DNA of 64,000 nucleotides, from contig NZ_ARWE01000001.1 in assembly GCF_000384395.1 (NCBI RefSeq), positions 3,322,501 to 3,386,500 on the forward strand, read 5' to 3'. The translations under genes and the position numbers were made by a program. Positions 1-64,000 of the stretch are shown here, in pieces. Positions within the stretch are counted from its first letter, which is position 1; every line of letters starts with the position of its first letter. The DNA comes from Geopsychrobacter electrodiphilus DSM 16401. GTDB lineage: Bacteria; Desulfobacterota; Desulfuromonadia; Desulfuromonadales; Geopsychrobacteraceae. The notes beneath the pieces are model-generated. The model searched no databases. It saw nothing but the letters and a program-made list of their open reading frames with translations, and was not told the DNA's origin.

Positions 1-1
1 C

Positions 2-805
2 CTGCACAAAGCGAAACAACCGGCGGACGAGCGCTTCCCCTTCGGTCACGCCAAGGAGGTCTATTTCTGGAGCTTTGTGGTGGCGCTGCTGATCTTTGCC
101 GTCGGCGCCGGGGTCTCCCTGTATGAAGGGATTCATCATCTCGCTCATCCGGCGCCGATCACCGACCCCTACATCAATTACCTGGTGCTCGGACTGGCGG
201 TGCTGTTCGAAGGGCTGTCGCTCTATTTTGCCCTGAGTGAATTTTCCCGCACCAAAGGAACACGCAGCTATTTTGATGCGATTCACAGGGGGAAAGACCC
301 GACGATCTTCGTCGTGCTGTTTGAAGATGCCGCCGCCATGCTCGGCCTGCTGGTCGCCTTCTGCGGCGTCCTCTTTTCTCAACTGAGCGGCAATCTGATC
401 TACGACGGTCTGGCCTCAATCGTCATCGGTCTGATCCTCGGCGGCACCGCGATCTGGCTGGCCTATGAAACCAAGGGGCTGCTCATTGGCGAAAGCGCCA
501 GCGTCGAAGTTGTAGCGGGCATCCGCAAGCTTGTCGCCGCCTATCCCGACGTTGAGCATGTCAACCAGGTATTGACCATGCACATGGGACCGCAACATAT
601 CCTGGTCAATCTGAGCGTTGACTTTAGCGATCAGACGACGGCTCTCGAGCTGGAAAAAACCATTGGGGTCATCGATCTGGAGATCAAGAGAACCTGGCCG
701 AACGTCAAGCAGGTCTTTATCGAAGCCGAGGCCCGCGGCGCGCTGCGTAACGACCCGACTCGTACTGGGAGTGAATTGCCGGCTCCCCCCGCAGAAAAGA
801 GTTAA
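2..805 (+). CDS. Cation diffusion facilitator family transporter (5' end outside window)
   Basis: The reading frame is open from base 2, so the true start lies upstream of the window. The visible 267 residues match the later part of a cation diffusion facilitator (CDF), an inner-membrane antiporter that exports divalent metals such as Zn, Fe or Co in exchange for protons. The first visible residues contain the typical ADERFPFGHAKE cytoplasmic loop, followed by hydrophobic segments and a C-terminal cytoplasmic domain that ends in a Pro/Ala-rich tail. Metal specificity cannot be read because the first metal-binding helix is missing. It ends 4 bp before the next gene, suggesting co-transcription. 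Confidence 0.88.
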   Translation: MHKAKQPADERFPFGHAKEVYFWSFVVALLIFAVGAGVSLYEGIHHLAHPAPITDPYINYLVLGLAVLFEGLSLYFALSEFSRTKGTRSYFDAIHRGKDPTIFVVLFEDAAAMLGLLVAFCGVLFSQLSGNLIYDGLASIVIGLILGGTAIWLAYETKGLLIGESASVEVVAGIRKLVAAYPDVEHVNQVLTMHMGPQHILVNLSVDFSDQTTALELEKTIGVIDLEIKRTWPNVKQVFIEAEARGALRNDPTRTGSELPAPPAEKS

Positions 806-809
806 CTCC

Positions 810-1691
810 ATGGCGACCTCCCCCTACCCGTCATGTGTCAGTCTTCCCTGCGCCGAAAAACCCTACCCTGCGATTCTGGATTTTCTGGTGCTCAGGTTCC
901 CCAGCATCAGCCGCTCCGTCTGGACAGCGCGGCTGCATAACGGCAAGGTGCAGGATGAAGCCGGCAGGCCGATCACCGAAGCGACCCCTTATCGACCGCA
1001 GCAAAGACTCTTTTACTTCAGGGAGCTGCCCGAAGAACTGCGGATTCCCCTGGCTGAAACCATCCTCTTTCAAAACGATGAGCTCCTCGTCGCCTGCAAG
1101 CCACCCTTCTTGCCGGTCACGCCTTCAGGACCCTACATCAACGAATGCCTGCTTAACCGCCTGCGTCTGAAAACCGGCAACCATGATTTGACCCCGCTCC
1201 ACCGGATTGATCGCGAAACTTCGGGTCTGGTGCTGTTTTCGATGAACAGGCAAACCCGTGGCCTCTATGCCAGCCTCTTTTCAGACGGGCGGATCGAGAA
1301 AACCTATGAAGCGCTTGCCGAGCTCGAGCAGCGCCCCGCAGCCAATACCTGGACGGTGGAAAATCGCCTGGAGAAAGCAGAGCCCTGGTTCCGGAGGCAG
1401 GTCGTGCCGGGCGTCGTCAACGCCCGCTCGCGGATATGCCTGGTGGATTACCGTGACAACATGGCGCACTTCACTCTGTCTCCGATCACCGGCAAGACCC
1501 ATCAACTGCGGGTCCATATGAGCGGGCTGGGTTTTCGGATCATGAACGACAGGTATTACCCCGAGCTGCTCCCCAAACAGGCAGACGACCTGGATAATCC
1601 CCTGCAGCTCATCGCCCGTCGCGTGAGATTTACCGACCCGATTTCGGCTGAAGTCATGGAATTTGAGTCGGAACGGAGCCTGGGCGGCTAG
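810..1691 (+). CDS. RluA-family RNA pseudouridine synthase
   Basis: This 293-residue protein isomerises uridine to pseudouridine in rRNA or tRNA. The family signature is clear: LHRIDRETSGLVLFS contains the catalytic Asp, and further on lies the GKTHQLRVHMSGLG segment. The chosen start is the ATG 4 bp after the upstream stop; an in-frame extension exists but would overlap the CDF gene by almost 190 bp. The substrate position is not readable. A second RluA-type enzyme lies at 24487-25206. The stop codon is inside the left end of a small inverted-repeat element. Confidence 0.88.
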   Translation: MATSPYPSCVSLPCAEKPYPAILDFLVLRFPSISRSVWTARLHNGKVQDEAGRPITEATPYRPQQRLFYFRELPEELRIPLAETILFQNDELLVACKPPFLPVTPSGPYINECLLNRLRLKTGNHDLTPLHRIDRETSGLVLFSMNRQTRGLYASLFSDGRIEKTYEALAELEQRPAANTWTVENRLEKAEPWFRRQVVPGVVNARSRICLVDYRDNMAHFTLSPITGKTHQLRVHMSGLGFRIMNDRYYPELLPKQADDLDNPLQLIARRVRFTDPISAEVMEFESERSLGG

Positions 1692-1855
1692 GAGCCTGTC
1701 CGACAATAAGGGCCGAAGCGAAAATCCGGAAGTTTGAGAACAGATTTTGGCTCGATTGAGAGCTCATAGCCGTAGCTATAGGCCGAAAATGAGCTGAAAT
1801 ATGGGCCAAACAGCCGGGTTTGCAGCCGGGTCTCTATTCCCGGACAGGCTCCTAG
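1688..1855. repeat. 168-bp MITE-like element with 15-bp perfect terminal inverted repeats
   Basis: The ends are exact inverted repeats of 15 bp: CTAGGAGCCTGTCCG at 1688-1702 and its reverse complement at 1841-1855. Internally there are nested palindromes (AGCTCAT with ATGAGCT, TTTGGCTC with GGGCCAAA) around a CATAGCCGTAGCTATAG centre, so the whole element can fold into a long hairpin. No protein is encoded. The left end supplies the stop codon of the pseudouridine synthase gene. The architecture resembles non-autonomous elements or extragenic palindromes; a mobile origin is inference. Confidence 0.65.
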
Positions 1856-1940
1856 CCCCGAAAAGGCCGGAAAGCTTGTATAAACAGTGGAAGGTCTGTA
1901 TAAGACTCCGGCGCCACTAACCCTCTTCTCAGGAACCCCG

Positions 1941-2165
1941 ATGCAACCCGGTCCCGCGTTCAATCATAAGGCCCTGCTCGAACTCGCCGCCACGCGCATG
2001 CCCTTCGGCAAGTACGAAGGGATGCGCCTGATCGACCTGCCCGAACCCTACGTGGTCTGGTTCCACCGCCAGGGTTTTCCCGAAGGGAAGCTCGGCCAGA
2101 TGCTCGGCACCATCTACGAAATCAAGGTCAACGGCCTGGAGTATCTCTTCGATCCCTTGCGCTAG
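1941..2165 (+). CDS. DUF3820 family small protein
   Basis: This 74-residue protein matches the DUF3820 family in length and core: MPFGKYEGMRLIDLPEPYV followed by W(F)xRxGFPxGKLG and a hydrophobic tail. The family's function is not established; some members occur fused to or near nucleases. The start is the ATG at 1941, preceded by AGGA at suitable distance; an in-frame upstream ATG at 1887 would add 18 unconserved residues. It sits between the repeat element and dbpA, in the same direction as dbpA with a gap of 72 bp. Confidence 0.8.
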   Translation: MQPGPAFNHKALLELAATRMPFGKYEGMRLIDLPEPYVVWFHRQGFPEGKLGQMLGTIYEIKVNGLEYLFDPLR

Positions 2166-2237
2166 TCAGCAGCGATCTGCTACACCCAAGGTAGGTCAAT
2201 TCTAAAGCACCTTCTCCCCTGGACGAATGAGTCATCC

Positions 2238-3620
<1,383 letters not shown>

Positions 3621-4239
3621 TGTCTGCTGTCCCTCCATTCGGGCTTAAACCCTCCACTCAAAGCTGAACAGCAAAAAAGCGGAGCTCCTTGCTGGGCGCC
3701 TTCTTAGCTCCTCGCCAACTCATCCGAATTGAGTGATTGCGGGCCACCTCGGCCTCGGTTATTTATCCTTTTTTTCAGACACTTCAGCAAACGCGGTGCT
3801 GCCCTGATACCTTTTCCCAAGAGCATCCCCTTGAATAGCGTCCAACCTGGAGTTTCGTACATGGACGGCTCAAAAACCCCTTACTCTACCAGCCCAGTGT
3901 CCTGATCTTCGGCGGCGGCTTTACCGGCCTGCAGTATGCCCTCGACCTGCCCATTGCCGGTCTCTCGGGTTTTCATTTTATTTCTTGCTGATTAAAAATA
4001 TTTAGATTATTGTCGAGTTCTGCCGCTAAAATTATACCCTAATGGTTCCTAACCATCTAAAATACGGGTTGTTTAAAAAACATACTAAAAATTGAATAAT
4101 CACAGCTTCTGTCTGCGAATCCAGCCATCGTTCTGCAGTTCATGACAAACCGGCCTCGGACAGACAATAGCTGCAAACCAGTCGACCAGCGCCTTGGCCG
4201 GAAGCATAAGCAGTCGACAAACTTCGATCGGGGATTACC
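3621..4239. other. 619-bp intergenic stretch with a possible decayed gene fragment
   Basis: There is no intact gene here. The DNA becomes AT-rich after about 3990, unlike its surroundings. A short open stretch around 3902-3991 resembles a flavoprotein nucleotide-binding loop and is listed separately. The last 240 bp form the leader of the lipoprotein gene at 4240; I found no convincing -35/-10 pair or terminator. The composition shift and the flanking dbpA repeat suggest imported DNA. Confidence 0.5.
3902..3991 (+). pseudogene. Possible remnant of an FAD/NAD-binding oxidoreductase
   Basis: A 29-residue open stretch reads LIFGGGFTGLQYALDLPIAG and then runs into TGA. GGGFxGL is the typical N-terminal dinucleotide-binding loop of type II NADH dehydrogenase-like flavoproteins. 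Upstream codons in the same frame (NPLLYQPSV) also recall this family, but no start codon or ribosome binding site is placed correctly and nothing follows. It could be a coincidental match; I treat it as a weak vestige. Confidence 0.3.
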
Positions 4240-6375
4240 ATGCGCGGCAAATGGATTAGTTCGTTGCTTGTTGTCTGTGGAGGGTTCGTTTTACTATTGC
4301 TCGCGTCATGTGGCGGCGGCGGTAGCAGCAGCCCTCCGGTAACCTTGTCCAGCAATGCCTTATTGTCCGAAATCCAACTGGCTGGAACCAGCCTCTCCCC
4401 TGGATTTTCCGCCGAAACTACCATCTACACTGCAGACGCCGGCCTTGCAACCAGCTCGATTACCGTCACATGCACCAGTGACAGTGACAGGGCAACGCTA
4501 AAAATCGATGGCGTTACGGTCGCCTCTGGGGTAATCCACCCGGTCACCATTCCTGTGGGCCAGACGCAAATTATCGTCGAAGTAACCGCCGAGGATGGCA
4601 CCACCAGAACCTATATGATAACCGTAACGCGACCGGGCGTGGCCTTGAGTCCGACTTCGGTCAATCTCAATTCCGGACGCGGGACGATGCTGTCGGTTTT
4701 GCTGGCCGCCCCGGCCAGCGGCGACACCGAGGTCACTCTCGGCTCCTCTACCGCCGACGTCTCTCTGCCGGCCGCGGTAACCGTCACCAATGCCACAACA
4801 CAAAAAGAGTTCGAGATCCTCAGTGTCGCCGCAGAAACAACGACCGCGACCATCACCGCAACCCTGAACGGAGATAGCGCAACCGCTACCGTCAACGTAA
4901 CCGGAGCCTTGTGCGGCGACGGTATCCTGGGGATCGGGGAACAGTGTGACGACGGCAATGCCAACCTTGGGGACGGCTGTTCCAGCTGCCAGATCGGAGC
5001 GGGCTGGCAATGCGCCGGAGAGCCGTCAGTTTGTGCCACGACTTGCGGTGATGGCATTGTTGCCGGATCCGAAATGTGCGACGACGGCGCTACCGTCGGG
5101 GGTGATGGCTGTTCCAGCACCTGCAATATAGAGAACGGCTGGAACTGCGCCGGAAACCCCTCTGTCTGTGCACCGATCTGCGGCGATGGCATCGTCACCG
5201 GCACCGAGCAGTGCGACGATGGCAATCAGATTGACAACGATTTCTGTTCCAACCTCTGCCAGGTGGTCACTCATAATTGTGATGATGGCATCGCCTGCAC
5301 CACCGACAGCTTTAATGTCGGCACACTGAGCTGCCAGCATCTTCCCAACGATGGGTCCTGCAACGACGGAAACCCTTGCACGGCCGATACGTGTAATCCC
5401 GCTTCGGGTTGCGAATATCTCGGAGCTCCACAAAACGGCACCTCCTGCGATGACGGCAATGCCTGCACCAGCAGCGATGTATGTTCCGGCGGCGCCTGTA
5501 TCGGTGGCAATCCGGTCCTTTGTGACGACGGTAACGGCTGTACCTCGGATAGTTGCAATCCCGCCACCGGCTGCGGCTATAGCCCGGTGGGTGACGGCGC
5601 CTTTTGTGTCGGCGGAACCTGCAATAGCGGCATCTGTCTGCTCTGGCCTGTGAACTGCAGCGATGGCGTCAAGGACGGCGACGAGACCGGTCTCGATTGT
5701 GGCGGGTCCTGTCAGACTTGCGTAACGGGAGAAGGATGCATCTCGTTAGCCGATTGTCAAAGTGGTGTTTGCAGTAGCGGCGTCTGTCAGGCGCCGACCT
5801 GCAGCGATGCTGTCAAAAATGGTACCGAGACCGATTTGGACTGTGGTGGATTCACGTGTGGGAGCTGTGCCGATGGCCGCATCTGTGCCGCCGCAACGGA
5901 TTGTATCAGCGGAGTTTGCAGTAGCGGCATCTGCCAGGTTCCGACCTGCAGCGATGGGGTCAGAAACGGTATTGAAACGGGCCTTGATTGTGGAAACGGC
6001 TGTGCACCATGTGCCAACGGTAGCGGGTGTGATTCGAACAATGATTGCCAGAGCTCGGTTTGTATCGGGGGCGTCTGCCAGGTCCCGACCTGCTTTGATG
6101 CGGTCCGAAACGGCGCTGAGACCGACGTTGACTGCGGCGGTTCCTCTTGTGGCGGCTGTATGGATGGCGCCGCTTGTTCTGTGGCGAGCGATTGTTCCAG
6201 CCACGTATGTAGCAGCGGGGTATGCCAGCTGCCCAGCTGTTTTGATGGGGTCCAGAATGGCATTGAAACCGCTGTAGATTGTGGCAACGGCTGTCCGTCA
6301 TGTGCCACCGGCGCAGGTTGTGACGACAATACCGATTGCCAGAGCGGTATCTGCACCGGCGGCGTTTGCCAATAA
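4240..6375 (+). CDS. Cys-rich repeat lipoprotein with cadherin-like and DUF4215-type domains
   Basis: This 711-residue predicted lipoprotein has a signal peptide ending in the lipobox LASC (Cys ~24), followed by a GGGGSSSPP linker. Residues ~36-130 look like a cadherin-like beta-sandwich domain. Then come three Cys-rich repeats of the DUF4215 type (CGDGIxxxxExCDDGN, ~225-340), a Cys-rich middle with CDDGxxCTxDxC units, and five tandem 48/49-residue repeats of the form C-S/F-D-x-V-x-N-G-x-E-T-x-x-D-C-G up to the C-terminus. Dozens of cysteines indicate an extracytoplasmic, disulfide-bonded protein, perhaps a surface adhesin or sensor. Start: ATG preceded by GGGGAT. A strong terminator follows at 6452-6499. 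Function is unknown. Confidence 0.85.
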   Translation: MRGKWISSLLVVCGGFVLLLLASCGGGGSSSPPVTLSSNALLSEIQLAGTSLSPGFSAETTIYTADAGLATSSITVTCTSDSDRATLKIDGVTVASGVIHPVTIPVGQTQIIVEVTAEDGTTRTYMITVTRPGVALSPTSVNLNSGRGTMLSVLLAAPASGDTEVTLGSSTADVSLPAAVTVTNATTQKEFEILSVAAETTTATITATLNGDSATATVNVTGALCGDGILGIGEQCDDGNANLGDGCSSCQIGAGWQCAGEPSVCATTCGDGIVAGSEMCDDGATVGGDGCSSTCNIENGWNCAGNPSVCAPICGDGIVTGTEQCDDGNQIDNDFCSNLCQVVTHNCDDGIACTTDSFNVGTLSCQHLPNDGSCNDGNPCTADTCNPASGCEYLGAPQNGTSCDDGNACTSSDVCSGGACIGGNPVLCDDGNGCTSDSCNPATGCGYSPVGDGAFCVGGTCNSGICLLWPVNCSDGVKDGDETGLDCGGSCQTCVTGEGCISLADCQSGVCSSGVCQAPTCSDAVKNGTETDLDCGGFTCGSCADGRICAAATDCISGVCSSGICQVPTCSDGVRNGIETGLDCGNGCAPCANGSGCDSNNDCQSSVCIGGVCQVPTCFDAVRNGAETDVDCGGSSCGGCMDGAACSVASDCSSHVCSSGVCQLPSCFDGVQNGIETAVDCGNGCPSCATGAGCDDNTDCQSGICTGGVCQ
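5656..6372 (+). repeat. Five tandem 144/147-bp coding repeats
   Basis: Repeat units start at 5656, 5800, 5947, 6091 and 6238, so lengths alternate 144, 147, 144, 147 bp. Each encodes C-(S/F)-D-x-(V/G)-x-N/D-G-x-E-T-x-x-D-C-G, then a CxxC pair, and ends SGVCSSGxCQxPTC. Units differ at many synonymous positions, so this is not a recent expansion. Confidence 0.85.
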
Positions 6376-6451
6376 CTCGATTCGCCCCTCGGGCTGAATC
6401 CGTACGTGCGGCGTTTTTCCGGCAGGTTACACCCAGATTTATCGTCCTGCC

Positions 6452-6499
6452 AAGTAAGGGCAATCTCAGGAAGATCCTGTCGATTGCCCTTACTTTTTT
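6452..6499 (+). terminator. Rho-independent terminator of the Cys-rich lipoprotein gene
   Basis: A perfect 13-bp stem (AAGTAAGGGCAAT at 6452-6464 with ATTGCCCTTACTT at 6483-6495) is followed by a T-run. It lies 76 bp after the stop codon of the gene ending at 6375. Confidence 0.88.
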
Positions 6500-6594
6500 C
6501 CCGACGAGGCGTTGCCAAAAAGCAGGTTTGAGCCTGGCGGAGTCAACACCAACAATTTTCGGCCGTGTGAAGGAGAAACCCCTGCATGTCACTG

Positions 6595-6673
6595 CAGCGC
6601 CAGGCATGCGCTAGAGCGCTTGAGCACCAATAAAATCAAGGGGCGCTTTTACAAAGTTCGCTCCGTCGTCTGA
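6595..6673 (+). pseudogene. Duplicated dbpA 3' terminus (orphan C-terminal fragment)
   Basis: This 79-bp segment encodes the last residues of a DbpA protein (ALERLSTNKIKGRFYK then VRSVV and TGA). The intact gene ends in KIRTFS. The 8 differences include third-position changes, so it looks like the tail of a diverged dbpA allele rather than a fresh tandem duplication. No upstream helicase sequence accompanies it. It may mark the far junction of an insertion at the dbpA 3' end. Confidence 0.8.
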
Positions 6674-6813
6674 ACCCCTCCACTGACGAAACTTGCGCTC
6701 TGGGCCATCTCCAAAGCTACAGGGCGACAGCCCACCCGGCTCAGCGCCAGCGGACCATCGCCCCTGTTCATCACACAACAAACTCTCTGCACCTACCGCT
6801 GAACATCAGGCGG

Positions 6814-8697
6814 CTAACGAACCTCGACCTCGATCGACGTCCATTGACCGGCGGGATCAAGTACCGCGGCGGCATCACTCGGATCGAGCGCTGTCAACCG
6901 CGTGTGATTGTTCACCGTTGAAGTGCCGATCGTCGCGCTGTCATCCAGGCTGAAGGTCAACCGCCACCAGCCAGGCTTCAGTGCTCCCGGCGGGAGTGAA
7001 TCCTGATTGAGCATCCAGTTATAACCAAACACCAGACTGCCACCGACATTGATCTCGGCCGAATATCCCCCCGGTCCGTCACTGCCGTAATTCTCCCAGA
7101 CCGCCTTGTCGAAATGCGTAAACACCACGTTGCCACCCGGCCCATCGAGCTTGTCGATGGTCAATCGTGCCGTCACGGCATAGACGTTGCGGCGCGTCGT
7201 TTCGTACAGGACCGCACTGGTTCCCTGCATCTCGGTCACCCCAGACCCGTAAAGCAGGTCCATAGTGTAAGCGGTCAGGGTGTCGGGCGGATCCTGATAG
7301 AGAACGGTCTCCACGCGCACGACCGAATTTTCGGAGAAAGAGACGCTGGCCAGATTATCGCCCCAATTGACCGTCACTTCCTGAACCGCCGTCGGGTCGC
7401 TAGCGATACCGTTCACCCAGTCCGCCTGCCAGGTACTGGCTGTCTGTTGCTCGTAGTAATCCACCGCATTGAGCGAGTAGATGTTGTCTGGATCGAAATT
7501 CGGAAACGCGGTCAGACTCACGAGCTCCTCGGCGGTCGGCCGCAAACCGGTGTTTGGATCAATATTGGTCAGACTGTAAGGCGGCACAATCGTCGTCGAG
7601 ATCTCCGCTCCGGTCAGCCCGTAACCATCGGCAAACACTAGTGGTAACGACAGATTGTTGCCGAAACCGCTATCGCCCCCGCCCCCGGTGGTGCTCTGCG
7701 AACCGCGGGGGGTCGCAGAAACTTCAGCCGACGGGGAACTCTCCACGCTACCAGCGACCGCTGTCAGAGTGTAGTAGTAGGTCGTCCCGCCGACCAGTCC
7801 GACGTTATCGATATAACTGGTGGCCACCACGCCGTCTGTCACCAAGTTTGCCGGATCGACTGCCACCGGCGTCGTGACTGCGCGATAGATGTTGTATGAA
7901 TCGGGCACAGCACCAATCAGCGGCTGCGACCAGGAGAGGGTGATCGAGCGCGTCGTCTCTGCGGTCAACACCGCGCTGACGTTCACCGGCGCGTTAAGCG
8001 GCAGGCGTGGAAGCGCCGAAACCTGTTGCGAAGGGAGACTCTCGCCACCGGCACCGACTGCCGTCAACATATAGTAATAGGTCGTGTCATGCACGACATC
8101 CAGATCCCGGTAAGGCGAAGTCACATCGACAGTACTCGGACTGGCGATGGTGACCGGTGCAACGATCGATTTATACAGGGTATAAGAGGTCGCCCCCACC
8201 AGCACGTCTGCCCACTCGATATCCACATAGGGGGTAAAGACTTCCCCCTCCTGAAGATTCCCCGCGGTCACCGCAACACTTTCGGGCCCATTCGGTGCCA
8301 GAGTTACCGACGCTTCGGCCGAGCCCTTACTCTCACCGGTCGGATGAACAGCCGTGAGCACGCAGAAATATCTGGTCCCGTTTTCCAGCCCGGTCACGGT
8401 ATAAGGTGACACGACCGAGGCAATTTTGACGCCAGTTGCCGGGGTAACTCCGCTAGTCAAACCAGCATAAAGATTGTAATCTGTCGCTCCTGAAACGTCC
8501 GACCATTCAATCGTTGCGGTCCCATCCCCGGCCGTGACCGCGGAGATCGTGGGTGATACTAACTCCGAACTAGGACTGGAGCTCGAACCACCACAGGCCG
8601 CCAGCAACGAGGTGAACAAACAAAGCAGCGCCAGCCCACCCCACCGTTTAAGAATCGAAAACATTTTGCTTCTGACAAAACCTGTATTTCGACACAT
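6814..8697 (-). CDS. Lipoprotein with three fibronectin type III domains
   Basis: This 627-residue predicted lipoprotein starts at the ATG at 8697, which has AGGAGG eight bases upstream; a later in-frame ATG at 8664 lacks such a site. The signal peptide ends in a LAAC lipobox followed by GGSSSSPSS. Three fibronectin type III domains follow (about 45-135, 140-235, 240-340), each with the TxYxxLTAV strand. A glycine-rich linker leads to a ~280-residue C-terminal region that begins NLSLPLVFADGYG and that I do not recognise. The protein is probably exposed on the cell surface or in the periplasm. It converges on the Cys-rich lipoprotein gene. Confidence 0.8.
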   Translation of the reverse strand: MCRNTGFVRSKMFSILKRWGGLALLCLFTSLLAACGGSSSSPSSELVSPTISAVTAGDGTATIEWSDVSGATDYNLYAGLTSGVTPATGVKIASVVSPYTVTGLENGTRYFCVLTAVHPTGESKGSAEASVTLAPNGPESVAVTAGNLQEGEVFTPYVDIEWADVLVGATSYTLYKSIVAPVTIASPSTVDVTSPYRDLDVVHDTTYYYMLTAVGAGGESLPSQQVSALPRLPLNAPVNVSAVLTAETTRSITLSWSQPLIGAVPDSYNIYRAVTTPVAVDPANLVTDGVVATSYIDNVGLVGGTTYYYTLTAVAGSVESSPSAEVSATPRGSQSTTGGGGDSGFGNNLSLPLVFADGYGLTGAEISTTIVPPYSLTNIDPNTGLRPTAEELVSLTAFPNFDPDNIYSLNAVDYYEQQTASTWQADWVNGIASDPTAVQEVTVNWGDNLASVSFSENSVVRVETVLYQDPPDTLTAYTMDLLYGSGVTEMQGTSAVLYETTRRNVYAVTARLTIDKLDGPGGNVVFTHFDKAVWENYGSDGPGGYSAEINVGGSLVFGYNWMLNQDSLPPGALKPGWWRLTFSLDDSATIGTSTVNNHTRLTALDPSDAAAVLDPAGQWTSIEVEVR

Positions 8698-9001
8698 AAC
8701 CTGCCTCCTTCCAAGTCCCGAGACCACTGACGCTTTGCACTGCGCAAGGGGAAAAGTCTTCCCCTCTCTGATGGAAGGCTATCAACTGCAGGGCTGATCA
8801 CAATGACCGAAACGTCTATCTTTCTTAAACTTTAGTCTATACCGCCAATATCGCCGTGCTCTTGTCTTTGCTAAATGGCTTTTTCGGGCTTGAAAGCTTA
8901 TTGGAACTAAAAAGATTTTATTCCTTTTCCCGTTTGTGCAATGCTCTGCATGAATTTTAGGATACCGAACCCCATCTGCAATGTCCCCTCTCGGAGCACA
9001 C
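8698..9001. other. 304-bp divergent intergenic region
   Basis: This region carries the strong ribosome binding site of the minus-strand lipoprotein gene (AGGAGG at about 8702-8710). On the plus side, GGAG at 8993-8996 decides the GTG start of the nuclease fusion. A small stem (AGGGGAA/TTCCCCT, 8747-8765) lies in the minus-strand leader. I see no clear sigma-70 or sigma-54 promoter. Confidence 0.5.
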
Positions 9002-10435
9002 GTGAGCTTGTTACCGCAACTCTATCTGCTGGACGGATCCAGTTATATCTACCGCGCCTATTATGGCGTGCGCGACCGGGCCACCGCTGGCGGCATACCG
9101 ACCAATGCCATCTTCGGCTTCACCCGGATGCTCCTCGGTCTGCTGCAGGAGCAGCGTCCCGATTTTCTGGCGGTGGTCTTCGACCCACCGCGCGCAGAGA
9201 CCTTCCGTCGCGAGCTCTATCCGGCCTACAAGGCGAATCGGGAAGATATGCCCGCAGAGTTGGCGATGCAGATTCCCACCATTAAACAGATGCTCCAGGC
9301 CCTGAATATCCCGGCCCTCGAAGCCCCCGGGTTTGAAGCCGACGATCTCATCGCCACTCTGGCGCGTCGTTACGCCGCCGAAGGGGTGCAGGTCACGGTC
9401 GTCACCGGCGATAAGGACTTGATGCAGATTGTCGGAGAGCGCATTACCCTCCTCGACACCATGAAAAGTGTGCTTTCGGGTCCCTTGGAGGTTCTCGAGC
9501 GCTTCGGCGTCCCGCCCGAACTGGTGGCGGATGTGCTGGGGCTTTCCGGTGACACCTCGGACAATATTCCTGGCGTCCCCGGTATCGGCGAGAAGACGGC
9601 GGCCGACCTGGTGCAGCGCTTCGGTTCGATGGAACGCGTTCTCAAATGGAAGGATCAGGTCAAGGGGAAGAAGCGCCGCGAGAATTTACGCGCTTTTGAA
9701 GAGCAGGCGCGACTCTCGAAGACCCTCGCCACCGTCCGCTATGACGTCCCTTTTGCGCTGAGCCTGGCCGAATTGCAGCGCCAGAAGCCGAACCTTGCGA
9801 CCCTGCTCCCCCTGCTACATGAGCTGGAATTTGAAACCCTGGCCGTCGCCTTCACCCCGGCTGAGGCGGGCCTGGTCGAGATCTACACCGATGGCTCCGG
9901 CCGTGACTCTGGCCCCGGCGGTTATGGCGTGATCCTGCGTTATGCTGATTTCGAGAAAGAGTTGAGCGGCTTTGAAGCGGTAGCCACCTCGCAGCGCATG
10001 GAACTGCTGGCGGCGATCAGGGGGCTGGAAGCGCTGAACAGCCCGAAGCGGGTGCGCCTGTTCAGTGATTCGCAATACCTGGTGCGTGGAATGAGCGAAT
10101 GGCTGGTCGGCTGGATTCGCGACGGCCGACTGGAGACGCCGGACGCCCTGGCGAATCAGGACCTCTGGCAGCAGCTGGTCCCCCTGTCACGCACACACCA
10201 GATCGACTGGCAATGGGTGCGCGGGCATGCCGGCCACCCGTTTAATGAACGCTGCGACAAGTTGGCAAAGCGCGCTGTCGAGGAGGGTCTGCGGCTGGCG
10301 AACGAGCCTGTCGAGCCTCGCGAGCAAGAACCGCTGCAGCCAGTGGCTGTCGCTGCGGTTGTGCCGCGACCGGTTCCCATTGAAGATTATTCTGAGTTCG
10401 GTGTTGACGAGGATGGTCAACAGCGGCTGTGCTAA
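9002..10435 (+). CDS. Fusion of a Pol I-type 5'-3' exonuclease with ribonuclease HI
   Basis: This 477-residue protein joins two complete nucleases. Residues ~1-270 match the 5'-nuclease domain of DNA polymerase I: LLDGSSYIYRAYY, GFEADDLIATLA, VTGDKDLMQ, and the helix-3-turn-helix GDTSDNIPGVPGIGEKTA (from residue ~183). No polymerase domain follows. Instead residues ~290-425 are RNase HI with its full catalytic set: D297 in YTDGSG, E334 in RMELLA, D356 in FSDSQY, D419 in NERCDKLAKRAV, plus the VRGHAGHP loop. The ~50-residue tail is unrecognised. The GTG at 9002 has GGAG five bases upstream; the ATG at 8981 has no site. Together the activities could remove RNA primers or R-loop flaps. Confidence 0.85.
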   Translation: MSLLPQLYLLDGSSYIYRAYYGVRDRATAGGIPTNAIFGFTRMLLGLLQEQRPDFLAVVFDPPRAETFRRELYPAYKANREDMPAELAMQIPTIKQMLQALNIPALEAPGFEADDLIATLARRYAAEGVQVTVVTGDKDLMQIVGERITLLDTMKSVLSGPLEVLERFGVPPELVADVLGLSGDTSDNIPGVPGIGEKTAADLVQRFGSMERVLKWKDQVKGKKRRENLRAFEEQARLSKTLATVRYDVPFALSLAELQRQKPNLATLLPLLHELEFETLAVAFTPAEAGLVEIYTDGSGRDSGPGGYGVILRYADFEKELSGFEAVATSQRMELLAAIRGLEALNSPKRVRLFSDSQYLVRGMSEWLVGWIRDGRLETPDALANQDLWQQLVPLSRTHQIDWQWVRGHAGHPFNERCDKLAKRAVEEGLRLANEPVEPREQEPLQPVAVAAVVPRPVPIEDYSEFGVDEDGQQRLC

Positions 10436-10445
10436 GGAAACTACG

Positions 10446-10988
10446 ATGAAGATCCAGACATTAAGCGAAGAACATCGCGCCAAGGCCTACGCCCTCTTAC
10501 GCAACGCGTTCCCCGAGAGCGAGTATGAAGCGACCCTGGTGCAGTTGCTCCACGCCAGAGACAAACCCCTCCACGAATGGGTCTGCCTCCACACCGGCAA
10601 GGCCATCGCCTACATCGCCTTTGCTAATGCCTATCAGGGCCGCAAGGTCTGCGGCCTGCACCTGGCGATGATAGCCGTGAGCCCCGAATTTCAAAAACAG
10701 GGAGTGGGCGCAGAACTGCTGCGCTTTGCCCTGCGCCAGGCAGCGATCAAGGAGCAGGCATTGTTCGTTCTGGGCGCTCCCGCTTTTTTTCAAAAATTCG
10801 GTTTTGAGCCCTGCAGTTCGCCCCTTTGTCCTTACACCAGAAACAACACCAATTTCATGAGCCTGCGCAATCTGGACGACACCAATTTTACGGTCGGCTA
10901 TGAGCCGGAGTTTAAGGCGGCAACCAAACAAACACGGCAGAAGGAAGAGATTCGACCAGCCAAAGGGGGCGTCAAGAAACGCCACTGA
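10446..10988 (+). CDS. GNAT family N-acetyltransferase
   Basis: This 180-residue protein has the GNAT fold pattern: the LHLAMIAVSPEFQKQGVGAELL segment contains the acetyl-CoA pyrophosphate-binding Q-x-x-G-x-G/A motif, and APAFFQKFGFEPC is the typical C-terminal strand. The family transfers acetyl groups to amines; the substrate cannot be told. The C-terminal ~25 residues are Lys/Arg-rich and probably disordered. Start: ATG at 10446 with AAGGA upstream, 10 bp after the fusion nuclease stop, suggesting an operon. Confidence 0.82.
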   Translation: MKIQTLSEEHRAKAYALLRNAFPESEYEATLVQLLHARDKPLHEWVCLHTGKAIAYIAFANAYQGRKVCGLHLAMIAVSPEFQKQGVGAELLRFALRQAAIKEQALFVLGAPAFFQKFGFEPCSSPLCPYTRNNTNFMSLRNLDDTNFTVGYEPEFKAATKQTRQKEEIRPAKGGVKKRH

Positions 10989-11102
10989 AAATCCAGACCT
11001 CATCTCTACTCCTTTGCTTTCCTAATCTGCAAAAACACCGGCTGATCTGTGTTAAAGTTCGAGGATATCAAAACTGCGTTCCGATCCCCGTCAGGAGCAG
11101 AA

Positions 11103-12431
11103 ATGAGGGCTAAATTTACGGTAACCAGAAAAGTCGCCTTCGGCTATCTGGTGATTATCGTTTTCAGTCTGCTGGCAATCGGCTATGCCCTGATCAGCCT
11201 GCATGATCACAACCTGCGGACCGAGCAGCTGGTCGGTGGTCAGTTCCGGGCCTTTACCCTGCTGCGCGATATCCGTCAGAACCTGCTGGGACAGGAGAAC
11301 CTGGAAAAACAGCTCCTCATCCTGCGCGATCCCCAGCTGCTGGGCCTGCTCGAGCTGCGGATCTCCGGTCTCGAAACTACCATCACGGACGTCAACACCT
11401 CGGCACTGCCCGACTATTTTGCCACCCTGCCCACCAAGGTTGAAAACTACCTGAGCCAGACCCGCCAGCTGATGCAGGTATTTGCCGCGAAGGATTGGAA
11501 GAAAGCGGCCAAGGTTTCCGCCACCACGACCGCACCCTTGCGCAGTCAACTGCTCGACCAGCTGGCAGATCTCAGGATCCAGCACCAGACTGTCCTGGAC
11601 AACGACCTGCATGACCTGTCCCTCCAGAGCAGCAAGGCCTACCGCCTGACCCTGATTATCACCCTCGTCGGTATTCTGCTCTCGGCACCGGTCGCTCTCA
11701 CGGTGATCATCAGCATTCACCGCTCAGTCAAGGCGCTGACCAAAGCCACTCGCGACATTGCGGCCGGAAGCTTCGAAACCCAGATCGATATCCGCGGCAA
11801 TGATGAGTTCAGCCAACTCGCCCAGGACTTTTCCGGCATGGCACGAAAGCTCATGGAATTTGAACAACTGAATCTGGACGCCAACCCCTTAACCCGACTG
11901 CCCGGAAACCTGGCGATTGATCGCGAGCTGAAACATCGTATCGCACAGAATTTACCCTTCGCCCACCTCTATATCGACCTCGACAACTTCAAAGCATACG
12001 GCGACCACTATGGCTACCATGTCGGCAGCGACGCCATTAATATGGTCGGCAACCTGCTGCGCGAAGTCGTTGACCTGGAGGGCGGCGAAGGGGATCTGGT
12101 TGGCCACATCGGCGGAGATGACTATGTGGTTCTCACCGCCCCGGACCGGGGTGAGGCGCTGGCCAAAGCGATTATCAGCAAATTCGACAGCTGCGTCCCC
12201 GAACTCTACACGAAGAAAGATCTCGAAGCGGGCTTTATCCTGGGGACCGACCGGCATGGGATCAAGCGTTCGTTTCCACTCTTGACCATCTCCATCGCCA
12301 TAACCCTCTCCGAGAACCTGGATCATCCTTCTCTTTTGGAGATCAGCAACAACTGTGCAAGAATGAAGGGGCACCTGAAACAACTGCAGAACAGTAACTA
12401 TCTCATTGACCGCAGAAAGCAGATCCCATGA
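11103..12431 (+). CDS. Membrane sensor with HAMP and a variant GGDEF domain
   Basis: This 442-residue protein has one N-terminal transmembrane helix (~12-34), a helical periplasmic region, a second helix (~184-206), a HAMP segment, then a GGDEF-like domain (~270-430). Metal-binding D292 in DLDNFK is kept. The signature reads GGDDY (337-341) instead of GGEEF/GGDEF. The two guanine-contacting positions, Asn and Asp in PleD, are Gly300 and Ser309. Ser at the second position is the hallmark of Geobacter Hypr enzymes that make cyclic AMP-GMP. Whether this one is active is unknown. Start: ATG at 11103 with AGGAG six bases upstream, preferred to the GTG at 11049. The stop overlaps the next gene. Confidence 0.78.
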   Translation: MRAKFTVTRKVAFGYLVIIVFSLLAIGYALISLHDHNLRTEQLVGGQFRAFTLLRDIRQNLLGQENLEKQLLILRDPQLLGLLELRISGLETTITDVNTSALPDYFATLPTKVENYLSQTRQLMQVFAAKDWKKAAKVSATTTAPLRSQLLDQLADLRIQHQTVLDNDLHDLSLQSSKAYRLTLIITLVGILLSAPVALTVIISIHRSVKALTKATRDIAAGSFETQIDIRGNDEFSQLAQDFSGMARKLMEFEQLNLDANPLTRLPGNLAIDRELKHRIAQNLPFAHLYIDLDNFKAYGDHYGYHVGSDAINMVGNLLREVVDLEGGEGDLVGHIGGDDYVVLTAPDRGEALAKAIISKFDSCVPELYTKKDLEAGFILGTDRHGIKRSFPLLTISIAITLSENLDHPSLLEISNNCARMKGHLKQLQNSNYLIDRRKQIP

Positions 12432-12856
12432 CCTCAGTTGTCGCCCGTTGGTGCATTGTGTCGCTGACCTTTCTGCTGCTGGCCGGCTGCAGCCTGCCGG
12501 CACTCAATATGCCTGGCACGCAAGAGACCGAACTCTTCGCCCAGGGGCTCGATCAGCTCCTCGCCAGCGGTGATCTGACGACCCTGAACCAGCTGCTGCA
12601 ACAATACCCGCAAGGGGAGTGGCAAACCAAAGCCGCAGGGCTCATCACCATGGTCAAAAAGCAGAAACAGTTACAGGAACAGCAGCAGGCCCTGCTGGAG
12701 AAACAGGAGCAGAAACTGGCCAGCCTCAAGGACAACAAAGCCCTCGCCGTATGTCAGCAACAGAAAGACGCTCTGGCACAAGACAACCAGGTCCTCGAAA
12801 AAACCCTCAAACGCCTGAAAGAGGTCCTCATCGATACCGAACTGCAGGCGAAGTAA
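12428..12856 (+). CDS. Small coiled-coil lipoprotein
   Basis: This 142-residue protein has a signal peptide with the lipobox LLLAGC, then a short helical region and a long Gln/Lys/Glu-rich coiled coil (~70-140). It overlaps the preceding sensor by ATGA, so the two are translationally coupled. Periplasmic lipoproteins of this kind often act as partners of a membrane sensor; that role is inference. I recognise no named family. Confidence 0.72.
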   Translation: MTSVVARWCIVSLTFLLLAGCSLPALNMPGTQETELFAQGLDQLLASGDLTTLNQLLQQYPQGEWQTKAAGLITMVKKQKQLQEQQQALLEKQEQKLASLKDNKALAVCQQQKDALAQDNQVLEKTLKRLKEVLIDTELQAK

Positions 12857-12885
12857 GTTCCCGCAAGCGCGCCTTGTCCACCTTC

Positions 12886-14100
12886 TTAGTTCAATTTCGC
12901 CGCAATAAACGCCGTGGTCCAGGCGGCCTGAAAATTAAACCCTCCGGTGATGCCGTCAATGTCCATGACCTCACCGGCGAAGTACAGATTTTCACAGACC
13001 CTGCTCTGCATCGTATTCAGGTCGATGCTCTCCAGACTCACACCGCCACAGGTCACAAATTCGTCCCTGAACTGGGTACGCCCCTTGACCGCGTAGACGT
13101 CATTGGTCAGGGTGTTGACCAAACGGTTCAGCCCGGTCTTACCGATCTCTGCCCATTTCTTGGCGGGTTGCAGACCGGTCTTCTCCAGCAGATAAAGCCA
13201 CAATCTTTCGGGTAACGCATAGGGTCGAAGATTGGCCAGCAGTTTTTGCGGATGTTCATCTATCAGACTGTTCAACGCAACAACGACCTCGTCGTTGTTG
13301 CGCACATCAGTCCAATTGACCTGCAGCTTAAAGTTGTAGTCTTTTTCACTCAACACCCGTGCGCCCAGAGAAGAGAGCGTCAAGATCGCCGGCCCACTGA
13401 AACCCCAATGGGTGATCAACAAAGGGCCTTCGGCTTTCAGTTTGGTCCCCTGAACGCCCACCAGGGCGTTGTCAACCACGACCCCCATCAACTCGGTGAC
13501 GGCTTCATCTGGAACCTTGAAGCTGAATAAGGATGGCGCGGGCTCTTCAATTTTATGATTCAACTTTTCCAACCAAGCCAAACCCTCTCTGTGTTGCGAA
13601 CCGCCGATTGTCACAATCACCTTATCAAACGCGGCCGCCGGGAGCTTCCCGCCGACAAAGCCCAACTGCAATTTATCCCCGACTTTTTTGATGCTTTTTA
13701 TGCCTTGCTCCAACGCGAGTTCAATCTTTAATTTTCGCGTTTGCTCCAAAAAACAATCAATGACGCTTTGTGAATTTTGCGAGAGCGGAAAAACACACTG
13801 GTCATCCTGAACCATCAAGGGGACGCCCCGCGACTCAAACCAGTGCATCGTATGCTGGTTATTGAAGGTGCCGAAGGCTTTCTTTAAAGCGTTGCCACCG
13901 CGCGGATAGGCCTCGGACAGCTCCTTGACGCTGGCGCAGGCATTCGTCAGATTACATCTGCCGCCGCCAGATATTTTAACCTTGGTCAGGATCTCCTTAG
14001 ATTTTTCAAAAATGACGACCCTGGCTTCGGGATAATTCTCCTTGGCGCTTATTGCCGCAAAGAAACCGGCCGCCCCGCCACCAATTATTGCTATGTCCAT
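12886..14100 (-). CDS. HI0933/YhiN-family NAD(P)/FAD-dependent flavoprotein
   Basis: This 404-residue protein begins with the FAD-binding loop MDIAIIGGGAAGFFAAI. It also has the SGGGRCNLTNA motif characteristic of the HI0933/YhiN flavoproteins, and ends with the GEVMDIDGITGGFNFQAAW segment that closes the FAD site. The enzymatic reaction of the family is not settled. Length is typical. Start: ATG with GGAGG seven bases upstream. The gene runs opposite to its neighbours and stands alone. Confidence 0.9.
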   Translation of the reverse strand: MDIAIIGGGAAGFFAAISAKENYPEARVVIFEKSKEILTKVKISGGGRCNLTNACASVKELSEAYPRGGNALKKAFGTFNNQHTMHWFESRGVPLMVQDDQCVFPLSQNSQSVIDCFLEQTRKLKIELALEQGIKSIKKVGDKLQLGFVGGKLPAAAFDKVIVTIGGSQHREGLAWLEKLNHKIEEPAPSLFSFKVPDEAVTELMGVVVDNALVGVQGTKLKAEGPLLITHWGFSGPAILTLSSLGARVLSEKDYNFKLQVNWTDVRNNDEVVVALNSLIDEHPQKLLANLRPYALPERLWLYLLEKTGLQPAKKWAEIGKTGLNRLVNTLTNDVYAVKGRTQFRDEFVTCGGVSLESIDLNTMQSRVCENLYFAGEVMDIDGITGGFNFQAAWTTAFIAAKLN

Positions 14101-14344
14101 TTTTCCTCCGTGTCAGGCTTATATTAGGTATGACGTTAATTTGAAGGAGGTCCCTCTCGACAAAATGATTTATTCCGAAACGAATAACCCGCCGAAGAGC
14201 CCTGCCTCTCTCTGCTGTCTGGCCCTCTTGTCCAGAAGGGAGACGAACTTCCACATCATAACGCAAAAGCGATTTACAAACCTGAAGCGCCAGCAAGCCG
14301 ATTTCCAGGTGACGCGGTAAAACCGATCTGTCATTCTGTCGCAC

Positions 14345-15292
14345 ATGGACAATACCCCTGAACTGCAACCCGCTGAACCGGAATGGCTCGCCATTCCACC
14401 TGACCTGCTCCCCGAAGGGGTTGCCCGCCCGCTCTCGAGGAAGCTGCTGCGCCGATGGGGGCTGGTGCTTGAAGCCAGAGGTATTCCGTTTCACAACGAA
14501 GCGCTGGTCGAAGGCTGGTACCTCAGGGTGCCACCCGCCCTCTTGAGCCGGGCGTGCAACGAACTGCGCCGCTACGAAGAGTTGAACCACAACTGGCCGC
14601 CGCCGCTGCCCGCCGCAACCCCGCAACAGGACAACCTGCTCTCAACCCTGTGCGTGCTGCTCGCCGTGGCGACCTTCTATAACCTGACTCAGATCGACAT
14701 CAACCTGTTGGGACATCACCCGGTTAATTGGAACGACCTCGGCAACGCCGATGCGCGCAAGATTCTGCAGGGGGAGTGGTGGCGCCTGATCACGGCGCTG
14801 ACCCTGCACGCCGACTGGCTGCACCTGCTCGGCAACCTGGTCATTGGCGGGTTCTTCATCAGTCGGCTCTGCCGCGATCTGGGTGCGGGTCTCGGCTGGA
14901 GTCTGCTGCTGGCGAGCGGCCTGCTCGGAAACGCGCTCAACGCCTGGCTGCAACACCCCGAGCATCAGTCTATCGGGGCCTCAACCGCGGTCTTTGGTGC
15001 GATCGGGATTTTGGCCGCAATCAGTCTGGTACGCTACCGGCGCAGTCTGCGCAAACGCTGGCCGCTTCCCCTCGCTGCGGCCCTGGCGCTGCTGGCCATG
15101 CTCGGCAGTTCCGGCGAACACACCGATCTGGGGGCGCATCTGTTCGGTTTTGGCTGCGGGATCGTGCTGGGACTTGTAACCGAATACCTGCAGAGTTGTT
15201 TCGGCCGGCCCGGCAGCGGACTCAATCGCCTGCTCGCCCTCGGCAGTGCTGCGCTGGTATTCCTGGCCTGGTGGGCGGCGCTGAGCGCCTGA
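14345..15292 (+). CDS. Rhomboid family intramembrane serine protease
   Basis: This 315-residue protein has a ~95-residue cytoplasmic N-terminal region, then about seven hydrophobic segments. Rhomboid signatures are HADWLHLLGN, the GAST serine motif (catalytic Ser in QSIGASTAVFG), and the catalytic His in HTDLGAHLFGFGCG. The family cleaves single-pass membrane proteins inside the bilayer; the substrate is unknown. Flanking genes give no hint. The start has no strong ribosome binding site, so it is less certain than the identification. Confidence 0.87.
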   Translation: MDNTPELQPAEPEWLAIPPDLLPEGVARPLSRKLLRRWGLVLEARGIPFHNEALVEGWYLRVPPALLSRACNELRRYEELNHNWPPPLPAATPQQDNLLSTLCVLLAVATFYNLTQIDINLLGHHPVNWNDLGNADARKILQGEWWRLITALTLHADWLHLLGNLVIGGFFISRLCRDLGAGLGWSLLLASGLLGNALNAWLQHPEHQSIGASTAVFGAIGILAAISLVRYRRSLRKRWPLPLAAALALLAMLGSSGEHTDLGAHLFGFGCGIVLGLVTEYLQSCFGRPGSGLNRLLALGSAALVFLAWWAALSA

Positions 15293-15440
15293 TCCGCGTC
15301 AAGGACAGAACAAAACCCCCCGGCCGATTTGAAAGAACCCAACTCCGATTTTATCTGTGTTAACATCTCAACCTGCAAGGTTTTCGGCTCGGTTAATTTT
15401 CCTGCGCCTTAGCTCTGATTCTCAACCCCGGAGGCTGTCG

Positions 15441-15812
15441 ATGAATCCCCCCTCAACAAAACATCCAGATCAACTTGTGGCAGAGATGCGCAAAGATGAA
15501 CAACAGCGGCTGTCGGGTTACCGGGAGCAGGCTTTGAAGCTCTTTCCTCACGTCTGCGGCCGCTGTTCCCGCGAGTTCGAAGGGAAGAAATTGCGCGAGC
15601 TGACGGTGCATCACAAAGACCATAACCATGACAATAATCCCGCCGATGGCCGGAACTGGGAACTGCTCTGTCTTTACTGCCACGATTTTGAGCATACCCG
15701 TGGTCTGCAGGAGGATCAGGAGCCGGATGGCCCAAGTGAGCGCCAAACCAGGCCGAGTCTGGCGCATTCCCCCTTTGCCGCCCTCGCTGAGAAGCTCAAA
15801 CAACCAAAATAA
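15441..15812 (+). CDS. yajD: YajD family HNH nuclease
   Basis: This 123-residue protein matches YajD. It has CGRCSREFEGKKLRELTVHHKDHNHDNN and LLCLYCHDFEH, in which two CxxC pairs bind zinc and the HH...N...H residues form the HNH active site. Members are predicted nucleases of unproven role. Start: ATG at 15441 with GGAGG seven bases upstream; an in-frame upstream extension has no site. The C-terminal ~30 residues are variable. Confidence 0.9.
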   Translation: MNPPSTKHPDQLVAEMRKDEQQRLSGYREQALKLFPHVCGRCSREFEGKKLRELTVHHKDHNHDNNPADGRNWELLCLYCHDFEHTRGLQEDQEPDGPSERQTRPSLAHSPFAALAEKLKQPK

Positions 15813-15835
15813 ATTTCTTCAAATTGGATAAAAGC

Positions 15836-16699
15836 ATGACCGGTAAAAAGAGAAAATTCCTCTATTCGATTTTTTGGAACTGCAGCCTGATCACCATCGG
15901 CACCCTGATTCAGGCGGTTGCCCTGAAATCGGTGGCCATTCCACACAATTTTGTTCCGGGCGGGCTGTTCGGCATCGCTTCGCTGATCTACTACAAGACC
16001 GACTTTCTGGACCCCGGTCTGCTCTACATTCTCCTCAACGTGCCGATGTTCATCCTGGGTTACATCTTTATTTCGCGGCGCTTCCTCTGGTATAGCGCAC
16101 TGGCCATGGGGGAGATCGCCCTGTTTTATCAGCTGGTCAATTTCCAGATTGAAATCAGCAATCAACTTTATGCGGCACTGGTCTTCGGCGCTCTGCTCGG
16201 CGTCGGGGCCGGCATGGTCTTGCGTTCACTCGGTTCCAACGGCGGCCTCGATGTCGCTGCGGTGATCCTCAATCAAAAGTTCAACATCGGGCTCGGCAAG
16301 GTCTACTTCTCCTTCAACCTGATTCTCTTTACCTTGAGTTTTGCGAGTTTGGACAATGATCTGGTCATCGCCTCGATGATCGCGGTCTTTATCTGCTCCC
16401 TCTCCATCGACTATGTGCTGTCCCTCTTCAATCAACGGAAAATGACCTTTATTGTTTCGGAAAAACCCGATGAAATTGCCGACCAGGTCATGACTCACCT
16501 GAAGATCGGCACCACCATGCTACCGGCGATCGGGTCCTACCGCAGAAAGGCAAAAACCGTGTTGATGATCGTCACCAACAACATCCAGCTGAAGCGCCTG
16601 GAAGAGATTGTCTTCACCACCGATGAGCATGCCCTGTTTATCGTGGAGAACACCTTCAACGTGCTCGGTTCGACCTTTTCGCGACGTAAAATTTATTGA
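15836..16699 (+). CDS. YitT family membrane protein
   Basis: This 287-residue protein has five to six hydrophobic segments with the family motifs NFVPGGLFGIASLIYYK and LRSLGSNGGLDVAAVIL. The cytoplasmic C-terminal DUF2179 domain starts about SEKPDEIADQVMTHL and ends VLGSTFSRRKIY. YitT proteins are widespread inner-membrane proteins of unclear function. Start: ATG at 15836; a TTG four codons earlier is also possible. It is followed after 28 bp by the DNA ligase gene. Confidence 0.88.
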   Translation: MTGKKRKFLYSIFWNCSLITIGTLIQAVALKSVAIPHNFVPGGLFGIASLIYYKTDFLDPGLLYILLNVPMFILGYIFISRRFLWYSALAMGEIALFYQLVNFQIEISNQLYAALVFGALLGVGAGMVLRSLGSNGGLDVAAVILNQKFNIGLGKVYFSFNLILFTLSFASLDNDLVIASMIAVFICSLSIDYVLSLFNQRKMTFIVSEKPDEIADQVMTHLKIGTTMLPAIGSYRRKAKTVLMIVTNNIQLKRLEEIVFTTDEHALFIVENTFNVLGSTFSRRKIY

Positions 16700-16727
16700 C
16701 AGGTTTAAACAATCGGAGGGGGAAAAT

Positions 16728-17606
16728 ATGCGAACATCGATCCATCAGAAGCGAACAACACTGGCGCGCACACCACTCATCTTGCTGGCGCTCTGTCTGG
16801 GTGGCGGACTGCTATCTGCGGCCAGCGCGGCGGCGACCGACCTGATGTTGCCGCAGGTCTATCAGGAGCGGGTCGAGGTCAGCGGATGGCTGATGAGTGA
16901 AAAACTCGACGGGGTCCGCGCCAGCTGGGACGGACATCAGCTGCGCTCGAAGCAGGGCAACCTTTTTCATCCCCCGGCGGCGTTTATTCAGGGGCTACCC
17001 CCCTTCCCGCTGGAAGGTGAACTCTGGGGCGGACGCGGCAGCTTCGAACAGACCGTCGGCATCGTCCGCCGCGAGAAGCCCTGTGCTGACTGGCTCAAGC
17101 TCAAGTTCGCGATCTTCGACCTGCCCGAAACAACTAATGATTTCACCACCCGGATGCGCAAGGCCAAAGACTGGTTCGACCAGCATCCCTCCAGCCATGC
17201 CTTTCTCATCCCCCAGATTCTGGTGCGCGATCGCGATCACCTGCGTCACGAACTGGACCGCATCGAGCGGCTTGGCGGCGAAGGCCTGATCGTGCGTCAG
17301 CCGCACGCGCTCTACACCCCGGGACGCAGCGCCGAAATTCTCAAGGTCAAAAGTTATCAGGATGCTGAGGCCAGGGTTATTGCGCAGCTCCCCGGCAAAG
17401 GGAGAAATCAGGGTCGAATGGGGGCTTTACTGGTTGAATTGGACGATGGCACCAGGTTCAAAATCGGCAGCGGCTTCAGCGACGCAGAACGCGAATCGCC
17501 ACCGGCGCCCGGCACGCTGATCACCTATAAATATTACGGCAGGTTCCAGTCAGGGTTGCCGAAGTTCCCGTCGTTTCTGCGTATCCGCAGCGATCAGAAC
17601 CTTTAG
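16728..17606 (+). CDS. Periplasmic ATP-dependent DNA ligase (Lig E type)
   Basis: This 292-residue protein has a cleavable signal peptide (hydrophobic ILLALCLGGGLLSAASAAA, ~residues 18-38) followed by a minimal ATP-dependent ligase. The adenylated lysine lies in SEKLDGVRA (motif I). Further nucleotidyltransferase motifs are FPLEGELW (III), GGEGLIVRQP (IV) and EILKVKSY (V). A small OB-fold follows, without extra domains, as in Lig E enzymes of Neisseria, Haemophilus and Vibrio. Those are exported and linked to extracellular DNA; the same role here is inference. Start: ATG at 16728 with a strong GGAGGGGG site. Confidence 0.88.
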   Translation: MRTSIHQKRTTLARTPLILLALCLGGGLLSAASAAATDLMLPQVYQERVEVSGWLMSEKLDGVRASWDGHQLRSKQGNLFHPPAAFIQGLPPFPLEGELWGGRGSFEQTVGIVRREKPCADWLKLKFAIFDLPETTNDFTTRMRKAKDWFDQHPSSHAFLIPQILVRDRDHLRHELDRIERLGGEGLIVRQPHALYTPGRSAEILKVKSYQDAEARVIAQLPGKGRNQGRMGALLVELDDGTRFKIGSGFSDAERESPPAPGTLITYKYYGRFQSGLPKFPSFLRIRSDQNL

Positions 17607-17643
17607 GCCGACCCCGGCGTAACGCGCACCCGGCGGAGTCGGA

Positions 17644-17892
17644 CTATTCGTCCGGCACCTTCGAGTTATTGATCATCTGGTGGGTATTTTGGGTGCCGAC
17701 GGACAGAGTTTCGCGAAAAAGACTGACGGCGTAGAAAAAGGCCGCCAAAAAGAGCAGCAACAGCACAAATTTGAAGCTGGATTTCGGGTTTTTCCAGGCG
17801 ATAAAAAGCAGAATAAGCGCGACCACCGCCAGCACGACCGGGTACTGGTGATATAGACCGAACAGACGATTTACCAGCTTATCCAGATCCAT
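17644..17892 (-). CDS. Small two-helix membrane protein downstream of fabH
   Basis: This 82-residue protein has two hydrophobic stretches (VVLAVVALILLFIAW and FVLLLLFLAAFFYAVSLF) and a polar tail. The start is the ATG at 17892 with AGGGGA upstream; reading further upstream would run into fabH. It begins 10 bp after the fabH stop on the same strand, so the two are probably co-transcribed. I recognise no family. It may be an envelope protein linked to fatty acid supply, but only position suggests this. Confidence 0.72.
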   Translation of the reverse strand: MDLDKLVNRLFGLYHQYPVVLAVVALILLFIAWKNPKSSFKFVLLLLFLAAFFYAVSLFRETLSVGTQNTHQMINNSKVPDE

Positions 17893-17902
17893 GAAGTCCC
17901 CT

Positions 17903-18892
17903 TTATACCCGCAACAGCGCTGCCGCCCAGGTGAACCCGGCGCCGAAGGTGACCATTCCGACCAGTGCACCGTCCTTGAGTCCGGCGTCACGGCGGAGCT
18001 CGTCAAGGGCGATGGGGATCGAAGCGGAGGAGGTATTGCCGTAGCGATCGACGTTGACGTAGACCTTCTCCATCGGAACCTTGAAGCGCTTGGTTACAGC
18101 CTCAATAATGCGCAGATTGGCCTGGTGCGGGATCAACAGATCGAGATCCTTCTCCGTAAGCCCCGCCCGCTCGAGCACCTTGGTCAAGGCGCCGACCATG
18201 GATGACACCGCATGACGGAAGACCTCTTTGCCTTCCATGCGGATAGCGTACACTTGCGCAGCGAGATTCGCGGCGCTGGGCGGATTGAGACAACCACCAC
18301 CGGCATTATAGAGCAGATTGCTATGGGCACCGTTACTGCCCAGAAAGGTCTGCAAAAGTCCTCGCCCGTCAGTAGAAGGCCCGAGGAGCACAGCTCCGGC
18401 CCCATCCCCGAACAGCACGCAGGTATCGCGATCCTGCCAGTTGACCATGGAGGTGAGCACCTCACCACCGATCACCAGCACCCGCCGGTAACCGGACGCG
18501 ACCATCATCCCCTCGGCCACTTGCAAACCATAGAGAAACCCGGAACAGGCGGCCGAAAGATCAAAAGCCACGGCATTTTTCGCCCCCAGTTTCTCCTGAA
18601 CAATACAAGCCGTCGCGGGAAACTGCATATCCCCGCTCACGGTCCCGAGGATGATCAGATCGACCTCGTCGGCTGTTACGCCGGCGTTCTGCAGGGCATT
18701 GCGCGCGGCTTCGGTCACCAGATCCGAAAGTGCGCTCCCCGGCTCGGCGACATGCCGCTGCCTGATGCCCGTCCGCGCGACGATCCATTCATCGGAGGTG
18801 TCAACGATCTGTTCCAGATCGGCATTGGTGAGAATCTTTTCCGGTACAGCGCGACCGGTGCCCAGTATCATGACCTGCGGTTTTTTTGACAT
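17903..18892 (-). CDS. fabH: 3-oxoacyl-ACP synthase III (FabH)
   Basis: This 329-residue condensing enzyme starts fatty acid synthesis by joining acetyl-CoA with malonyl-ACP. The catalytic triad is visible: Cys in DLSAACSGF, His in IPHQANLRI, Asn in YGNTSSASI. The GFGAGF-like C-terminal loop (VTFGAGFTWAA) is present. Start: ATG at 18892 with AGGAAA upstream, giving MSKKPQVMILGTG; a longer frame lacks a site. The usual plsX-fabH-fabD cluster is absent, so this may be a second FabH with different primer specificity. Confidence 0.92.
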   Translation of the reverse strand: MSKKPQVMILGTGRAVPEKILTNADLEQIVDTSDEWIVARTGIRQRHVAEPGSALSDLVTEAARNALQNAGVTADEVDLIILGTVSGDMQFPATACIVQEKLGAKNAVAFDLSAACSGFLYGLQVAEGMMVASGYRRVLVIGGEVLTSMVNWQDRDTCVLFGDGAGAVLLGPSTDGRGLLQTFLGSNGAHSNLLYNAGGGCLNPPSAANLAAQVYAIRMEGKEVFRHAVSSMVGALTKVLERAGLTEKDLDLLIPHQANLRIIEAVTKRFKVPMEKVYVNVDRYGNTSSASIPIALDELRRDAGLKDGALVGMVTFGAGFTWAAALLRV

Positions 18893-18955
18893 TAAATTTC
18901 CTGACTTCGGTAAGTAACCATAGTCGCACAAAATAACATACTGCCTCTGTGAGGG

Positions 18956-19249
18956 CTAGGAGTCTGTCTGACTTTTCAGAGTCTGAAGTTTGAACCTGCT
19001 GGCCGGGAAGGCGCTGATCAGCCCCATCCCTAATGCGGCCAGGTAGGGAAGCGACTGGACCAGCAGGGCAGCGCCCCAGAGCAGGAAGGTCGCCAGCCCG
19101 AAGCCGAGTGCGATCAACAGATTGATCCGCAAGGTTTTTTATCCATAGATTTTTAATCCCGGAACAAGAAGCCTGATCAGAAACGTGCAGATTATAGAGC
19201 CGAAACCGGCAAAACTGGCTAGAAAAAAATTTGTTTCGCCTCTATCCAT
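18956..19249 (-). pseudogene. Small membrane-protein gene interrupted by one in-frame stop
   Basis: From an ATG at 19249 (AGGA about nine bases upstream) the frame encodes 36 residues, MDRGETNFFLASFAGFGSII and onward to LVPGLKIYG. It meets TAA at 19139-19141 and then stays open in the same frame for 60 more codons, including TTGCGGATC, to a stop at 18956. The downstream part is strongly hydrophobic (NLLIALGFGLATFLLWGAAL). Read through, it would be a ~97-residue protein with two membrane segments. A single nonsense mutation is the simplest explanation; two tiny genes, the second starting at TTG 19132, is the alternative. I recognise no family. Confidence 0.5.
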
Positions 19250-19425
19250 ATATAACGTCCTGACTAAATCACCCCCGAGCGCTGAATCTGCTATGTCTCC
19301 AGCGATCGGCAAGAGCCAGTCTCTCCCGCATTTCCAGCTTGATTATGACAACCTTTGACCTCTCAAAGAGGTTGCGCTACATTTCGAAATATTTCTCAGA
19401 CTAAGGCCTAAAGAAAGGACCATGG

Positions 19426-21594
19426 ATGAGCAGTTTCACCGGTCTGTTTAACAACGCGATCCTCCTGCTGGCCATGGGTGTTATTTACGATGCCCTGGGC
19501 ATACATAACCTCCGGCGCTCCATCGTGCGCGATATTCTATCGGGGCTGCTCATCGGTCTGGTCGGCATCGGGGTGATGCTGACCCCCTGGTCACTGGCAC
19601 CGGGGATCTTTTTCGATACCCGCTCGGTGTTACTCAGCCTGTGTGCACTGTTTTTCGGTTTACGTCCCACCCTGATTGCGGTGGCGATGACCCTGGCCCT
19701 GCGTGCGTTTCAAGGCGGAGCGGGGGTCTACGTCGGTTCACTGGTGATTGTGTCCTCTGCCGCCATCGGCCTCGCCTGGCGCCAGTTGGAACTTGCCCAC
19801 AACGGGAAATTGAGCTGGTGGAACCTCTATCTCTTCGGCATGCTGGTTCAGGTAGCTACTCTGACCTGCATGTTGCTGTTGCCCGCCATGGTGCGTTTCA
19901 AAGTTCTGGCAGCCATAACCCCTCCGGGACTGCTGATCTTTCCGATCGGGACCATGTTGCTGGGATTGGTCCTTCGCCGTCAGAACGAGCGTAGAACGGC
20001 GGAGAAGGCACTGACCGAGCATCGTCATCTACTTGACCGTGAACGCGGACTGTTGCGCGGCCTGATCGATTCAATCCCGGACGCCATATTTTTCAAAAAC
20101 ACCAAAGGTCAATATCTGGGGTGTAATCAGGCCTTTGACCAACGATCCGGGCTCTCTGAGCAGGATATTATCGGCAAGACCGCGCTGGAACTTTTCGATC
20201 CACAAACGGCGGCAAGGATCAATCGACAGGACCAGCAGGTCTATACCTGCAGTGAGCCATTCAGCGCAGATGATTGGATAAAATTTCCAGATGGTCAGCT
20301 GCACCTGATGAGCACTCTCAGGGTCCAATTTCGTGGCCTGGATGGCACCCTCTACGGCTTGGCCGGCATCAGTCGCGATATTACCGAACGCACCCACGCT
20401 GCTGAAGAGCGTGCCAGACTCGAAGACCAGCTCCAGCAGTCCCAGAAAATTGAATCGATCGGCCTGCTGGCAGGCGGCCTCGCCCACGATTTCAACAATA
20501 TTCTGGCCGGCCTCTATGGCAATATCTCCCTCGCTAAAAACAAGCTGACCAGGACCCTGCCCGAACATCCCGGTCTCCGCTACCTCAATGCGGCCGAAAA
20601 ATCGCTGGGACGTGCCACCTCCCTGACCAATCAGCTGCTGACCTTTGCCAAGGGTGGAGTCCCGGTTAAAGAGATTCTGGCCCTGGACAGTCTGATTGAA
20701 GACGTTGTGCAGTTCAGTCTGTCCGGCAGTAAGGTCATCCCGCAGATCTCCCAACCCGATCACCTGTGGCTGGTTGATGTCGATCAGGGGCAGATGCAGC
20801 AGGTTTTCGGCAACCTGACTATCAATGCCAAACAGGCCATGCCCGAGGGTGGATTGTTGCGGATTACCCTGGAAAACACGGAACTCCCGGGCAACTGTCT
20901 GCCAGACCTCAGCGGGGGGAAATATGTCCGGATCACGCTGACGGATAATGGCAGCGGCATCCAGCAGGAGCATCTTGAGCAGGTCTTCTCCCCCTACTTC
21001 ACCACCAAACCATCCGGCAGAGGACTGGGCCTCGCCACCGTCTATTCAATCATCAGAAAACATCTCGGGCATATCAGCGTCGTTTCTCAACTCGGCCAGG
21101 GAACCACTTTTATTCTCTATCTGCCCGCCGCCAAGAGTCAGGAGCTGCCACAGAAAACAGTGCCCATAAACACCACCCCCCCACAGCAAATTTCCAGGAT
21201 TCTGGTCATGGATGATGAAGAAGCGATCCGTGACATCACACAGGACCTGTTGGAAGAAGCCGGCTTTGCGGTCGAAACTGCGCCCGATGCCAAATTGGCC
21301 CTCGCTTTATATGGTCAGGCGTTGGAGGCCGGGAGACCATTTGATCTGGTCATTCTGGACTTGACTATCCCCGGCGGAATGGGGGGATTGGAGGTCATCA
21401 AGGAGATTCTGACACTTCACCCGCAAGCGAGCGCCATTGTGTCGAGTGGTTATGCCGATGATCCGGTGATGGCGAATTATGCAGACTACGGTTTCAAGGG
21501 CGTGGTGGCGAAGCCTTACGAACTCAGGACACTGACCGACGTTGTGTGCCAGGTTTTGCACAGAACACCAGGGAGATTTGAAGATGTGGGATGA
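19426..21594 (+). CDS. Hybrid sensor histidine kinase (5TM-LYT, PAS, kinase, receiver)
   Basis: This 722-residue protein begins with about 190 residues of membrane segments of the 5TMR-LYT type, also found in LytS. A PAS domain follows (~205-325), then the dimerisation/phosphoacceptor region with the His in GGLAHDFNNILAGL, the ATPase domain (N box around NLTINAKQAM, G boxes TDNGSGI and GRGLGLATVYSI), and a C-terminal receiver (~585-705, Asp in LVILDLTIPGG). The ligand is unknown. Start: ATG preceded by AAAGGA. It overlaps the next gene by 11 bp, and no separate response regulator is adjacent. Confidence 0.88.
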   Translation: MSSFTGLFNNAILLLAMGVIYDALGIHNLRRSIVRDILSGLLIGLVGIGVMLTPWSLAPGIFFDTRSVLLSLCALFFGLRPTLIAVAMTLALRAFQGGAGVYVGSLVIVSSAAIGLAWRQLELAHNGKLSWWNLYLFGMLVQVATLTCMLLLPAMVRFKVLAAITPPGLLIFPIGTMLLGLVLRRQNERRTAEKALTEHRHLLDRERGLLRGLIDSIPDAIFFKNTKGQYLGCNQAFDQRSGLSEQDIIGKTALELFDPQTAARINRQDQQVYTCSEPFSADDWIKFPDGQLHLMSTLRVQFRGLDGTLYGLAGISRDITERTHAAEERARLEDQLQQSQKIESIGLLAGGLAHDFNNILAGLYGNISLAKNKLTRTLPEHPGLRYLNAAEKSLGRATSLTNQLLTFAKGGVPVKEILALDSLIEDVVQFSLSGSKVIPQISQPDHLWLVDVDQGQMQQVFGNLTINAKQAMPEGGLLRITLENTELPGNCLPDLSGGKYVRITLTDNGSGIQQEHLEQVFSPYFTTKPSGRGLGLATVYSIIRKHLGHISVVSQLGQGTTFILYLPAAKSQELPQKTVPINTTPPQQISRILVMDDEEAIRDITQDLLEEAGFAVETAPDAKLALALYGQALEAGRPFDLVILDLTIPGGMGGLEVIKEILTLHPQASAIVSSGYADDPVMANYADYGFKGVVAKPYELRTLTDVVCQVLHRTPGRFEDVG

Positions 21595-22177
21595 ACGTTA
21601 TCAGGCTGAAGAATTTGTCTACGGCACCGAGCCGAACGCATTCCTGCGTGAAGCCGGCAGCCAACTGACTCCGGGCAGAGTCCTCTGCCTCGCCGAGGGG
21701 GAAGGACGTAACGCGGTGTTTCTGGCCGAACAGGGCCATACGGTGACAGCAGTCGACGCGTCAGCGGTCGGGCTGAAAAAGGCCCAACGCCTGGCGATCG
21801 AACGCGGGGTTCAGATCAGAACCGAGGTCGCCGATCTGTCAGTGTACAAAATTGAGGAAGAGGGTTGGGACACGATTGTTTCAATTTTCTGCCACTTGCC
21901 CAAGGTAATCAGAACAACACTTCATAAAAATATCTCTAAGGGCTTAACACCGGGAGGCCTGTTTATTCTTGAGGCCTATACCCCGGCCCAGCTTGCGTTC
22001 GGCACGGGCGGCCCACCGGTCAAAGAGTTGATGCTAACCCTGACTGAGCTGCGGCAAGACCTGGCCGACCTCGACCTGGAACATGCGCTGGAGACCGAAC
22101 GCGACGTGATCGAGGGCTCGCTCCACACCGGCCGCGGAGCTGTCGTCCAACTCATCGCACGTAAACCAGGCGCTTAA
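21584..22177 (+). CDS. Class I SAM-dependent methyltransferase (TehB-like)
   Basis: This 197-residue protein has the Rossmann methyltransferase pattern: MWDERY at the start, motif I CLAEGEGRNAVFLAEQGH, an acidic residue after the second strand (VTAVDAS), and a GGLFILEAYTP strand. It resembles small TehB/thiopurine-type methyltransferases; the substrate is unknown. Start: ATG at 21584 with GGGAG upstream, overlapping the kinase gene by 11 bp, so translation is coupled. Confidence 0.82.
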   Translation: MWDERYQAEEFVYGTEPNAFLREAGSQLTPGRVLCLAEGEGRNAVFLAEQGHTVTAVDASAVGLKKAQRLAIERGVQIRTEVADLSVYKIEEEGWDTIVSIFCHLPKVIRTTLHKNISKGLTPGGLFILEAYTPAQLAFGTGGPPVKELMLTLTELRQDLADLDLEHALETERDVIEGSLHTGRGAVVQLIARKPGA

Positions 22178-22183
22178 CGACCT

Positions 22184-22213
22184 GGGAGCCTGCCCGGAGA
22201 GGCCCGGCTCCTA
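22184..22213. other. Hairpin between convergent genes, possible solo end of the 1688-type repeat
   Basis: GGGAGCCTGCCCGG and GGCCCGGCTCCTAG form a stem with a short AGA loop between the methyltransferase gene and rhlE. It could act as a bidirectional terminator, though no T-run follows on either strand. The outer bases resemble the terminal repeats of the element at 1688-1855, and as there, CTAG supplies a stop codon, here of rhlE. Confidence 0.45.
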
Positions 22214-23740
22214 GGATCTGCTCCCGCGGCGGCCGGTTTTGACTGCCGGCTTACCGGCGGTCCCGGCTCCCGGTTTTTTTTTCTGCCCGACCGTCCGACT
22301 CTTTGTCGATTTCTGCACCTTAGCCGGGCCTTTAGCGGTTTTTATTTCTCCGCTGCCGGGCTTAGCTCTCTTGGCCGGCGCTTGCCCTGATTTAGTCGTC
22401 GCACGCTCTGGCTTAACGGCAGGCGTTAGTGTGCGGCCCACTGCGCGTCCCGAGCTTCGCTCAACCTTACCCGTCGATTTCGAAGCCTTTGCGGAAGTTC
22501 TTCCGCCTGAAGCAGAGCTTTTCGCTGGCCGGTTCGTGCCCCGTTCGGTTTTGACCGCCGGTTTCGCCGTTTGAGCAGGTTTGGATCTGATAGAGGGATC
22601 GAGCTTGACCTTGGGAAATGCGCTCAGGGTCTCTTTGGGGATCGCGTATCTCAGCAGTTTTTCAATCGCCTGCAGACGCGGCAACTCTTCCTGACAGACC
22701 AGCGAGACCGCAACCCCCTTCTCGCCGGCACGCCCGGTGCGGCCGATGCGATGGACATAGTCTTCCGGCACCTGCGGCAATTCGTAATTGACCACCTGCG
22801 GCAGATTGGCGATATCGAGGCCGCGCGCGGCGACGTCGGTCGCGACCAGGACCCGCAGCTCTCCCTGTTTAAATTGGGCCAGAGTGCGGGTGCGGATCGA
22901 CTGACTCTTGTTACTGTGGATGGCCGAGGCGTTAATGCCATCGTACAACAACTCTTCGGTCAGCTTGTCCGCGCCATAACGCGTGCGGCAAAAAACCAGC
23001 ACCTGGTCCCAGTTCCCCTGCTGGATCAGATCGGCCAGCACTTCTCGCTTTTTGCGGCGCTCAACCGGGTAGACAATCTGGGTCACGGCGTCAGCAGCCA
23101 GGTTACTGCGCGCCACTTCGATCCGCCGCGGCTGGTTGAGCAGTTCGTCGGCCAGCTGCTTGATATTCGGCGCGTAGGTCGCCGAAAAGAGCAGGGTCTG
23201 ACGTTTCGTCGGCAGGTACTCGGCGACCTTGAGGATGTCGTCGATGAAGCCCAGATCGAGCATACGGTCGGCCTCATCCAGCACCAGAAATTCAACTTTT
23301 GAGAGATTAATCGTCGCGCGTTCGGCGTGATCGAGCAGGCGTCCCGGGGTCGCCACCACGATATCTACGCCGCGATGCAACCGCTCAATCTGCGCCTGAA
23401 TGTTGATCCCGCCGTAGATCATGGTCGAGCGCAATGACAGCCGACGGCCGTACATCTGCATCTGGTCACTGACCTGAGCCGCCAGCTCCCGCGTCGGCAC
23501 CAGCACCAGCGCCCGCGGCCGCCGACGTTTCCCTTCGGGAATGGTTTCGCTTAAGCGCTGCACAATCGGCAGAGCAAAGGCCGCGGTTTTTCCGGTGCCG
23601 GTCTGCGCCCCGGCCAGCAGGTCTACCCCCTCAAAAACCACCGGGATCGCCTGGGTCTGGATCGGGGTCGGAGTGGTGTATCCCTGATCGGCAATCGCCT
23701 TCAACAGTTCGGCACAGAGGCCAAGAGAATCAAAAGACAT
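22211..23740 (-). CDS. rhlE: DEAD-box RNA helicase, RhlE type
   Basis: This 509-residue helicase shows all core motifs: TPTPIQTQAIP (Q), AGAQTGTGKTAA (Walker A), LVLDEADRMLDLGF (DEAD), LLFSATY, VATDVAARGLDI, and HRIGRTGRAG. The final ~130 residues are a low-complexity tail rich in Lys, Ala, Ser, Thr and Arg, typical of RhlE-type proteins from cold-tolerant or ribosome-assembly contexts. RhlE acts in ribosome maturation and mRNA turnover. A structured hairpin element (23799-23875) lies 59 bp upstream of its start. Confidence 0.92.
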   Translation of the reverse strand: MSFDSLGLCAELLKAIADQGYTTPTPIQTQAIPVVFEGVDLLAGAQTGTGKTAAFALPIVQRLSETIPEGKRRRPRALVLVPTRELAAQVSDQMQMYGRRLSLRSTMIYGGINIQAQIERLHRGVDIVVATPGRLLDHAERATINLSKVEFLVLDEADRMLDLGFIDDILKVAEYLPTKRQTLLFSATYAPNIKQLADELLNQPRRIEVARSNLAADAVTQIVYPVERRKKREVLADLIQQGNWDQVLVFCRTRYGADKLTEELLYDGINASAIHSNKSQSIRTRTLAQFKQGELRVLVATDVAARGLDIANLPQVVNYELPQVPEDYVHRIGRTGRAGEKGVAVSLVCQEELPRLQAIEKLLRYAIPKETLSAFPKVKLDPSIRSKPAQTAKPAVKTERGTNRPAKSSASGGRTSAKASKSTGKVERSSGRAVGRTLTPAVKPERATTKSGQAPAKRAKPGSGEIKTAKGPAKVQKSTKSRTVGQKKKPGAGTAGKPAVKTGRRGSRS

Positions 23741-23798
23741 GAGTTCAAATCCTTAAAAGGAGGAGCTGTCGGGTTTTCCACGACCTGGCCCACCCACA

Positions 23799-23875
23799 AC
23801 ATCTGAGCTGCGGCTCTTGCCAGCGGAAAGTTAAGTGACAACGTTGGACGCAGGCAAGAGCCGCAGACCAGATGT
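23799..23875 (+). ncRNA. Conserved hairpin element, copy A (strand uncertain)
   Basis: A 77-nt segment folds into a two-part stem: ACATCTG/CAGATGT outside and CTGCGGCTCTTGCC/GGCAAGAGCCGCAG inside, separated by a 2-nt internal loop. The apical 31 nt (23822-23852) contain GTTAAGTG and CAACGTTGGACGCA. A second copy at 43765-43841 has 28 of 31 apical bases identical while its stems differ but still pair. That pattern suggests selection on structure. It lies upstream of rhlE if read on the minus strand. Transcription is unproven; it could also be a DNA-level mobile hairpin. Confidence 0.55.
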
Positions 23876-23976
23876 CCTCGTTAAAAAACGTAATTTATGC
23901 ATCCTGTGATCAACAAACGTCGGAAGATACTCGGATTAGCCCACAGCTGTCAAGCCGCCGAAAAATCGAAGGTTTT

Positions 23977-24480
23977 TTAGTAGAGGGGACCACAGAGTTC
24001 GAGATGGGTCAGATAGAGTCGGACATCGAACTCTAATTGGGGATAGGCGGGTTCCATGTGGAAACACAGATTATAAAAGGCCTTGTTGTGCTCCTTCTCT
24101 TTTAAGTGCGCCAGTTCGTGGACCACGATCATGCGTAAAAACGCCAATGGCGCGATCTTAAACACTGCACCGATGCGGATTTCGCTCTTCGCCTTGAGCT
24201 TGCCACCCTGCACGCGCGAGACAAAACTATGCAGCCCGAGTGCCTGATGGGTCAGGTTGATCCTGGTGTCAAAGACCACCTTGGAGAGCGGGGCGGCCTT
24301 GCGCAGGAACTGATTTTTAATATCCAGCGTGTAATCGTAGAGCGCCCGGTCGGTCTTGATCTCATGCGCTGCCGGATGGCGCTTGAGCAGCACTTCCCCC
24401 AGCCGCCCTTCATGGAGCAGTTGCCGGATCTGCAGACAGACCTGCTCCGGGTAACCGGCCAGATAGGTTAACTCTTTCAT
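23977..24480 (-). CDS. YgjP/SprT-like zinc metallopeptidase
   Basis: This 167-residue protein contains HELAHLKEKEHNKAF, in which HExxH and the third His form the zinc site of the YgjP/DUF45 metallopeptidase-like family. The preceding IRIGAVFKIAPLAFLRMIVV is the usual strand-helix lead-in. The family's substrates are not known. It ends the same transcription unit as the pseudouridine synthase gene, which lies 6 bp upstream. Confidence 0.85.
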   Translation of the reverse strand: MKELTYLAGYPEQVCLQIRQLLHEGRLGEVLLKRHPAAHEIKTDRALYDYTLDIKNQFLRKAAPLSKVVFDTRINLTHQALGLHSFVSRVQGGKLKAKSEIRIGAVFKIAPLAFLRMIVVHELAHLKEKEHNKAFYNLCFHMEPAYPQLEFDVRLYLTHLELCGPLY

Positions 24481-24486
24481 CCCGTG

Positions 24487-25206
24487 CTACTCTTTTCCGT
24501 TTTTGACCCCGAACAGCCGGATAAAATCGTCCGGCATTCCGGTATCGAAGAACATCTTACGCCCATGGAAGGGGTGAATAAACGCGATTGAGCGGGCGTG
24601 CAAGGCCAACCGTTTGGCAGGGTGATCATCGCGGCCATATTTCTTGTCGCCCAGCACCGGATGCCCGTTTTCAGCAAAGTGGACCCGGATCTGATGTTTG
24701 CGCCCGGTCAACAGATGGACATCAAGCAGACTGAATCCCGGCCCCTCCTGCACCACCTTGAAGGCGGTCCTGCCGAGTTTCCCCTGCGCCGCATCCGAGA
24801 TTGAATACACCCGCTGAGCGGCATTTTCGACCAGATAGCTGGAGATCAGCCCCTCTTTTTCACTCAGCCGCCCCTGAACGATGGCCAGGTAATGCTTGTC
24901 GGTCTGTTCCCAGTTATCCTGCAGAAACTTCTTGGCCTGCTCGCTCTTGGCGAACAGCAGCAGGCCTGATGTATCCTGATCGAGACGATGGACGACATAG
25001 ACCCGGTTGCGCGACTTGGGATTCCCCTTGCGCACATAGTCGTTGAGCAGATAGTGCGCGGTGCGGGTCTTGTCGCGGTCGGTGCCCACGGTCAGCAGAC
25101 CGGCCGGCTTATCAATCACCAGAAGATCCTTATCCTCATGCAGGAGGATAAGGCCTCGTGGACCACGTTTTTGCGGCGGACGTTTGCCGTGATGCTGATG
25201 ATCCAT
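24487..25206 (-). CDS. RluA-family RNA pseudouridine synthase
   Basis: This 239-residue protein has the RluA signature VHRLDQDTSGLLLFAKS with the catalytic Asp, an N-terminal segment LLVIDKPAGLLTV, and TGRKHQIRVHFAENGHPVLGD. It modifies uridines in structured RNA; the exact target cannot be inferred. The ATG at 25206 gives MDHQHHGKRPP, a basic His-rich leader; in-frame starts at 25233 or 25239 remain possible, since none has a strong ribosome binding site. It precedes the metallopeptidase gene by 6 bp. Confidence 0.87.
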   Translation of the reverse strand: MDHQHHGKRPPQKRGPRGLILLHEDKDLLVIDKPAGLLTVGTDRDKTRTAHYLLNDYVRKGNPKSRNRVYVVHRLDQDTSGLLLFAKSEQAKKFLQDNWEQTDKHYLAIVQGRLSEKEGLISSYLVENAAQRVYSISDAAQGKLGRTAFKVVQEGPGFSLLDVHLLTGRKHQIRVHFAENGHPVLGDKKYGRDDHPAKRLALHARSIAFIHPFHGRKMFFDTGMPDDFIRLFGVKNGKE

Positions 25207-25310
25207 TTTATTATCCGCCACTCTTGACCTCATAACCACTGTACTGCCCGCTGGAAGAATAAGTGTAAAAGCGGATATTTGAAATTAACAGGTTAGTGGC
25301 AAAGTGCCTG

Positions 25311-25470
25311 GTACTCTATACACCCTAAACCTTCGCATCTTACTTGTTCTTTTCCGCGCCAACTGCGTTGTGCTTTCCGCTGTATAGCTATGCTATGCAA
25401 CGAAAAACACGCCTTGTTGACACGGAAAATACCTGCGCAATCCTACAATTGCTTAGAATGTATAGAGTAC
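25311..25470. repeat. 160-bp MITE-like element with terminal inverted repeats
   Basis: The termini GTACTCTATAC (25311-25321) and GTATAGAGTAC (25460-25470) are perfect inverted repeats; extending to 20 bp gives three mismatches. The interior is an imperfect long hairpin (TTTTCCGCGCCAAC and GTTGACACGGAAAA) around a TATAGCTATGCTAT centre. It encodes nothing and fills most of the 344-bp gap between the pseudouridine synthase gene and yigZ. It resembles the 1688-1855 element in size and plan but not in sequence. Confidence 0.6.
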
Positions 25471-25550
25471 TAGCGCAATTGTCAAAACTGGTTGTTTTTT
25501 AACGACAATCCTGCAATTCTTGGCCCCTGATCTTAAAAGGAGAAGCTCCA

Positions 25551-26171
25551 ATGTCATCCCCGGCTCCCCGCTACCCGATCGCGGCGCAACGCTCACGCTG
25601 CGAGATTGAAGTCGAACGCAGCCGCTTTATCGCCACGCTGCAAGAGGTATGTTCTGCTGAAGATGCGCAGGCTTTTGTTGCCGAGCTCAAAGCCGAGTTT
25701 CCCGACGCCAGCCACAATTGCTGGGCTTATCTGGTCGGCCCTCCCGGCAGCAGCGACCGCATCGGCCTGAGCGACGACGGCGAACCCCACGGGGTCGCGG
25801 GACGCCCGCTGCTGACCTGCCTGCAGCACAGCGGACTGGGTGATATCGCGGTGGTGGTGACACGCTATTTCGGCGGGATCAAACTCGGCAAAGGCGGGAT
25901 GGTCAAGGCCTATACTTTAGCGGTGCAGACCGCCCTCGATCAACTGCCGCGTGCTGAACGGGTCGACTGGTGCGAGCTGCGGGTGACCTTCGACTACGCG
26001 CTGGTGACACCCCTGGAGCGGCGCCTGATGGAGTTCGAAGCGGAGCCGCTCGCCACAGACTATGCGGAGAAGGTCAGTTTTCGGTTGAGGCTTCCCCGGG
26101 AACGGGCAGAAGAATTTCGCCAGATATTTGAAGATTTGACCGCCGGGCAAGGCAGCCTGAGGGTTTTATGA
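25551..26171 (+). CDS. yigZ: IMPACT/YigZ family protein
   Basis: This 206-residue protein carries the family signature GEPHGVAGRPLL followed by VVVTRYFGGIKLGKGGMVKAY, and begins with the CEIEVERSRFIATL strand. YigZ proteins have an IMPACT fold plus a C-terminal DUF1949 ferredoxin-like domain (here from ~140) and may bind nucleic acid or ribosomes; no exact role is established. Start: ATG with AGGAG upstream. It ends 23 bp before the convergent hybrid kinase gene. Confidence 0.92.
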   Translation: MSSPAPRYPIAAQRSRCEIEVERSRFIATLQEVCSAEDAQAFVAELKAEFPDASHNCWAYLVGPPGSSDRIGLSDDGEPHGVAGRPLLTCLQHSGLGDIAVVVTRYFGGIKLGKGGMVKAYTLAVQTALDQLPRAERVDWCELRVTFDYALVTPLERRLMEFEAEPLATDYAEKVSFRLRLPRERAEEFRQIFEDLTAGQGSLRVL

Positions 26172-26194
26172 GAAACGCTTTTCCCCAAGTTACA

Positions 26195-29100
26195 TCAAAT
26201 TTGATCGAGAACCTCCCTCACTTTTCCAGCAAATGTCTCCAGGGAGACAGGTTTTTGAAGAAAGTGGATATAATTATCGACGATCCCTTGTTTGGAAATA
26301 ATATCTGCGGTGTACCCTGAAACGAATAAGACTTTAATTTCTGGATGAAGGGCCAGTATTTTCTCAGACAATTCCCTGCCATTCATTCCAGGCATGATCA
26401 CGTCCGAAATCAGGAGAGCAATCGCACCAGGGTGTTTTTGGACCAAAGCCAGAGCAGCCCCTGCCGATGACGCCGGAAGAACCTGATACCCACAGCCTTC
26501 CAGCATGACCATCCCCATTTGAAGCAACATCTCATCATCTTCCACCAACAGAATGGTTTCAGTTCCACCCGCGAGTTCTTGCTCTTGTGGACTTGCTGGC
26601 GTTTCGGCGGCGTCCATCTCGCGCGGGAAGTAGATATTAAATGTCGTCCCAACCCCGGGCTCACTGTAAAGAGTGATAAATCCATGATTCTGCTTTACGG
26701 CACCATAGACTGTAGCCAGACCCAGACCCGTCCCGTAACCAATTTCCTTGGTGGTAAAAAATGGTTCAAAGATGTGATCCTGAACCTCCTTGGGCATGCC
26801 ACATCCATCATCGCTGACGGAGAGCTGGACATAATCCCCGGGATAAAGTTCATAGGGGCGTGCCATGCAATAAGCTTTATCGATGGAGGCATTGCCGGTC
26901 TGAATGCTGATGTTGCCACTACCAGCGATCGCATCACGGGCATTAACGCAGAGGTTGGCCAGGATTTGATCCATCTGGGAGGGATCGACCTTGGTTGTCC
27001 AGAGGTCGGATTTCGGGCTCCAGGAGAGGCGGATATTCTCGCCAATCAAGCGCTGCAGCATTTTGAGCGTTCCCGCCACCGTATCATTTAAATCGAGAAT
27101 TTTAGGGGTAATAGTCTGCTTGCGGGCAAAGGTCAACAGTTGCCGGGTTAAATCTGCGGAACGTTTAGCGGCCAGACGAATCTGCTCAAGGTTAGTGGTT
27201 ACGCACTTACCCTGGCCCTCTTTTCTCAGGGCCATTTCCGCATGACCTAAAATCACGCCCAACATGTTATTAAAATCATGGGCGACCCCGCCTGCGAGCT
27301 GGCCGATGGATTCAATTTTCTGCGCCTGAAGAAGCTGACTTTCCAGCCGCTCACGTTCGTTCTCCGCCAGTTTCTGGTCGGTTATATCTGCGTTGATACC
27401 GATCATGCGCTCTGCCTGGCCATCGGCTCCCCTGACAACCAAAGCGTTGGCCTTCAAATGCCTGACCTTTCCATCGGGATGGCAGACGCGGAATGCAGTG
27501 TCGAACTCCGGTCCGCCGTTCACGGCAGCCTGACAGGCTGCAACGGCGGCCTCTTTATCTTCCGGGTGGAGACCATTCATCCAGGCATCAACATTATTAG
27601 GCGACTCCTCGGGGCGAATTCCGTACAGCTCAAACATCCGCTCGTCCCAGATCATGCTGTTCTCGGGGATGTCCCAGTCCCAGATTCCCAATTTCGCTGA
27701 TGAGGTAGCGAGAAGCAGACGTTGGGTAAGGTTTCGGGTCTGCCCTTCGGCGTGTTTTTGTTCGGTGATATCTGTGAAGACGACGATGGCTGCCGTCACT
27801 TCACCAGCTTCATTCTTGATCGGGGCGGCATTGGCCGAAACGATATGGTCATCACCCTGGTCGCGGCGAATGATGAATTCCCGGTGGCAGGTTTCACCGA
27901 ACAGGACCGCCCGAGCCAGGGGCACTTCATCTGTTGTTAACGGCCTTCCGTCCAGATCAAGCAGTTGCCAACTCGCCACGTACTGATCCAGGCCGACCCC
28001 ATCTACCACGGTTTGCCGGTCACTACCCCGGATCAACAGTCCCGCATCGTTGACATAGCTCAAACGGCCATCTGGCGCTTCAGCAATGGCAATACCGGCA
28101 GGACTCTGGTCCATGGCTGCCTGTAGAATTGCCTGGGTGTATTGATATTGTTCTTCGACCTTTTTTATTTCAGTGATGTCTCGTCCGGCAACTGTAACAC
28201 CCGCTATTGAGCCATTTTCAACATAGGGAGTATATGCGAGATCGAAACATCGTCTGCCTGCCTGGGGGAAATCAATCCAGGTCTGGTAGCGGACGATCTC
28301 TCCAGCCAGGCAGCGATCTATCTGCGCTTTAACAATCTCCTTAAAAGCCCTCTCGCCTATCATCTCGACAACGGTATGCCCGACGATTTCCCGGTGAGAT
28401 TTGTTGTGTAACCGGAGGTAGGCCTCATTGACCATCCGGTAACGGTAGTTACGGTCAACCAGCGACACAAGATCTTCGGAATTTGAGGTGATATTTTTGT
28501 AAACCTGCAATTCCTCCTGTGCCCGTTTACGGGCGGAGATATCCCGCATTATGACAAAAGATCGAGATGAGGCATTATCCTGGTCGAAAACTACCGAATC
28601 CACTTCGACGGGGAATTTTTCACCGTTTTTGCGAATTGCGGTAATTTCATAGCCCTGCACTTTCCCTGCTTGCTGCCGCTCTTGAAGACCCATAGGGAGT
28701 CGTGGGTCACTCTCATCAAGAATCCCGGCACGGGTACGCTGAAGCATCTCCTCTCTTGTCCATCCAAACATTTCGCAGGCGGCGGGGTTGCAATCGGTGA
28801 TCCGTCCATCGGGTATGGTCAAGAAGACCGCGTCGGGACTGCTCTCAAAAAGCCCCTTAAACTTCAGCTCACTTTGCCTCAACACCTCATCAGCGAGTTT
28901 ATGCTCGGCGATATCCCAGGCCAGATCGGCGAACAGGGAAACTGTTTCAATATCCGCTTCAGAATAATCTTGGGGTTTATTGCCAACGCCCATGATGGCC
29001 ACAATTCGATCATGGCGTTTGACTGGCACGACCAGTTCTCGAATCACCGAAGCATGCCCCTCGGGGAGGTCACTTCGATGAGTGAGCGCGGCATAATCAT

Positions 29101-29779
29101 TGTGAACAATTGGCTGGCGGGTTCGCACACAGTCCGCCCAGACACCGGCCTCATCGAGACTGTAATGCCCTTCCAGCCCGTCCATATGGCAAAACTCTGT
29201 TGCCGTTCTGGTGGACCATTCCTTGAGGGTAATGATTTTTGTAGTCTCATCGTAGAAATGGTAGAAGCCGATCGTGCTGCCCGTGAGGTTCTCCAATTGA
29301 TCAAGAGTCTCGACGAGCAGTTCTTCAAGAGAGTGGGATAAGGCAAACTGCATCAGAAGAAGACGCGCAGCATGGACCTCATTCATCCTTTTCTGCCTCG
29401 AGATATCATGAAGAGTCACGAACACCTGATCGGGTCTGTCACAGGACTCTTTGAGTACGGGAATGGCGTTGATTTTCAGCCAGACATATTGGTTGCGGTG
29501 TGGAACAAAGACCCCGGCCATGAAATCGCGCACGGGCTGTCCGGTTCGCAGCGCAACTACTGAGGGGTAGTGTTCATGACCAAGGATGGTCCCATCCTTG
29601 GTTATCATTTGCCAGGCAGAATCACAGGAGACGCGCCCCATAAACTGGTCACGGGTTAGTCCGAGCATCACCAGCGCGGCCGGATTGACATCGAAGGGAT
29701 ATCCATCGCCTCCGACAAAAAATGCACCTTGAGCCATGTTCTCGAACATAGCCTTATATTGCTGTTCAATTTCGGCCAT
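26195..29779 (-). CDS. Large PAS/GAF hybrid sensor histidine kinase
   Basis: This soluble protein of 1194 residues has domains in this order: PAS (~5-130), GAF (~145-290, with VRTRQPIVHNDYA), four further PAS domains (~300-820, each ending in a DI(S/T) strand), histidine phosphoacceptor (~830-900, GGVAHDFNNMLGVILG), ATPase (~935-1055, SVSDDGCGM and GTGLGLATVYG), and a receiver (~1070-1190, Asp in LLISDVIMPGMNG). With no membrane segment, it likely senses a cytoplasmic small molecule or redox state. No partner regulator is adjacent. It ends near yigZ; the IS30 element is inserted just upstream, in what may be its promoter region. Confidence 0.9.
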   Translation of the reverse strand: MAEIEQQYKAMFENMAQGAFFVGGDGYPFDVNPAALVMLGLTRDQFMGRVSCDSAWQMITKDGTILGHEHYPSVVALRTGQPVRDFMAGVFVPHRNQYVWLKINAIPVLKESCDRPDQVFVTLHDISRQKRMNEVHAARLLLMQFALSHSLEELLVETLDQLENLTGSTIGFYHFYDETTKIITLKEWSTRTATEFCHMDGLEGHYSLDEAGVWADCVRTRQPIVHNDYAALTHRSDLPEGHASVIRELVVPVKRHDRIVAIMGVGNKPQDYSEADIETVSLFADLAWDIAEHKLADEVLRQSELKFKGLFESSPDAVFLTIPDGRITDCNPAACEMFGWTREEMLQRTRAGILDESDPRLPMGLQERQQAGKVQGYEITAIRKNGEKFPVEVDSVVFDQDNASSRSFVIMRDISARKRAQEELQVYKNITSNSEDLVSLVDRNYRYRMVNEAYLRLHNKSHREIVGHTVVEMIGERAFKEIVKAQIDRCLAGEIVRYQTWIDFPQAGRRCFDLAYTPYVENGSIAGVTVAGRDITEIKKVEEQYQYTQAILQAAMDQSPAGIAIAEAPDGRLSYVNDAGLLIRGSDRQTVVDGVGLDQYVASWQLLDLDGRPLTTDEVPLARAVLFGETCHREFIIRRDQGDDHIVSANAAPIKNEAGEVTAAIVVFTDITEQKHAEGQTRNLTQRLLLATSSAKLGIWDWDIPENSMIWDERMFELYGIRPEESPNNVDAWMNGLHPEDKEAAVAACQAAVNGGPEFDTAFRVCHPDGKVRHLKANALVVRGADGQAERMIGINADITDQKLAENERERLESQLLQAQKIESIGQLAGGVAHDFNNMLGVILGHAEMALRKEGQGKCVTTNLEQIRLAAKRSADLTRQLLTFARKQTITPKILDLNDTVAGTLKMLQRLIGENIRLSWSPKSDLWTTKVDPSQMDQILANLCVNARDAIAGSGNISIQTGNASIDKAYCMARPYELYPGDYVQLSVSDDGCGMPKEVQDHIFEPFFTTKEIGYGTGLGLATVYGAVKQNHGFITLYSEPGVGTTFNIYFPREMDAAETPASPQEQELAGGTETILLVEDDEMLLQMGMVMLEGCGYQVLPASSAGAALALVQKHPGAIALLISDVIMPGMNGRELSEKILALHPEIKVLFVSGYTADIISKQGIVDNYIHFLQKPVSLETFAGKVREVLDQI

Positions 29780-29885
29780 TGCTAAAACTCCCTGGGAGCC
29801 AGATTCTGTCCGGTTTTGGAAGGCGCATTCGATAGGGGTAGAATTTATTTTTTATTAACCTGTTTATATATGAGAAAAACCAAAC

Positions 29886-30958
29886 CCGGATTCAAGTTGT
29901 AAGTGCAACTCTAATAGTTTGGTTTGAAGGATAAGCTGCGGTAGGCTCACGGCTTCTTTCACCGACCAAAGTTAGAGGAGCGCGATGATGCACTACACAC
30001 AGCTTACCCGAGAAGAAAGATATCAGATTTCCGCCTTGAAAACAGCCGGTCAATCGAAGGCGCAAATGGCCAAGGTTCTTGGCCGCCATAAATCCACCAT
30101 TGGCCGGGAGATGGCACGCAATTGTGGGTTGAGAGGCTACAGACCCAAGCAGGCTGATGGTCTTGCTGTAAGTCGTCGTCAGGAAAAGGTCACTTGCCGT
30201 ATCACTCGCGAGTCCTGGGCGCGCGTCGAGCAGTTGACCCGCGAATACTGGAGTCCAGAGCAGGTCAGCTATTGGCTGCGGCAGGAAGAATGTCTCCATG
30301 TTAGTCCCGAGTGGATTTATCAATATGTTCTTCGTGACAAGCGGGCTGGTGGTGACATCTACCGATATCTGCGCTGTCAGAAACAACGTAAAAAGCGTTA
30401 CGGTGCGCCAGATCGTCGTGGCCAGCTCAAAGGGCGCGTTTCGATCGACGAACGACCAGAGGTGGTCAACGAACGGAGTCGAGTCGGTGATTGGGAAGCC
30501 GATACGGTCATTGGCAAACAAGGCAGCGCTGTTTTGGTTACCCTCGTGGAACGCAAGACCCGTTGGAGCATGATTGGCAAGGCACCCGATCGGACAGCAA
30601 AAAAGGTTCGGGCTGTCATAGTGAAACGATTACTACCGCTGGCCTCACACGTGAAAACGTTGACTTACGACAACGGGAAAGAGTTTGCCTTGCATCTGGA
30701 CATTGACGAGATGCTTCAGTCTAGCGGTTATTTTGCGCACCCTTATCATTCGTGGGAACGCGGCTTAAACGAGAACACCAATGGCCTTATTCGCCAGTTC
30801 TTCCCAAAAGGCAAGGATCTCGCTGAAGTGACTGACGAAGAGATTCAGAGAGTGATGAACAAACTCAACAACCGCCCCAGAAAATGCCTTGGATTTAAAA
30901 CCCCCAATCAGGTATTTTTTGGAATCAATCCACCGGTTGCACTAGCGAATTGAATCCG
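29886..30958. mobile_element. Complete IS30-family insertion sequence
   Basis: The element is about 1073 bp. The ends are imperfect inverted repeats: 19 of 24 positions match, with CGGATTCAA outermost and AGTGCAAC inside. CCAAAC at 29880-29885 recurs at 30959-30964 and may be the target duplication, although it is longer than the 2-3 bp usual for the family. It contains one intact transposase gene whose stop codon lies within the right inverted repeat. No other copy occurs in the window. It separates the hybrid kinase gene from a decayed flavodoxin-like gene. Confidence 0.82.
29985..30953 (+). CDS. IS30 family transposase
   Basis: This 322-residue protein begins with the helix-turn-helix MMHYTQLTREERYQI plus GRHKSTIGREMARN typical of IS30 transposases. 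The catalytic DDE set is visible: Asp in VGDWEADTVIG, Asp in TLTYDNGKEF, Glu in ERGLNENTNGLIRQFFPKG. Length is normal and the frame is intact, so the element could still be active. Start: ATG with AGAGGAG upstream. Confidence 0.95.
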   Translation: MMHYTQLTREERYQISALKTAGQSKAQMAKVLGRHKSTIGREMARNCGLRGYRPKQADGLAVSRRQEKVTCRITRESWARVEQLTREYWSPEQVSYWLRQEECLHVSPEWIYQYVLRDKRAGGDIYRYLRCQKQRKKRYGAPDRRGQLKGRVSIDERPEVVNERSRVGDWEADTVIGKQGSAVLVTLVERKTRWSMIGKAPDRTAKKVRAVIVKRLLPLASHVKTLTYDNGKEFALHLDIDEMLQSSGYFAHPYHSWERGLNENTNGLIRQFFPKGKDLAEVTDEEIQRVMNKLNNRPRKCLGFKTPNQVFFGINPPVALAN

Positions 30959-31200
30959 CCAAACAAAAGAAACAGATATCTAAGGATTTTAAAAAAATTA
31001 GAGAAGTCAACAATATGGTAATTTGGGATCATGGTTGGTATTTGGAGGCTGATGCCCACTTTGGCTAGAAACATCGACAAAACATATGATCTTCTTTCAG
31101 ATTGGAGTTTGCACAAAGAGGTGATTCCCTATGACCTGACCCTGTCGGGCGGGTACCGGAACTTTTTTTGACGCGTATGGCTGAGATCAATTGAAAGGGA
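30954..31200. other. Region between IS30 and a decayed gene
   Basis: This AT-richer segment has many stops in all frames. No recognisable protein or RNA was seen. It may contain the eroded 5' part of the flavodoxin-like remnant that follows. Confidence 0.4.
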
Positions 31201-31440
31201 GTGCCTGCAATTCTTGTCGCACTTTATGGCAACCGGGAGTTTAAAGGTGCACTGGTCGAGCTGCCTGATGTCAGCACTGCGAAGGGTTTTCAGGCCATCA
31301 CCGCAGGTGCCTTTATCGGGGAACATTCTTACTCGACTCCTGTCAGACCTCCTGCCAAAGGCCGGGCCCGATACAGAGGACCAGAAGCTCGCGTTTGATT
31401 TTGGGCGGAAAATTCCTCAGGAAAAATTGAACTCTTCACA
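31201..31440 (+). pseudogene. Frameshifted remnant of an EFR1-type flavodoxin/ferredoxin
   Basis: Frame 1 encodes ILVALYGNREFKGALVELPD and then GFQAITAGAFIGEHSYSTPV. This matches the flavodoxin-fold half of EFR1-family iron-sulfur flavoproteins (VYGNRxYxxALxEL and AAFIGEHSxS). The conserved continuation GRPDxxDLKxAxxFG appears one frame over, from about 31358, as AGPDTEDQKLAFDFGRKIPQ. The N-terminal start and the C-terminal ferredoxin cysteines are missing. So the gene is frameshifted and truncated, probably following the IS30 insertion or other rearrangement. Confidence 0.65.
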
Positions 31441-31542
31441 GATTGCGGGGAAATATCTTGGCTTATGTGGCGCATTGTTTTTGCAGGCTAAAAAACTGAG
31501 AGGACCTGAACTTATTGAAGCCCCTGATTTACGGGAATGTGA

Positions 31543-31576
31543 ATTAAGTAGCAACTGTCGCCAATTGCTACTTAAT
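31543..31576 (-). terminator. Stem-loop after the nitrilase gene
   Basis: A perfect 12-bp stem (ATTAAGTAGCAA with TTGCTACTTAAT) begins 7 bp beyond the stop codon of the minus-strand operon. There is no T-run on the minus strand, so it may protect the mRNA 3' end rather than terminate on its own. Confidence 0.5.
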
Positions 31577-31582
31577 CAATTG

Positions 31583-32440
31583 TCATTTTCGCTCCCGACG
31601 CGGCAATTCGAGTGGCCCAAGATTTTTCAATGCGCAATCTGTCGCCGCATTTTGCGTGTAGATTGGATATCTAACCAGAGCATCTCGAAAACTTTTAAGT
31701 GGCTGCCCCAGTCCCAGCAGGCCCCGCTCGCGCACCCGACGCACTCGCTTTAAATCAATTTCGAAGACAATTGTTTCTGGACCTGATTGCGCCTGGTAAA
31801 TTACATCCCCTTCGGGACCAACGATTACCGAACGGCCGTATCCGAGTTCGCCGACATTGTTGACATCACAGAAATAGCATTGATTTACCGCGGCACTGGT
31901 TCTGGCGATAGAAAGTTCCAGTTCCCGGTCCGAGGTGTTGGTCATGGTCGGATGTAGAATGACCTCTGCACCCATTGCGACCATGCTTCGGGTTGTTTCA
32001 GGGAACCACATGTCATAACAGATCGACAGGCCGAAGCGTCCAACCTCAGGGATATCGAAAACCGTACATTCAGTTCCACCTGCGATCCCTTTTTCATAAG
32101 GCAAAAAAGGATAGATCTTTCGATGCCTGGTCACCACTGCACCGGCCGGGCTAATAACCGGTGCAGTGTTGTAGACGATGTCACCCGACAGTTCGTTAAA
32201 CGACCCGGGAATTAGCCAGATACCATACTCTTGGGCTAAAGCGCAGAAATATTGTTCTGCGGCACCCGGCATAGGCTGTGCTCGGGCTATATCCGGGCCA
32301 AAAGCACAAAGTTCGCCAAACAGGACCATCTGCACCCAGGGATAACGTGCCATGGTGCGCTCAAGTTGAGCTTTCATCGCTTCAAGGTTATCCCCTGAGC
32401 GGACCTCCATTTGTATTCCTGCAATAGCGAAATTCGTCAT
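31583..32440 (-). CDS. Nitrilase-superfamily carbon-nitrogen hydrolase
   Basis: This 285-residue amidase has the nitrilase triad: Glu in LFGELCAFGPD, Lys in TRHRKIYPFLPYE, Cys in LSICYDMWFPE. Such enzymes hydrolyse amides, carbamoyl compounds or nitriles. Start: ATG at 32440, overlapping the stop of the upstream ATPase gene as ATGA, with an AGAGGCGAG site. The coupling makes it the last gene of the oligopeptide transporter operon, so its substrate is probably an imported amide, peptide derivative or carbamoyl amine. The exact compound cannot be read. Confidence 0.88.
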   Translation of the reverse strand: MTNFAIAGIQMEVRSGDNLEAMKAQLERTMARYPWVQMVLFGELCAFGPDIARAQPMPGAAEQYFCALAQEYGIWLIPGSFNELSGDIVYNTAPVISPAGAVVTRHRKIYPFLPYEKGIAGGTECTVFDIPEVGRFGLSICYDMWFPETTRSMVAMGAEVILHPTMTNTSDRELELSIARTSAAVNQCYFCDVNNVGELGYGRSVIVGPEGDVIYQAQSGPETIVFEIDLKRVRRVRERGLLGLGQPLKSFRDALVRYPIYTQNAATDCALKNLGPLELPRRERK

Positions 32441-33399
32441 TGACTCGCCTCTTTTGACAATGGATAAAAACATGCGACCGAACGGCTGGTGCCGTTTGAT
32501 ACACACACCGGGACCACTTTGCGGCAGTGATCCTGAACCTTGGGGCAACGGGTTTGAAAGGCACAGCCAACCGGTCGATTCAGGGGGCTGGGAATCTCCC
32601 CGGTCAAGGGTTGTAACTTGCCGCGCTTTTTCAGATCAATGGTAGGGATCGCCGTCAGCAAAGCCTTGGTGTAGGGGTGCTGCGGTGCACTGAAAATCTC
32701 GGGAACTGGCCCCTGCTCAACAATCCGCCCCAGATACATGACGACAATTTCGTCAGCGATATATTCGACGGTTGCCAAATCATGGGAGATGAACAGATAA
32801 CTGATGCCGGTTTTATCCTGCAGATCAAGGAGCAGGTTAAGAACCTGAGCCTGAACAGAAACATCAAGGGCGGCCGTCGGTTCATCGAGAATCAACAGCT
32901 TCGGCTCTAAGGCCAGAGCACGGGCAATTGCGATGCGCTGGCGCTGACCGCCCGAGAATTCATGCGGGTAGCGATCCATGTGCTGCGGCCCCAGCCCGAC
33001 ATCGCAGAGCAATTGTTCAACCCGTTCACGCAAGGCCTGTCCACGTATCTTGTAAGCCGTTTGCAGCGGTTCACCAACGATCTTGAAAACTCGCATCTTC
33101 GGATTGAGCGACGAATAAGGATTTTGAAATACGATGCTCATGTTCTGGCGTAACTTGCGCATGGTCTTGTTGCCCATATTTGCCAGATCAACACCTTCAA
33201 AAATCACTTTGCCACCATCGGGCTTAAGGAGATGCAGCAGGGTCTGAGCAACGGTGCTTTTGCCGCAACCTGATTCGCCGACCAAGGCAAGGGTTTTGCC
33301 ACTCTCGACCACAAAAGAGACATCCTCAACGGCCGTGACGACCCCTTTCTTCGTTTCAAAAGTCTTTTTAAGGTCAGTAACATTGAGTAAGGCTGTCAT
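32437..33399 (-). CDS. Oligopeptide/dipeptide ABC transporter ATPase (OppF/DppF type)
   Basis: This 320-residue ATPase has Walker A GESGCGKST, the ABC signature FSGGQRQRIAIARAL, and Walker B KLLILDEPTAALD. The C-terminal region has the cysteines (VGCAFQTRCPKVQDHC) found in OppD/OppF proteins. It pairs with the 335-residue ATPase encoded just upstream to power peptide or nickel-type import. It overlaps both neighbours by 4 bp. Confidence 0.93.
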   Translation of the reverse strand: MTALLNVTDLKKTFETKKGVVTAVEDVSFVVESGKTLALVGESGCGKSTVAQTLLHLLKPDGGKVIFEGVDLANMGNKTMRKLRQNMSIVFQNPYSSLNPKMRVFKIVGEPLQTAYKIRGQALRERVEQLLCDVGLGPQHMDRYPHEFSGGQRQRIAIARALALEPKLLILDEPTAALDVSVQAQVLNLLLDLQDKTGISYLFISHDLATVEYIADEIVVMYLGRIVEQGPVPEIFSAPQHPYTKALLTAIPTIDLKKRGKLQPLTGEIPSPLNRPVGCAFQTRCPKVQDHCRKVVPVCVSNGTSRSVACFYPLSKEASQ

Positions 33400-34403
33400 G
33401 CTGTCCCTCCAATGTTTGCAGTGTTCTTGGGGGAGACATCACGCTTCGGATAGTGACAACGAACAGTTGAACCTTGGGTTAATCCTTGCGTCGCCGGCAT
33501 CTGCTGCGTGCAGCGCTCTTGTGCCCTCTCGCAACGCTCATGGAACGCACAACCCGAGGGAGGAAACGCCATATCGGGGACATTGCCACGGATATAATCC
33601 AGACGATGATCGTTACCGCCGAGCGCCGGTACGGTTTGCAGCAGTTTTGCGGTATAAGGATGAGCCGCCGACTCAAAGACCTTTTCCAAGGAACCGCTTT
33701 CGACCACCTGACCGGCATACATCACCGCCACCCGGTCACAGAGTGAAGCAACGACGCCCAGATCATGGGTGATAAAGAGCACCGTCAAGCCGAGGGTGTC
33801 GACCATCTCGCGCAACAAACAGATGATCTGCGCCTGGATGGTGACGTCCAGTGCGGTGGTTGGTTCATCGGCAATCAGTAACTGCGGACGGCAGGCGATG
33901 GCCATGGCAATCATCACCCGCTGGAGTTGACCGCCCGACATTTGATGCGGATACCGGTTGAACACCAACTTCGGATCGGGCATGTGAACCATCTGCAGGG
34001 ACTCAATCACGGCTTGATGAATTTCCGCTTTATCGCCTGGCAGATGACAGTTCAGGGCTTCCACCATCTGTCGCCCCACCGTAAAGAACGGATTCATCGA
34101 GGTTGCCGGATTCTGAAAGATCATTGAGGCAACCCCGCCCCGCAAACGGAAGAGTTCCTTTGGGGTGGCGTGAACTGCCTGAATACCGGTGACCTTGACA
34201 TCCCCCCTGACCCGAGCCGATTGGGGCAGAAGGCCCAGGCAGGTTTGCGCGGTAATCGATTTGCCACTCCCGGATTCGCCAACCAGCCCGAGAACGGTCC
34301 CTTTTTCGATCCTCAGGGAACAGCCCCGCACGGCCTGAACAGTTCGTTCGAGGCCGGGGAAATCGACATAAAGATCGTTGATTTCAAGAATGGGCTCACT
34401 CAT
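33396..34403 (-). CDS. Oligopeptide/dipeptide ABC transporter ATPase (OppD/DppD type)
   Basis: This 335-residue ATPase has Walker [10 protein letters not shown], signature [16 protein letters not shown], Walker [14 protein letters not shown], and the OppD C-terminal cysteine segment ([16 protein letters not shown]). It starts in an ATGA overlap with the permease gene before it. Length and order fit the standard SBP-B-C-D-F arrangement. Confidence 0.93.
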
Positions 34404-35290
34404 AAATGCTCTCCCCGATGTTTTGGATCGAGCATGTCACGAATGCCATCACCCACCAGATTGATCGACAACACCGTCAGGAAGATGGCCAAGCCGGGGG
34501 CCGCAGCTGTCCACCAATAGTCGAGAAACTTGGAGCGCGACAGGGCCACCATCAATCCCCATTCGATCGTTGGAGGCTTAGCACCAATCCCGATAAAACT
34601 AAGAGAGGCTGCCGCCAGAATGGCGTAACCAAAATCCATCGAGGCCTGAACGATTGATGGGGTCAACGAATTTGGCAGGGCATGTCGCAACATAATACGG
34701 ATATGCCCTACTCCCATGGCACGGGCGGAATCGATATATAGGTTGCGTTTCACCGTCATCACCGAGCCACGCATAATTCGTGCGTACCAGGGAAACCAGG
34801 AGATCGCCAACGCCAGCATGGCATTGGTCAATCCGCTCCCCAGGGCGGCGGTAATTGCAATCGGCAGCAACAGGGGTGGAAAGGCAAGAAAAATATCGGA
34901 GAACCGCATCAGGAGGGTATCGACTTTCCCGCCGAAATAACCAGCAAGCAAACCAATGGGAACCCCGATCACCATAGAGACCGCCAGCACAACCACTCCG
35001 ATCATCAACGACTTCTGAGCCCCAAAGAGGACGCGGGAAAACAGATCGCGCCCCAAGGCATCAGTGCCCATGAAGTGGCGCATTCCGGGAGCCATCAACT
35101 TATCACTGAAATTAATAGCGTGCGGATCGTAGGGTGCCAGCCACGGAGCCAGAACGGCACAGAGAGCTACCGCGCAAAATATCGCCACACCGACGACAAA
35201 CAGGAGATGCTGCGAAGCAAAATAAGTCAGCTTACGCATCCCGCTCGCGCGGACAAAAACAGCGGGTGCGACTTCAGTCATACTCATCAA
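34400..35290 (-). CDS. Oligopeptide/dipeptide ABC transporter permease (OppC/DppC type)
   Basis: This 296-residue permease has an N-terminal cytoplasmic stretch, a first membrane helix (~35-55), the conserved HFMGTDALGRDLFSRVLFGAQ loop, and the EAA-like motif ARAMGVGHIRIMLRHALPNS that docks the ATPases. About six membrane helices are visible. It overlaps oppB-like and oppD-like genes by 4 bp each. Confidence 0.92.
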   Translation of the reverse strand: MMSMTEVAPAVFVRASGMRKLTYFASQHLLFVVGVAIFCAVALCAVLAPWLAPYDPHAINFSDKLMAPGMRHFMGTDALGRDLFSRVLFGAQKSLMIGVVVLAVSMVIGVPIGLLAGYFGGKVDTLLMRFSDIFLAFPPLLLPIAITAALGSGLTNAMLALAISWFPWYARIMRGSVMTVKRNLYIDSARAMGVGHIRIMLRHALPNSLTPSIVQASMDFGYAILAAASLSFIGIGAKPPTIEWGLMVALSRSKFLDYWWTAAAPGLAIFLTVLSINLVGDGIRDMLDPKHRGEHL

Positions 35291-36303
35291 GAAGCCCTTA
35301 AACGTGGATCGACAACATAATAGAGCAGGTCGACGATCAGATTGATGCTGAGATACAGGGTCGCAAGAAACAGGGTTACGCCCATCACCGAGGGGAAATC
35401 ATTTTTAGTTATTGCGCCGACCACATAGCTGCCCAGACCCGGCCAATCGAAAACGTACTCAACTACTACCGACCCTCCAAGCATAAAACCATAAGTCAGA
35501 CCGATAACCGTCAGCATGGGAATCATGGTTGCTTTGAAGGCAAAACGATAATGAATTTTACGTAGCGGAATCCCATAGGCGAGAGCGGTCTTGATATAGT
35601 CCTCACCCAATACCTCGATCATAGTGTTACGCGTAATCCGGGTAACCACCGCCAGTGAAGCAATCGCCAAAGTCAGCACCGGCAATACCAGATGTTGAAA
35701 AGAACTGAGCAGTGCCACCCATTGACCTGATAAGAAGGAGTCGATGAGATAGAGACCAGTGGTATTATGAAAGGGATAATCGAGCATCACCTCGCTGTTG
35801 ATACGCCCCTGCAGTGGAAACCAGCCGAGTTGGCCGTAAAACAACATCTGCAGCATCATCCCGATAAGAAAGACCGGCAGAGCCACCCCGGCGATGGAGA
35901 TAGAGCGACCCGCATGATCAACCATTGAGTTCTGTTTGACTGCCGAGAGAACCCCCAATGGGACCCCGACTATGACCACGATAATGACCGCCAAAGTTGT
36001 CAGTTCAAAGGTGGCGGCCATGCGGGCGCCAATTTCACTCAAGACTGGCTGACCAGAGCGTAGGCTGGTACCAAAATCACCCTGTAATGCAGCAACCAGA
36101 TAGTTGTAAAACTGCTGCCACATCGGTTGATCGAGACCCAAGGCCCTTTTCGCCGCTTCGATCTGTTCCGGGGTTGGCCGATGCCCCAGCATCAGTTCAA
36201 CCGGAGAACCCGGCAGGATGTGACTCAGCGCAAACGTGACTGCAACCACACCGATCAAAATTCCGACCATCATCAATAAGCGTCGACCGATATATGCGAG
36301 CAA
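35287..36303 (-). CDS. Oligopeptide/dipeptide ABC transporter permease (OppB/DppB type)
   Basis: This 338-residue permease begins with a hydrophobic helix and the OppB pattern ILPGSPVELMLG and LGLDQPMWQQFYNYL. The EAA-like ATPase docking loop is TALAYGIPLRKIHYRFAFKA. The usual six membrane segments are present. It is the first gene after the binding-protein gene and is separated from it by a strong intercistronic hairpin. Confidence 0.92.
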   Translation of the reverse strand: MLAYIGRRLLMMVGILIGVVAVTFALSHILPGSPVELMLGHRPTPEQIEAAKRALGLDQPMWQQFYNYLVAALQGDFGTSLRSGQPVLSEIGARMAATFELTTLAVIIVVIVGVPLGVLSAVKQNSMVDHAGRSISIAGVALPVFLIGMMLQMLFYGQLGWFPLQGRINSEVMLDYPFHNTTGLYLIDSFLSGQWVALLSSFQHLVLPVLTLAIASLAVVTRITRNTMIEVLGEDYIKTALAYGIPLRKIHYRFAFKATMIPMLTVIGLTYGFMLGGSVVVEYVFDWPGLGSYVVGAITKNDFPSVMGVTLFLATLYLSINLIVDLLYYVVDPRLRAS

Positions 36304-36321
36304 AACAGCATCCTCATCGAG

Positions 36322-36364
36322 TCGCTGCTCTCCCCCTCCGCCAACAGAGGAGGGAGAGCAGCGA
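36322..36364 (-). promoter_or_regulatory. Intercistronic stem-loop between binding-protein and permease genes
   Basis: A 13-bp GC-rich stem (TCGCTGCTCTCCC with GGGAGAGCAGCGA) lies in the 66-bp gap just after the binding-protein stop codon. There is no T-run. Hairpins in this position, as between malE and malF, stabilise the upstream message so that the binding protein is made in excess; the same role here is inference. Confidence 0.6.
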
Positions 36365-36369
36365 GTTAT

Positions 36370-37923
36370 TTACTTGCGCGACAACTGATAAAAGAACACA
36401 CCGTCATAGGCGGGATTAACCACTAAACCGCTGATATTACTCCGCCGCGCAATGCGTTTCTTGATATCGGCATAGAAGATCGCTGTTGCGTCATCGATCA
36501 AGATTTGTTGCGCCTTTTCATAGTTGGCGATCGCTTGGGCCCGGTCCGAACCTTCTAGCGCGGCACCGTCATCGATCAACTTGTCGTAAACCGGATTGGA
36601 ATAGTGCGACAGGTTGAAAAGCGTCTTCTTCTCGGTGTGAAACAGTCCCGTCAGCCAATCGTTGGGCGTCGGATAGGTCGGCCACCAGGTCATCGACTGC
36701 AGATTGGGAGCGGTGTCCAGTTTTTTCGCATTCGACCAGAGGACACCCCATTCGCCAGGAATCAACTCAACCGTCAAGCCGACCTGACGACTTATCTCCT
36801 GAAACAGCAGAGCAGAGTTTTTATACTCTTCAGAGGTGCCGATATAGGCCATGGTAACCTTCCAGTCCTTTTTCGGAATTCCCGACTCTTGCAACAGCTT
36901 CAGCGCTTTGGCGGGATCGAAATCCGGCGTCTTCAGATTGGGGTTGTGCCCCCAGAGACTGGCCGGGATCACCCCTTTAGCAACTTCAGCTTGTCCGGCA
37001 TAAATATCCTGCACAACTGTCTTATAATCCCAAAGATGCGTCAGCGCCTGACGGAACCTCTTGTTGTCGGTCGGGTAAATTTTGGTGTTGATCAGGAACT
37101 GTGAATTTTTCCAGGAGGCAACAGCCTCTGCCGTAATCCCGGGCTGCTTGTTCAGCGTAGCAACAGCATCGGCCGGAACCAGAGAGATAAAGTCTGCTTC
37201 CCCTGATTTTAGCATCTGCACCTGAGTGGCATTTTCGTTAACAACCTTCAACAGAACCCGATCAAAGTTATCCTTTCTCCAGCCACCCCAATAATCGGCA
37301 TTCTTTTCCAGAACGACATGCTGCCCCTTGACCCATTGACGCACGTAATAGGGACCGGTACCGGCATCGTTGCCAAGATTGAACCAATCGGTGCCTTTCT
37401 CTGCGGCCTTGGGCGAATAAATGTAGCTACCGTACTGTGAAGAGGCGATCAGGTCGATCGGTAGCGGATTCTTGGTTTTAATCACCAAGGTGTACTCGCT
37501 GGGAGCGGTGATTTCAGTGACGCCAGACCAGATGTAATAAGCACCCTTCTTCATGGCCATGGTGCGCTCAATCGAGAACTTGGCAGCGGCGGCATTCATC
37601 GGCTCCCCATCGTGAAATTTAACGCCTTTGCGCAGGTTGAAGGTCCAGACGAGTCCATCTTCGCTGACCGACCAATCGGTTGCCAGTGCCGGAGTGAATT
37701 GGTCCTTGGAGCCTGGCGGGTTGTACCAGAGTAGTGGCTCATAAACGTTAACCAGCATCACCACTTCCATGGAAAAGGCAATTGCAGGATCCCAGTCTTT
37801 CATATCGGCATACATTGCATAGGTCACCGTATTTTTCGCCGGAGCGGCAAAAACGTTCCCCGACATGCCCAATACTGCAACCAGAGCAAAAACTCCAAAA
37901 AACAACTTTCGTAAACTCAGCAT
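36370..37923 (-). CDS. ABC transporter substrate-binding protein, family 5
   Basis: This 517-residue periplasmic protein has a signal peptide (KLFFGVFALVAVLGMSGNVFA) and the family 5 binding-protein features: LATDWSVSEDGLVWTFNLRKGVKF near residue 90, and the C-terminal QILIDDATAIFYAD segment. Family members capture dipeptides, oligopeptides, nickel or related solutes. It is the first gene of the five-gene transporter operon plus nitrilase. A -24/-12 promoter lies 66 bp upstream of its start, placing the whole operon under sigma-54. Confidence 0.92.
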   Translation of the reverse strand: MLSLRKLFFGVFALVAVLGMSGNVFAAPAKNTVTYAMYADMKDWDPAIAFSMEVVMLVNVYEPLLWYNPPGSKDQFTPALATDWSVSEDGLVWTFNLRKGVKFHDGEPMNAAAAKFSIERTMAMKKGAYYIWSGVTEITAPSEYTLVIKTKNPLPIDLIASSQYGSYIYSPKAAEKGTDWFNLGNDAGTGPYYVRQWVKGQHVVLEKNADYWGGWRKDNFDRVLLKVVNENATQVQMLKSGEADFISLVPADAVATLNKQPGITAEAVASWKNSQFLINTKIYPTDNKRFRQALTHLWDYKTVVQDIYAGQAEVAKGVIPASLWGHNPNLKTPDFDPAKALKLLQESGIPKKDWKVTMAYIGTSEEYKNSALLFQEISRQVGLTVELIPGEWGVLWSNAKKLDTAPNLQSMTWWPTYPTPNDWLTGLFHTEKKTLFNLSHYSNPVYDKLIDDGAALEGSDRAQAIANYEKAQQILIDDATAIFYADIKKRIARRSNISGLVVNPAYDGVFFYQLSRK

Positions 37924-37988
37924 CGACGTTACTCCCTATTCAGTTAGATTTTTTGACATGTAACTTGAGAAAGATGCGAAGACAAAAG

Positions 37989-38004
37989 AGCAATGGCTAT
38001 GCCA
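37989..38004 (-). promoter_or_regulatory. Sigma-54 (-24/-12) promoter of the peptide transporter operon
   Basis: On the minus strand TGGCATAGCCATTGCT fits the sigma-54 consensus TGGCAC-N5-TTGCW at all but one position, with correct GG-to-GC spacing. It sits 66 bp before the binding-protein ATG and downstream of two operator-like palindromes. Confidence 0.82.
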
Positions 38005-38076
38005 AGATTAAAACACTGTTAGTACTCTTTTAAAAACAGGGTGTTATGGAATATTAACCGATTCAATGACCTGAAA

Positions 38077-38098
38077 ATTTATTCGATACCGAATAAAT
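38077..38098. promoter_or_regulatory. Upstream activator site 1 for the adjacent sigma-54 regulator
   Basis: This is the palindrome ATTTATTC-N6-GAATAAAT, about 75-95 bp upstream of the -24/-12 promoter. The same arrangement recurs before the regulator gene (39543-39563) and, less exactly, at 38107-38128. Confidence 0.7.
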
Positions 38099-38106
38099 AA
38101 ACTCAT

Positions 38107-38128
38107 TTTTATTCATTTATAAATAATT
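38107..38128. promoter_or_regulatory. Upstream activator site 2 (degenerate)
   Basis: TTTTATTC-N6-AAATAATT repeats the palindrome of site 1 with the same N6 spacer. Its centre is 30 bp from that of site 1, about three helical turns, which would place two activator dimers on one face of the DNA. It overlaps the stop codon of the regulator gene. Confidence 0.55.
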
Positions 38129-39524
38129 ACAACTTCAACCCATGCTTCTTGATCAACCTCACGACTGATGGCTGCGAAATGCCAAGATAGTCTGCCATGT
38201 CTACCTGTCGGGAAAATTTCATTGAGGCTCTTTCAAGCCAAGCCCTCTCGACCTCTGTAACCGCCTCCTTCAATGTCACTTGACTGCCCGGAAGCCTCTT
38301 TACCTGTCCCTTGTCACGAATCTCGGCAGGCAGATCACCAATCCTGATTTGCTCTCCGCGACAAAGCACAAAGGCCCGTTCGAGAATATTGTTAATTTCA
38401 CGCACGTTGCCGGGGAAATCATAATTGCACAGCAATTCCATCACACGCGGCGACAGGGTTCGACGCACACCGTAACGCTTTCGCAGATTTTCGAGGATAT
38501 TGGTCGCCAGGAGGGGAATATCGGCGCGGCGCTCAGCGAGTGGCGGAATGTCAATCTGTACAATATTTAAGCGAAACCACAAATCCTCGCGGAAAAGTCC
38601 TTGACGAACCAGAGTCTCCAAATCCTTGTTAGTAGCTGCCAGCAGGCGGATGTCAACCTGCTGGAATTTGGTCGCGCCAACGCGGATAAAACGTCGCGTG
38701 TCGAGGAATGTCAGCAGCTTAACCTGCACCTCAAGGGGGAAGGCATCAATCTCGTCGAGAAATAATGTCCCGCCGTCCGCGGCCTCAATCAGTCCCGGCT
38801 TGCCTCCTTTTTGGGCCCCGGTAAAAGCCCCGCCGACATAACCGAAGAGTTCGGCATCAACCAGCGTCTGTGGGAGCGCGCCACAGTTGAGCGATAAGAA
38901 CGGTTTATCTTTGCGCCTGGAGCTATCGTGGATGACCTGGGCAATGAGACTCTTACCCACACCAGACGGCCCGGTTGCCAGAATCGTGGTGTCGAAATCA
39001 GCGACCCGAAAAGCAGTTTCCAAAACTCGCTTCATCTCTTCGCTCTCTGCAACGATTTCATGGCTCTTGAGTTCGCGCATCTTCATCATCAACAACTCTG
39101 ACTGGATTTTACGATTAAGTTGCTGTTTTTTCTCCAGCTCTTCTCGCAACATATTAAGCTCAGTCACGTCCCTCTCAGTGCCTACAACATAACGGATTTC
39201 GCCATCATCACCGAAGATCGGGACACCGTTAACCAACAGGGATCTCCCAGAGCGAACTGTCTGAATAATTGCCACCGGCTCACGTCCGATCAGCACCTTC
39301 TTGGTGACGGATTGATCGTAATTACCCCGGCCCTGCAATTCTTCGACGGTCCTGCCGCAAACGTCTTCTCGCTTGATGTCATTCAGACTCTCGACTGCTC
39401 GATTGATCCATAGCAGACGCGGAGTCGCGTCACAAAGCCATAACCCAGTACTGGTAGCATCAAAAATTTCTTCAACGTCTCCAAGCGCATCTGCACCCAG
39501 CGCCTCTTTCAGGGATAGTGTCAT
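38127..39524 (-). CDS. PAS-containing sigma-54-dependent transcriptional activator
   Basis: This 465-residue protein has an N-terminal PAS domain (~15-130; LWLCDATPRLLWINRAV at the start), a short helical linker, an AAA+ domain (~165-395) with Walker A TGPSGVGKSLIAQ and the sigma-54-contacting GAFTGA loop, and a C-terminal helix-turn-helix (MADYLGISQPSVVRLIKKHG). It lacks a receiver domain, so it responds to a ligand rather than phosphorylation. It lies directly upstream of the transporter operon on the same strand and very likely activates it through the palindromes at 38077-38128. Confidence 0.9.
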   Translation of the reverse strand: MTLSLKEALGADALGDVEEIFDATSTGLWLCDATPRLLWINRAVESLNDIKREDVCGRTVEELQGRGNYDQSVTKKVLIGREPVAIIQTVRSGRSLLVNGVPIFGDDGEIRYVVGTERDVTELNMLREELEKKQQLNRKIQSELLMMKMRELKSHEIVAESEEMKRVLETAFRVADFDTTILATGPSGVGKSLIAQVIHDSSRRKDKPFLSLNCGALPQTLVDAELFGYVGGAFTGAQKGGKPGLIEAADGGTLFLDEIDAFPLEVQVKLLTFLDTRRFIRVGATKFQQVDIRLLAATNKDLETLVRQGLFREDLWFRLNIVQIDIPPLAERRADIPLLATNILENLRKRYGVRRTLSPRVMELLCNYDFPGNVREINNILERAFVLCRGEQIRIGDLPAEIRDKGQVKRLPGSQVTLKEAVTEVERAWLERASMKFSRQVDMADYLGISQPSVVRLIKKHGLKL

Positions 39525-39542
39525 TTTTTCACCTCGGGTTGA

Positions 39543-39563
39543 ATTTATTCATAAATGAATAAT
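39543..39563. promoter_or_regulatory. Operator-like palindrome before the regulator gene
   Basis: ATTTATTC-N6-GAATAAT lies 19 bp upstream of the regulator start codon. It matches the site at 38077-38098 including the spacer. Its closeness to the start suggests that the regulator represses its own gene. Confidence 0.62.
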
Positions 39564-39653
39564 CCCAACCCTATCACAGGGGTTGTCTGCTCAATAATTA
39601 TTTTTTCTAGAGAAGGCACAACGGAAGGGGGCATTGACCAGATCGGGAATTAA

Positions 39654-39929
39654 CTAGCTAAAACTCATTGCCAGGTCGCCGACAAAGAAGATCACGGCGA
39701 AGCGTCTGGTGTAATGCCTTTCTGCTTTAACGACGCTATTGATCGGTGCCAATGTCATCGACCGCTCGGCAGGCGCAATATAATTATTGCCGGAAACAAT
39801 CCGAAAGGCAGAATGACTTTTCGCCTGTAAATGCATTTCAACACCCAACGAAGCAGGAAAGAGGGTGTTGGGAAATTGGACCTTTTCAGATTCTTCTGTT
39901 GTTGGTGGGCAGCCAGTGATGTTGGTCAA
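39654..39929 (-). CDS. Doubtful hypothetical protein
   Basis: A frame of 91 residues from a TTG codon has no strong ribosome binding site. The frame remains open another ~65 bp upstream without a better start. The sequence (FRIVSGNNYIAPAERSMTL in the middle) matches no family I know. It could be the eroded end of a larger gene, or chance. Confidence 0.25.
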   Translation of the reverse strand: MTNITGCPPTTEESEKVQFPNTLFPASLGVEMHLQAKSHSAFRIVSGNNYIAPAERSMTLAPINSVVKAERHYTRRFAVIFFVGDLAMSFS

Positions 39930-40183
39930 GAAAGTTATTACCCAGGTCCGATAAGTTGTGTCACCTGACCTCAGCCCACAACCGGCAAATATTTATCCGC
40001 ATTTTTAGATACCCTGGTTCATAAAGAACGGCCAACCGCAAAAATAGGGTTGACCGTTTTGGTGTCTGGCAGACGGTGATTTATGAGTCAACGGTTAAGT
40101 CCCTTATAAATAGGGGTACAAACTCACGATTCCGGACTCCAAACTATCGTTTTCTGATGTGCGGATTCGTCAACTGCCACACA

Positions 40184-40564
40184 TCACTCTTCGTCATCAT
40201 TCTCCGGTTCATCCAGCCCGTAAGGCTGCGGATCAGCCCCGTGGCCCCGTTGATCTCGCGACCGTCCAATAGTGCTCTCAATCAATCGGGATAACTTTTC
40301 TGCTGCGCCGTTGACGGCCTGTTCCAGTGTTGTGGTCTGATGAGTGGCCACAACGGGCTGACGCCCCTGGAGTCGGGCTTCCATAACGCAGCGCAGCCCG
40401 TCTTTGCCCTTTTTTTTGTCGCTGTTCTCATCACTCAGATGGACTTCCATCCGGGTGATATGATCCCTGAACCGGCTCAGGGCCTGTTCGGTTTCGCCTC
40501 TGACATAGGCTGCCAGCGCTTCGTTACCATCGATGTTACGGTCGGTATTTATTTGAATCTGAAT
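40184..40564 (-). CDS. HPF/RaiA-type ribosome-associated protein with probable ATT start
   Basis: This 126-residue protein matches the short HPF/RaiA-family proteins: QIQINTDRNIDGNEALAAYV, ITRMEVHLSDEN, CVMEARLQGRQPVVATH and the AAEKLSRLIESTIGR helix. Such proteins bind ribosomes in stationary phase. The frame has no ATG, GTG or TTG between an upstream stop and this conserved N-terminus. The codon aligned with the family's initiator Met is ATT at 40564, six bases after GAGGAG. The first in-frame ATG (40450) would delete a third of the domain. The acidic tail ends PENDDEE. Confidence 0.82.
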   Translation of the reverse strand: MQIQINTDRNIDGNEALAAYVRGETEQALSRFRDHITRMEVHLSDENSDKKKGKDGLRCVMEARLQGRQPVVATHQTTTLEQAVNGAAEKLSRLIESTIGRSRDQRGHGADPQPYGLDEPENDDEE

Positions 40565-40729
40565 GGTGATCTCCTCTTTGGTTTCCTGAAGTTAATCGTG
40601 CTCTACTTATGCAGAATACCTCCACCTAAACAATTGCGATACCTCACCACTATACCCTTAATCGTCCAACAAGTCGTCTCATCAATTACGCTTCGGAGGG
40701 CTTCCCGCGAGAAAATTACAAAATCCCTG

Positions 40730-41314
40730 CTAAACAACCTCCCCCAGCATCGCCCTCACCTTTTTTGCATCGGCTCGTTCCAGAGACTTCCCGGTAATCT
40801 GGCAAAAAGGCCGCTGACGGCGATCATTGGGCGGATAGACCGCGCATTCAATCTCGACCCCCTCATCCTCCAGATAAAACCGCACCTGCTCGGCGTCTCC
40901 CTCTTCGCCAAAAGTGATCCCTTCGCGCTCAAAAAAATATCCGACCTCTTCCGGCTTGTCGCAGAACAGCTGCAGGTTGATATCGCTGAGCTCACGCACC
41001 TCGCCGCGCTGTACCGAACCGACCAGCAGGGGTTGGAAAGGTTCGAGCAGCTCCAGATATTTCAGCGCCAGCAAGCGCCACTCCCGAACGCGCCTGGCCA
41101 GTGTTTCCCCACCGTAAAAACGCAGCAGATGCTCAAATTCGGTGTGGATTTCTGCATATTCCGGGAGATGAGCGCCGCGTGTGCTTGAAACCGCTGGTCC
41201 GAAATGTCGTATCGCCTGACGGCGCGCGTCGCGATAGCTGCGCACCTCCTCTTCAAAGAGCAAACGCGCCGCCTCGCGGGCGATCTCGGTTTTGATTCTC
41301 TCCTTGCGTTCCAT
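40730..41314 (-). CDS. Nucleotidyltransferase-fold protein, active site altered
   Basis: This 194-residue protein starts with a charged helical region, then LLVGSVQRGEVRELSDINLQLF, which is the GS-x-x-x-G...SDxDL motif of DNA polymerase beta-like nucleotidyltransferases with the second Asp replaced by Asn. A later strand, VEIECAVYPP, sits where the third carboxylate is expected and offers Glu. The protein may be inactive or use different metal ligands. The role is unknown. It stands alone on the minus strand. Confidence 0.65.
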   Translation of the reverse strand: MERKERIKTEIAREAARLLFEEEVRSYRDARRQAIRHFGPAVSSTRGAHLPEYAEIHTEFEHLLRFYGGETLARRVREWRLLALKYLELLEPFQPLLVGSVQRGEVRELSDINLQLFCDKPEEVGYFFEREGITFGEEGDAEQVRFYLEDEGVEIECAVYPPNDRRQRPFCQITGKSLERADAKKVRAMLGEVV

Positions 41315-41470
41315 GGGCCCGATACTCCTTCCGGCATCGCTTGTAACTTCCGCAGTTTTTTGACCTGGGTCATGTCGCAGATCAAGCCATCCGGTATAAG
41401 GTGAAGGTTATTCTGGACAGCGCCTCAAACTGTCCCCATATCCCGAATATCTCTACAAGGAGTATAAACC

Positions 41471-41761
41471 ATGAGCAATTGTGCGTGCGGTGGTGGTCAT
41501 CATCATGGCGGTGGCGGGCCTTTCGCCGAAGGCCGAGACCTGGTTGATTTTGTCGCCCGGGCCCACGGCGGAGGAAAACGGGATCAGCCGATCCCCGGTG
41601 GCGGGCTCAAGGCTAACTGTCAGGGATGCGGCGCCCCTTTCACTCTGCTGACTTTCGTCGGCAGCTGTCCCGCATGCGGCGGCGTACATGCGGTGGCACC
41701 GCCGCGCAGCGACGATGCGGCGAACATCCAGTTTGCCGGCGCGGATTACCAACTCCCCTGA
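41471..41761 (+). CDS. Small Cys/His/Gly-rich zinc-ribbon-like protein
   Basis: This 96-residue protein begins MSNCACGGGHHHGGGG, a likely metal-binding cluster. Its C-terminal half has CQGCGAPF and CPACGGVHA, a two-CxxC zinc ribbon. A strong ribosome binding site (AAGGAG) precedes the ATG. A perfect terminator follows. It could bind metal or act with a partner enzyme; I recognise no named family. Confidence 0.75.
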   Translation: MSNCACGGGHHHGGGGPFAEGRDLVDFVARAHGGGKRDQPIPGGGLKANCQGCGAPFTLLTFVGSCPACGGVHAVAPPRSDDAANIQFAGADYQLP

Positions 41762-41810
41762 GTCTCGACCTGGAACCCACTCCGCGACCATCAAACTTCC
41801 GGCGCTGCCA

Positions 41811-41857
41811 AAGAGAAAAGCCTCCCTTTATGTACCAAGCGGGAGGCTTTTCTCTTT
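41811..41857. terminator. Bidirectional Rho-independent terminator
   Basis: A perfect 16-bp stem (AAGAGAAAAGCCTCCC with GGGAGGCTTTTCTCTT) ends in T/A runs on both strands. It serves the zinc-ribbon gene and the convergent gene at 41880-42239. Confidence 0.9.
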
Positions 41858-41879
41858 AATTAGGTCAAACCGGCACTTA

Positions 41880-42239
41880 TCAGTCAACGATGTCCTGCCG
41901 TAGCTGCTGTCGATCCTGACGCCGTTCGCGAGTGAACTCTTGACGATCGATACGCCGGTCAGCCTGATAATCATGTTTCTGGTCGTGCATTTCGCGGTGA
42001 ATCTGCTGGCGTTCCTGCACCGTAGCGGCATTGTTCAGCTCCTGCCGACCGGTACGCATGGCACTGTGCAACTGTTGACGGTCGGCGCGGCGATCCTGAC
42101 GATAGGCCTGTTGATCGAGGTGGCGGTCCATCTGGAAACTACGCGCCTCGACCCGGGTCATTTTGGCAGAGCCGATCGCCGGAAGCGCAAGGCACAGGGC
42201 GAGCAAGGTGGCAAGGCTGAAGATTGACTGTGGCTTCAT
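41880..42239 (-). CDS. Secreted Gln/Arg/Asp-rich protein
   Basis: This 119-residue protein has a signal peptide (SIFSLATLLALCLALPAIGSA) followed by a highly charged helical region built on RQDRRADRQQ-like repeats with no cysteines. The ATG at 42239 has AGGAGG upstream. Such repeats recall Spy/CpxP-like or low-complexity periplasmic proteins, but there is no clear LTxxQ motif. Function unknown. Confidence 0.7.
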   Translation of the reverse strand: MKPQSIFSLATLLALCLALPAIGSAKMTRVEARSFQMDRHLDQQAYRQDRRADRQQLHSAMRTGRQELNNAATVQERQQIHREMHDQKHDYQADRRIDRQEFTRERRQDRQQLRQDIVD

Positions 42240-42483
42240 GGTGATTCCTCCTGTCGGATGGTTTGGCGTCATTGCCCTATGTTGCTGTGACGCTTCAACG
42301 ACAAAAAGGTTTACAGCCAGATAAAAACAATATCAGCCTCGCGCTGAGCCGCAGAGATCGCGAAGCAAGATTGATCAAGAGCTGGAGTCAGTGATATTTG
42401 ACACCCAGCCGGCAGCTGACGTATACAGTACCCCTTTTTGCCTGCCATTTTTATCTGATCGAGATTAAAGAGAGTAAAGAACC

Positions 42484-43365
42484 ATGATGAATCTCAAACC
42501 CGAAGTGATTGCCCAGCTTGAGCGTGTGCTCGGTTCGGTTGAAATGCTGCTCCCCAAAATGTCCAAGCCGGTCGACTGGGCTAACTGTTACGCGGCCAAC
42601 TGGCGTCGCCACTCCTTTTCCGGCTATCTCGAACGGGTCAAGGTCACCGACACGACCCGCCTCGATCAACTGCTCGGCGTCGAAGAGCAGAAAAAAACCA
42701 TGATCAATAACACCCGTCAGTTTCTTAAGGGCTTACCGGCCAACAACGCCCTGCTCTGGGGTTCGCGCGGCACGGGCAAATCATCCATCGTCAAGGCCTT
42801 GCTCCACGAATACGCCGCCGAAGGCCTGCGTGTGATCCAGGTCGAAAAGGAAGATCTGATCTATATCGCCGAAATTTTCGCGGCGGTCGAGGATCAACCC
42901 TACCGCTTCATCATGCTCTGTGACGATCTGACCTTCGAGATGGGCGAGCTCTCCTACAAAATGCTCAAGAGCGCCCTCGACGGCTCGGTCTATTCGGCGC
43001 CGGAGAACGTACTGATCTACGTCACCAGCAACCGCCGCTACCTGCTCCCCGAATACGAAGGGGACCATCTGGGCGGCAAGTATGTGAAGGGAGAGTTGCA
43101 GCAGAGTGAGATTCAGGAAGAGAAGAGTTCACTCTCGGACCGTTTCGGGCTCTGGGTGCCGTTTCATGTCTTTTCGCAGGAGCGTTATGTCGAAGCGGTC
43201 AAACTGTGTATCGAGCGCTTTGCCCAACAACTCGGTCGTGACATCCCGATGACCAAAGAGGTCGAACTGGCCGCGATCAAATGGTCGCACGACAAAACCA
43301 AACGCTGCGGCCGCACCGCCTTCCAGTTCAGCAAGAACTGGGTCGGCAAGTATCTTTTGAAATAG
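42484..43365 (+). CDS. DUF815 family AAA ATPase
   Basis: This 293-residue protein has Walker A LLWGSRGTGKSSIVKALL and Walker B MLCDDLTFE. Also present are TSNRRYLLPE (sensor 1 region), SDRFGLWVPF, and the family-specific C-terminal KTKRCGRTAFQFSKNWV. DUF815 ATPases are widespread in bacteria with no settled function. Start: ATG at 42484 or 42487. The rhodanese gene follows after 8 bp. Confidence 0.9.
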   Translation: MMNLKPEVIAQLERVLGSVEMLLPKMSKPVDWANCYAANWRRHSFSGYLERVKVTDTTRLDQLLGVEEQKKTMINNTRQFLKGLPANNALLWGSRGTGKSSIVKALLHEYAAEGLRVIQVEKEDLIYIAEIFAAVEDQPYRFIMLCDDLTFEMGELSYKMLKSALDGSVYSAPENVLIYVTSNRRYLLPEYEGDHLGGKYVKGELQQSEIQEEKSSLSDRFGLWVPFHVFSQERYVEAVKLCIERFAQQLGRDIPMTKEVELAAIKWSHDKTKRCGRTAFQFSKNWVGKYLLK

Positions 43366-43373
43366 GTGCATCT

Positions 43374-43682
43374 ATGACTATCGAAACCCTGATCAAACAG
43401 CGTAAAACCAAAACCCCGCCAGTGATTATCGACGTACGCAGTGGCCCGGAATATCGTAACGGCCACATCCCGGGGGCCCTGCATCTGCCAAGCTCAAGAC
43501 TGATTCTTAGCCGCAGCCAGCTGCCGGACGATAAAACCGCCCAGCTGGTGATCACCTGCGAACATGGTCCGCGCGCCAGTGTAGCCAAGAGCCTGCTCGC
43601 TCTGTTCGGCTATCACAACTGCGAACTGCTCGAGGGGCACATGCACCGCTATCGGCAGAAAGGGCTTTCCCTCGAGAAGTAG
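43374..43682 (+). CDS. Rhodanese-like domain protein
   Basis: This 102-residue single rhodanese domain has DVRSGPEYRNGHIPGALHLP and the active-site loop TCEHGPRAS with the catalytic Cys. Rhodaneses carry sulfane sulfur or act as phosphatase-like sensors. The start is the ATG at 43374, 8 bp after the DUF815 stop. It is likely co-transcribed with that gene. Confidence 0.85.
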   Translation: MTIETLIKQRKTKTPPVIIDVRSGPEYRNGHIPGALHLPSSRLILSRSQLPDDKTAQLVITCEHGPRASVAKSLLALFGYHNCELLEGHMHRYRQKGLSLEK

Positions 43683-43764
43683 CAAGCTCATAGCCGTGAA
43701 CAAGCGTTCATGTTAGGGTGCACTTCATACAAGAAAAAACACCCTGCCCCGATCTACAGGCAAA

Positions 43765-43841
43765 GCATGTGGGCTGCAGCTGTTGCTGGCGGGAAGTTAA
43801 GTGGCAACGTTGGACGCAGGCAATGGCTGCTGTCCACATGC
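43765..43841 (+). ncRNA. Conserved hairpin element, copy B (strand uncertain)
   Basis: A 77-nt segment has outer stem GCATGTGG/CCACATGC, inner stem CTGCAGCTGTTGCT/GGCAATGGCTGCTG and a 31-nt apex (43788-43818) with GTTAAGTG and CAACGTTGGACGCA. Relative to copy A at 23799-23875, stem bases change on both sides or to G-U pairs so that pairing is kept (one T-T mismatch). It lies 50 bp before the GTPase gene. Promoter and function are unknown. Confidence 0.55.
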
Positions 43842-43891
43842 CCCCCGCGCAAGGACTGAACAGTTACATATTGCACAGGAGTTAAGAACGC

Positions 43892-44740
43892 ATGAAGATC
43901 GACTGGTATCCGGGGCACATGAAGAAGGCACGCGAGCTGATCCTCGATCTGGTCAAGAACATTGACCTGATCGTTGAGATCCTCGACGCACGCCTGCCGC
44001 AGAGCAGCGCCAACCCCGTACTGCAGGAACTGCGCGGAAGGCGGCCGTTTATCCGCGTGCTCAACAAGGATGACCTGGCTGACCCGACGGTGACCAAGGC
44101 GTGGAAAAATTATTTCGAACAAGAAGAGGGGGTCAAGGCCTTGCCGCTCTCCGCCAAAAATCGCAGCGCCTCCTCCAGTCTGCAAAATCTCTGTCGCCGC
44201 ATGGTCCCGCATCGCTGCAAACCGGGCCGCCCGATCCGGGTTATGATCGTCGGCATCCCCAATGTCGGCAAGTCGACCATGATCAACACCCTGGCCGGAA
44301 AAAAAATGGCCCGTGTCGGCGACAAACCAGCGATCACCACCTGTCACCAGCTCATCGACCTGCGTAACGGTATTCTGCTCTCCGACACGCCAGGGCTTCT
44401 GTGGCCGAACCTGGAAGAGCGCGGCGGCGCGCAGCGCCTTGCGATCAGCGGCGCGATCGGCGAGAACGCCTATGATCAGGGGGAGATCGCCCTGTATGCC
44501 CTGAAATGGCTGGTCGCAACCTACCCCCAACTGCTGATCAAACGCTATAAACTCGATGACCTGAGCGGCGAACCGGCCGACTTATTGGCCACCATCGGCA
44601 GTAAACGCGGCTGCCTGATTTCCGGCGGTGAGGTTGATTTCCGGCGCTCCGCCGATCTGCTGCTGCGCGATCTGCGCGGCGGACAACTGGGCCGGCTCAG
44701 CCTAGAAACTCCCCCCCTGGCGGAAGCACCGGCCGCCTGA
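43892..44740 (+). CDS. ylqF: Circularly permuted ribosome-assembly GTPase, YlqF/RbgA family
   Basis: This 282-residue GTPase has the permuted motif order: G4 (LNKDDL) and G5 (SAKNR) come before G1 (VGIPNVGKST) and G3 (SDTPGLLWP). It starts MKIDWYPGHMKKAREL, the family hallmark. RbgA/YlqF acts late in 50S subunit assembly. Length is typical. Hairpin copy B lies just upstream and could affect its expression. Confidence 0.92.
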   Translation: MKIDWYPGHMKKARELILDLVKNIDLIVEILDARLPQSSANPVLQELRGRRPFIRVLNKDDLADPTVTKAWKNYFEQEEGVKALPLSAKNRSASSSLQNLCRRMVPHRCKPGRPIRVMIVGIPNVGKSTMINTLAGKKMARVGDKPAITTCHQLIDLRNGILLSDTPGLLWPNLEERGGAQRLAISGAIGENAYDQGEIALYALKWLVATYPQLLIKRYKLDDLSGEPADLLATIGSKRGCLISGGEVDFRRSADLLLRDLRGGQLGRLSLETPPLAEAPAA

Positions 44741-44747
44741 GCAAACC

Positions 44748-45572
44748 TCAGCTCACCGCTTTCACCCAGCTGCACTTCGGGCCCACCACCATCAAACTGT
44801 TCGGCAGGCCACTCTGCACCTTCTCCATTGTGCTGCCGAACAGGAGCTTACGCATCGAGCCCTTACCGTAGGCGCCCAGCATCACCAGTCCATCGTGGGG
44901 GATGCTGAAGAGTTGTGAGGAAATATCTCCATCCCCCAGAAACTGCCAGTCAAAGGCTTCAATCTGCGTCTCGGCGAACCCTTGCCTTATGAGCTGGATT
45001 TTGAGTTCAATCCTGTCTCCCTGACTGAAAATTTGCAGTGGCGCATTGCACCTCCGGTTTATCTCCAACGCCAGGCGCAGGGCACCGGCGGCATTGTCCG
45101 ACCCGCCGTAAAAGACCGAAAGCCGCGTCCAGGGTTTAAAAACCGGCGCCGGTAGAAATATCGGAAAATGTGCCGACTGGACAATCCGCCGCACCTTGGA
45201 ACCGATCACCCCCAGCGCGATCTTGCGCGTGTCTTCACTCATCGAACGCGGACAGGTCATCAGGGAGAAATGGATCGGCAGGTCAGGCAGGTCGCTGGCA
45301 GTCTTCCCCTTCGGGACCACCAGGGTATGTTCCACCTGATGGAAGGCCAGAATTTCGCTGATATGATCCCTGGCGGTGGCGGGGTCGGTCAGGTAACTGG
45401 AATCCAGATCCACCTGCACCACCTCGGGGTCAAAATACATCAGGAATCGTTTAAATTCAGGCAGGTATACCGCAAGGGGCAGCTGCATTCGACGACACAG
45501 ATAGGCGGTCTGGAGCAAGGTTTCGCGACCGAACGGCGTATTGCGAAAGATGTGCATGACTGGTTTATTCAT
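44748..45572 (-). CDS. Universal stress protein family, tandem domain
   Basis: This 274-residue protein holds two Usp folds. The second has the nucleotide-binding motif GAYGKGSMRKLLFGSTMEKV, matching G-x2-G-x9-G-S/T; the first lacks it. Usp proteins bind ATP or similar nucleotides and help survival under stress or starvation. It converges with ylqF, with only 7 bp between the stops. Confidence 0.83.
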   Translation of the reverse strand: MNKPVMHIFRNTPFGRETLLQTAYLCRRMQLPLAVYLPEFKRFLMYFDPEVVQVDLDSSYLTDPATARDHISEILAFHQVEHTLVVPKGKTASDLPDLPIHFSLMTCPRSMSEDTRKIALGVIGSKVRRIVQSAHFPIFLPAPVFKPWTRLSVFYGGSDNAAGALRLALEINRRCNAPLQIFSQGDRIELKIQLIRQGFAETQIEAFDWQFLGDGDISSQLFSIPHDGLVMLGAYGKGSMRKLLFGSTMEKVQSGLPNSLMVVGPKCSWVKAVS

Positions 45573-45697
45573 AAGACCTCCGGATGCGGGTAAATGCGCA
45601 TCATAGCGCCGCAGTCGTCTTCATGGCAAATCGATCAGATGCCCCTTTTCAGGAGCCGGGATTCAACCCGATTCGACTTTTTTTTAAAAATATCAGG

Positions 45698-45725
45698 TTG
45701 ACAAAAATCAGTACAACTGCAGGAT
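45698..45725 (+). promoter_or_regulatory. Possible sigma-70 promoter of the kinase-regulator genes
   Basis: TTGACA (45698-45703) is followed after 16 bp by CAGGAT (45720-45725), a moderate -10 element. The kinase start lies 40 bp downstream. Confidence 0.4.
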
Positions 45726-45764
45726 AAGCCCTGACGAATGATTTATTAACCGACAGGACCATCC

Positions 45765-47208
<1,444 letters not shown>

Positions 47209-47216
<8 letters not shown>

Positions 47217-48552
47217 AACCCAAGCACGCATCCTGATTATTGAAGATGACCAGGCCTTTCTCGACCTGCTGCGTGAAACCCTCACCCGGCGGGGCTATCA
47301 GACAGACTGCGTGACGCGCACCGCTGACGCCGATCAGCAGATGCAGAGGATCGATTACGATCTGATTTTGACCGACATCAACATCCCGGGTGAAACCGGC
47401 ACCGATTTTTGCGCACGCCTCCAACAGACCCTCCCCGACCTGCCGGTGCTGGTCATGACCGCTTTCGGCAGTCTGGAGACCGCCATCGAGGCCTTGCGTG
47501 CCGGCGCCTACGATTTCATCACCAAACCGGTCGATCTCGATCTGCTCGGGATCTCTCTGGAGCGCGCCCTGCAGCACCGACGACTGACCCGGCAGGTGCG
47601 GCTGCTCGAAGAGCAGGTGAAAAAAGCTGACGCAACACAGGAGTTAATCGGCAACAGCCCGGCCCTCATCAAACTGCGTGAACAGATCAGCCGGCTGGCG
47701 CCGGTGAACACCTCGGTCATGATCAGCGGCGAGAGTGGTACCGGTAAAGAGTTGGTGGCGCGCGCCCTGCACCACCAGAGTGGTCGCAAAGGGCGTTTTA
47801 TCGCCATTAACTGCGCCGCCCTGCCAGAGTCCCTCCTTGAGAGCGAACTCTTTGGCCATGCCAAAGGGGCCTTTACCGATGCCCACCTGGAGCGTCGTGG
47901 GCTGTTTGTCGAGGCCGATGGCGGTACCCTCTTTCTTGACGAGATCGCCGAACTCCCCCTCGCACTGCAGCCAAAACTGCTGCGTGCCCTCGAAGAACGT
48001 CGGGTGCGCCCCTTAGGCGGAAGTATTGAAATCGACTGTGACGTTCGGATTCTTGCCGCCAGTCACCGCGACCTGAAAGAGGCTGTCGCTTCGGGGGCTT
48101 TTCGCGATGATCTCTACTACCGCCTCAATGTGATAGAGCTGCAGCTTCCCCCGCTTGCCGACCGCGGTAACGACATCCTGCTTTTGGCCAGCCGCTTTAT
48201 TACCGAACTCGCCCCGCGTTTCAATAAAAGAGTCGAAGGCTTATCCGCTCCTGCGGCTGCTCGGCTGCTCAGCTGGAAGTGGCCAGGGAATGTGCGCGAA
48301 CTGCGCAATGTCATCGAACGTGGGCTGGCGCTCTGTCGCCACGACCAGATTACTCTTGAAGATTTACCGGAACCATTGCAGAAACAGAAGGGAGCACCCG
48401 CCAGGCCGGGCGCTGAGTCACAGCCGACCCTGGCCGAGGTCGAGGCGAGGTACCTGGCTCAAATCATGGAAGAGACCGAGGGGAATCGTACTCTGGCCGC
48501 CAAAATCCTCGGCATTGACCGCAAGACCCTCTACCGTAAACTCAATCCATAA
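47209..48552 (+). CDS. Sigma-54-dependent response regulator (NtrC family)
   Basis: This 447-residue protein has a receiver (~5-120; phosphoacceptor Asp in YDLILTDINIPGETG), an AAA+ domain with Walker A SGESGTGKELVARAL, and a Fis-type helix-turn-helix (NRTLAAKILGIDRKTLYRKL). The sigma-54-contact loop reads GAFTDA instead of GAFTGA, a variant I recall from other members of this subfamily. It is coupled to the kinase gene. Two identical-core palindromes and a -24/-12 promoter lie directly downstream, so the next two genes are its probable targets. Confidence 0.9.
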
Positions 48553-48556
48553 ATCC

Positions 48557-48589
48557 GGGGCAGTCTGCCCCGGCGGGGCAAAATGCCCC
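48557..48589. promoter_or_regulatory. Tandem palindromes, probable activator sites
   Basis: Two copies of GGGGCA-N3-TGCCCC (48557-48571 and 48575-48589) lie 18 bp apart, 46-93 bp upstream of the -24/-12 promoter at 48635. Identical arms with different spacers suggest protein binding rather than a terminator. No T-run follows on the plus strand. Confidence 0.6.
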
Positions 48590-48634
48590 GCCGGAAAAAA
48601 CATTTAACCTACTGATATTACTAGAATTCTATCC

Positions 48635-48650
48635 CGGCACGCTTCCTGCG
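48635..48650 (+). promoter_or_regulatory. Sigma-54 (-24/-12) promoter of the response regulator-degP operon
   Basis: CGGCACGCTTCCTGCG keeps GGCACG and TGC of the sigma-54 consensus with the exact spacing. It lies 35 bp before the GTG start at 48685. Confidence 0.75.
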
Positions 48651-48684
48651 ACAGGAATGGTCTCCCCCTTTCAAGGAGATGCCT

Positions 48685-49113
48685 GTGACCCAGCCGAAAA
48701 CAACCGAAAACCAACGGCCGCCCTGCGTACTGATCGCTGAAGATGATCAGGCGTTGCGCGAGCTTCTGGCCTTCGCCCTGCATCGCGCCGGCTTCTCGGT
48801 TGCCAGTTGCAACAACGGACTCCGCCTGCTCGAAATGCTTGAAAACGGGATTGATGATGCCTCAACCGCTGCGGATATCGTCATTACCGACCTGCGCATG
48901 CCGGCCCTGACCGGTCTCGAGGTGCTCGAAGCGCTGTTCGAGCGCCCCGGTCGTCCCCCGGTGATCTGCATGACCGCTTTCGGCGATCCCAAAACCCATC
49001 AGGCAGCAATCCGCTTCGGCGCCACTCACACCATCGACAAACCCTTCGACATCGATGAGATGATCGAACTTGTTCGCGCCGTCCACAACTATCAAAACAG
49101 AGAGAAGGAGTAA
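48685..49113 (+). CDS. Single-domain response regulator
   Basis: This 142-residue protein is a lone receiver domain: VLIAEDDQALRELL at the start, phosphoacceptor Asp in IVITDLRMPALTG, the conserved Thr in CMTAFGD, and Lys in TIDKPFDIDEM. It has no output domain, so it acts by protein contact or as a phosphate sink. The GTG at 48685 has AGGAG six bases upstream; the ATG at 48679 is too close to that site. degP follows after 6 bp. Confidence 0.85.
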   Translation: MTQPKTTENQRPPCVLIAEDDQALRELLAFALHRAGFSVASCNNGLRLLEMLENGIDDASTAADIVITDLRMPALTGLEVLEALFERPGRPPVICMTAFGDPKTHQAAIRFGATHTIDKPFDIDEMIELVRAVHNYQNREKE

Positions 49114-49119
49114 CCTGCA

Positions 49120-50577
49120 ATGAAAATGCTGACAAATAAAACCCTGCTGTTCCTGCTGCTCACCTTCACCGCGGCCAGCCTGATGCTGCCGCCGAATGTG
49201 CGGGCCCAGGAAGCGGGCCTTGAAAGCCTGCGTCAAACCGGTATGGCGTTTCGTGAAGTCGCCAAAAAGGTCTCTCCGGCGGTGGTCTTTATCAAGGTTG
49301 AGAAAGAGATCAAGGCCCAGCCGGGCGGTAATCCGCTGAACTCGCCCCTTGGTGACGAGTTCTTCCGCCGCTTCTTCGGCCAGCCACCCCAGCAATATCC
49401 CCATCAGCAACCCCAGCAGCAGCGGCCACCTCAGCATGCGATCGGCCAGGGGAGCGGCTTCATCATCTCACCTGACGGCTATATCATGACCAATAATCAT
49501 GTGGTTGCGGGGACAGACCAGGTCACCGTCACCCTGCTCGACGGGCGCGAATACAAAGCCAAAGTCATCGGCACTGACCCGCCGACCGATGTCGCAATTA
49601 TCAAGATTGATGAGACCGACCTCCCCTTTCTTAGCTTCGACGATTCCGATAAACTCGAGGTCGGTGACTGGGTTCTGGCCTTCGGCAACCCCTTCGGCCT
49701 CTCGCACACTCTCACCGCCGGGATTGTCAGTGCCAAGGGGCGCAGCGGCATGGGCTTAAATGAATATGAAAACTTTATCCAGACCGACGCGGCCATCAAC
49801 CCCGGAAACTCGGGTGGTCCGCTGGTCGATCTCGACGGCAAGGTCGTCGGCATGAACACCGCCATCTTCAGCCGCAGCGGCGGTTATATGGGGATCGGCT
49901 TCGCCATCCCGATCAACATGGCCCAACGCATCCGCGAGCAGCTGGTCAAAACTGGTAGCGTCACCCGCGGGCGCCTCGGGGTCATGATTCAGGATATGAC
50001 CCCGGAACTGGCAGAATCGTTCGACCTTAAACACGGCGAAGGAATTCTGATCGCACAGGTGATAGAAAATTCACCGGCAGCGGAGGCCGGGCTCAAGCAG
50101 GGCGACCTGATCCTGCAGCTCGACGGGCAAAAGGTCGGAAAGATGGCCGCTTTCCGCAACAAGATCTCCTTTACCCCCCCCGGCACCAAGGTCAAACTGC
50201 TGATCCGCCGAGACGGCAAGGAACAGACCCTGACGGCCAAGATAGGTACCCTCGAAACGGATAAAAACGGACGCCCGGCGGCAACCAGCAAGTTGTCAAA
50301 ACTGGGGTTGAGCCTGCAGGAACTCACGAGTGACCTCGCCGATAAGTTTGGCTACACCGGCCAAAACGGAGTTCTTGTGACCGAGGTCGAACCCGGCTCC
50401 GCCGCCGAGCACGCCGGGATCAAACGCGGTGACCTGATCCAGGAAGTGAATCGCGCGGAAGTCAAGACCCCGAGCGAAGTGCGCAAGGCGATCGAAAATA
50501 ATCGCCGCAGCTCTATCCTCCTGTTGGTCCGCCAGGGTAATGCGACACGCTATCTGGCCCTGAAACTCGACGAATAA
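49120..50577 (+). CDS. degP: Periplasmic DegP/HtrA-family serine protease
   Basis: This 485-residue protein has a signal peptide (LLFLLLTFTAASLMLPPNVRA) and the trypsin-like triad: His in MTNNHVV, Asp in PTDVAIIKI, Ser in NPGNSGGPL. Two PDZ domains follow (~290-375 and ~395-480). A Gln/Pro-rich loop (residues ~85-108) precedes the protease core. It degrades or refolds damaged envelope proteins. Control by the sigma-54 promoter at 48635, in place of the sigma-E control known in enterobacteria, is inferred from position. Confidence 0.93.
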   Translation: MKMLTNKTLLFLLLTFTAASLMLPPNVRAQEAGLESLRQTGMAFREVAKKVSPAVVFIKVEKEIKAQPGGNPLNSPLGDEFFRRFFGQPPQQYPHQQPQQQRPPQHAIGQGSGFIISPDGYIMTNNHVVAGTDQVTVTLLDGREYKAKVIGTDPPTDVAIIKIDETDLPFLSFDDSDKLEVGDWVLAFGNPFGLSHTLTAGIVSAKGRSGMGLNEYENFIQTDAAINPGNSGGPLVDLDGKVVGMNTAIFSRSGGYMGIGFAIPINMAQRIREQLVKTGSVTRGRLGVMIQDMTPELAESFDLKHGEGILIAQVIENSPAAEAGLKQGDLILQLDGQKVGKMAAFRNKISFTPPGTKVKLLIRRDGKEQTLTAKIGTLETDKNGRPAATSKLSKLGLSLQELTSDLADKFGYTGQNGVLVTEVEPGSAAEHAGIKRGDLIQEVNRAEVKTPSEVRKAIENNRRSSILLLVRQGNATRYLALKLDE

Positions 50578-50591
50578 GGTCCCTTCTTCCC

Positions 50592-50640
50592 CTGCCGCTC
50601 CCCTGTTTCTGGAGGAGCGGCAGGGCCTTTGTTTTTTTTA
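50592..50640 (+). terminator. Rho-independent terminator after degP
   Basis: CTGCCGCTCC and GGAGCGGCAG form a stem beginning 15 bp after the degP stop, followed within a few bases by a long T-run. Confidence 0.85.
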
Positions 50641-50677
50641 TGGAATTTGATTCGGGTCAGGAGTAATATCCGCCGCT

Positions 50678-52054
50678 GTGAACATGACTCTTATTCGTGC
50701 GCGGCTCCGCCACCTCACTCCCGGCCAGGCCCTGCTCATCTACTATGCTTTTGCGATCCTGCTGGGCGGCACACTGCTCAGCACTCCTCTGGCCTCCACC
50801 GGCAGCCCGCTCTCTTTCCTGGACGCCCTCTTTACCGCTACCAGTGCCCAATGTGTCACCGGGCTCGCGGTAGTCGATACCGGTACACGTCTGAGCCTTT
50901 TTGGTCAAGTGATTGTGCTGCTCCTGATCCAGACCGGTGGGCTCGGCATTACAACCTTTTCGGTCTATCTCTTCTCGTATCTCGGCAGCGGCTTCAGCCT
51001 GCACAGCCGCAAACTGATCGAAGAGACTCTGCTCCCCTGCCCTTATGCGTCAATCAATGAACTGATCCGCGGCATCTTCATCCTGACCTTTGCCATCGAA
51101 GGGATCGGCACCCTGCTGCTTTCCATCCGTCTGGTGCCACAGCTCGGCTGGGCCATGGGGCTTTACAGTGCCCTCTTCCATTCGATATCGGCCTTCTGCA
51201 ACGCAGGCTTTTCACTCTTCCCCGATAGCGTCATCGGTTTCCGGGGCGACCCGCTGGTCAATCTGACCCTGATGTTTCTGATTATTGCCGGCGGTCTCGG
51301 GTTTCTGGTCCTGCAGGAAGTTCTGGGGATGACCCGCCGCACCAAAGGGCATCGACGCCGTCTTTCGCTTCACAGCAGACTGGTGCTTGTGACCACGCTG
51401 ATCCTGACTCTGGGGGGAGCGCTATTGCTCTGGCTGATAGAAGTACCCTCGGAACTGCATCATTTGAGTCCTGCTGAAGGGTTCTGGACCATGCTCTTTC
51501 AATCGGTGTCCGCCCGCACGGCCGGATTTAACAGCCTTGACCTGAATCTGCTTGCGACTCCCTCGCTCTTTCTGCTGATCGTCCTGATGTTCATCGGCGC
51601 CTCCCCTGGCTCCTGTGGCGGCGGGATCAAGACCACCAGTCTGGCCCTGCTCTTCGCCATCCTGAAGAGTCGCCTGCGCGGCGAGAATCACACCAATATC
51701 TTTCGTCGCACCATCCCCGAAGAGTTGACCACCCGGGTCCTGACGCTGGTGCTGCTCTCGATACTGGTCTGCGGCATCGCCATCTTTGCCCTGCTCGCGG
51801 TCCAGACCTACGGCCTGCCGGCCAGTGCAAGCCGCGGATCCTTATTGGCCTACAGCTTTGAAGCGGTCTCGGCCTTCGCCACCGTCGGGCTCTCCCTCGG
51901 GGTGACCTCCTCATTGCTCCCGGCTGGGAAACTGATCATTATCGGCCTGATGTTTATCGGCCGCGTCGGAATTTTAACCCTGGCCTTCGCCTTTGCCCAA
52001 CGCTCGCGCCGGGCATCGGTCGTCTACAGCCAGGAACAGATCATGATAGGATGA
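50678..52054 (+). CDS. Trk/Ktr-type potassium uptake membrane subunit
   Basis: This 458-residue membrane protein shows the four pore-loop repeats of the TrkH/KtrB family: TSAQCVTGLAV, SISAFCNAGFSLF, SARTAGFNSLDL and SAFATVGLSLGVT, each with the central Gly of the selectivity filter. It takes up K+ together with the NAD-binding subunit encoded 4 bp downstream. The start is weak: GTG at 50678 or ATG at 50684, with AGGAG somewhat distant. Confidence 0.92.
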   Translation: MNMTLIRARLRHLTPGQALLIYYAFAILLGGTLLSTPLASTGSPLSFLDALFTATSAQCVTGLAVVDTGTRLSLFGQVIVLLLIQTGGLGITTFSVYLFSYLGSGFSLHSRKLIEETLLPCPYASINELIRGIFILTFAIEGIGTLLLSIRLVPQLGWAMGLYSALFHSISAFCNAGFSLFPDSVIGFRGDPLVNLTLMFLIIAGGLGFLVLQEVLGMTRRTKGHRRRLSLHSRLVLVTTLILTLGGALLLWLIEVPSELHHLSPAEGFWTMLFQSVSARTAGFNSLDLNLLATPSLFLLIVLMFIGASPGSCGGGIKTTSLALLFAILKSRLRGENHTNIFRRTIPEELTTRVLTLVLLSILVCGIAIFALLAVQTYGLPASASRGSLLAYSFEAVSAFATVGLSLGVTSSLLPAGKLIIIGLMFIGRVGILTLAFAFAQRSRRASVVYSQEQIMIG

Positions 52055-52058
52055 TGCC

Positions 52059-52715
52059 ATGAAACGTTTCTGTATTATCGGTGCCGGCAACTTCGGCTTT
52101 CACGTCGCCTCAAACCTCTATCAGGAGGGTCACGAGGTGATGGTGGTTGACAACAACCGTGCCCATATCCAGCAAGCGCAGGAACATTGCTCCTTCGCAA
52201 TTCTGGCCGATGCCGCGGATCGTGAATTTCTTGAAGCGCAGGGGCTCGCCGGAATGGATGCCGTCGTCGTCGCCATTGGTGAGCGCTCCCATGCCGCGAC
52301 CCTGACCACCCTCTATCTCAAGGAACTGGGGGTTAAAAAGATTCTGGTCAAGGCGATCAACGAAGACCACGGCCGCATCCTCCATAAGGTCGGCGCCACC
52401 GACATCATCAATCCCGAGAAAGACATGGCGGTCAAGGTCGCGCGCACCCTGGCCAGCCCCAATATCCTCGACATGCTCTCCATGACCGGCGGCTACAGTC
52501 TCAACGAGCTGGAACCACCGCGGGCCTTTATCGGCAAAAACCTCATCGACCTCAATCTGCGCAAAAGATTCGGTGTGTTCGTCCTGGGGATTAAAGACGT
52601 GCTGACCGACGAGTTTCTGCTGCTCCCCCCGGCCGATCGGGTCATTCGTGACAGCGACATGTTGCTGATCTTCGGCCGCAATGAAGATATCAACCGCGCA
52701 ATCGGGAACCGCTGA
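52059..52715 (+). CDS. TrkA/KtrA family potassium uptake regulatory subunit
   Basis: This 218-residue cytosolic protein has an RCK N-domain with the nucleotide-binding loop CIIGAGNFGFHVASNL and acidic VVDNN, and an RCK C-domain (~140-218). It binds NAD(H) or ATP/ADP and gates the membrane subunit. The length corresponds to KtrA-type single proteins, not to the doubled enterobacterial TrkA. Start: ATG 4 bp after the upstream stop. Confidence 0.92.
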   Translation: MKRFCIIGAGNFGFHVASNLYQEGHEVMVVDNNRAHIQQAQEHCSFAILADAADREFLEAQGLAGMDAVVVAIGERSHAATLTTLYLKELGVKKILVKAINEDHGRILHKVGATDIINPEKDMAVKVARTLASPNILDMLSMTGGYSLNELEPPRAFIGKNLIDLNLRKRFGVFVLGIKDVLTDEFLLLPPADRVIRDSDMLLIFGRNEDINRAIGNR

Positions 52716-53003
52716 TCGCCCTAGGCGGTTCATCTGCCCGCTGTTGAATCTAAAAGTATTTATCCGCGTCAGGTCCGACGACCAGATCCGCAGCATCATA
52801 AAGTAGCGCGACTGAAATACTCTCAAAATGAGGCCTGAACATCGCGATCATTACAGCCTTAAGCTGGTCTTAAGGTGAGTTCTTTACTATCCCTGCTTTC
52901 CCTACTTCAGATCAGTTAGGTTGTCAGGATAGATTTTTGGAGGCATATCCACAGGAGAATGTTTAATGATGGGACGGAATCCGCCAATCCTGGTCCTGGG
53001 CCG

Positions 53004-54422
53004 ATGAGACTTATCCACAAGGGCGTGTTTAGCCTGGTCCTGGTTTTACTCAGTGCCTGCGCCAGCTATCGGCCACAGCCCCTCACACAGGCCGCGGTCC
53101 AGGCCAGGCTGAAGCACCCGGATATGGCAGAGCTGCGGATTCTCGCCAGTGAGATTAAACACCCCATTCTTCACCCGGTGGCGTTAAACCCTGAAGAGGG
53201 TCTTTCCCCCGATGGCGCCGCGGTGCTCGCGGTCCTGCTGAATCCCGCCCTGCGCGCCCTGCGCGACCAGAAAGCCGTAGCCAACGCCCAACTGCTTGAG
53301 GCCGGACTGCTGCCCAATCCCGAACTCTCCTACAGTCTCGATCTACCGACGGGGAACCGGGCCGGACGCGGCAACGCTTTCGGGCTGGGGTTGAATTGGA
53401 ATGTTTCCGCGCTGATCTCGCGCGCCGCCCGCAGGGGCAGCGCACGGGAGCATGATGCTGCCATCGCCCTGGATATTGCCTGGCAGGAGTGGCAGGTTGC
53501 GCAAGGGGCTAAATCCGCCGTCTATCGGCTGGTGAGTTTGCAGGCGCAGGAGGCGCTTGCTGAGCAGTCCGCACAACATCTGGCGACAACCCTGACGCGT
53601 CTCCAACATGCCGTTGCGGCTGGTTCTTTGACGTCCAGCACCCTGCGTCCGGCCCAGGCGGCCTGGAGGCAGGCCAACGCAACCCGGCTCGAGCTCAGCC
53701 AGAAGACCGCGCAACAGCTGTTACAACTCAAACGCTTGCTGGGGCTGCCGAGTACCAGCAAACTGCATCTGCAGCAGGAAATTTCTCTGCCCTCCCGAAT
53801 TGAACTGCCCGCTGAAACAGCCCTGCTCAAAGATCTGGAACAGCGGCGTCTGGATCTGCTTGCCCTGCGGCGCGGTTATGCCAGTCAGGAGGCGGCAGTT
53901 CATGCGGCCATCCTGAACCAGTTCCCACAGATCAGCATCGGGCCGACGCTGAGTCGCGATGCGGACAACCTGCGGACAACGGGATTCAGCCTCAACCTCA
54001 GCCTGCCGATTTTCAATCGCAATCAGGGCCAGATTGCCCTGGAGCGTGCGACCCGGCAGAGACTGTTGGATGAATACACCAACCGGGTCTTCGAAGCCGG
54101 TTCGGACATCGGTCTACTCTTATCTGGAATCCACTTTATCAACGAACAGATCACTCAGGCCCAGGCGGACGCGACCGATCTTGATTGCCAACGGCAACTG
54201 TCCCGCTCGGCGCTTGCCGCAGGGCTAACCGACCGGGTTTCTGCTGACCTGATCTGGAACGCACATATCAGGGCACAGATGAAAATGTTCGCCCTGCGAG
54301 GCGACCTGGCCCAGGCGCTTGTCGCCCTTCAGCTGGCTTCCGGTTTCTATGCAATCCCGCTCGCCGCAACTCCGCCAACCGGAGCCGCGCCGAGCTGGAT
54401 CAACGAAGGAAAAGCCTTATGA
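53004..54422 (+). CDS. TolC-family outer-membrane efflux lipoprotein
   Basis: This 472-residue protein has a lipoprotein signal (SLVLVLLSAC) and long helical regions of the outer-membrane factor fold, including NPELSYSLDLPTGNRAG and the second-half repeat NQFPQISIGPTLSR. It forms the outer-membrane channel of the tripartite pump encoded by the next two genes. The ATG at 53004 places the lipobox correctly; an in-frame ATG at 52959 lies too close to its ribosome binding site. The stop overlaps the adaptor start. Confidence 0.85.
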   Translation: MRLIHKGVFSLVLVLLSACASYRPQPLTQAAVQARLKHPDMAELRILASEIKHPILHPVALNPEEGLSPDGAAVLAVLLNPALRALRDQKAVANAQLLEAGLLPNPELSYSLDLPTGNRAGRGNAFGLGLNWNVSALISRAARRGSAREHDAAIALDIAWQEWQVAQGAKSAVYRLVSLQAQEALAEQSAQHLATTLTRLQHAVAAGSLTSSTLRPAQAAWRQANATRLELSQKTAQQLLQLKRLLGLPSTSKLHLQQEISLPSRIELPAETALLKDLEQRRLDLLALRRGYASQEAAVHAAILNQFPQISIGPTLSRDADNLRTTGFSLNLSLPIFNRNQGQIALERATRQRLLDEYTNRVFEAGSDIGLLLSGIHFINEQITQAQADATDLDCQRQLSRSALAAGLTDRVSADLIWNAHIRAQMKMFALRGDLAQALVALQLASGFYAIPLAATPPTGAAPSWINEGKAL

Positions 54423-55522
54423 GGTTCACACCCACGCTCCGCGTTATGATGGCAATACTGTGCGGCGCTCTGCTTCTGCCCCTCTCTGCCATTCAGACCT
54501 GCGCGGCGCCGCAGACATCCTCTGCCACCGGCGATACTGCGTCTGCCGGACCGCAGCTGATGACCCTGGCACGCCCCGAACTGCGCACATTTATTCAGCA
54601 GATTCCCTGGATCGGCCGCGTCGAGACCAAGGTTTCGGTGAAACTGAGCGCGCCCCTGGCTGGCCAGATCGCGACGATCAGCGTTGAGGATCAGGCCCGG
54701 GTTAAAAAAGGCCAGCTGCTGGTGACACTCGGTGGTTTTCAGGTGGAAGGGGAGCGCGCCCGACTGACGGCTGAGGTTGAATCCCTGCACACCCAGCTTG
54801 AACTGGCGCAGCAGACCCGGAAACGGCTCAAGGAGAGTCTGCAGGCACAACTGGCGACAAAAGATCAGCTGGCCGCAGCTCTGAGGACACAGGTGCAACT
54901 TGAAACACGCTGGCATGAAGCGCTCACGCAGCAGAAACTCTTTGAGAAAAAAATTCTCATCACCGCCCCCACAAATGGAATTTTCACGCAACGGCGGGTC
55001 AGTTTGGGGCAACAGGTGAAGGCCGGTGAGGTGATCGCTGACGTCATCGACCTGGATCAGCTGCGTGTCCTGGCCTTCATTACGCCAGCGGCAGGTGTTG
55101 AGCTGCGGGGCAGAGAGGCTCGGCTTCAGCCTGACCAGATGCAGCCGGCCTTGCGGGGAGTGGTGCAGGCCGTGCTGCCTCAGGCCAGCGCGACCGGGGC
55201 GCTGCAAATCTGGATCGAGGGCCCACAAATCAATCGCCTGCTGCGGCCCGACCAGACGGTTGCCGGAACTGTCACTATTGCGACCGGGACGCAAGCCCTC
55301 GCGGTTCCGCAATCGGCGATCATCTACGATGCAGAAGAAAATCCCCTGATTTTCGTGCAGAAAAACCAAACGTTTGTGCCGCAGTATGTTCAGCTGGGCC
55401 AGGTGCAAAATGGCTGGGTGGAGGTTCTCTCCGGCCTGAGCGCAGACCAGACCCTGGTCACAGAAGGGGGCTACGAACTCTTTTATCGCCAGTTCAATAA
55501 ACAGTTCAAGGTCGCGGATTAA
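54419..55522 (+). CDS. RND efflux periplasmic adaptor (HlyD/MFP family)
   Basis: This 367-residue exported protein has a signal peptide (MAILCGALLLPLSAIQTCAA) and a lipoyl/barrel half-motif (VKLSAPLAGQIATISVEDQARVKKGQLL). A coiled-coil hairpin (~115-170) and the returning lipoyl strand (ITAPTNGIFTQRRVSLGQQV) follow. It links the inner-membrane pump with the outer-membrane channel. Start is an ATGA overlap with the preceding gene. Confidence 0.9.
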   Translation: MRFTPTLRVMMAILCGALLLPLSAIQTCAAPQTSSATGDTASAGPQLMTLARPELRTFIQQIPWIGRVETKVSVKLSAPLAGQIATISVEDQARVKKGQLLVTLGGFQVEGERARLTAEVESLHTQLELAQQTRKRLKESLQAQLATKDQLAAALRTQVQLETRWHEALTQQKLFEKKILITAPTNGIFTQRRVSLGQQVKAGEVIADVIDLDQLRVLAFITPAAGVELRGREARLQPDQMQPALRGVVQAVLPQASATGALQIWIEGPQINRLLRPDQTVAGTVTIATGTQALAVPQSAIIYDAEENPLIFVQKNQTFVPQYVQLGQVQNGWVEVLSGLSADQTLVTEGGYELFYRQFNKQFKVAD

Positions 55523-55525
55523 ACG

Positions 55526-58500
55526 ATGCAGAAATTTCTGAAACTGACCATCGCCAATCCGCTTGCGGTCATACTGCTGGTGATGATCGCGGTCTGGGGT
55601 GGGGCCTTCGCCCTGCTGCACCTGCCGGTGGGTCTGTTTCCCGGTCTGGATGTGCCGGTGGTCAACGTAATTACCCATTATCCCGGCGCCGCCGCGGAAG
55701 ACGTGGAACTGCTCGTTACGCGCCCGATCGAGGATCGGATCCGCGCTATTTCCGGGGTTCGGCGCGTCGCCTCTACTTCCATCGAGGGGGTCTCTCAGGT
55801 CACAGCCGAATTTGATTGGGGCCTGCGGCTGACCGATGCGCGCCAGCTGATCCAGGCTGAACTGGCACCTCTTCAACGCGAGTTGCCCGGCGACGTCAGA
55901 CCTCGACTGGAGAATATCGGCACGACCCTGCAAGAGGTCGCGGGTTATGTAGTTTCCGGCGGCGGGAACCCGAGTGAGCTGCGTACAACGGTGCGCAGCA
56001 CGCTGGTCAGCCGCCTGATGAGTGTCGCCGGGGTCGCTCACGTCGAGGTTCTGGGCGGCGACGAACCGGCCTATATCGTCCAGCTCAGGCCGGAGGCCTT
56101 ATCCCGCCATCACCTGACGCTCAGCGCCGTTTCTGCCGCCCTGAGCAGATACAACCAGGTGGCCGCGACCGACTTTATCGAGCGCGGGGCGCGCGAATAT
56201 TTTATCCGCGGCGATAGCCGCTTACAGACGGCAGCGGATATCCTGGCGGTGCCGGTGGTTGCCGACGGCGTCAACTCGATCTTTTTGCGAGATATTGCCC
56301 GGGTGAAAAGCGGACGGGTGCCCAGGCACTACCGGGTACATGGTAATGGCCTGCCCGCAGTGGCATTTCTCGTCAGCAAGCAAACCCAGGCCAGCACGAT
56401 TGGCGTCGTTCAGGGCGTCGACCGCGAGCTGCAAAGCCTCAAATCGCTCCTCCCGCCCGGGGCAAAAATCCGCAAATTCTATGATCAGGCCGACATTGTC
56501 AGCGAAGCCCGAGACGCACTCTTTCACGATCTGATCCTGGGCGCTTTGCTGGCGGTGGCGGTGCTGTTTTTCTTTATGGGCCCCCTGCGCGCGACCCTGA
56601 TCGTGACCGCGACCATCCCGATCACCCTGCTGGCGACCCTGGCGGTGATGCAGCTGTTCGGCCAGACCCTCAATGTGATCACCCTTTCGGCCCTGACCCT
56701 GGCGGTCGGGATGGTGGTCGACGATGCGATCGTGGTGGCCGAAAGCGTGATGCGCCATCTGCAGTCGGGAGCAGGGCGGCAGGCCGCCAGCCTGGCCGGA
56801 GCGGCAGAGATTGCGGGGCCGGATATCTCCGGCACCCTGACCACGGTAGCGGCCTTTGCGCCCCTGCTGTTCCTGGGCGGCATCGCCGGCCTTTTCGTGC
56901 GTCCTTTCGGCCTGGTCGTCAGCGTCGCGCTGCTGGCTTCCCTCGTCGTTTCCCTGACCCTGGTGCCGATGCTGTTCGGCCAGATTGACTGCGTCGGTCG
57001 CCACCGCGCCCTGGGTTCGCGACTTCTGGATGGTCTGGACCGGGGGCTGCAGAAGACGCTGCGCTGCGCCTTTGCCCACCGCGGTCTGGTGCTGCTGCTG
57101 GGGGGATTGAGTCTGGGGCTGGGTGGGCTTGCCGCCTGGCTGGGACCGGTCAGTGTTCTGCCGCCGATCGACGAGGGTGCGATCCTCATCGAATACGTCA
57201 TGCCGCCGGGGACCTCCCTGAGCGAGAGCGACCGGGTCGGCAATATTCTTGAACAACAGGCCCTGGCACAACCGGATGTCGAGACCGTCTATCGCCGCAC
57301 CGGGTCACCTGAAGGCGGGTTTCAAATCGAGGGGGTCAATCGCGGCGAACTTACGCTCAAGCTCAGTCCACGCAAGGTCCGCAGCCGGACAGTGGCTCAG
57401 ATCATTGCGCGCCTGCGCAGCGCATACGCCCAGATTCCCGGCGTAGCCTTTCTGTATCACCAGCCGACCCAGGAAAAAATGGACGAAAGTCTTTCAGGTT
57501 TGCCCGCCCTGTTCGGGGTAACAATCTATGGCAGGGATAACAACAGACTTGTCACCCTCGCGGGTCAAGCCGAAGAGATCATGGCCAAAGACTCGGCGCT
57601 GGCCAACATCATCAACAACACCAAGATCAAGAGTCCCCAGATCATCTTCCGGCCTGACCCGCTCGAACTGGCCCGCTACGGCCTCGCGCCCGGCGATGTT
57701 TTCGCGACGATTCAGGCCAGTCGCTCAGGGCTCCTGGCGACAACCATCCTGCGCCAGAGACAACAGGTGCAGGTTTTGCTCAAGAATGATGCGCCGCCCG
57801 ACATGACCCTCGATCTGCTCGAGGGGCTGGCGATTAACACCGCTAAGGGTCCGGTACCGCTGCGACAGCTGGCCAAGGTTGAAATGACCCATCTGCCCGC
57901 CGCCGTGACCCGCCTCAATGGCCAACGCGAAGTCACGCTGCTGGCCGAGGTCGATGGCAGCATCCCTGCGGCGGTGGAGCGGCTGCGCCAGAAGTTCTCA
58001 GCTATCAGCCTCCCTGAGGGCTATAGCATTACCTTTACCGGTCAGTACCAGGTGCTCACTCAAACAATCCGGGACTTTCTGCTGGTCGGGCTGGCGGCCA
58101 TGATGCTGGTCTATCTGATCCTGACCATGCAGTTTCACTCCTGGCGTCAGCCGTTGATCATTCTGGTGACCATCCCGGTGGCCCTGGTGGGTGCAATCGT
58201 ACTGTTGGCCATCACCCAGGTCGGCCTCGACGTCTCGGTCGGCATGGGGGTTCTGACCCTGGTTGGCATCGCGGTCAATAACGCGATCGTCCTTCTCGAC
58301 TACACCAACCGGCAGGTCGCCGCTGGTCAGGACCTGACCGATGCCCTGCTGGCTGCCGCCTCGGTCCGCCTGCGCCCCATCCTGATGACGGCGACGACCA
58401 CAATCTGCGCCCTGATACCAGTCGCTCTCAACCCGGCGGTCGGCTCACGGATCTTTCAACCCTTCGCGATCACCGTTATCGGCGGGCTGCTTTCAGCGAC

Positions 58501-58558
58501 CTTCGCCACCCTGATTCTGGTCCCGGTGCTCAGAACCTTTCGCCAGCAGGGGGAGTAA
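55526..58558 (+). CDS. RND family efflux pump, inner-membrane permease
   Basis: This 1010-residue proton antiporter shows the RND layout: one N-terminal helix, a large periplasmic loop, five to six helices, a second periplasmic loop and the rest of twelve helices. The proton-relay pair is present in TM4 as GMVVDDAIVVAESV, as in drug (HAE) pumps. The first loop (TRPIEDRIRAISGVRRVAST, then GVSQVTAEFDWG) is closer to the CzcA metal group. Substrates cannot be assigned. It forms an operon with the adaptor and channel genes. Confidence 0.92.
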   Translation: MQKFLKLTIANPLAVILLVMIAVWGGAFALLHLPVGLFPGLDVPVVNVITHYPGAAAEDVELLVTRPIEDRIRAISGVRRVASTSIEGVSQVTAEFDWGLRLTDARQLIQAELAPLQRELPGDVRPRLENIGTTLQEVAGYVVSGGGNPSELRTTVRSTLVSRLMSVAGVAHVEVLGGDEPAYIVQLRPEALSRHHLTLSAVSAALSRYNQVAATDFIERGAREYFIRGDSRLQTAADILAVPVVADGVNSIFLRDIARVKSGRVPRHYRVHGNGLPAVAFLVSKQTQASTIGVVQGVDRELQSLKSLLPPGAKIRKFYDQADIVSEARDALFHDLILGALLAVAVLFFFMGPLRATLIVTATIPITLLATLAVMQLFGQTLNVITLSALTLAVGMVVDDAIVVAESVMRHLQSGAGRQAASLAGAAEIAGPDISGTLTTVAAFAPLLFLGGIAGLFVRPFGLVVSVALLASLVVSLTLVPMLFGQIDCVGRHRALGSRLLDGLDRGLQKTLRCAFAHRGLVLLLGGLSLGLGGLAAWLGPVSVLPPIDEGAILIEYVMPPGTSLSESDRVGNILEQQALAQPDVETVYRRTGSPEGGFQIEGVNRGELTLKLSPRKVRSRTVAQIIARLRSAYAQIPGVAFLYHQPTQEKMDESLSGLPALFGVTIYGRDNNRLVTLAGQAEEIMAKDSALANIINNTKIKSPQIIFRPDPLELARYGLAPGDVFATIQASRSGLLATTILRQRQQVQVLLKNDAPPDMTLDLLEGLAINTAKGPVPLRQLAKVEMTHLPAAVTRLNGQREVTLLAEVDGSIPAAVERLRQKFSAISLPEGYSITFTGQYQVLTQTIRDFLLVGLAAMMLVYLILTMQFHSWRQPLIILVTIPVALVGAIVLLAITQVGLDVSVGMGVLTLVGIAVNNAIVLLDYTNRQVAAGQDLTDALLAAASVRLRPILMTATTTICALIPVALNPAVGSRIFQPFAITVIGGLLSATFATLILVPVLRTFRQQGE

Positions 58559-58658
58559 AAACGGGCACTATGGCATTGAAAGGATGACTTGGATGGCTCC
58601 AGCTTGAAGCCAGATGATGTCCATTCAGGATTCCCGCTGTTGATCATGATTTGAGGGT

Positions 58659-59885
58659 TCAGGTGCTTTTAATTCGTGGCGGGGATCTTTGTTTCCAGGC
58701 CCAGGTAAAACCGGCCAGGGCCACGGCCGCGATTGACGCCCCGCCGTAAAAGGTGGTCGCGGCCCCGAAATGCTGCCAGAGACCACCGGCAAGCAGGCTG
58801 GCGAACAGGATGGCGATGCCGCTGACCAGACCGAAGATCCCGAAGGCGGTACCGCGTAACTCCGGCGTTGCGGCGTCGGCCACCAGAGCCGAGAGCAGGC
58901 CCTGGGTCAGGCCCAGATGCAGCCCCCACAATCCCGCACCGGCATAGACCCACCACAGATTCGCCGCTCCGGCCAGCAACAGGTCGGCGGCAATCAAGAC
59001 CAACAAACCCGTGGCCATCAACCCCTTACGTCCGATGCGGTCCGAAAGCTTGCCCACCGGGTAGGCGGTCAGGCTGTAAGCGATGTTCATGACCACCAGC
59101 ACCAGCGGAATCAGGCCGGCGCGCAAGCCCAGATCTTCGGCGCGCAGCAGCAAAAAGGCCTCGCTGAAGCGAGCCAGGGTAAAGAGCGCGCCGATCACCA
59201 CCACTAACCAATAGCCGGAACCGAGGCGCGCCAGGCTATGACGCCGAAAAGGAAAGCTGAAGCGTTTTTCGCTGTTTGATGCCGGTTCCTTGACCCAGAA
59301 AAACAGGATCAAAACCGCCATCAGCCCCGGAATAAAAGCGATCCAGAAGACCCGGCGAAAGTTGTCGCCGGTCAGCAGCATCAGGCCGATAGCGAGCAGC
59401 GGTCCGGCGAAGGCGCCGACGCTGTCGAGGGACTGACGCAGGCCAAAAGCGGCACCGCGCTGTGCAGGTGGGGTGACATCAGCGACCAGCGCATCGCGCG
59501 GCGCACCACGCACCCCCTTGCCGATGCGATCAACGAAACGCGCACCGAACACCAGCCCGATACTGGGCGCCATGGCAAACAAGGGTTTGCTGAAGGCGCC
59601 CAGCCCATAGCCGCACAGAGCCAGAATCTTGCGCTTGCCGAGCCAGTCGCTTAAGGTCCCGGAAAAAACCTTCACGATCAGTGCAGTGCCCTCGGCCACC
59701 CCCTCAATCAAGCCGACGGTCTGGACACTGGCGCCGAGAATACTGACCAGAAACACCGGCAGCAGGCTGTGGACGATCTCGGACGAGACATCCATGAACA
59801 TGCTGACCAGACCGAGCGCCCAGACGGTTGTCGGAAGCGCGCGCCTGGCAGGCAGTGGTGTTTCAGACTCAGTCGACATTGCCAT
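58659..59885 (-). CDS. MFS transporter
   Basis: This 408-residue protein has twelve hydrophobic segments and the MFS motif A variants [15 protein letters not shown] and [13 protein letters not shown]. The [13 protein letters not shown] loop is typical of a widespread efflux-type subfamily of unknown substrate. The start is the ATG at 59885 with GAGG six bases upstream, overlapping the end of the DedA gene by 17 bp; a longer open frame would lie fully within that gene. Confidence 0.85.
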
Positions 59886-60513
59886 CCGCGGCCTCAGGGA
59901 GTGAACCCTGGCTCCGACCTTGCCGACGACGCAGCCAGATATAGCCCGCCACCAACAGCAGACAGGCAAACAGGACCAGCCATAAAATGCGATGCAGGTA
60001 CTGCCCGACCAGCTGCGGGTTATTACCGATGACATAACCGGTCAGCGCCAGGATAATAACCCAGACACCGGATCCCAGCGCGGTGAAGGCCGCAAAGAGC
60101 AGCGGGTTCATGCGCGCCAGTCCGGCGGGCAGGCTGATGTATTGACGGATACCGGGCAACAGGCGGCCGACAAAGGTCGAGATATGCCCATGACGGGCAA
60201 AGAACAGTTCGGCCCGATCGAGGGATTTGGAACTCACCAGGAAATAACGCCCGTAACGCTCAAATAGCGGCCGGCCCCATCTGACCGCCAGCCAGTAATT
60301 AAAGCTGGCCCCGAGCAGGCTGCCGAGAATTCCTGAGCCGATCACCAGCGCCAGAGACATCTCGCCCTGGGCGGCCAGGTATCCGGCCGGAGGCACCACA
60401 ACTTCGCTGGGAAATGGGAAAAATGAGGATTCGAGAAACATCAGCACAATAATGCCGGGATAGCCCCAGAGTCCGACGGTGTCGACAATCCAACTGACGA
60501 TCTGATGCAGCAT
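59869..60513 (-). CDS. DedA family membrane protein
   Basis: This 214-residue protein has the DedA/VTT pattern: [22 protein letters not shown], then [20 protein letters not shown] and [22 protein letters not shown] with the conserved Arg. DedA proteins scramble or transport membrane lipids such as undecaprenyl phosphate or phosphatidylethanolamine. It is the middle gene of a YkgJ-DedA-MFS run, starting 1 bp after the YkgJ stop. Confidence 0.9.
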
Positions 60514-60514
60514 A

Positions 60515-60940
60515 TCAATCCTTCTGGGTTACGGCCATTGGGTTAAGGTCCCTGCTACTGAAGTCATAGCCACAACGAGTACCGCAAGCCTCGGCCTCAG
60601 CGACATCTCTTGGGTCGATGGGGAAAACCTTGCAGGCCTGAGGGCGGCAAATGCCATAGACGATACAATTCCCGTCATTTGTCAGCGACGGGCAGGTAAA
60701 CAACAGATTACAACAGGTGCCGCATTGTCGACATTTACCCTGCCGGGTCGAAAGCTGGTTCTGAACGTAACTCTTACGAAAATGAACCAGAAAAAAACGC
60801 CTTAGTTTCCCCGTTGCGTGAAGCAAAAAACGTGAATTGCTGAAGGACCGGGTGACCGTAGAGAACAAACGCCAGGAAAGCTGAACCCGGTCGGCTAACT
60901 GGTCACTGAACCCTTCCCTCTTATGCTGTACTGTCTGCAT
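60515..60940 (-). CDS. YkgJ-family cysteine cluster protein
   Basis: This 141-residue protein carries the conserved cysteine cluster [17 protein letters not shown] with further [10 protein letters not shown] and CGTRCGY cysteines, which may bind zinc or an iron-sulfur centre. The N-terminal 60 residues are basic and unrelated. An AGGAGG site precedes the ATG. Function is unknown. It is first in the YkgJ-DedA-MFS operon. Confidence 0.82.
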
Positions 60941-61098
60941 ATCGCCTCCTGTTGACAGCTCGCAAAAATAGTTTACGTCGTTAAATTTCCGGTTTCGAGC
61001 AAATCGGACCTATGACCAAACCGGCACCGTCGAGAAACACCAGCAGATCCCCGGATGCGGACGGTATCGACTATCCAGCGGAAGATCTGGTGCAACAT

Positions 61099-63057
61099 TT
61101 ATTTGACCATTTCGACGCCCGAGCCCGCGGGAGTCTTGAGTAACAGGATCTTGCCCACGGCATCAGCGGGCAGAGGCGGGGGAACCTGAGCCCAGCTCAT
61201 GTTGAGCATATTTTGCTGCTCAAGATCGCCTGCCAGCGTCTGCAGTGACGCACCGAAATCCTTTTTTCCCAGCGGCAAGGTCAGAAGATTGGCCAGCGGC
61301 TGAGCGGTCTCATGCTCAACCGTGCCTGCCCACAGCGGTTCGCCGTTTTTAAGCTGAAAGGAGGTCGGCCAGAGGCGCAGGACCATGCGACTGGGGGGGA
61401 CATACTTGACGAGGCGCAAAATTTCCCGGCGGCCGTTGGACAGACGGGGCAACAGGGGCAATTGAGCGACCGGAATGTCAGAAACGAACAGATTCAGTAA
61501 CTGCCGGGCCGTCAATCCGGGGGCCGGCTGCCAGCCATGCCTGAACAGGGCCCTGGCCAAATACTGCGGATCTCCAGCCAGTTGCAGGGTCAGGGGCTGT
61601 TCCATGTCCCCCAACAGGGTATAACGCCAGGTCGGGAGTTGCCGGAAACCCTGATTCTGCCAATCCGCGGATTCCAGGATCTGCAGGGGCTCCTGGGCAC
61701 GATAGCGGAGCAGGTCCGATGCGTGGCGCTGGTTGATGTGCCCGACCCCTGCGAGGAGCAGCATCAGGAGCACCGATAGCAATACAGGCCGCATTGGAAC
61801 TGAGGTTTTGGCGCCACGCAGATAGAAAATCCCCAGCAGAATCACCCAGCTCCAACCCAGGGCCATGCCGCCGACAACATCGGACAGCCAGTGCGCGCCA
61901 AGATAGATGCGCGACAATGCAATCAACAGCGAGACCCCGATCGCGGCGCCAAAGGGAGTCCAGCGCCAGCGTGGAGCAAAACTGCGCGCCAGCAGCAGGG
62001 CCAAAAAGCCGTAAAACACCACGCTCATGGTGCTGTGCCCGCTGGGGAAGCCCCAGCTGGAAACCCCGCTGTAAATATCGATCGGCCGGGGTCGATGCAA
62101 GGTCCATTTGAACAGCTGCACCAGCCCGACACCGCCAGCAACGGCAGCCAGCCAGTACCACACATCACGAAACCTGCGGTGAAACAACAGCACCGCCAGC
62201 ACCGTTAATACCAGCGGGAAAAGAACCAGGGCATCACCGAGCTCGGTGAGCGCTACAAAAAACTGATCCCCCCAGGGCGAGCGCAGCGACTGCAGCCAGT
62301 GATAGATCGCCTGATCGGCCTGAACCAGCGGATCAAAGGTGATCAGATCCTCCAGCACCCCGGCGAATAACCAGACCGCCAGCAGCAGCGCAATACAGAG
62401 CAGCGGCAGCAGTCTCTCCCCTTTGGCCCCGAGGCGCCCCAGACGCTCGAACCCCTTGCGCGTGAGCCAGAAGGTCAACCACAGAAGCAGCCCCAGCATC
62501 AGCAACAACAGGCTGAGCCGGGTGCTGACGGCGCCGACCAGAGTCAGTGAGCTGCCGAGGATAACCCCAGGGAGAATGTAGGCGAAGGCCCAGCCGATGG
62601 CAGAAAGTATATTGACCAGCAAAAAGCGCCTGACCGGCATATCCAGCATGCCGGCGATGACCGGAATGACCGGGCGCACCGGACCGACAAAGCGGCCGAA
62701 TAGTACGCTCTTGCCGCCATGTTTATGGAAGAACTCTTCACCACGCTGCAAAAGTTGCGGATGCTTGCGAAACGGCCAGAGTTCTTTGATCCCCTGATGG
62801 TAATGATGCCCCAGCCAATAGCTGAGGCCATCACCACTAATAGCCCCGGCCATGGCGGCAAGCAGGGTGATTTTCAGGGAGATAGCTCCGCTGCCGGCGA
62901 GGGCGCCGATGCCGACCATCATCACCGTTCCAGGCACCAGCAGGCCGACCAGAGCCAGGGATTCTGAAAGCGAAATCAGAAAGATCGCCAGATAAGTTGC
63001 CAGGGGGTAAAGCGAAACCCATTGCAACAGATTATGCCAGAGGTGCGACCAGTCCAT
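61099..63057 (-). CDS. DedA-PAP2 phosphatase-LssY fusion
   Basis: This 652-residue membrane protein joins three parts. Residues ~1-190 are a DedA domain (LVGLLVPGTVMMVGIGALAG and LFGRFVGPVRPVIPVIAGML). Residues ~215-420 are a PAP2 phosphatase with its catalytic motifs KWTLHRPRP, GFPSGHSTMS and SRIYLGAHWLSDVVGG. The remainder resembles the C-terminal domain of Legionella LssY. The fusion would couple movement and dephosphorylation of lipid phosphates such as undecaprenyl pyrophosphate or phosphatidic acid. Start: ATG with AAAGG. It follows the sulfatase gene by 17 bp. Confidence 0.87.
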   Translation of the reverse strand: MDWSHLWHNLLQWVSLYPLATYLAIFLISLSESLALVGLLVPGTVMMVGIGALAGSGAISLKITLLAAMAGAISGDGLSYWLGHHYHQGIKELWPFRKHPQLLQRGEEFFHKHGGKSVLFGRFVGPVRPVIPVIAGMLDMPVRRFLLVNILSAIGWAFAYILPGVILGSSLTLVGAVSTRLSLLLLMLGLLLWLTFWLTRKGFERLGRLGAKGERLLPLLCIALLLAVWLFAGVLEDLITFDPLVQADQAIYHWLQSLRSPWGDQFFVALTELGDALVLFPLVLTVLAVLLFHRRFRDVWYWLAAVAGGVGLVQLFKWTLHRPRPIDIYSGVSSWGFPSGHSTMSVVFYGFLALLLARSFAPRWRWTPFGAAIGVSLLIALSRIYLGAHWLSDVVGGMALGWSWVILLGIFYLRGAKTSVPMRPVLLSVLLMLLLAGVGHINQRHASDLLRYRAQEPLQILESADWQNQGFRQLPTWRYTLLGDMEQPLTLQLAGDPQYLARALFRHGWQPAPGLTARQLLNLFVSDIPVAQLPLLPRLSNGRREILRLVKYVPPSRMVLRLWPTSFQLKNGEPLWAGTVEHETAQPLANLLTLPLGKKDFGASLQTLAGDLEQQNMLNMSWAQVPPPLPADAVGKILLLKTPAGSGVEMVK

Positions 63058-63074
63058 AACGGCCTTTCAGGGTG

Positions 63075-64000
63075 TCACTTTTGCACGGCCTGTTCAGATT
63101 CAGGCTTTATTTTCTCCGGCAGTCGATACTGCTGATTAAAGTAGGTATAAGACGGCCAGAGCGCAAGTGCTGAGGCTTCGACCGCAAACTTGGGATCAAG
63201 GTCCTGGGCGACGAGCTTGCCGCCGGTGTAACGGAACTGTTTGGCTGGCAGGTGTGGCTGTTGCACGATGACCTGATCGCCGACCATGGTCGCGTGGTTC
63301 AGATTGAACTGCATGACCGCATGCCCAGGATCGTCGGCCGGAATCTGTAACAGGTTGCGCCCTGGCATGGGGTGCCAGGTAGTCTTACCCAGAAGGCTCA
63401 GCAGGGTCGTCGGCAGATCGGACTGGCCGGCAATTTTGCTGATAACCTGCGGTTTGATGTCGGCGCCCAGAATCAGCGCGGGGATGTGAAACTTGTTAAT
63501 CGGCACCAGAGCGTTACCGTAAACCCGATTTGAATGATCGGCGACAATCACAAAAAGAGTGTTCTTCCAGTAATCCGATTTCTGCGCCTGAGCGATGAAT
63601 TTCCCCAGGGCATAGTCGCTGTAGCGCACCGCATTCCCGAGCTTGGAATAGGCCTGTTCGTTTTTCAGAATGCCACTGGGGATATCGAAAGGTTCATGGT
63701 TTGAGGTGCTGAAAACCAGAGCGAAGAACGGCTTGTCACCCATCTTGCGAAATTCTTCATCGGCGCGGTTAAACAAATCTTCGTCCGAAACCCCCCAGGT
63801 TCCCCGGAATTTAGGGGTTTCGAAATCACCTTGATCGACGACCTTGTCGAAACCGTTCCCGAGGAAAAATCCGCGCATATTATCAAAAATACTCTCACCA
63901 CCATAAATAAAGCTGCTTTTGTAGCCCAGCGGTTTAAACAGCTGCGCCAGGGTAAAGAAGTGCCGTTGCGCCAGGCCGAGTTTGACCACGCTACGTCCGG
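63075..64000 (-). CDS. LTA synthase-like sulfatase-fold protein (5' end outside window)
   Basis: The frame is open to the window edge, so the N-terminal membrane part and the nucleophile region are missing. The visible ~308 residues match the extracellular half of the LTA synthase/phosphoglycerol transferase family: LKPLGYKSSFIYGGE, DNMRGFFLGNGFDKVVDQ, STSNHEPFDIP and VIVADHSNRVYG with metal-binding Asp-His. Members transfer glycerol phosphate or phosphoethanolamine to envelope glycans or lipids. Its operon with a DedA-PAP2 protein suggests envelope lipid or glycan modification. Confidence 0.85.
   Translation of the reverse strand, partial: GRSVVKLGLAQRHFFTLAQLFKPLGYKSSFIYGGESIFDNMRGFFLGNGFDKVVDQGDFETPKFRGTWGVSDEDLFNRADEEFRKMGDKPFFALVFSTSNHEPFDIPSGILKNEQAYSKLGNAVRYSDYALGKFIAQAQKSDYWKNTLFVIVADHSNRVYGNALVPINKFHIPALILGADIKPQVISKIAGQSDLPTTLLSLLGKTTWHPMPGRNLLQIPADDPGHAVMQFNLNHATMVGDQVIVQQPHLPAKQFRYTGGKLVAQDLDPKFAVEASALALWPSYTYFNQQYRLPEKIKPESEQAVQK

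Follow-up and report, generated by a model that had tools for sequence, protein, structure and literature searches.

The usual view of bacterial primer removal divides the work between the 5′ nuclease of Pol I and the RNases H, which act separately. In archaea and eukaryotes, FEN1 and RNase H2 carry C-terminal PIP boxes that tether them to the clamp. RNase HI can also be joined to a second enzyme, as in the mycobacterial RNase HI-CobC protein (PMC7466739). We additionally observed that RNases HI of Psychrobacter (L076-L085) are fused to a DnaQ-like 3′-5′ exonuclease (RNase_T) domain. Here we analyzed a 64,000-nucleotide stretch of the Geopsychrobacter electrodiphilus DSM 16401 genome (the window) and found that one of its genes encodes a 5′ nuclease and an RNase HI in a single protein. 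A literature search, thin on subscription papers, found no description of a 5′ nuclease-RNase HI fusion, and the first-pass annotation had likewise known of no characterized protein of this kind. On balance, its sequence points to an enzyme of the Geobacter/Desulfuromonas class that processes RNA-DNA substrates with two activities and would act on primer or R-loop hybrids.

The open frame called on the forward strand spans 8981..10435. An SD-like GGAG was read at 8993-8996, and GTG 9002 is the likely start because this motif lies five bases before it and conservation begins just after it. All three Pfam matches of the fusion passed the cut-off and were near full length, in the order 5_3_exonuc_N (E-value 4.6e-57), 5_3_exonuc SAM/H3TH (5.6e-32) and RNase_H (2.2e-35); the same search revealed no polymerase or 3′-5′ exonuclease domain in the protein. 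The nuclease half is of the Pol I type and thus, judged by homology, a flap/5′ exonuclease. The first-pass annotation had placed the start at 9002, in agreement with the GGAG spacing and the onset of conservation, and had described a 5′ nuclease and RNase HI in one polypeptide with no polymerase part; this architecture holds, with three near-full-length domains in a single unbroken frame. The AlphaFold2 model (mean pLDDT 85.5, pTM 0.78) represented both domains well and left residues 434-476 disordered. Its N-terminal half matched the folds of 5′ nucleases and Taq and its C-terminal half that of RNase HI, and structure comparison found no solved structure covering both domains together. Among NCBIfam models, the ribonuclease HI equivalog scored just above its cut-off and all 5′ nuclease models fell below theirs, so that automatic pipelines would probably name the fusion ribonuclease HI alone, and it may have escaped attention under that name.

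Table 1. Features of the fusion gene and its downstream neighbor, in window coordinates.
Feature	Coordinates	Strand	Details
5′ nuclease-RNase HI fusion CDS	9002..10435	+	GTG start, TAA stop, 477 aa; frame conserved in >45 genomes
5′-3′ exonuclease N-terminal (resolvase-like) domain, PF02739	9020..9508	+	Pfam; metal ligands D10, D60, E111, D113, D114, D136, D138 (P0001 numbering, without start Met)
5′-3′ exonuclease C-terminal SAM/H3TH domain, PF01367	9509..9793	+	Pfam; D183, D186; basic KWK..KGKKRREN stretch
RNase HI domain, PF00075	9875..10279	+	Pfam; D296, E333, D355, H408, D418 (P0001 numbering)
RNase HI handle ("basic protrusion") region	10091..10168	+	One residue shorter, basic character gone: MSEWLVGWIRDGRLETPDALANQDLW
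Disordered, variable, P/E-rich C-terminal tail	10304..10432	+	AlphaFold2 pLDDT <50 at 434-476
C-terminal peptide, conserved, clamp-binding-motif-like	10397..10432	+	Consensus [FY][DE]x[DE]xDGQLxL[C/Y/V]-COOH; window copy FGVDEDGQQRLC
GNAT acetyltransferase gene	10446..10988	+	10 bp 3′ of the fusion

A scan of public genomes revealed 43 loci with the same fusion (67-79% identical, some cut by contig ends), nearly all of them in Desulfuromonadales/Geobacter-type bacteria. Within the class, 26 of 67 genera have the gene, as do 44 of 187 genomes of good quality and 47 of the full set of 200; sampling 395 genomes across the phylum turned it up only in members of the class. It is rare in Geopsychrobacter's own family, where 3 of about 45 genomes have it. 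One Nitrospirae-labelled MAG (GWC2_56_14, L030) contains the fusion at 69% identity, possibly through transfer or mis-binning. No fused copy was found among plasmids, phages and viral contigs, within the limits of the search patterns and thresholds used, and a phage or plasmid origin was rejected on this ground.

Phylogenetic analysis of the 5′ nucleases placed the fusions in one clade (support 100/99), with the PolA nuclease of their own class as its sister (joined at 97/96); the nuclease half is thus a duplicate of a class PolA nuclease. The class's own PolA nuclease domains are also its closest relatives by identity (50-62%). In the RNase HI tree, the fusions adjoin the stand-alone enzymes of the class (85/82). 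Comparison of the fusion and PolA trees showed that 11 of 21 splits, corresponding to family-level groups, are common to both (Mantel r 0.41, a value that none of 2000 permutations attained), which indicates mainly vertical descent with many losses; some horizontal transfer may also have occurred.

The same pairing is found in Piscirickettsia in the reverse order, RNase HI first and then the 5′ nuclease, in all three genomes searched from the Piscirickettsia order (L053, L054, L192), where it stands beside a normal polA and rnhA. The nuclease of this second fusion groups with Piscirickettsia PolA (99/94), and a single clade of both fusions' nucleases was rejected (AU p 0.001). Given the opposite domain order and the nuclease tree, the pairing arose at least twice; this independent origin is carried by the nuclease half and the domain order, and not by the RNase HI half, for which a shared origin with Piscirickettsia is compatible with the data (AU p 0.56).

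The RNase HI half of the fusions departs from stand-alone enzymes in its handle. Solo RNases HI show the pattern GWKNSxKKxVxNRDLW and a mean net handle charge of +3.3 (2 to 5), whereas all 48 aligned fusions have a one-residue deletion and the pattern G-RLETPDALANQDLW, and the mean charge in fusions is -1.3 (-4 to 2). The fusions therefore do not have a basic handle of the E. coli type, both charge and length being changed in all of them. Since RNases H without a handle exist and the basic handle is not universal (PMC3443672), this loss does not exclude membership of the RNase HI family. As the fusions form one clade, the handle change counts as one evolutionary event and not as many. In the nuclease half, residues 201-232 have a net charge of +3.3 in the fusions versus -0.9 in the class PolA, and this basic stretch weakly supports the idea that the nuclease half provides the lost grip; such compensation is only suggestive because PolA, too, has part of the KKRREN stretch. 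The altered handle could instead mean weaker RNase H activity and not delegated binding.

The second departure is the C-terminal tail, a variable, P/E-rich segment of 58-75 residues when counted from the ERCD motif to the C-terminus. Against this variable background, G, Q and the penultimate L of its last residues are each present in 50 of 51 tails, and 46-50 of the 51 terminate in GQLxL[C/Y/V]. The peptide resembles a β-clamp-binding motif, for which the bacterial consensus is QL(S/D)LF (PMC9690074), and QLPLF, QLDLF and QMDLF are found in Y-family polymerases that these genomes encode. We treat a clamp tether as a hypothesis because the usual final Phe is absent and the window copy reads GQQRLC. 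There is a substantial chance, somewhat short of even, that the peptide has a different partner or role, either as a mimic of the SSB C-terminus, which is acidic and hydrophobic-ended, or as a turnover signal. A disordered tail in which acidic residues run up to a hydrophobic end would suit such a role, as would the final residue, usually Cys and atypical for clamp motifs, although the Q-L-x-L core fits the consensus for clamp binding and also the corresponding motifs in other proteins from the same genomes.

Whether the genome also has a separate rnhA and a full-length polA had been raised when the locus was first read, and both were found (polA as a 913 aa frame at C1:881638), together with rnhB. 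Furthermore, separate RNases HI and HII are encoded in all of eleven further fusion-bearing genomes and in two Piscirickettsia genomes, and polA was confirmed beside the fusion in those fusion genomes examined for it. We therefore rejected the fusion as a substitute for a missing polA or rnhA, all of these being present in the carriers tested; it is an addition and not a replacement. The presence of polA, rnhA and rnhB in tested carriers, combined with the patchy occurrence of the fusion (44/187), means that it cannot be a core Okazaki enzyme. A further RNase H-like protein of 171 aa with a weaker Pfam match is encoded elsewhere in the genome (L003; G000:C1:3314748-3315164), where its gene adjoins one for a transporter-like membrane protein, and a similar protein occurs in G113.

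This accessory, patchy distribution in genomes that already hold the full primer-removal set would also suit an enzyme of R-loop repair or of RNA-contaminated-DNA repair that is not an Okazaki factor, its nuclease trimming displaced or nicked DNA at the edge of transcription-linked hybrids. In some genomes, a gene near the fusion points the same way, encoding either a DEAD-box RNA helicase of the DbpA type or a pseudouridine synthase. However, the neighbors vary: among 41 loci, roughly a dozen have a GNAT gene shortly downstream of the fusion, and others have DEAD-box, RluA or SEC-C genes nearby. No pathway is indicated by neighbors that are not fixed. The handle that grips the hybrid in RNase HI is gone as well, and the tail peptide suggests replication proteins. 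We consider this repair role unlikely. A fixed operon partner was likewise rejected, as neighbors are not constant among the 41 loci; the GNAT gene, which occupies the corresponding position in several other genomes, is probably co-transcribed with the fusion and lies outside the proposed mechanism.

Both halves of the fusion appear intact. In the window protein, the catalytic RNase HI residues D297, E334, D356, H409 and D419 (start Met counted) are all present and 12 of 12 active-site positions of the 5′ nuclease, comprising acidic metal ligands and K/R residues, are kept. Across 55 fusions, the only deviations at these 12 sites were D60E, seen twice, and D183A, seen once; the RNase HI D-E-D-H-D set is retained in every fusion, with one member unaligned at the first D. 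E. coli Xni, examined as a control, departs from this set at three columns, where it has G, I and S. The D183A change at a nuclease metal ligand belongs to a MAG (L033) and may reflect a degenerate copy or a sequencing error. In close pairs, the nuclease half had a dN/dS of 0.07-0.19 and the RNase H half one of 0.03-0.09, with higher values in the tail; selection on both halves is strongly purifying. The initial description of intact RNase HI carboxylates and 5′-nuclease motifs thus extends, near-invariantly, to the fusions as a group, and catalytic activity in both halves is likely on the strength of these residues. That one half alone is active, with the nuclease serving as a DNA-binding module or the RNase HI as a weak hybrid-binding module, is quite improbable: the degraded handle and the precedent of Xni, a 5′ nuclease fold persisting with altered metal sites, speak for it, and they are opposed by metal ligands kept in both halves of almost every member and by low dN/dS in both. 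The weakest alternative is that assembly or annotation wrongly joined two genes. The first-pass annotation had named an assembly join as a finding that would undo its proposal; this alternative has a negligible chance of being true and is ruled out by a genome that is a single 4.24 Mb contig and by the same fused frame in >45 independent assemblies across the class.

Taken together, these results are consistent with a bifunctional enzyme that could plausibly serve in removing primers or in processing R-loops. With moderate confidence, we propose that the RNase HI half would cut the RNA strand of a hybrid, either an Okazaki primer or an R-loop, while the 5′ nuclease half would bind the same junction, supplying the substrate grip that was lost with the RNase HI handle. 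The nuclease half would then take off what is left of the 5′ end or flap, down to the last ribonucleotide, so that PolA and ligase would have a nick or gap to close. Less firmly, with weak to moderate confidence by analogy, the flexible tail with its GQLxL[C/Y/V] peptide may tether the fusion to the β sliding clamp or to another replication protein. A bolder version of this proposal, a clamp-tethered primer-removal enzyme whose RNase HI, its own substrate handle given up, relies on the fused flap nuclease and which was invented at least twice in opposite orders, is offered tentatively, and we regard it as somewhat doubtful. If both activities are real, the fusion would be evidence that the two primer-removal steps are coupled in cells, and the separate derivation of the nuclease half in two phyla is part of that case. 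The protein would also offer a single-protein system in which to study the hand-off from hybrid cleavage to flap trimming, and the lost RNase HI handle yields a specific, testable prediction on how the halves cooperate.

The component families are well known and RNase HI occurs fused to other enzymes as well; what draws attention here is the combination itself, together with its recurrence and the concrete predictions that handle and tail allow. The 5′ nuclease of PolA (Taq, Mycobacterium smegmatis Pol I) has the same two Pfam domains and all the catalytic residues; the fusion differs in having RNase HI in place of the 3′-5′ exonuclease and polymerase parts. Stand-alone 5′ nucleases and FENs (E. 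coli ExoIX/Xni, M. smegmatis FEN 6c33) are polymerase-free and of the same fold, but they are without RNase H, and Xni misses some metal ligands that the fusion keeps. E. coli RNase HI (RnhA) has the fold and D-E-D-H-D site in common with the fusion, which in contrast is without the basic handle, is joined to a 5′ nuclease and ends in a conserved tail peptide. In RNase HI-CobC and the Psychrobacter fusion, the partner is a phosphatase or a 3′-5′ exonuclease and not a 5′ flap nuclease. A further counterpart is the Piscirickettsia protein, which unites the same two enzymes with all active-site residues kept, although it places RNase HI first, has a nuclease derived from its own PolA, retains a handle of net charge +2 and has no matching tail.
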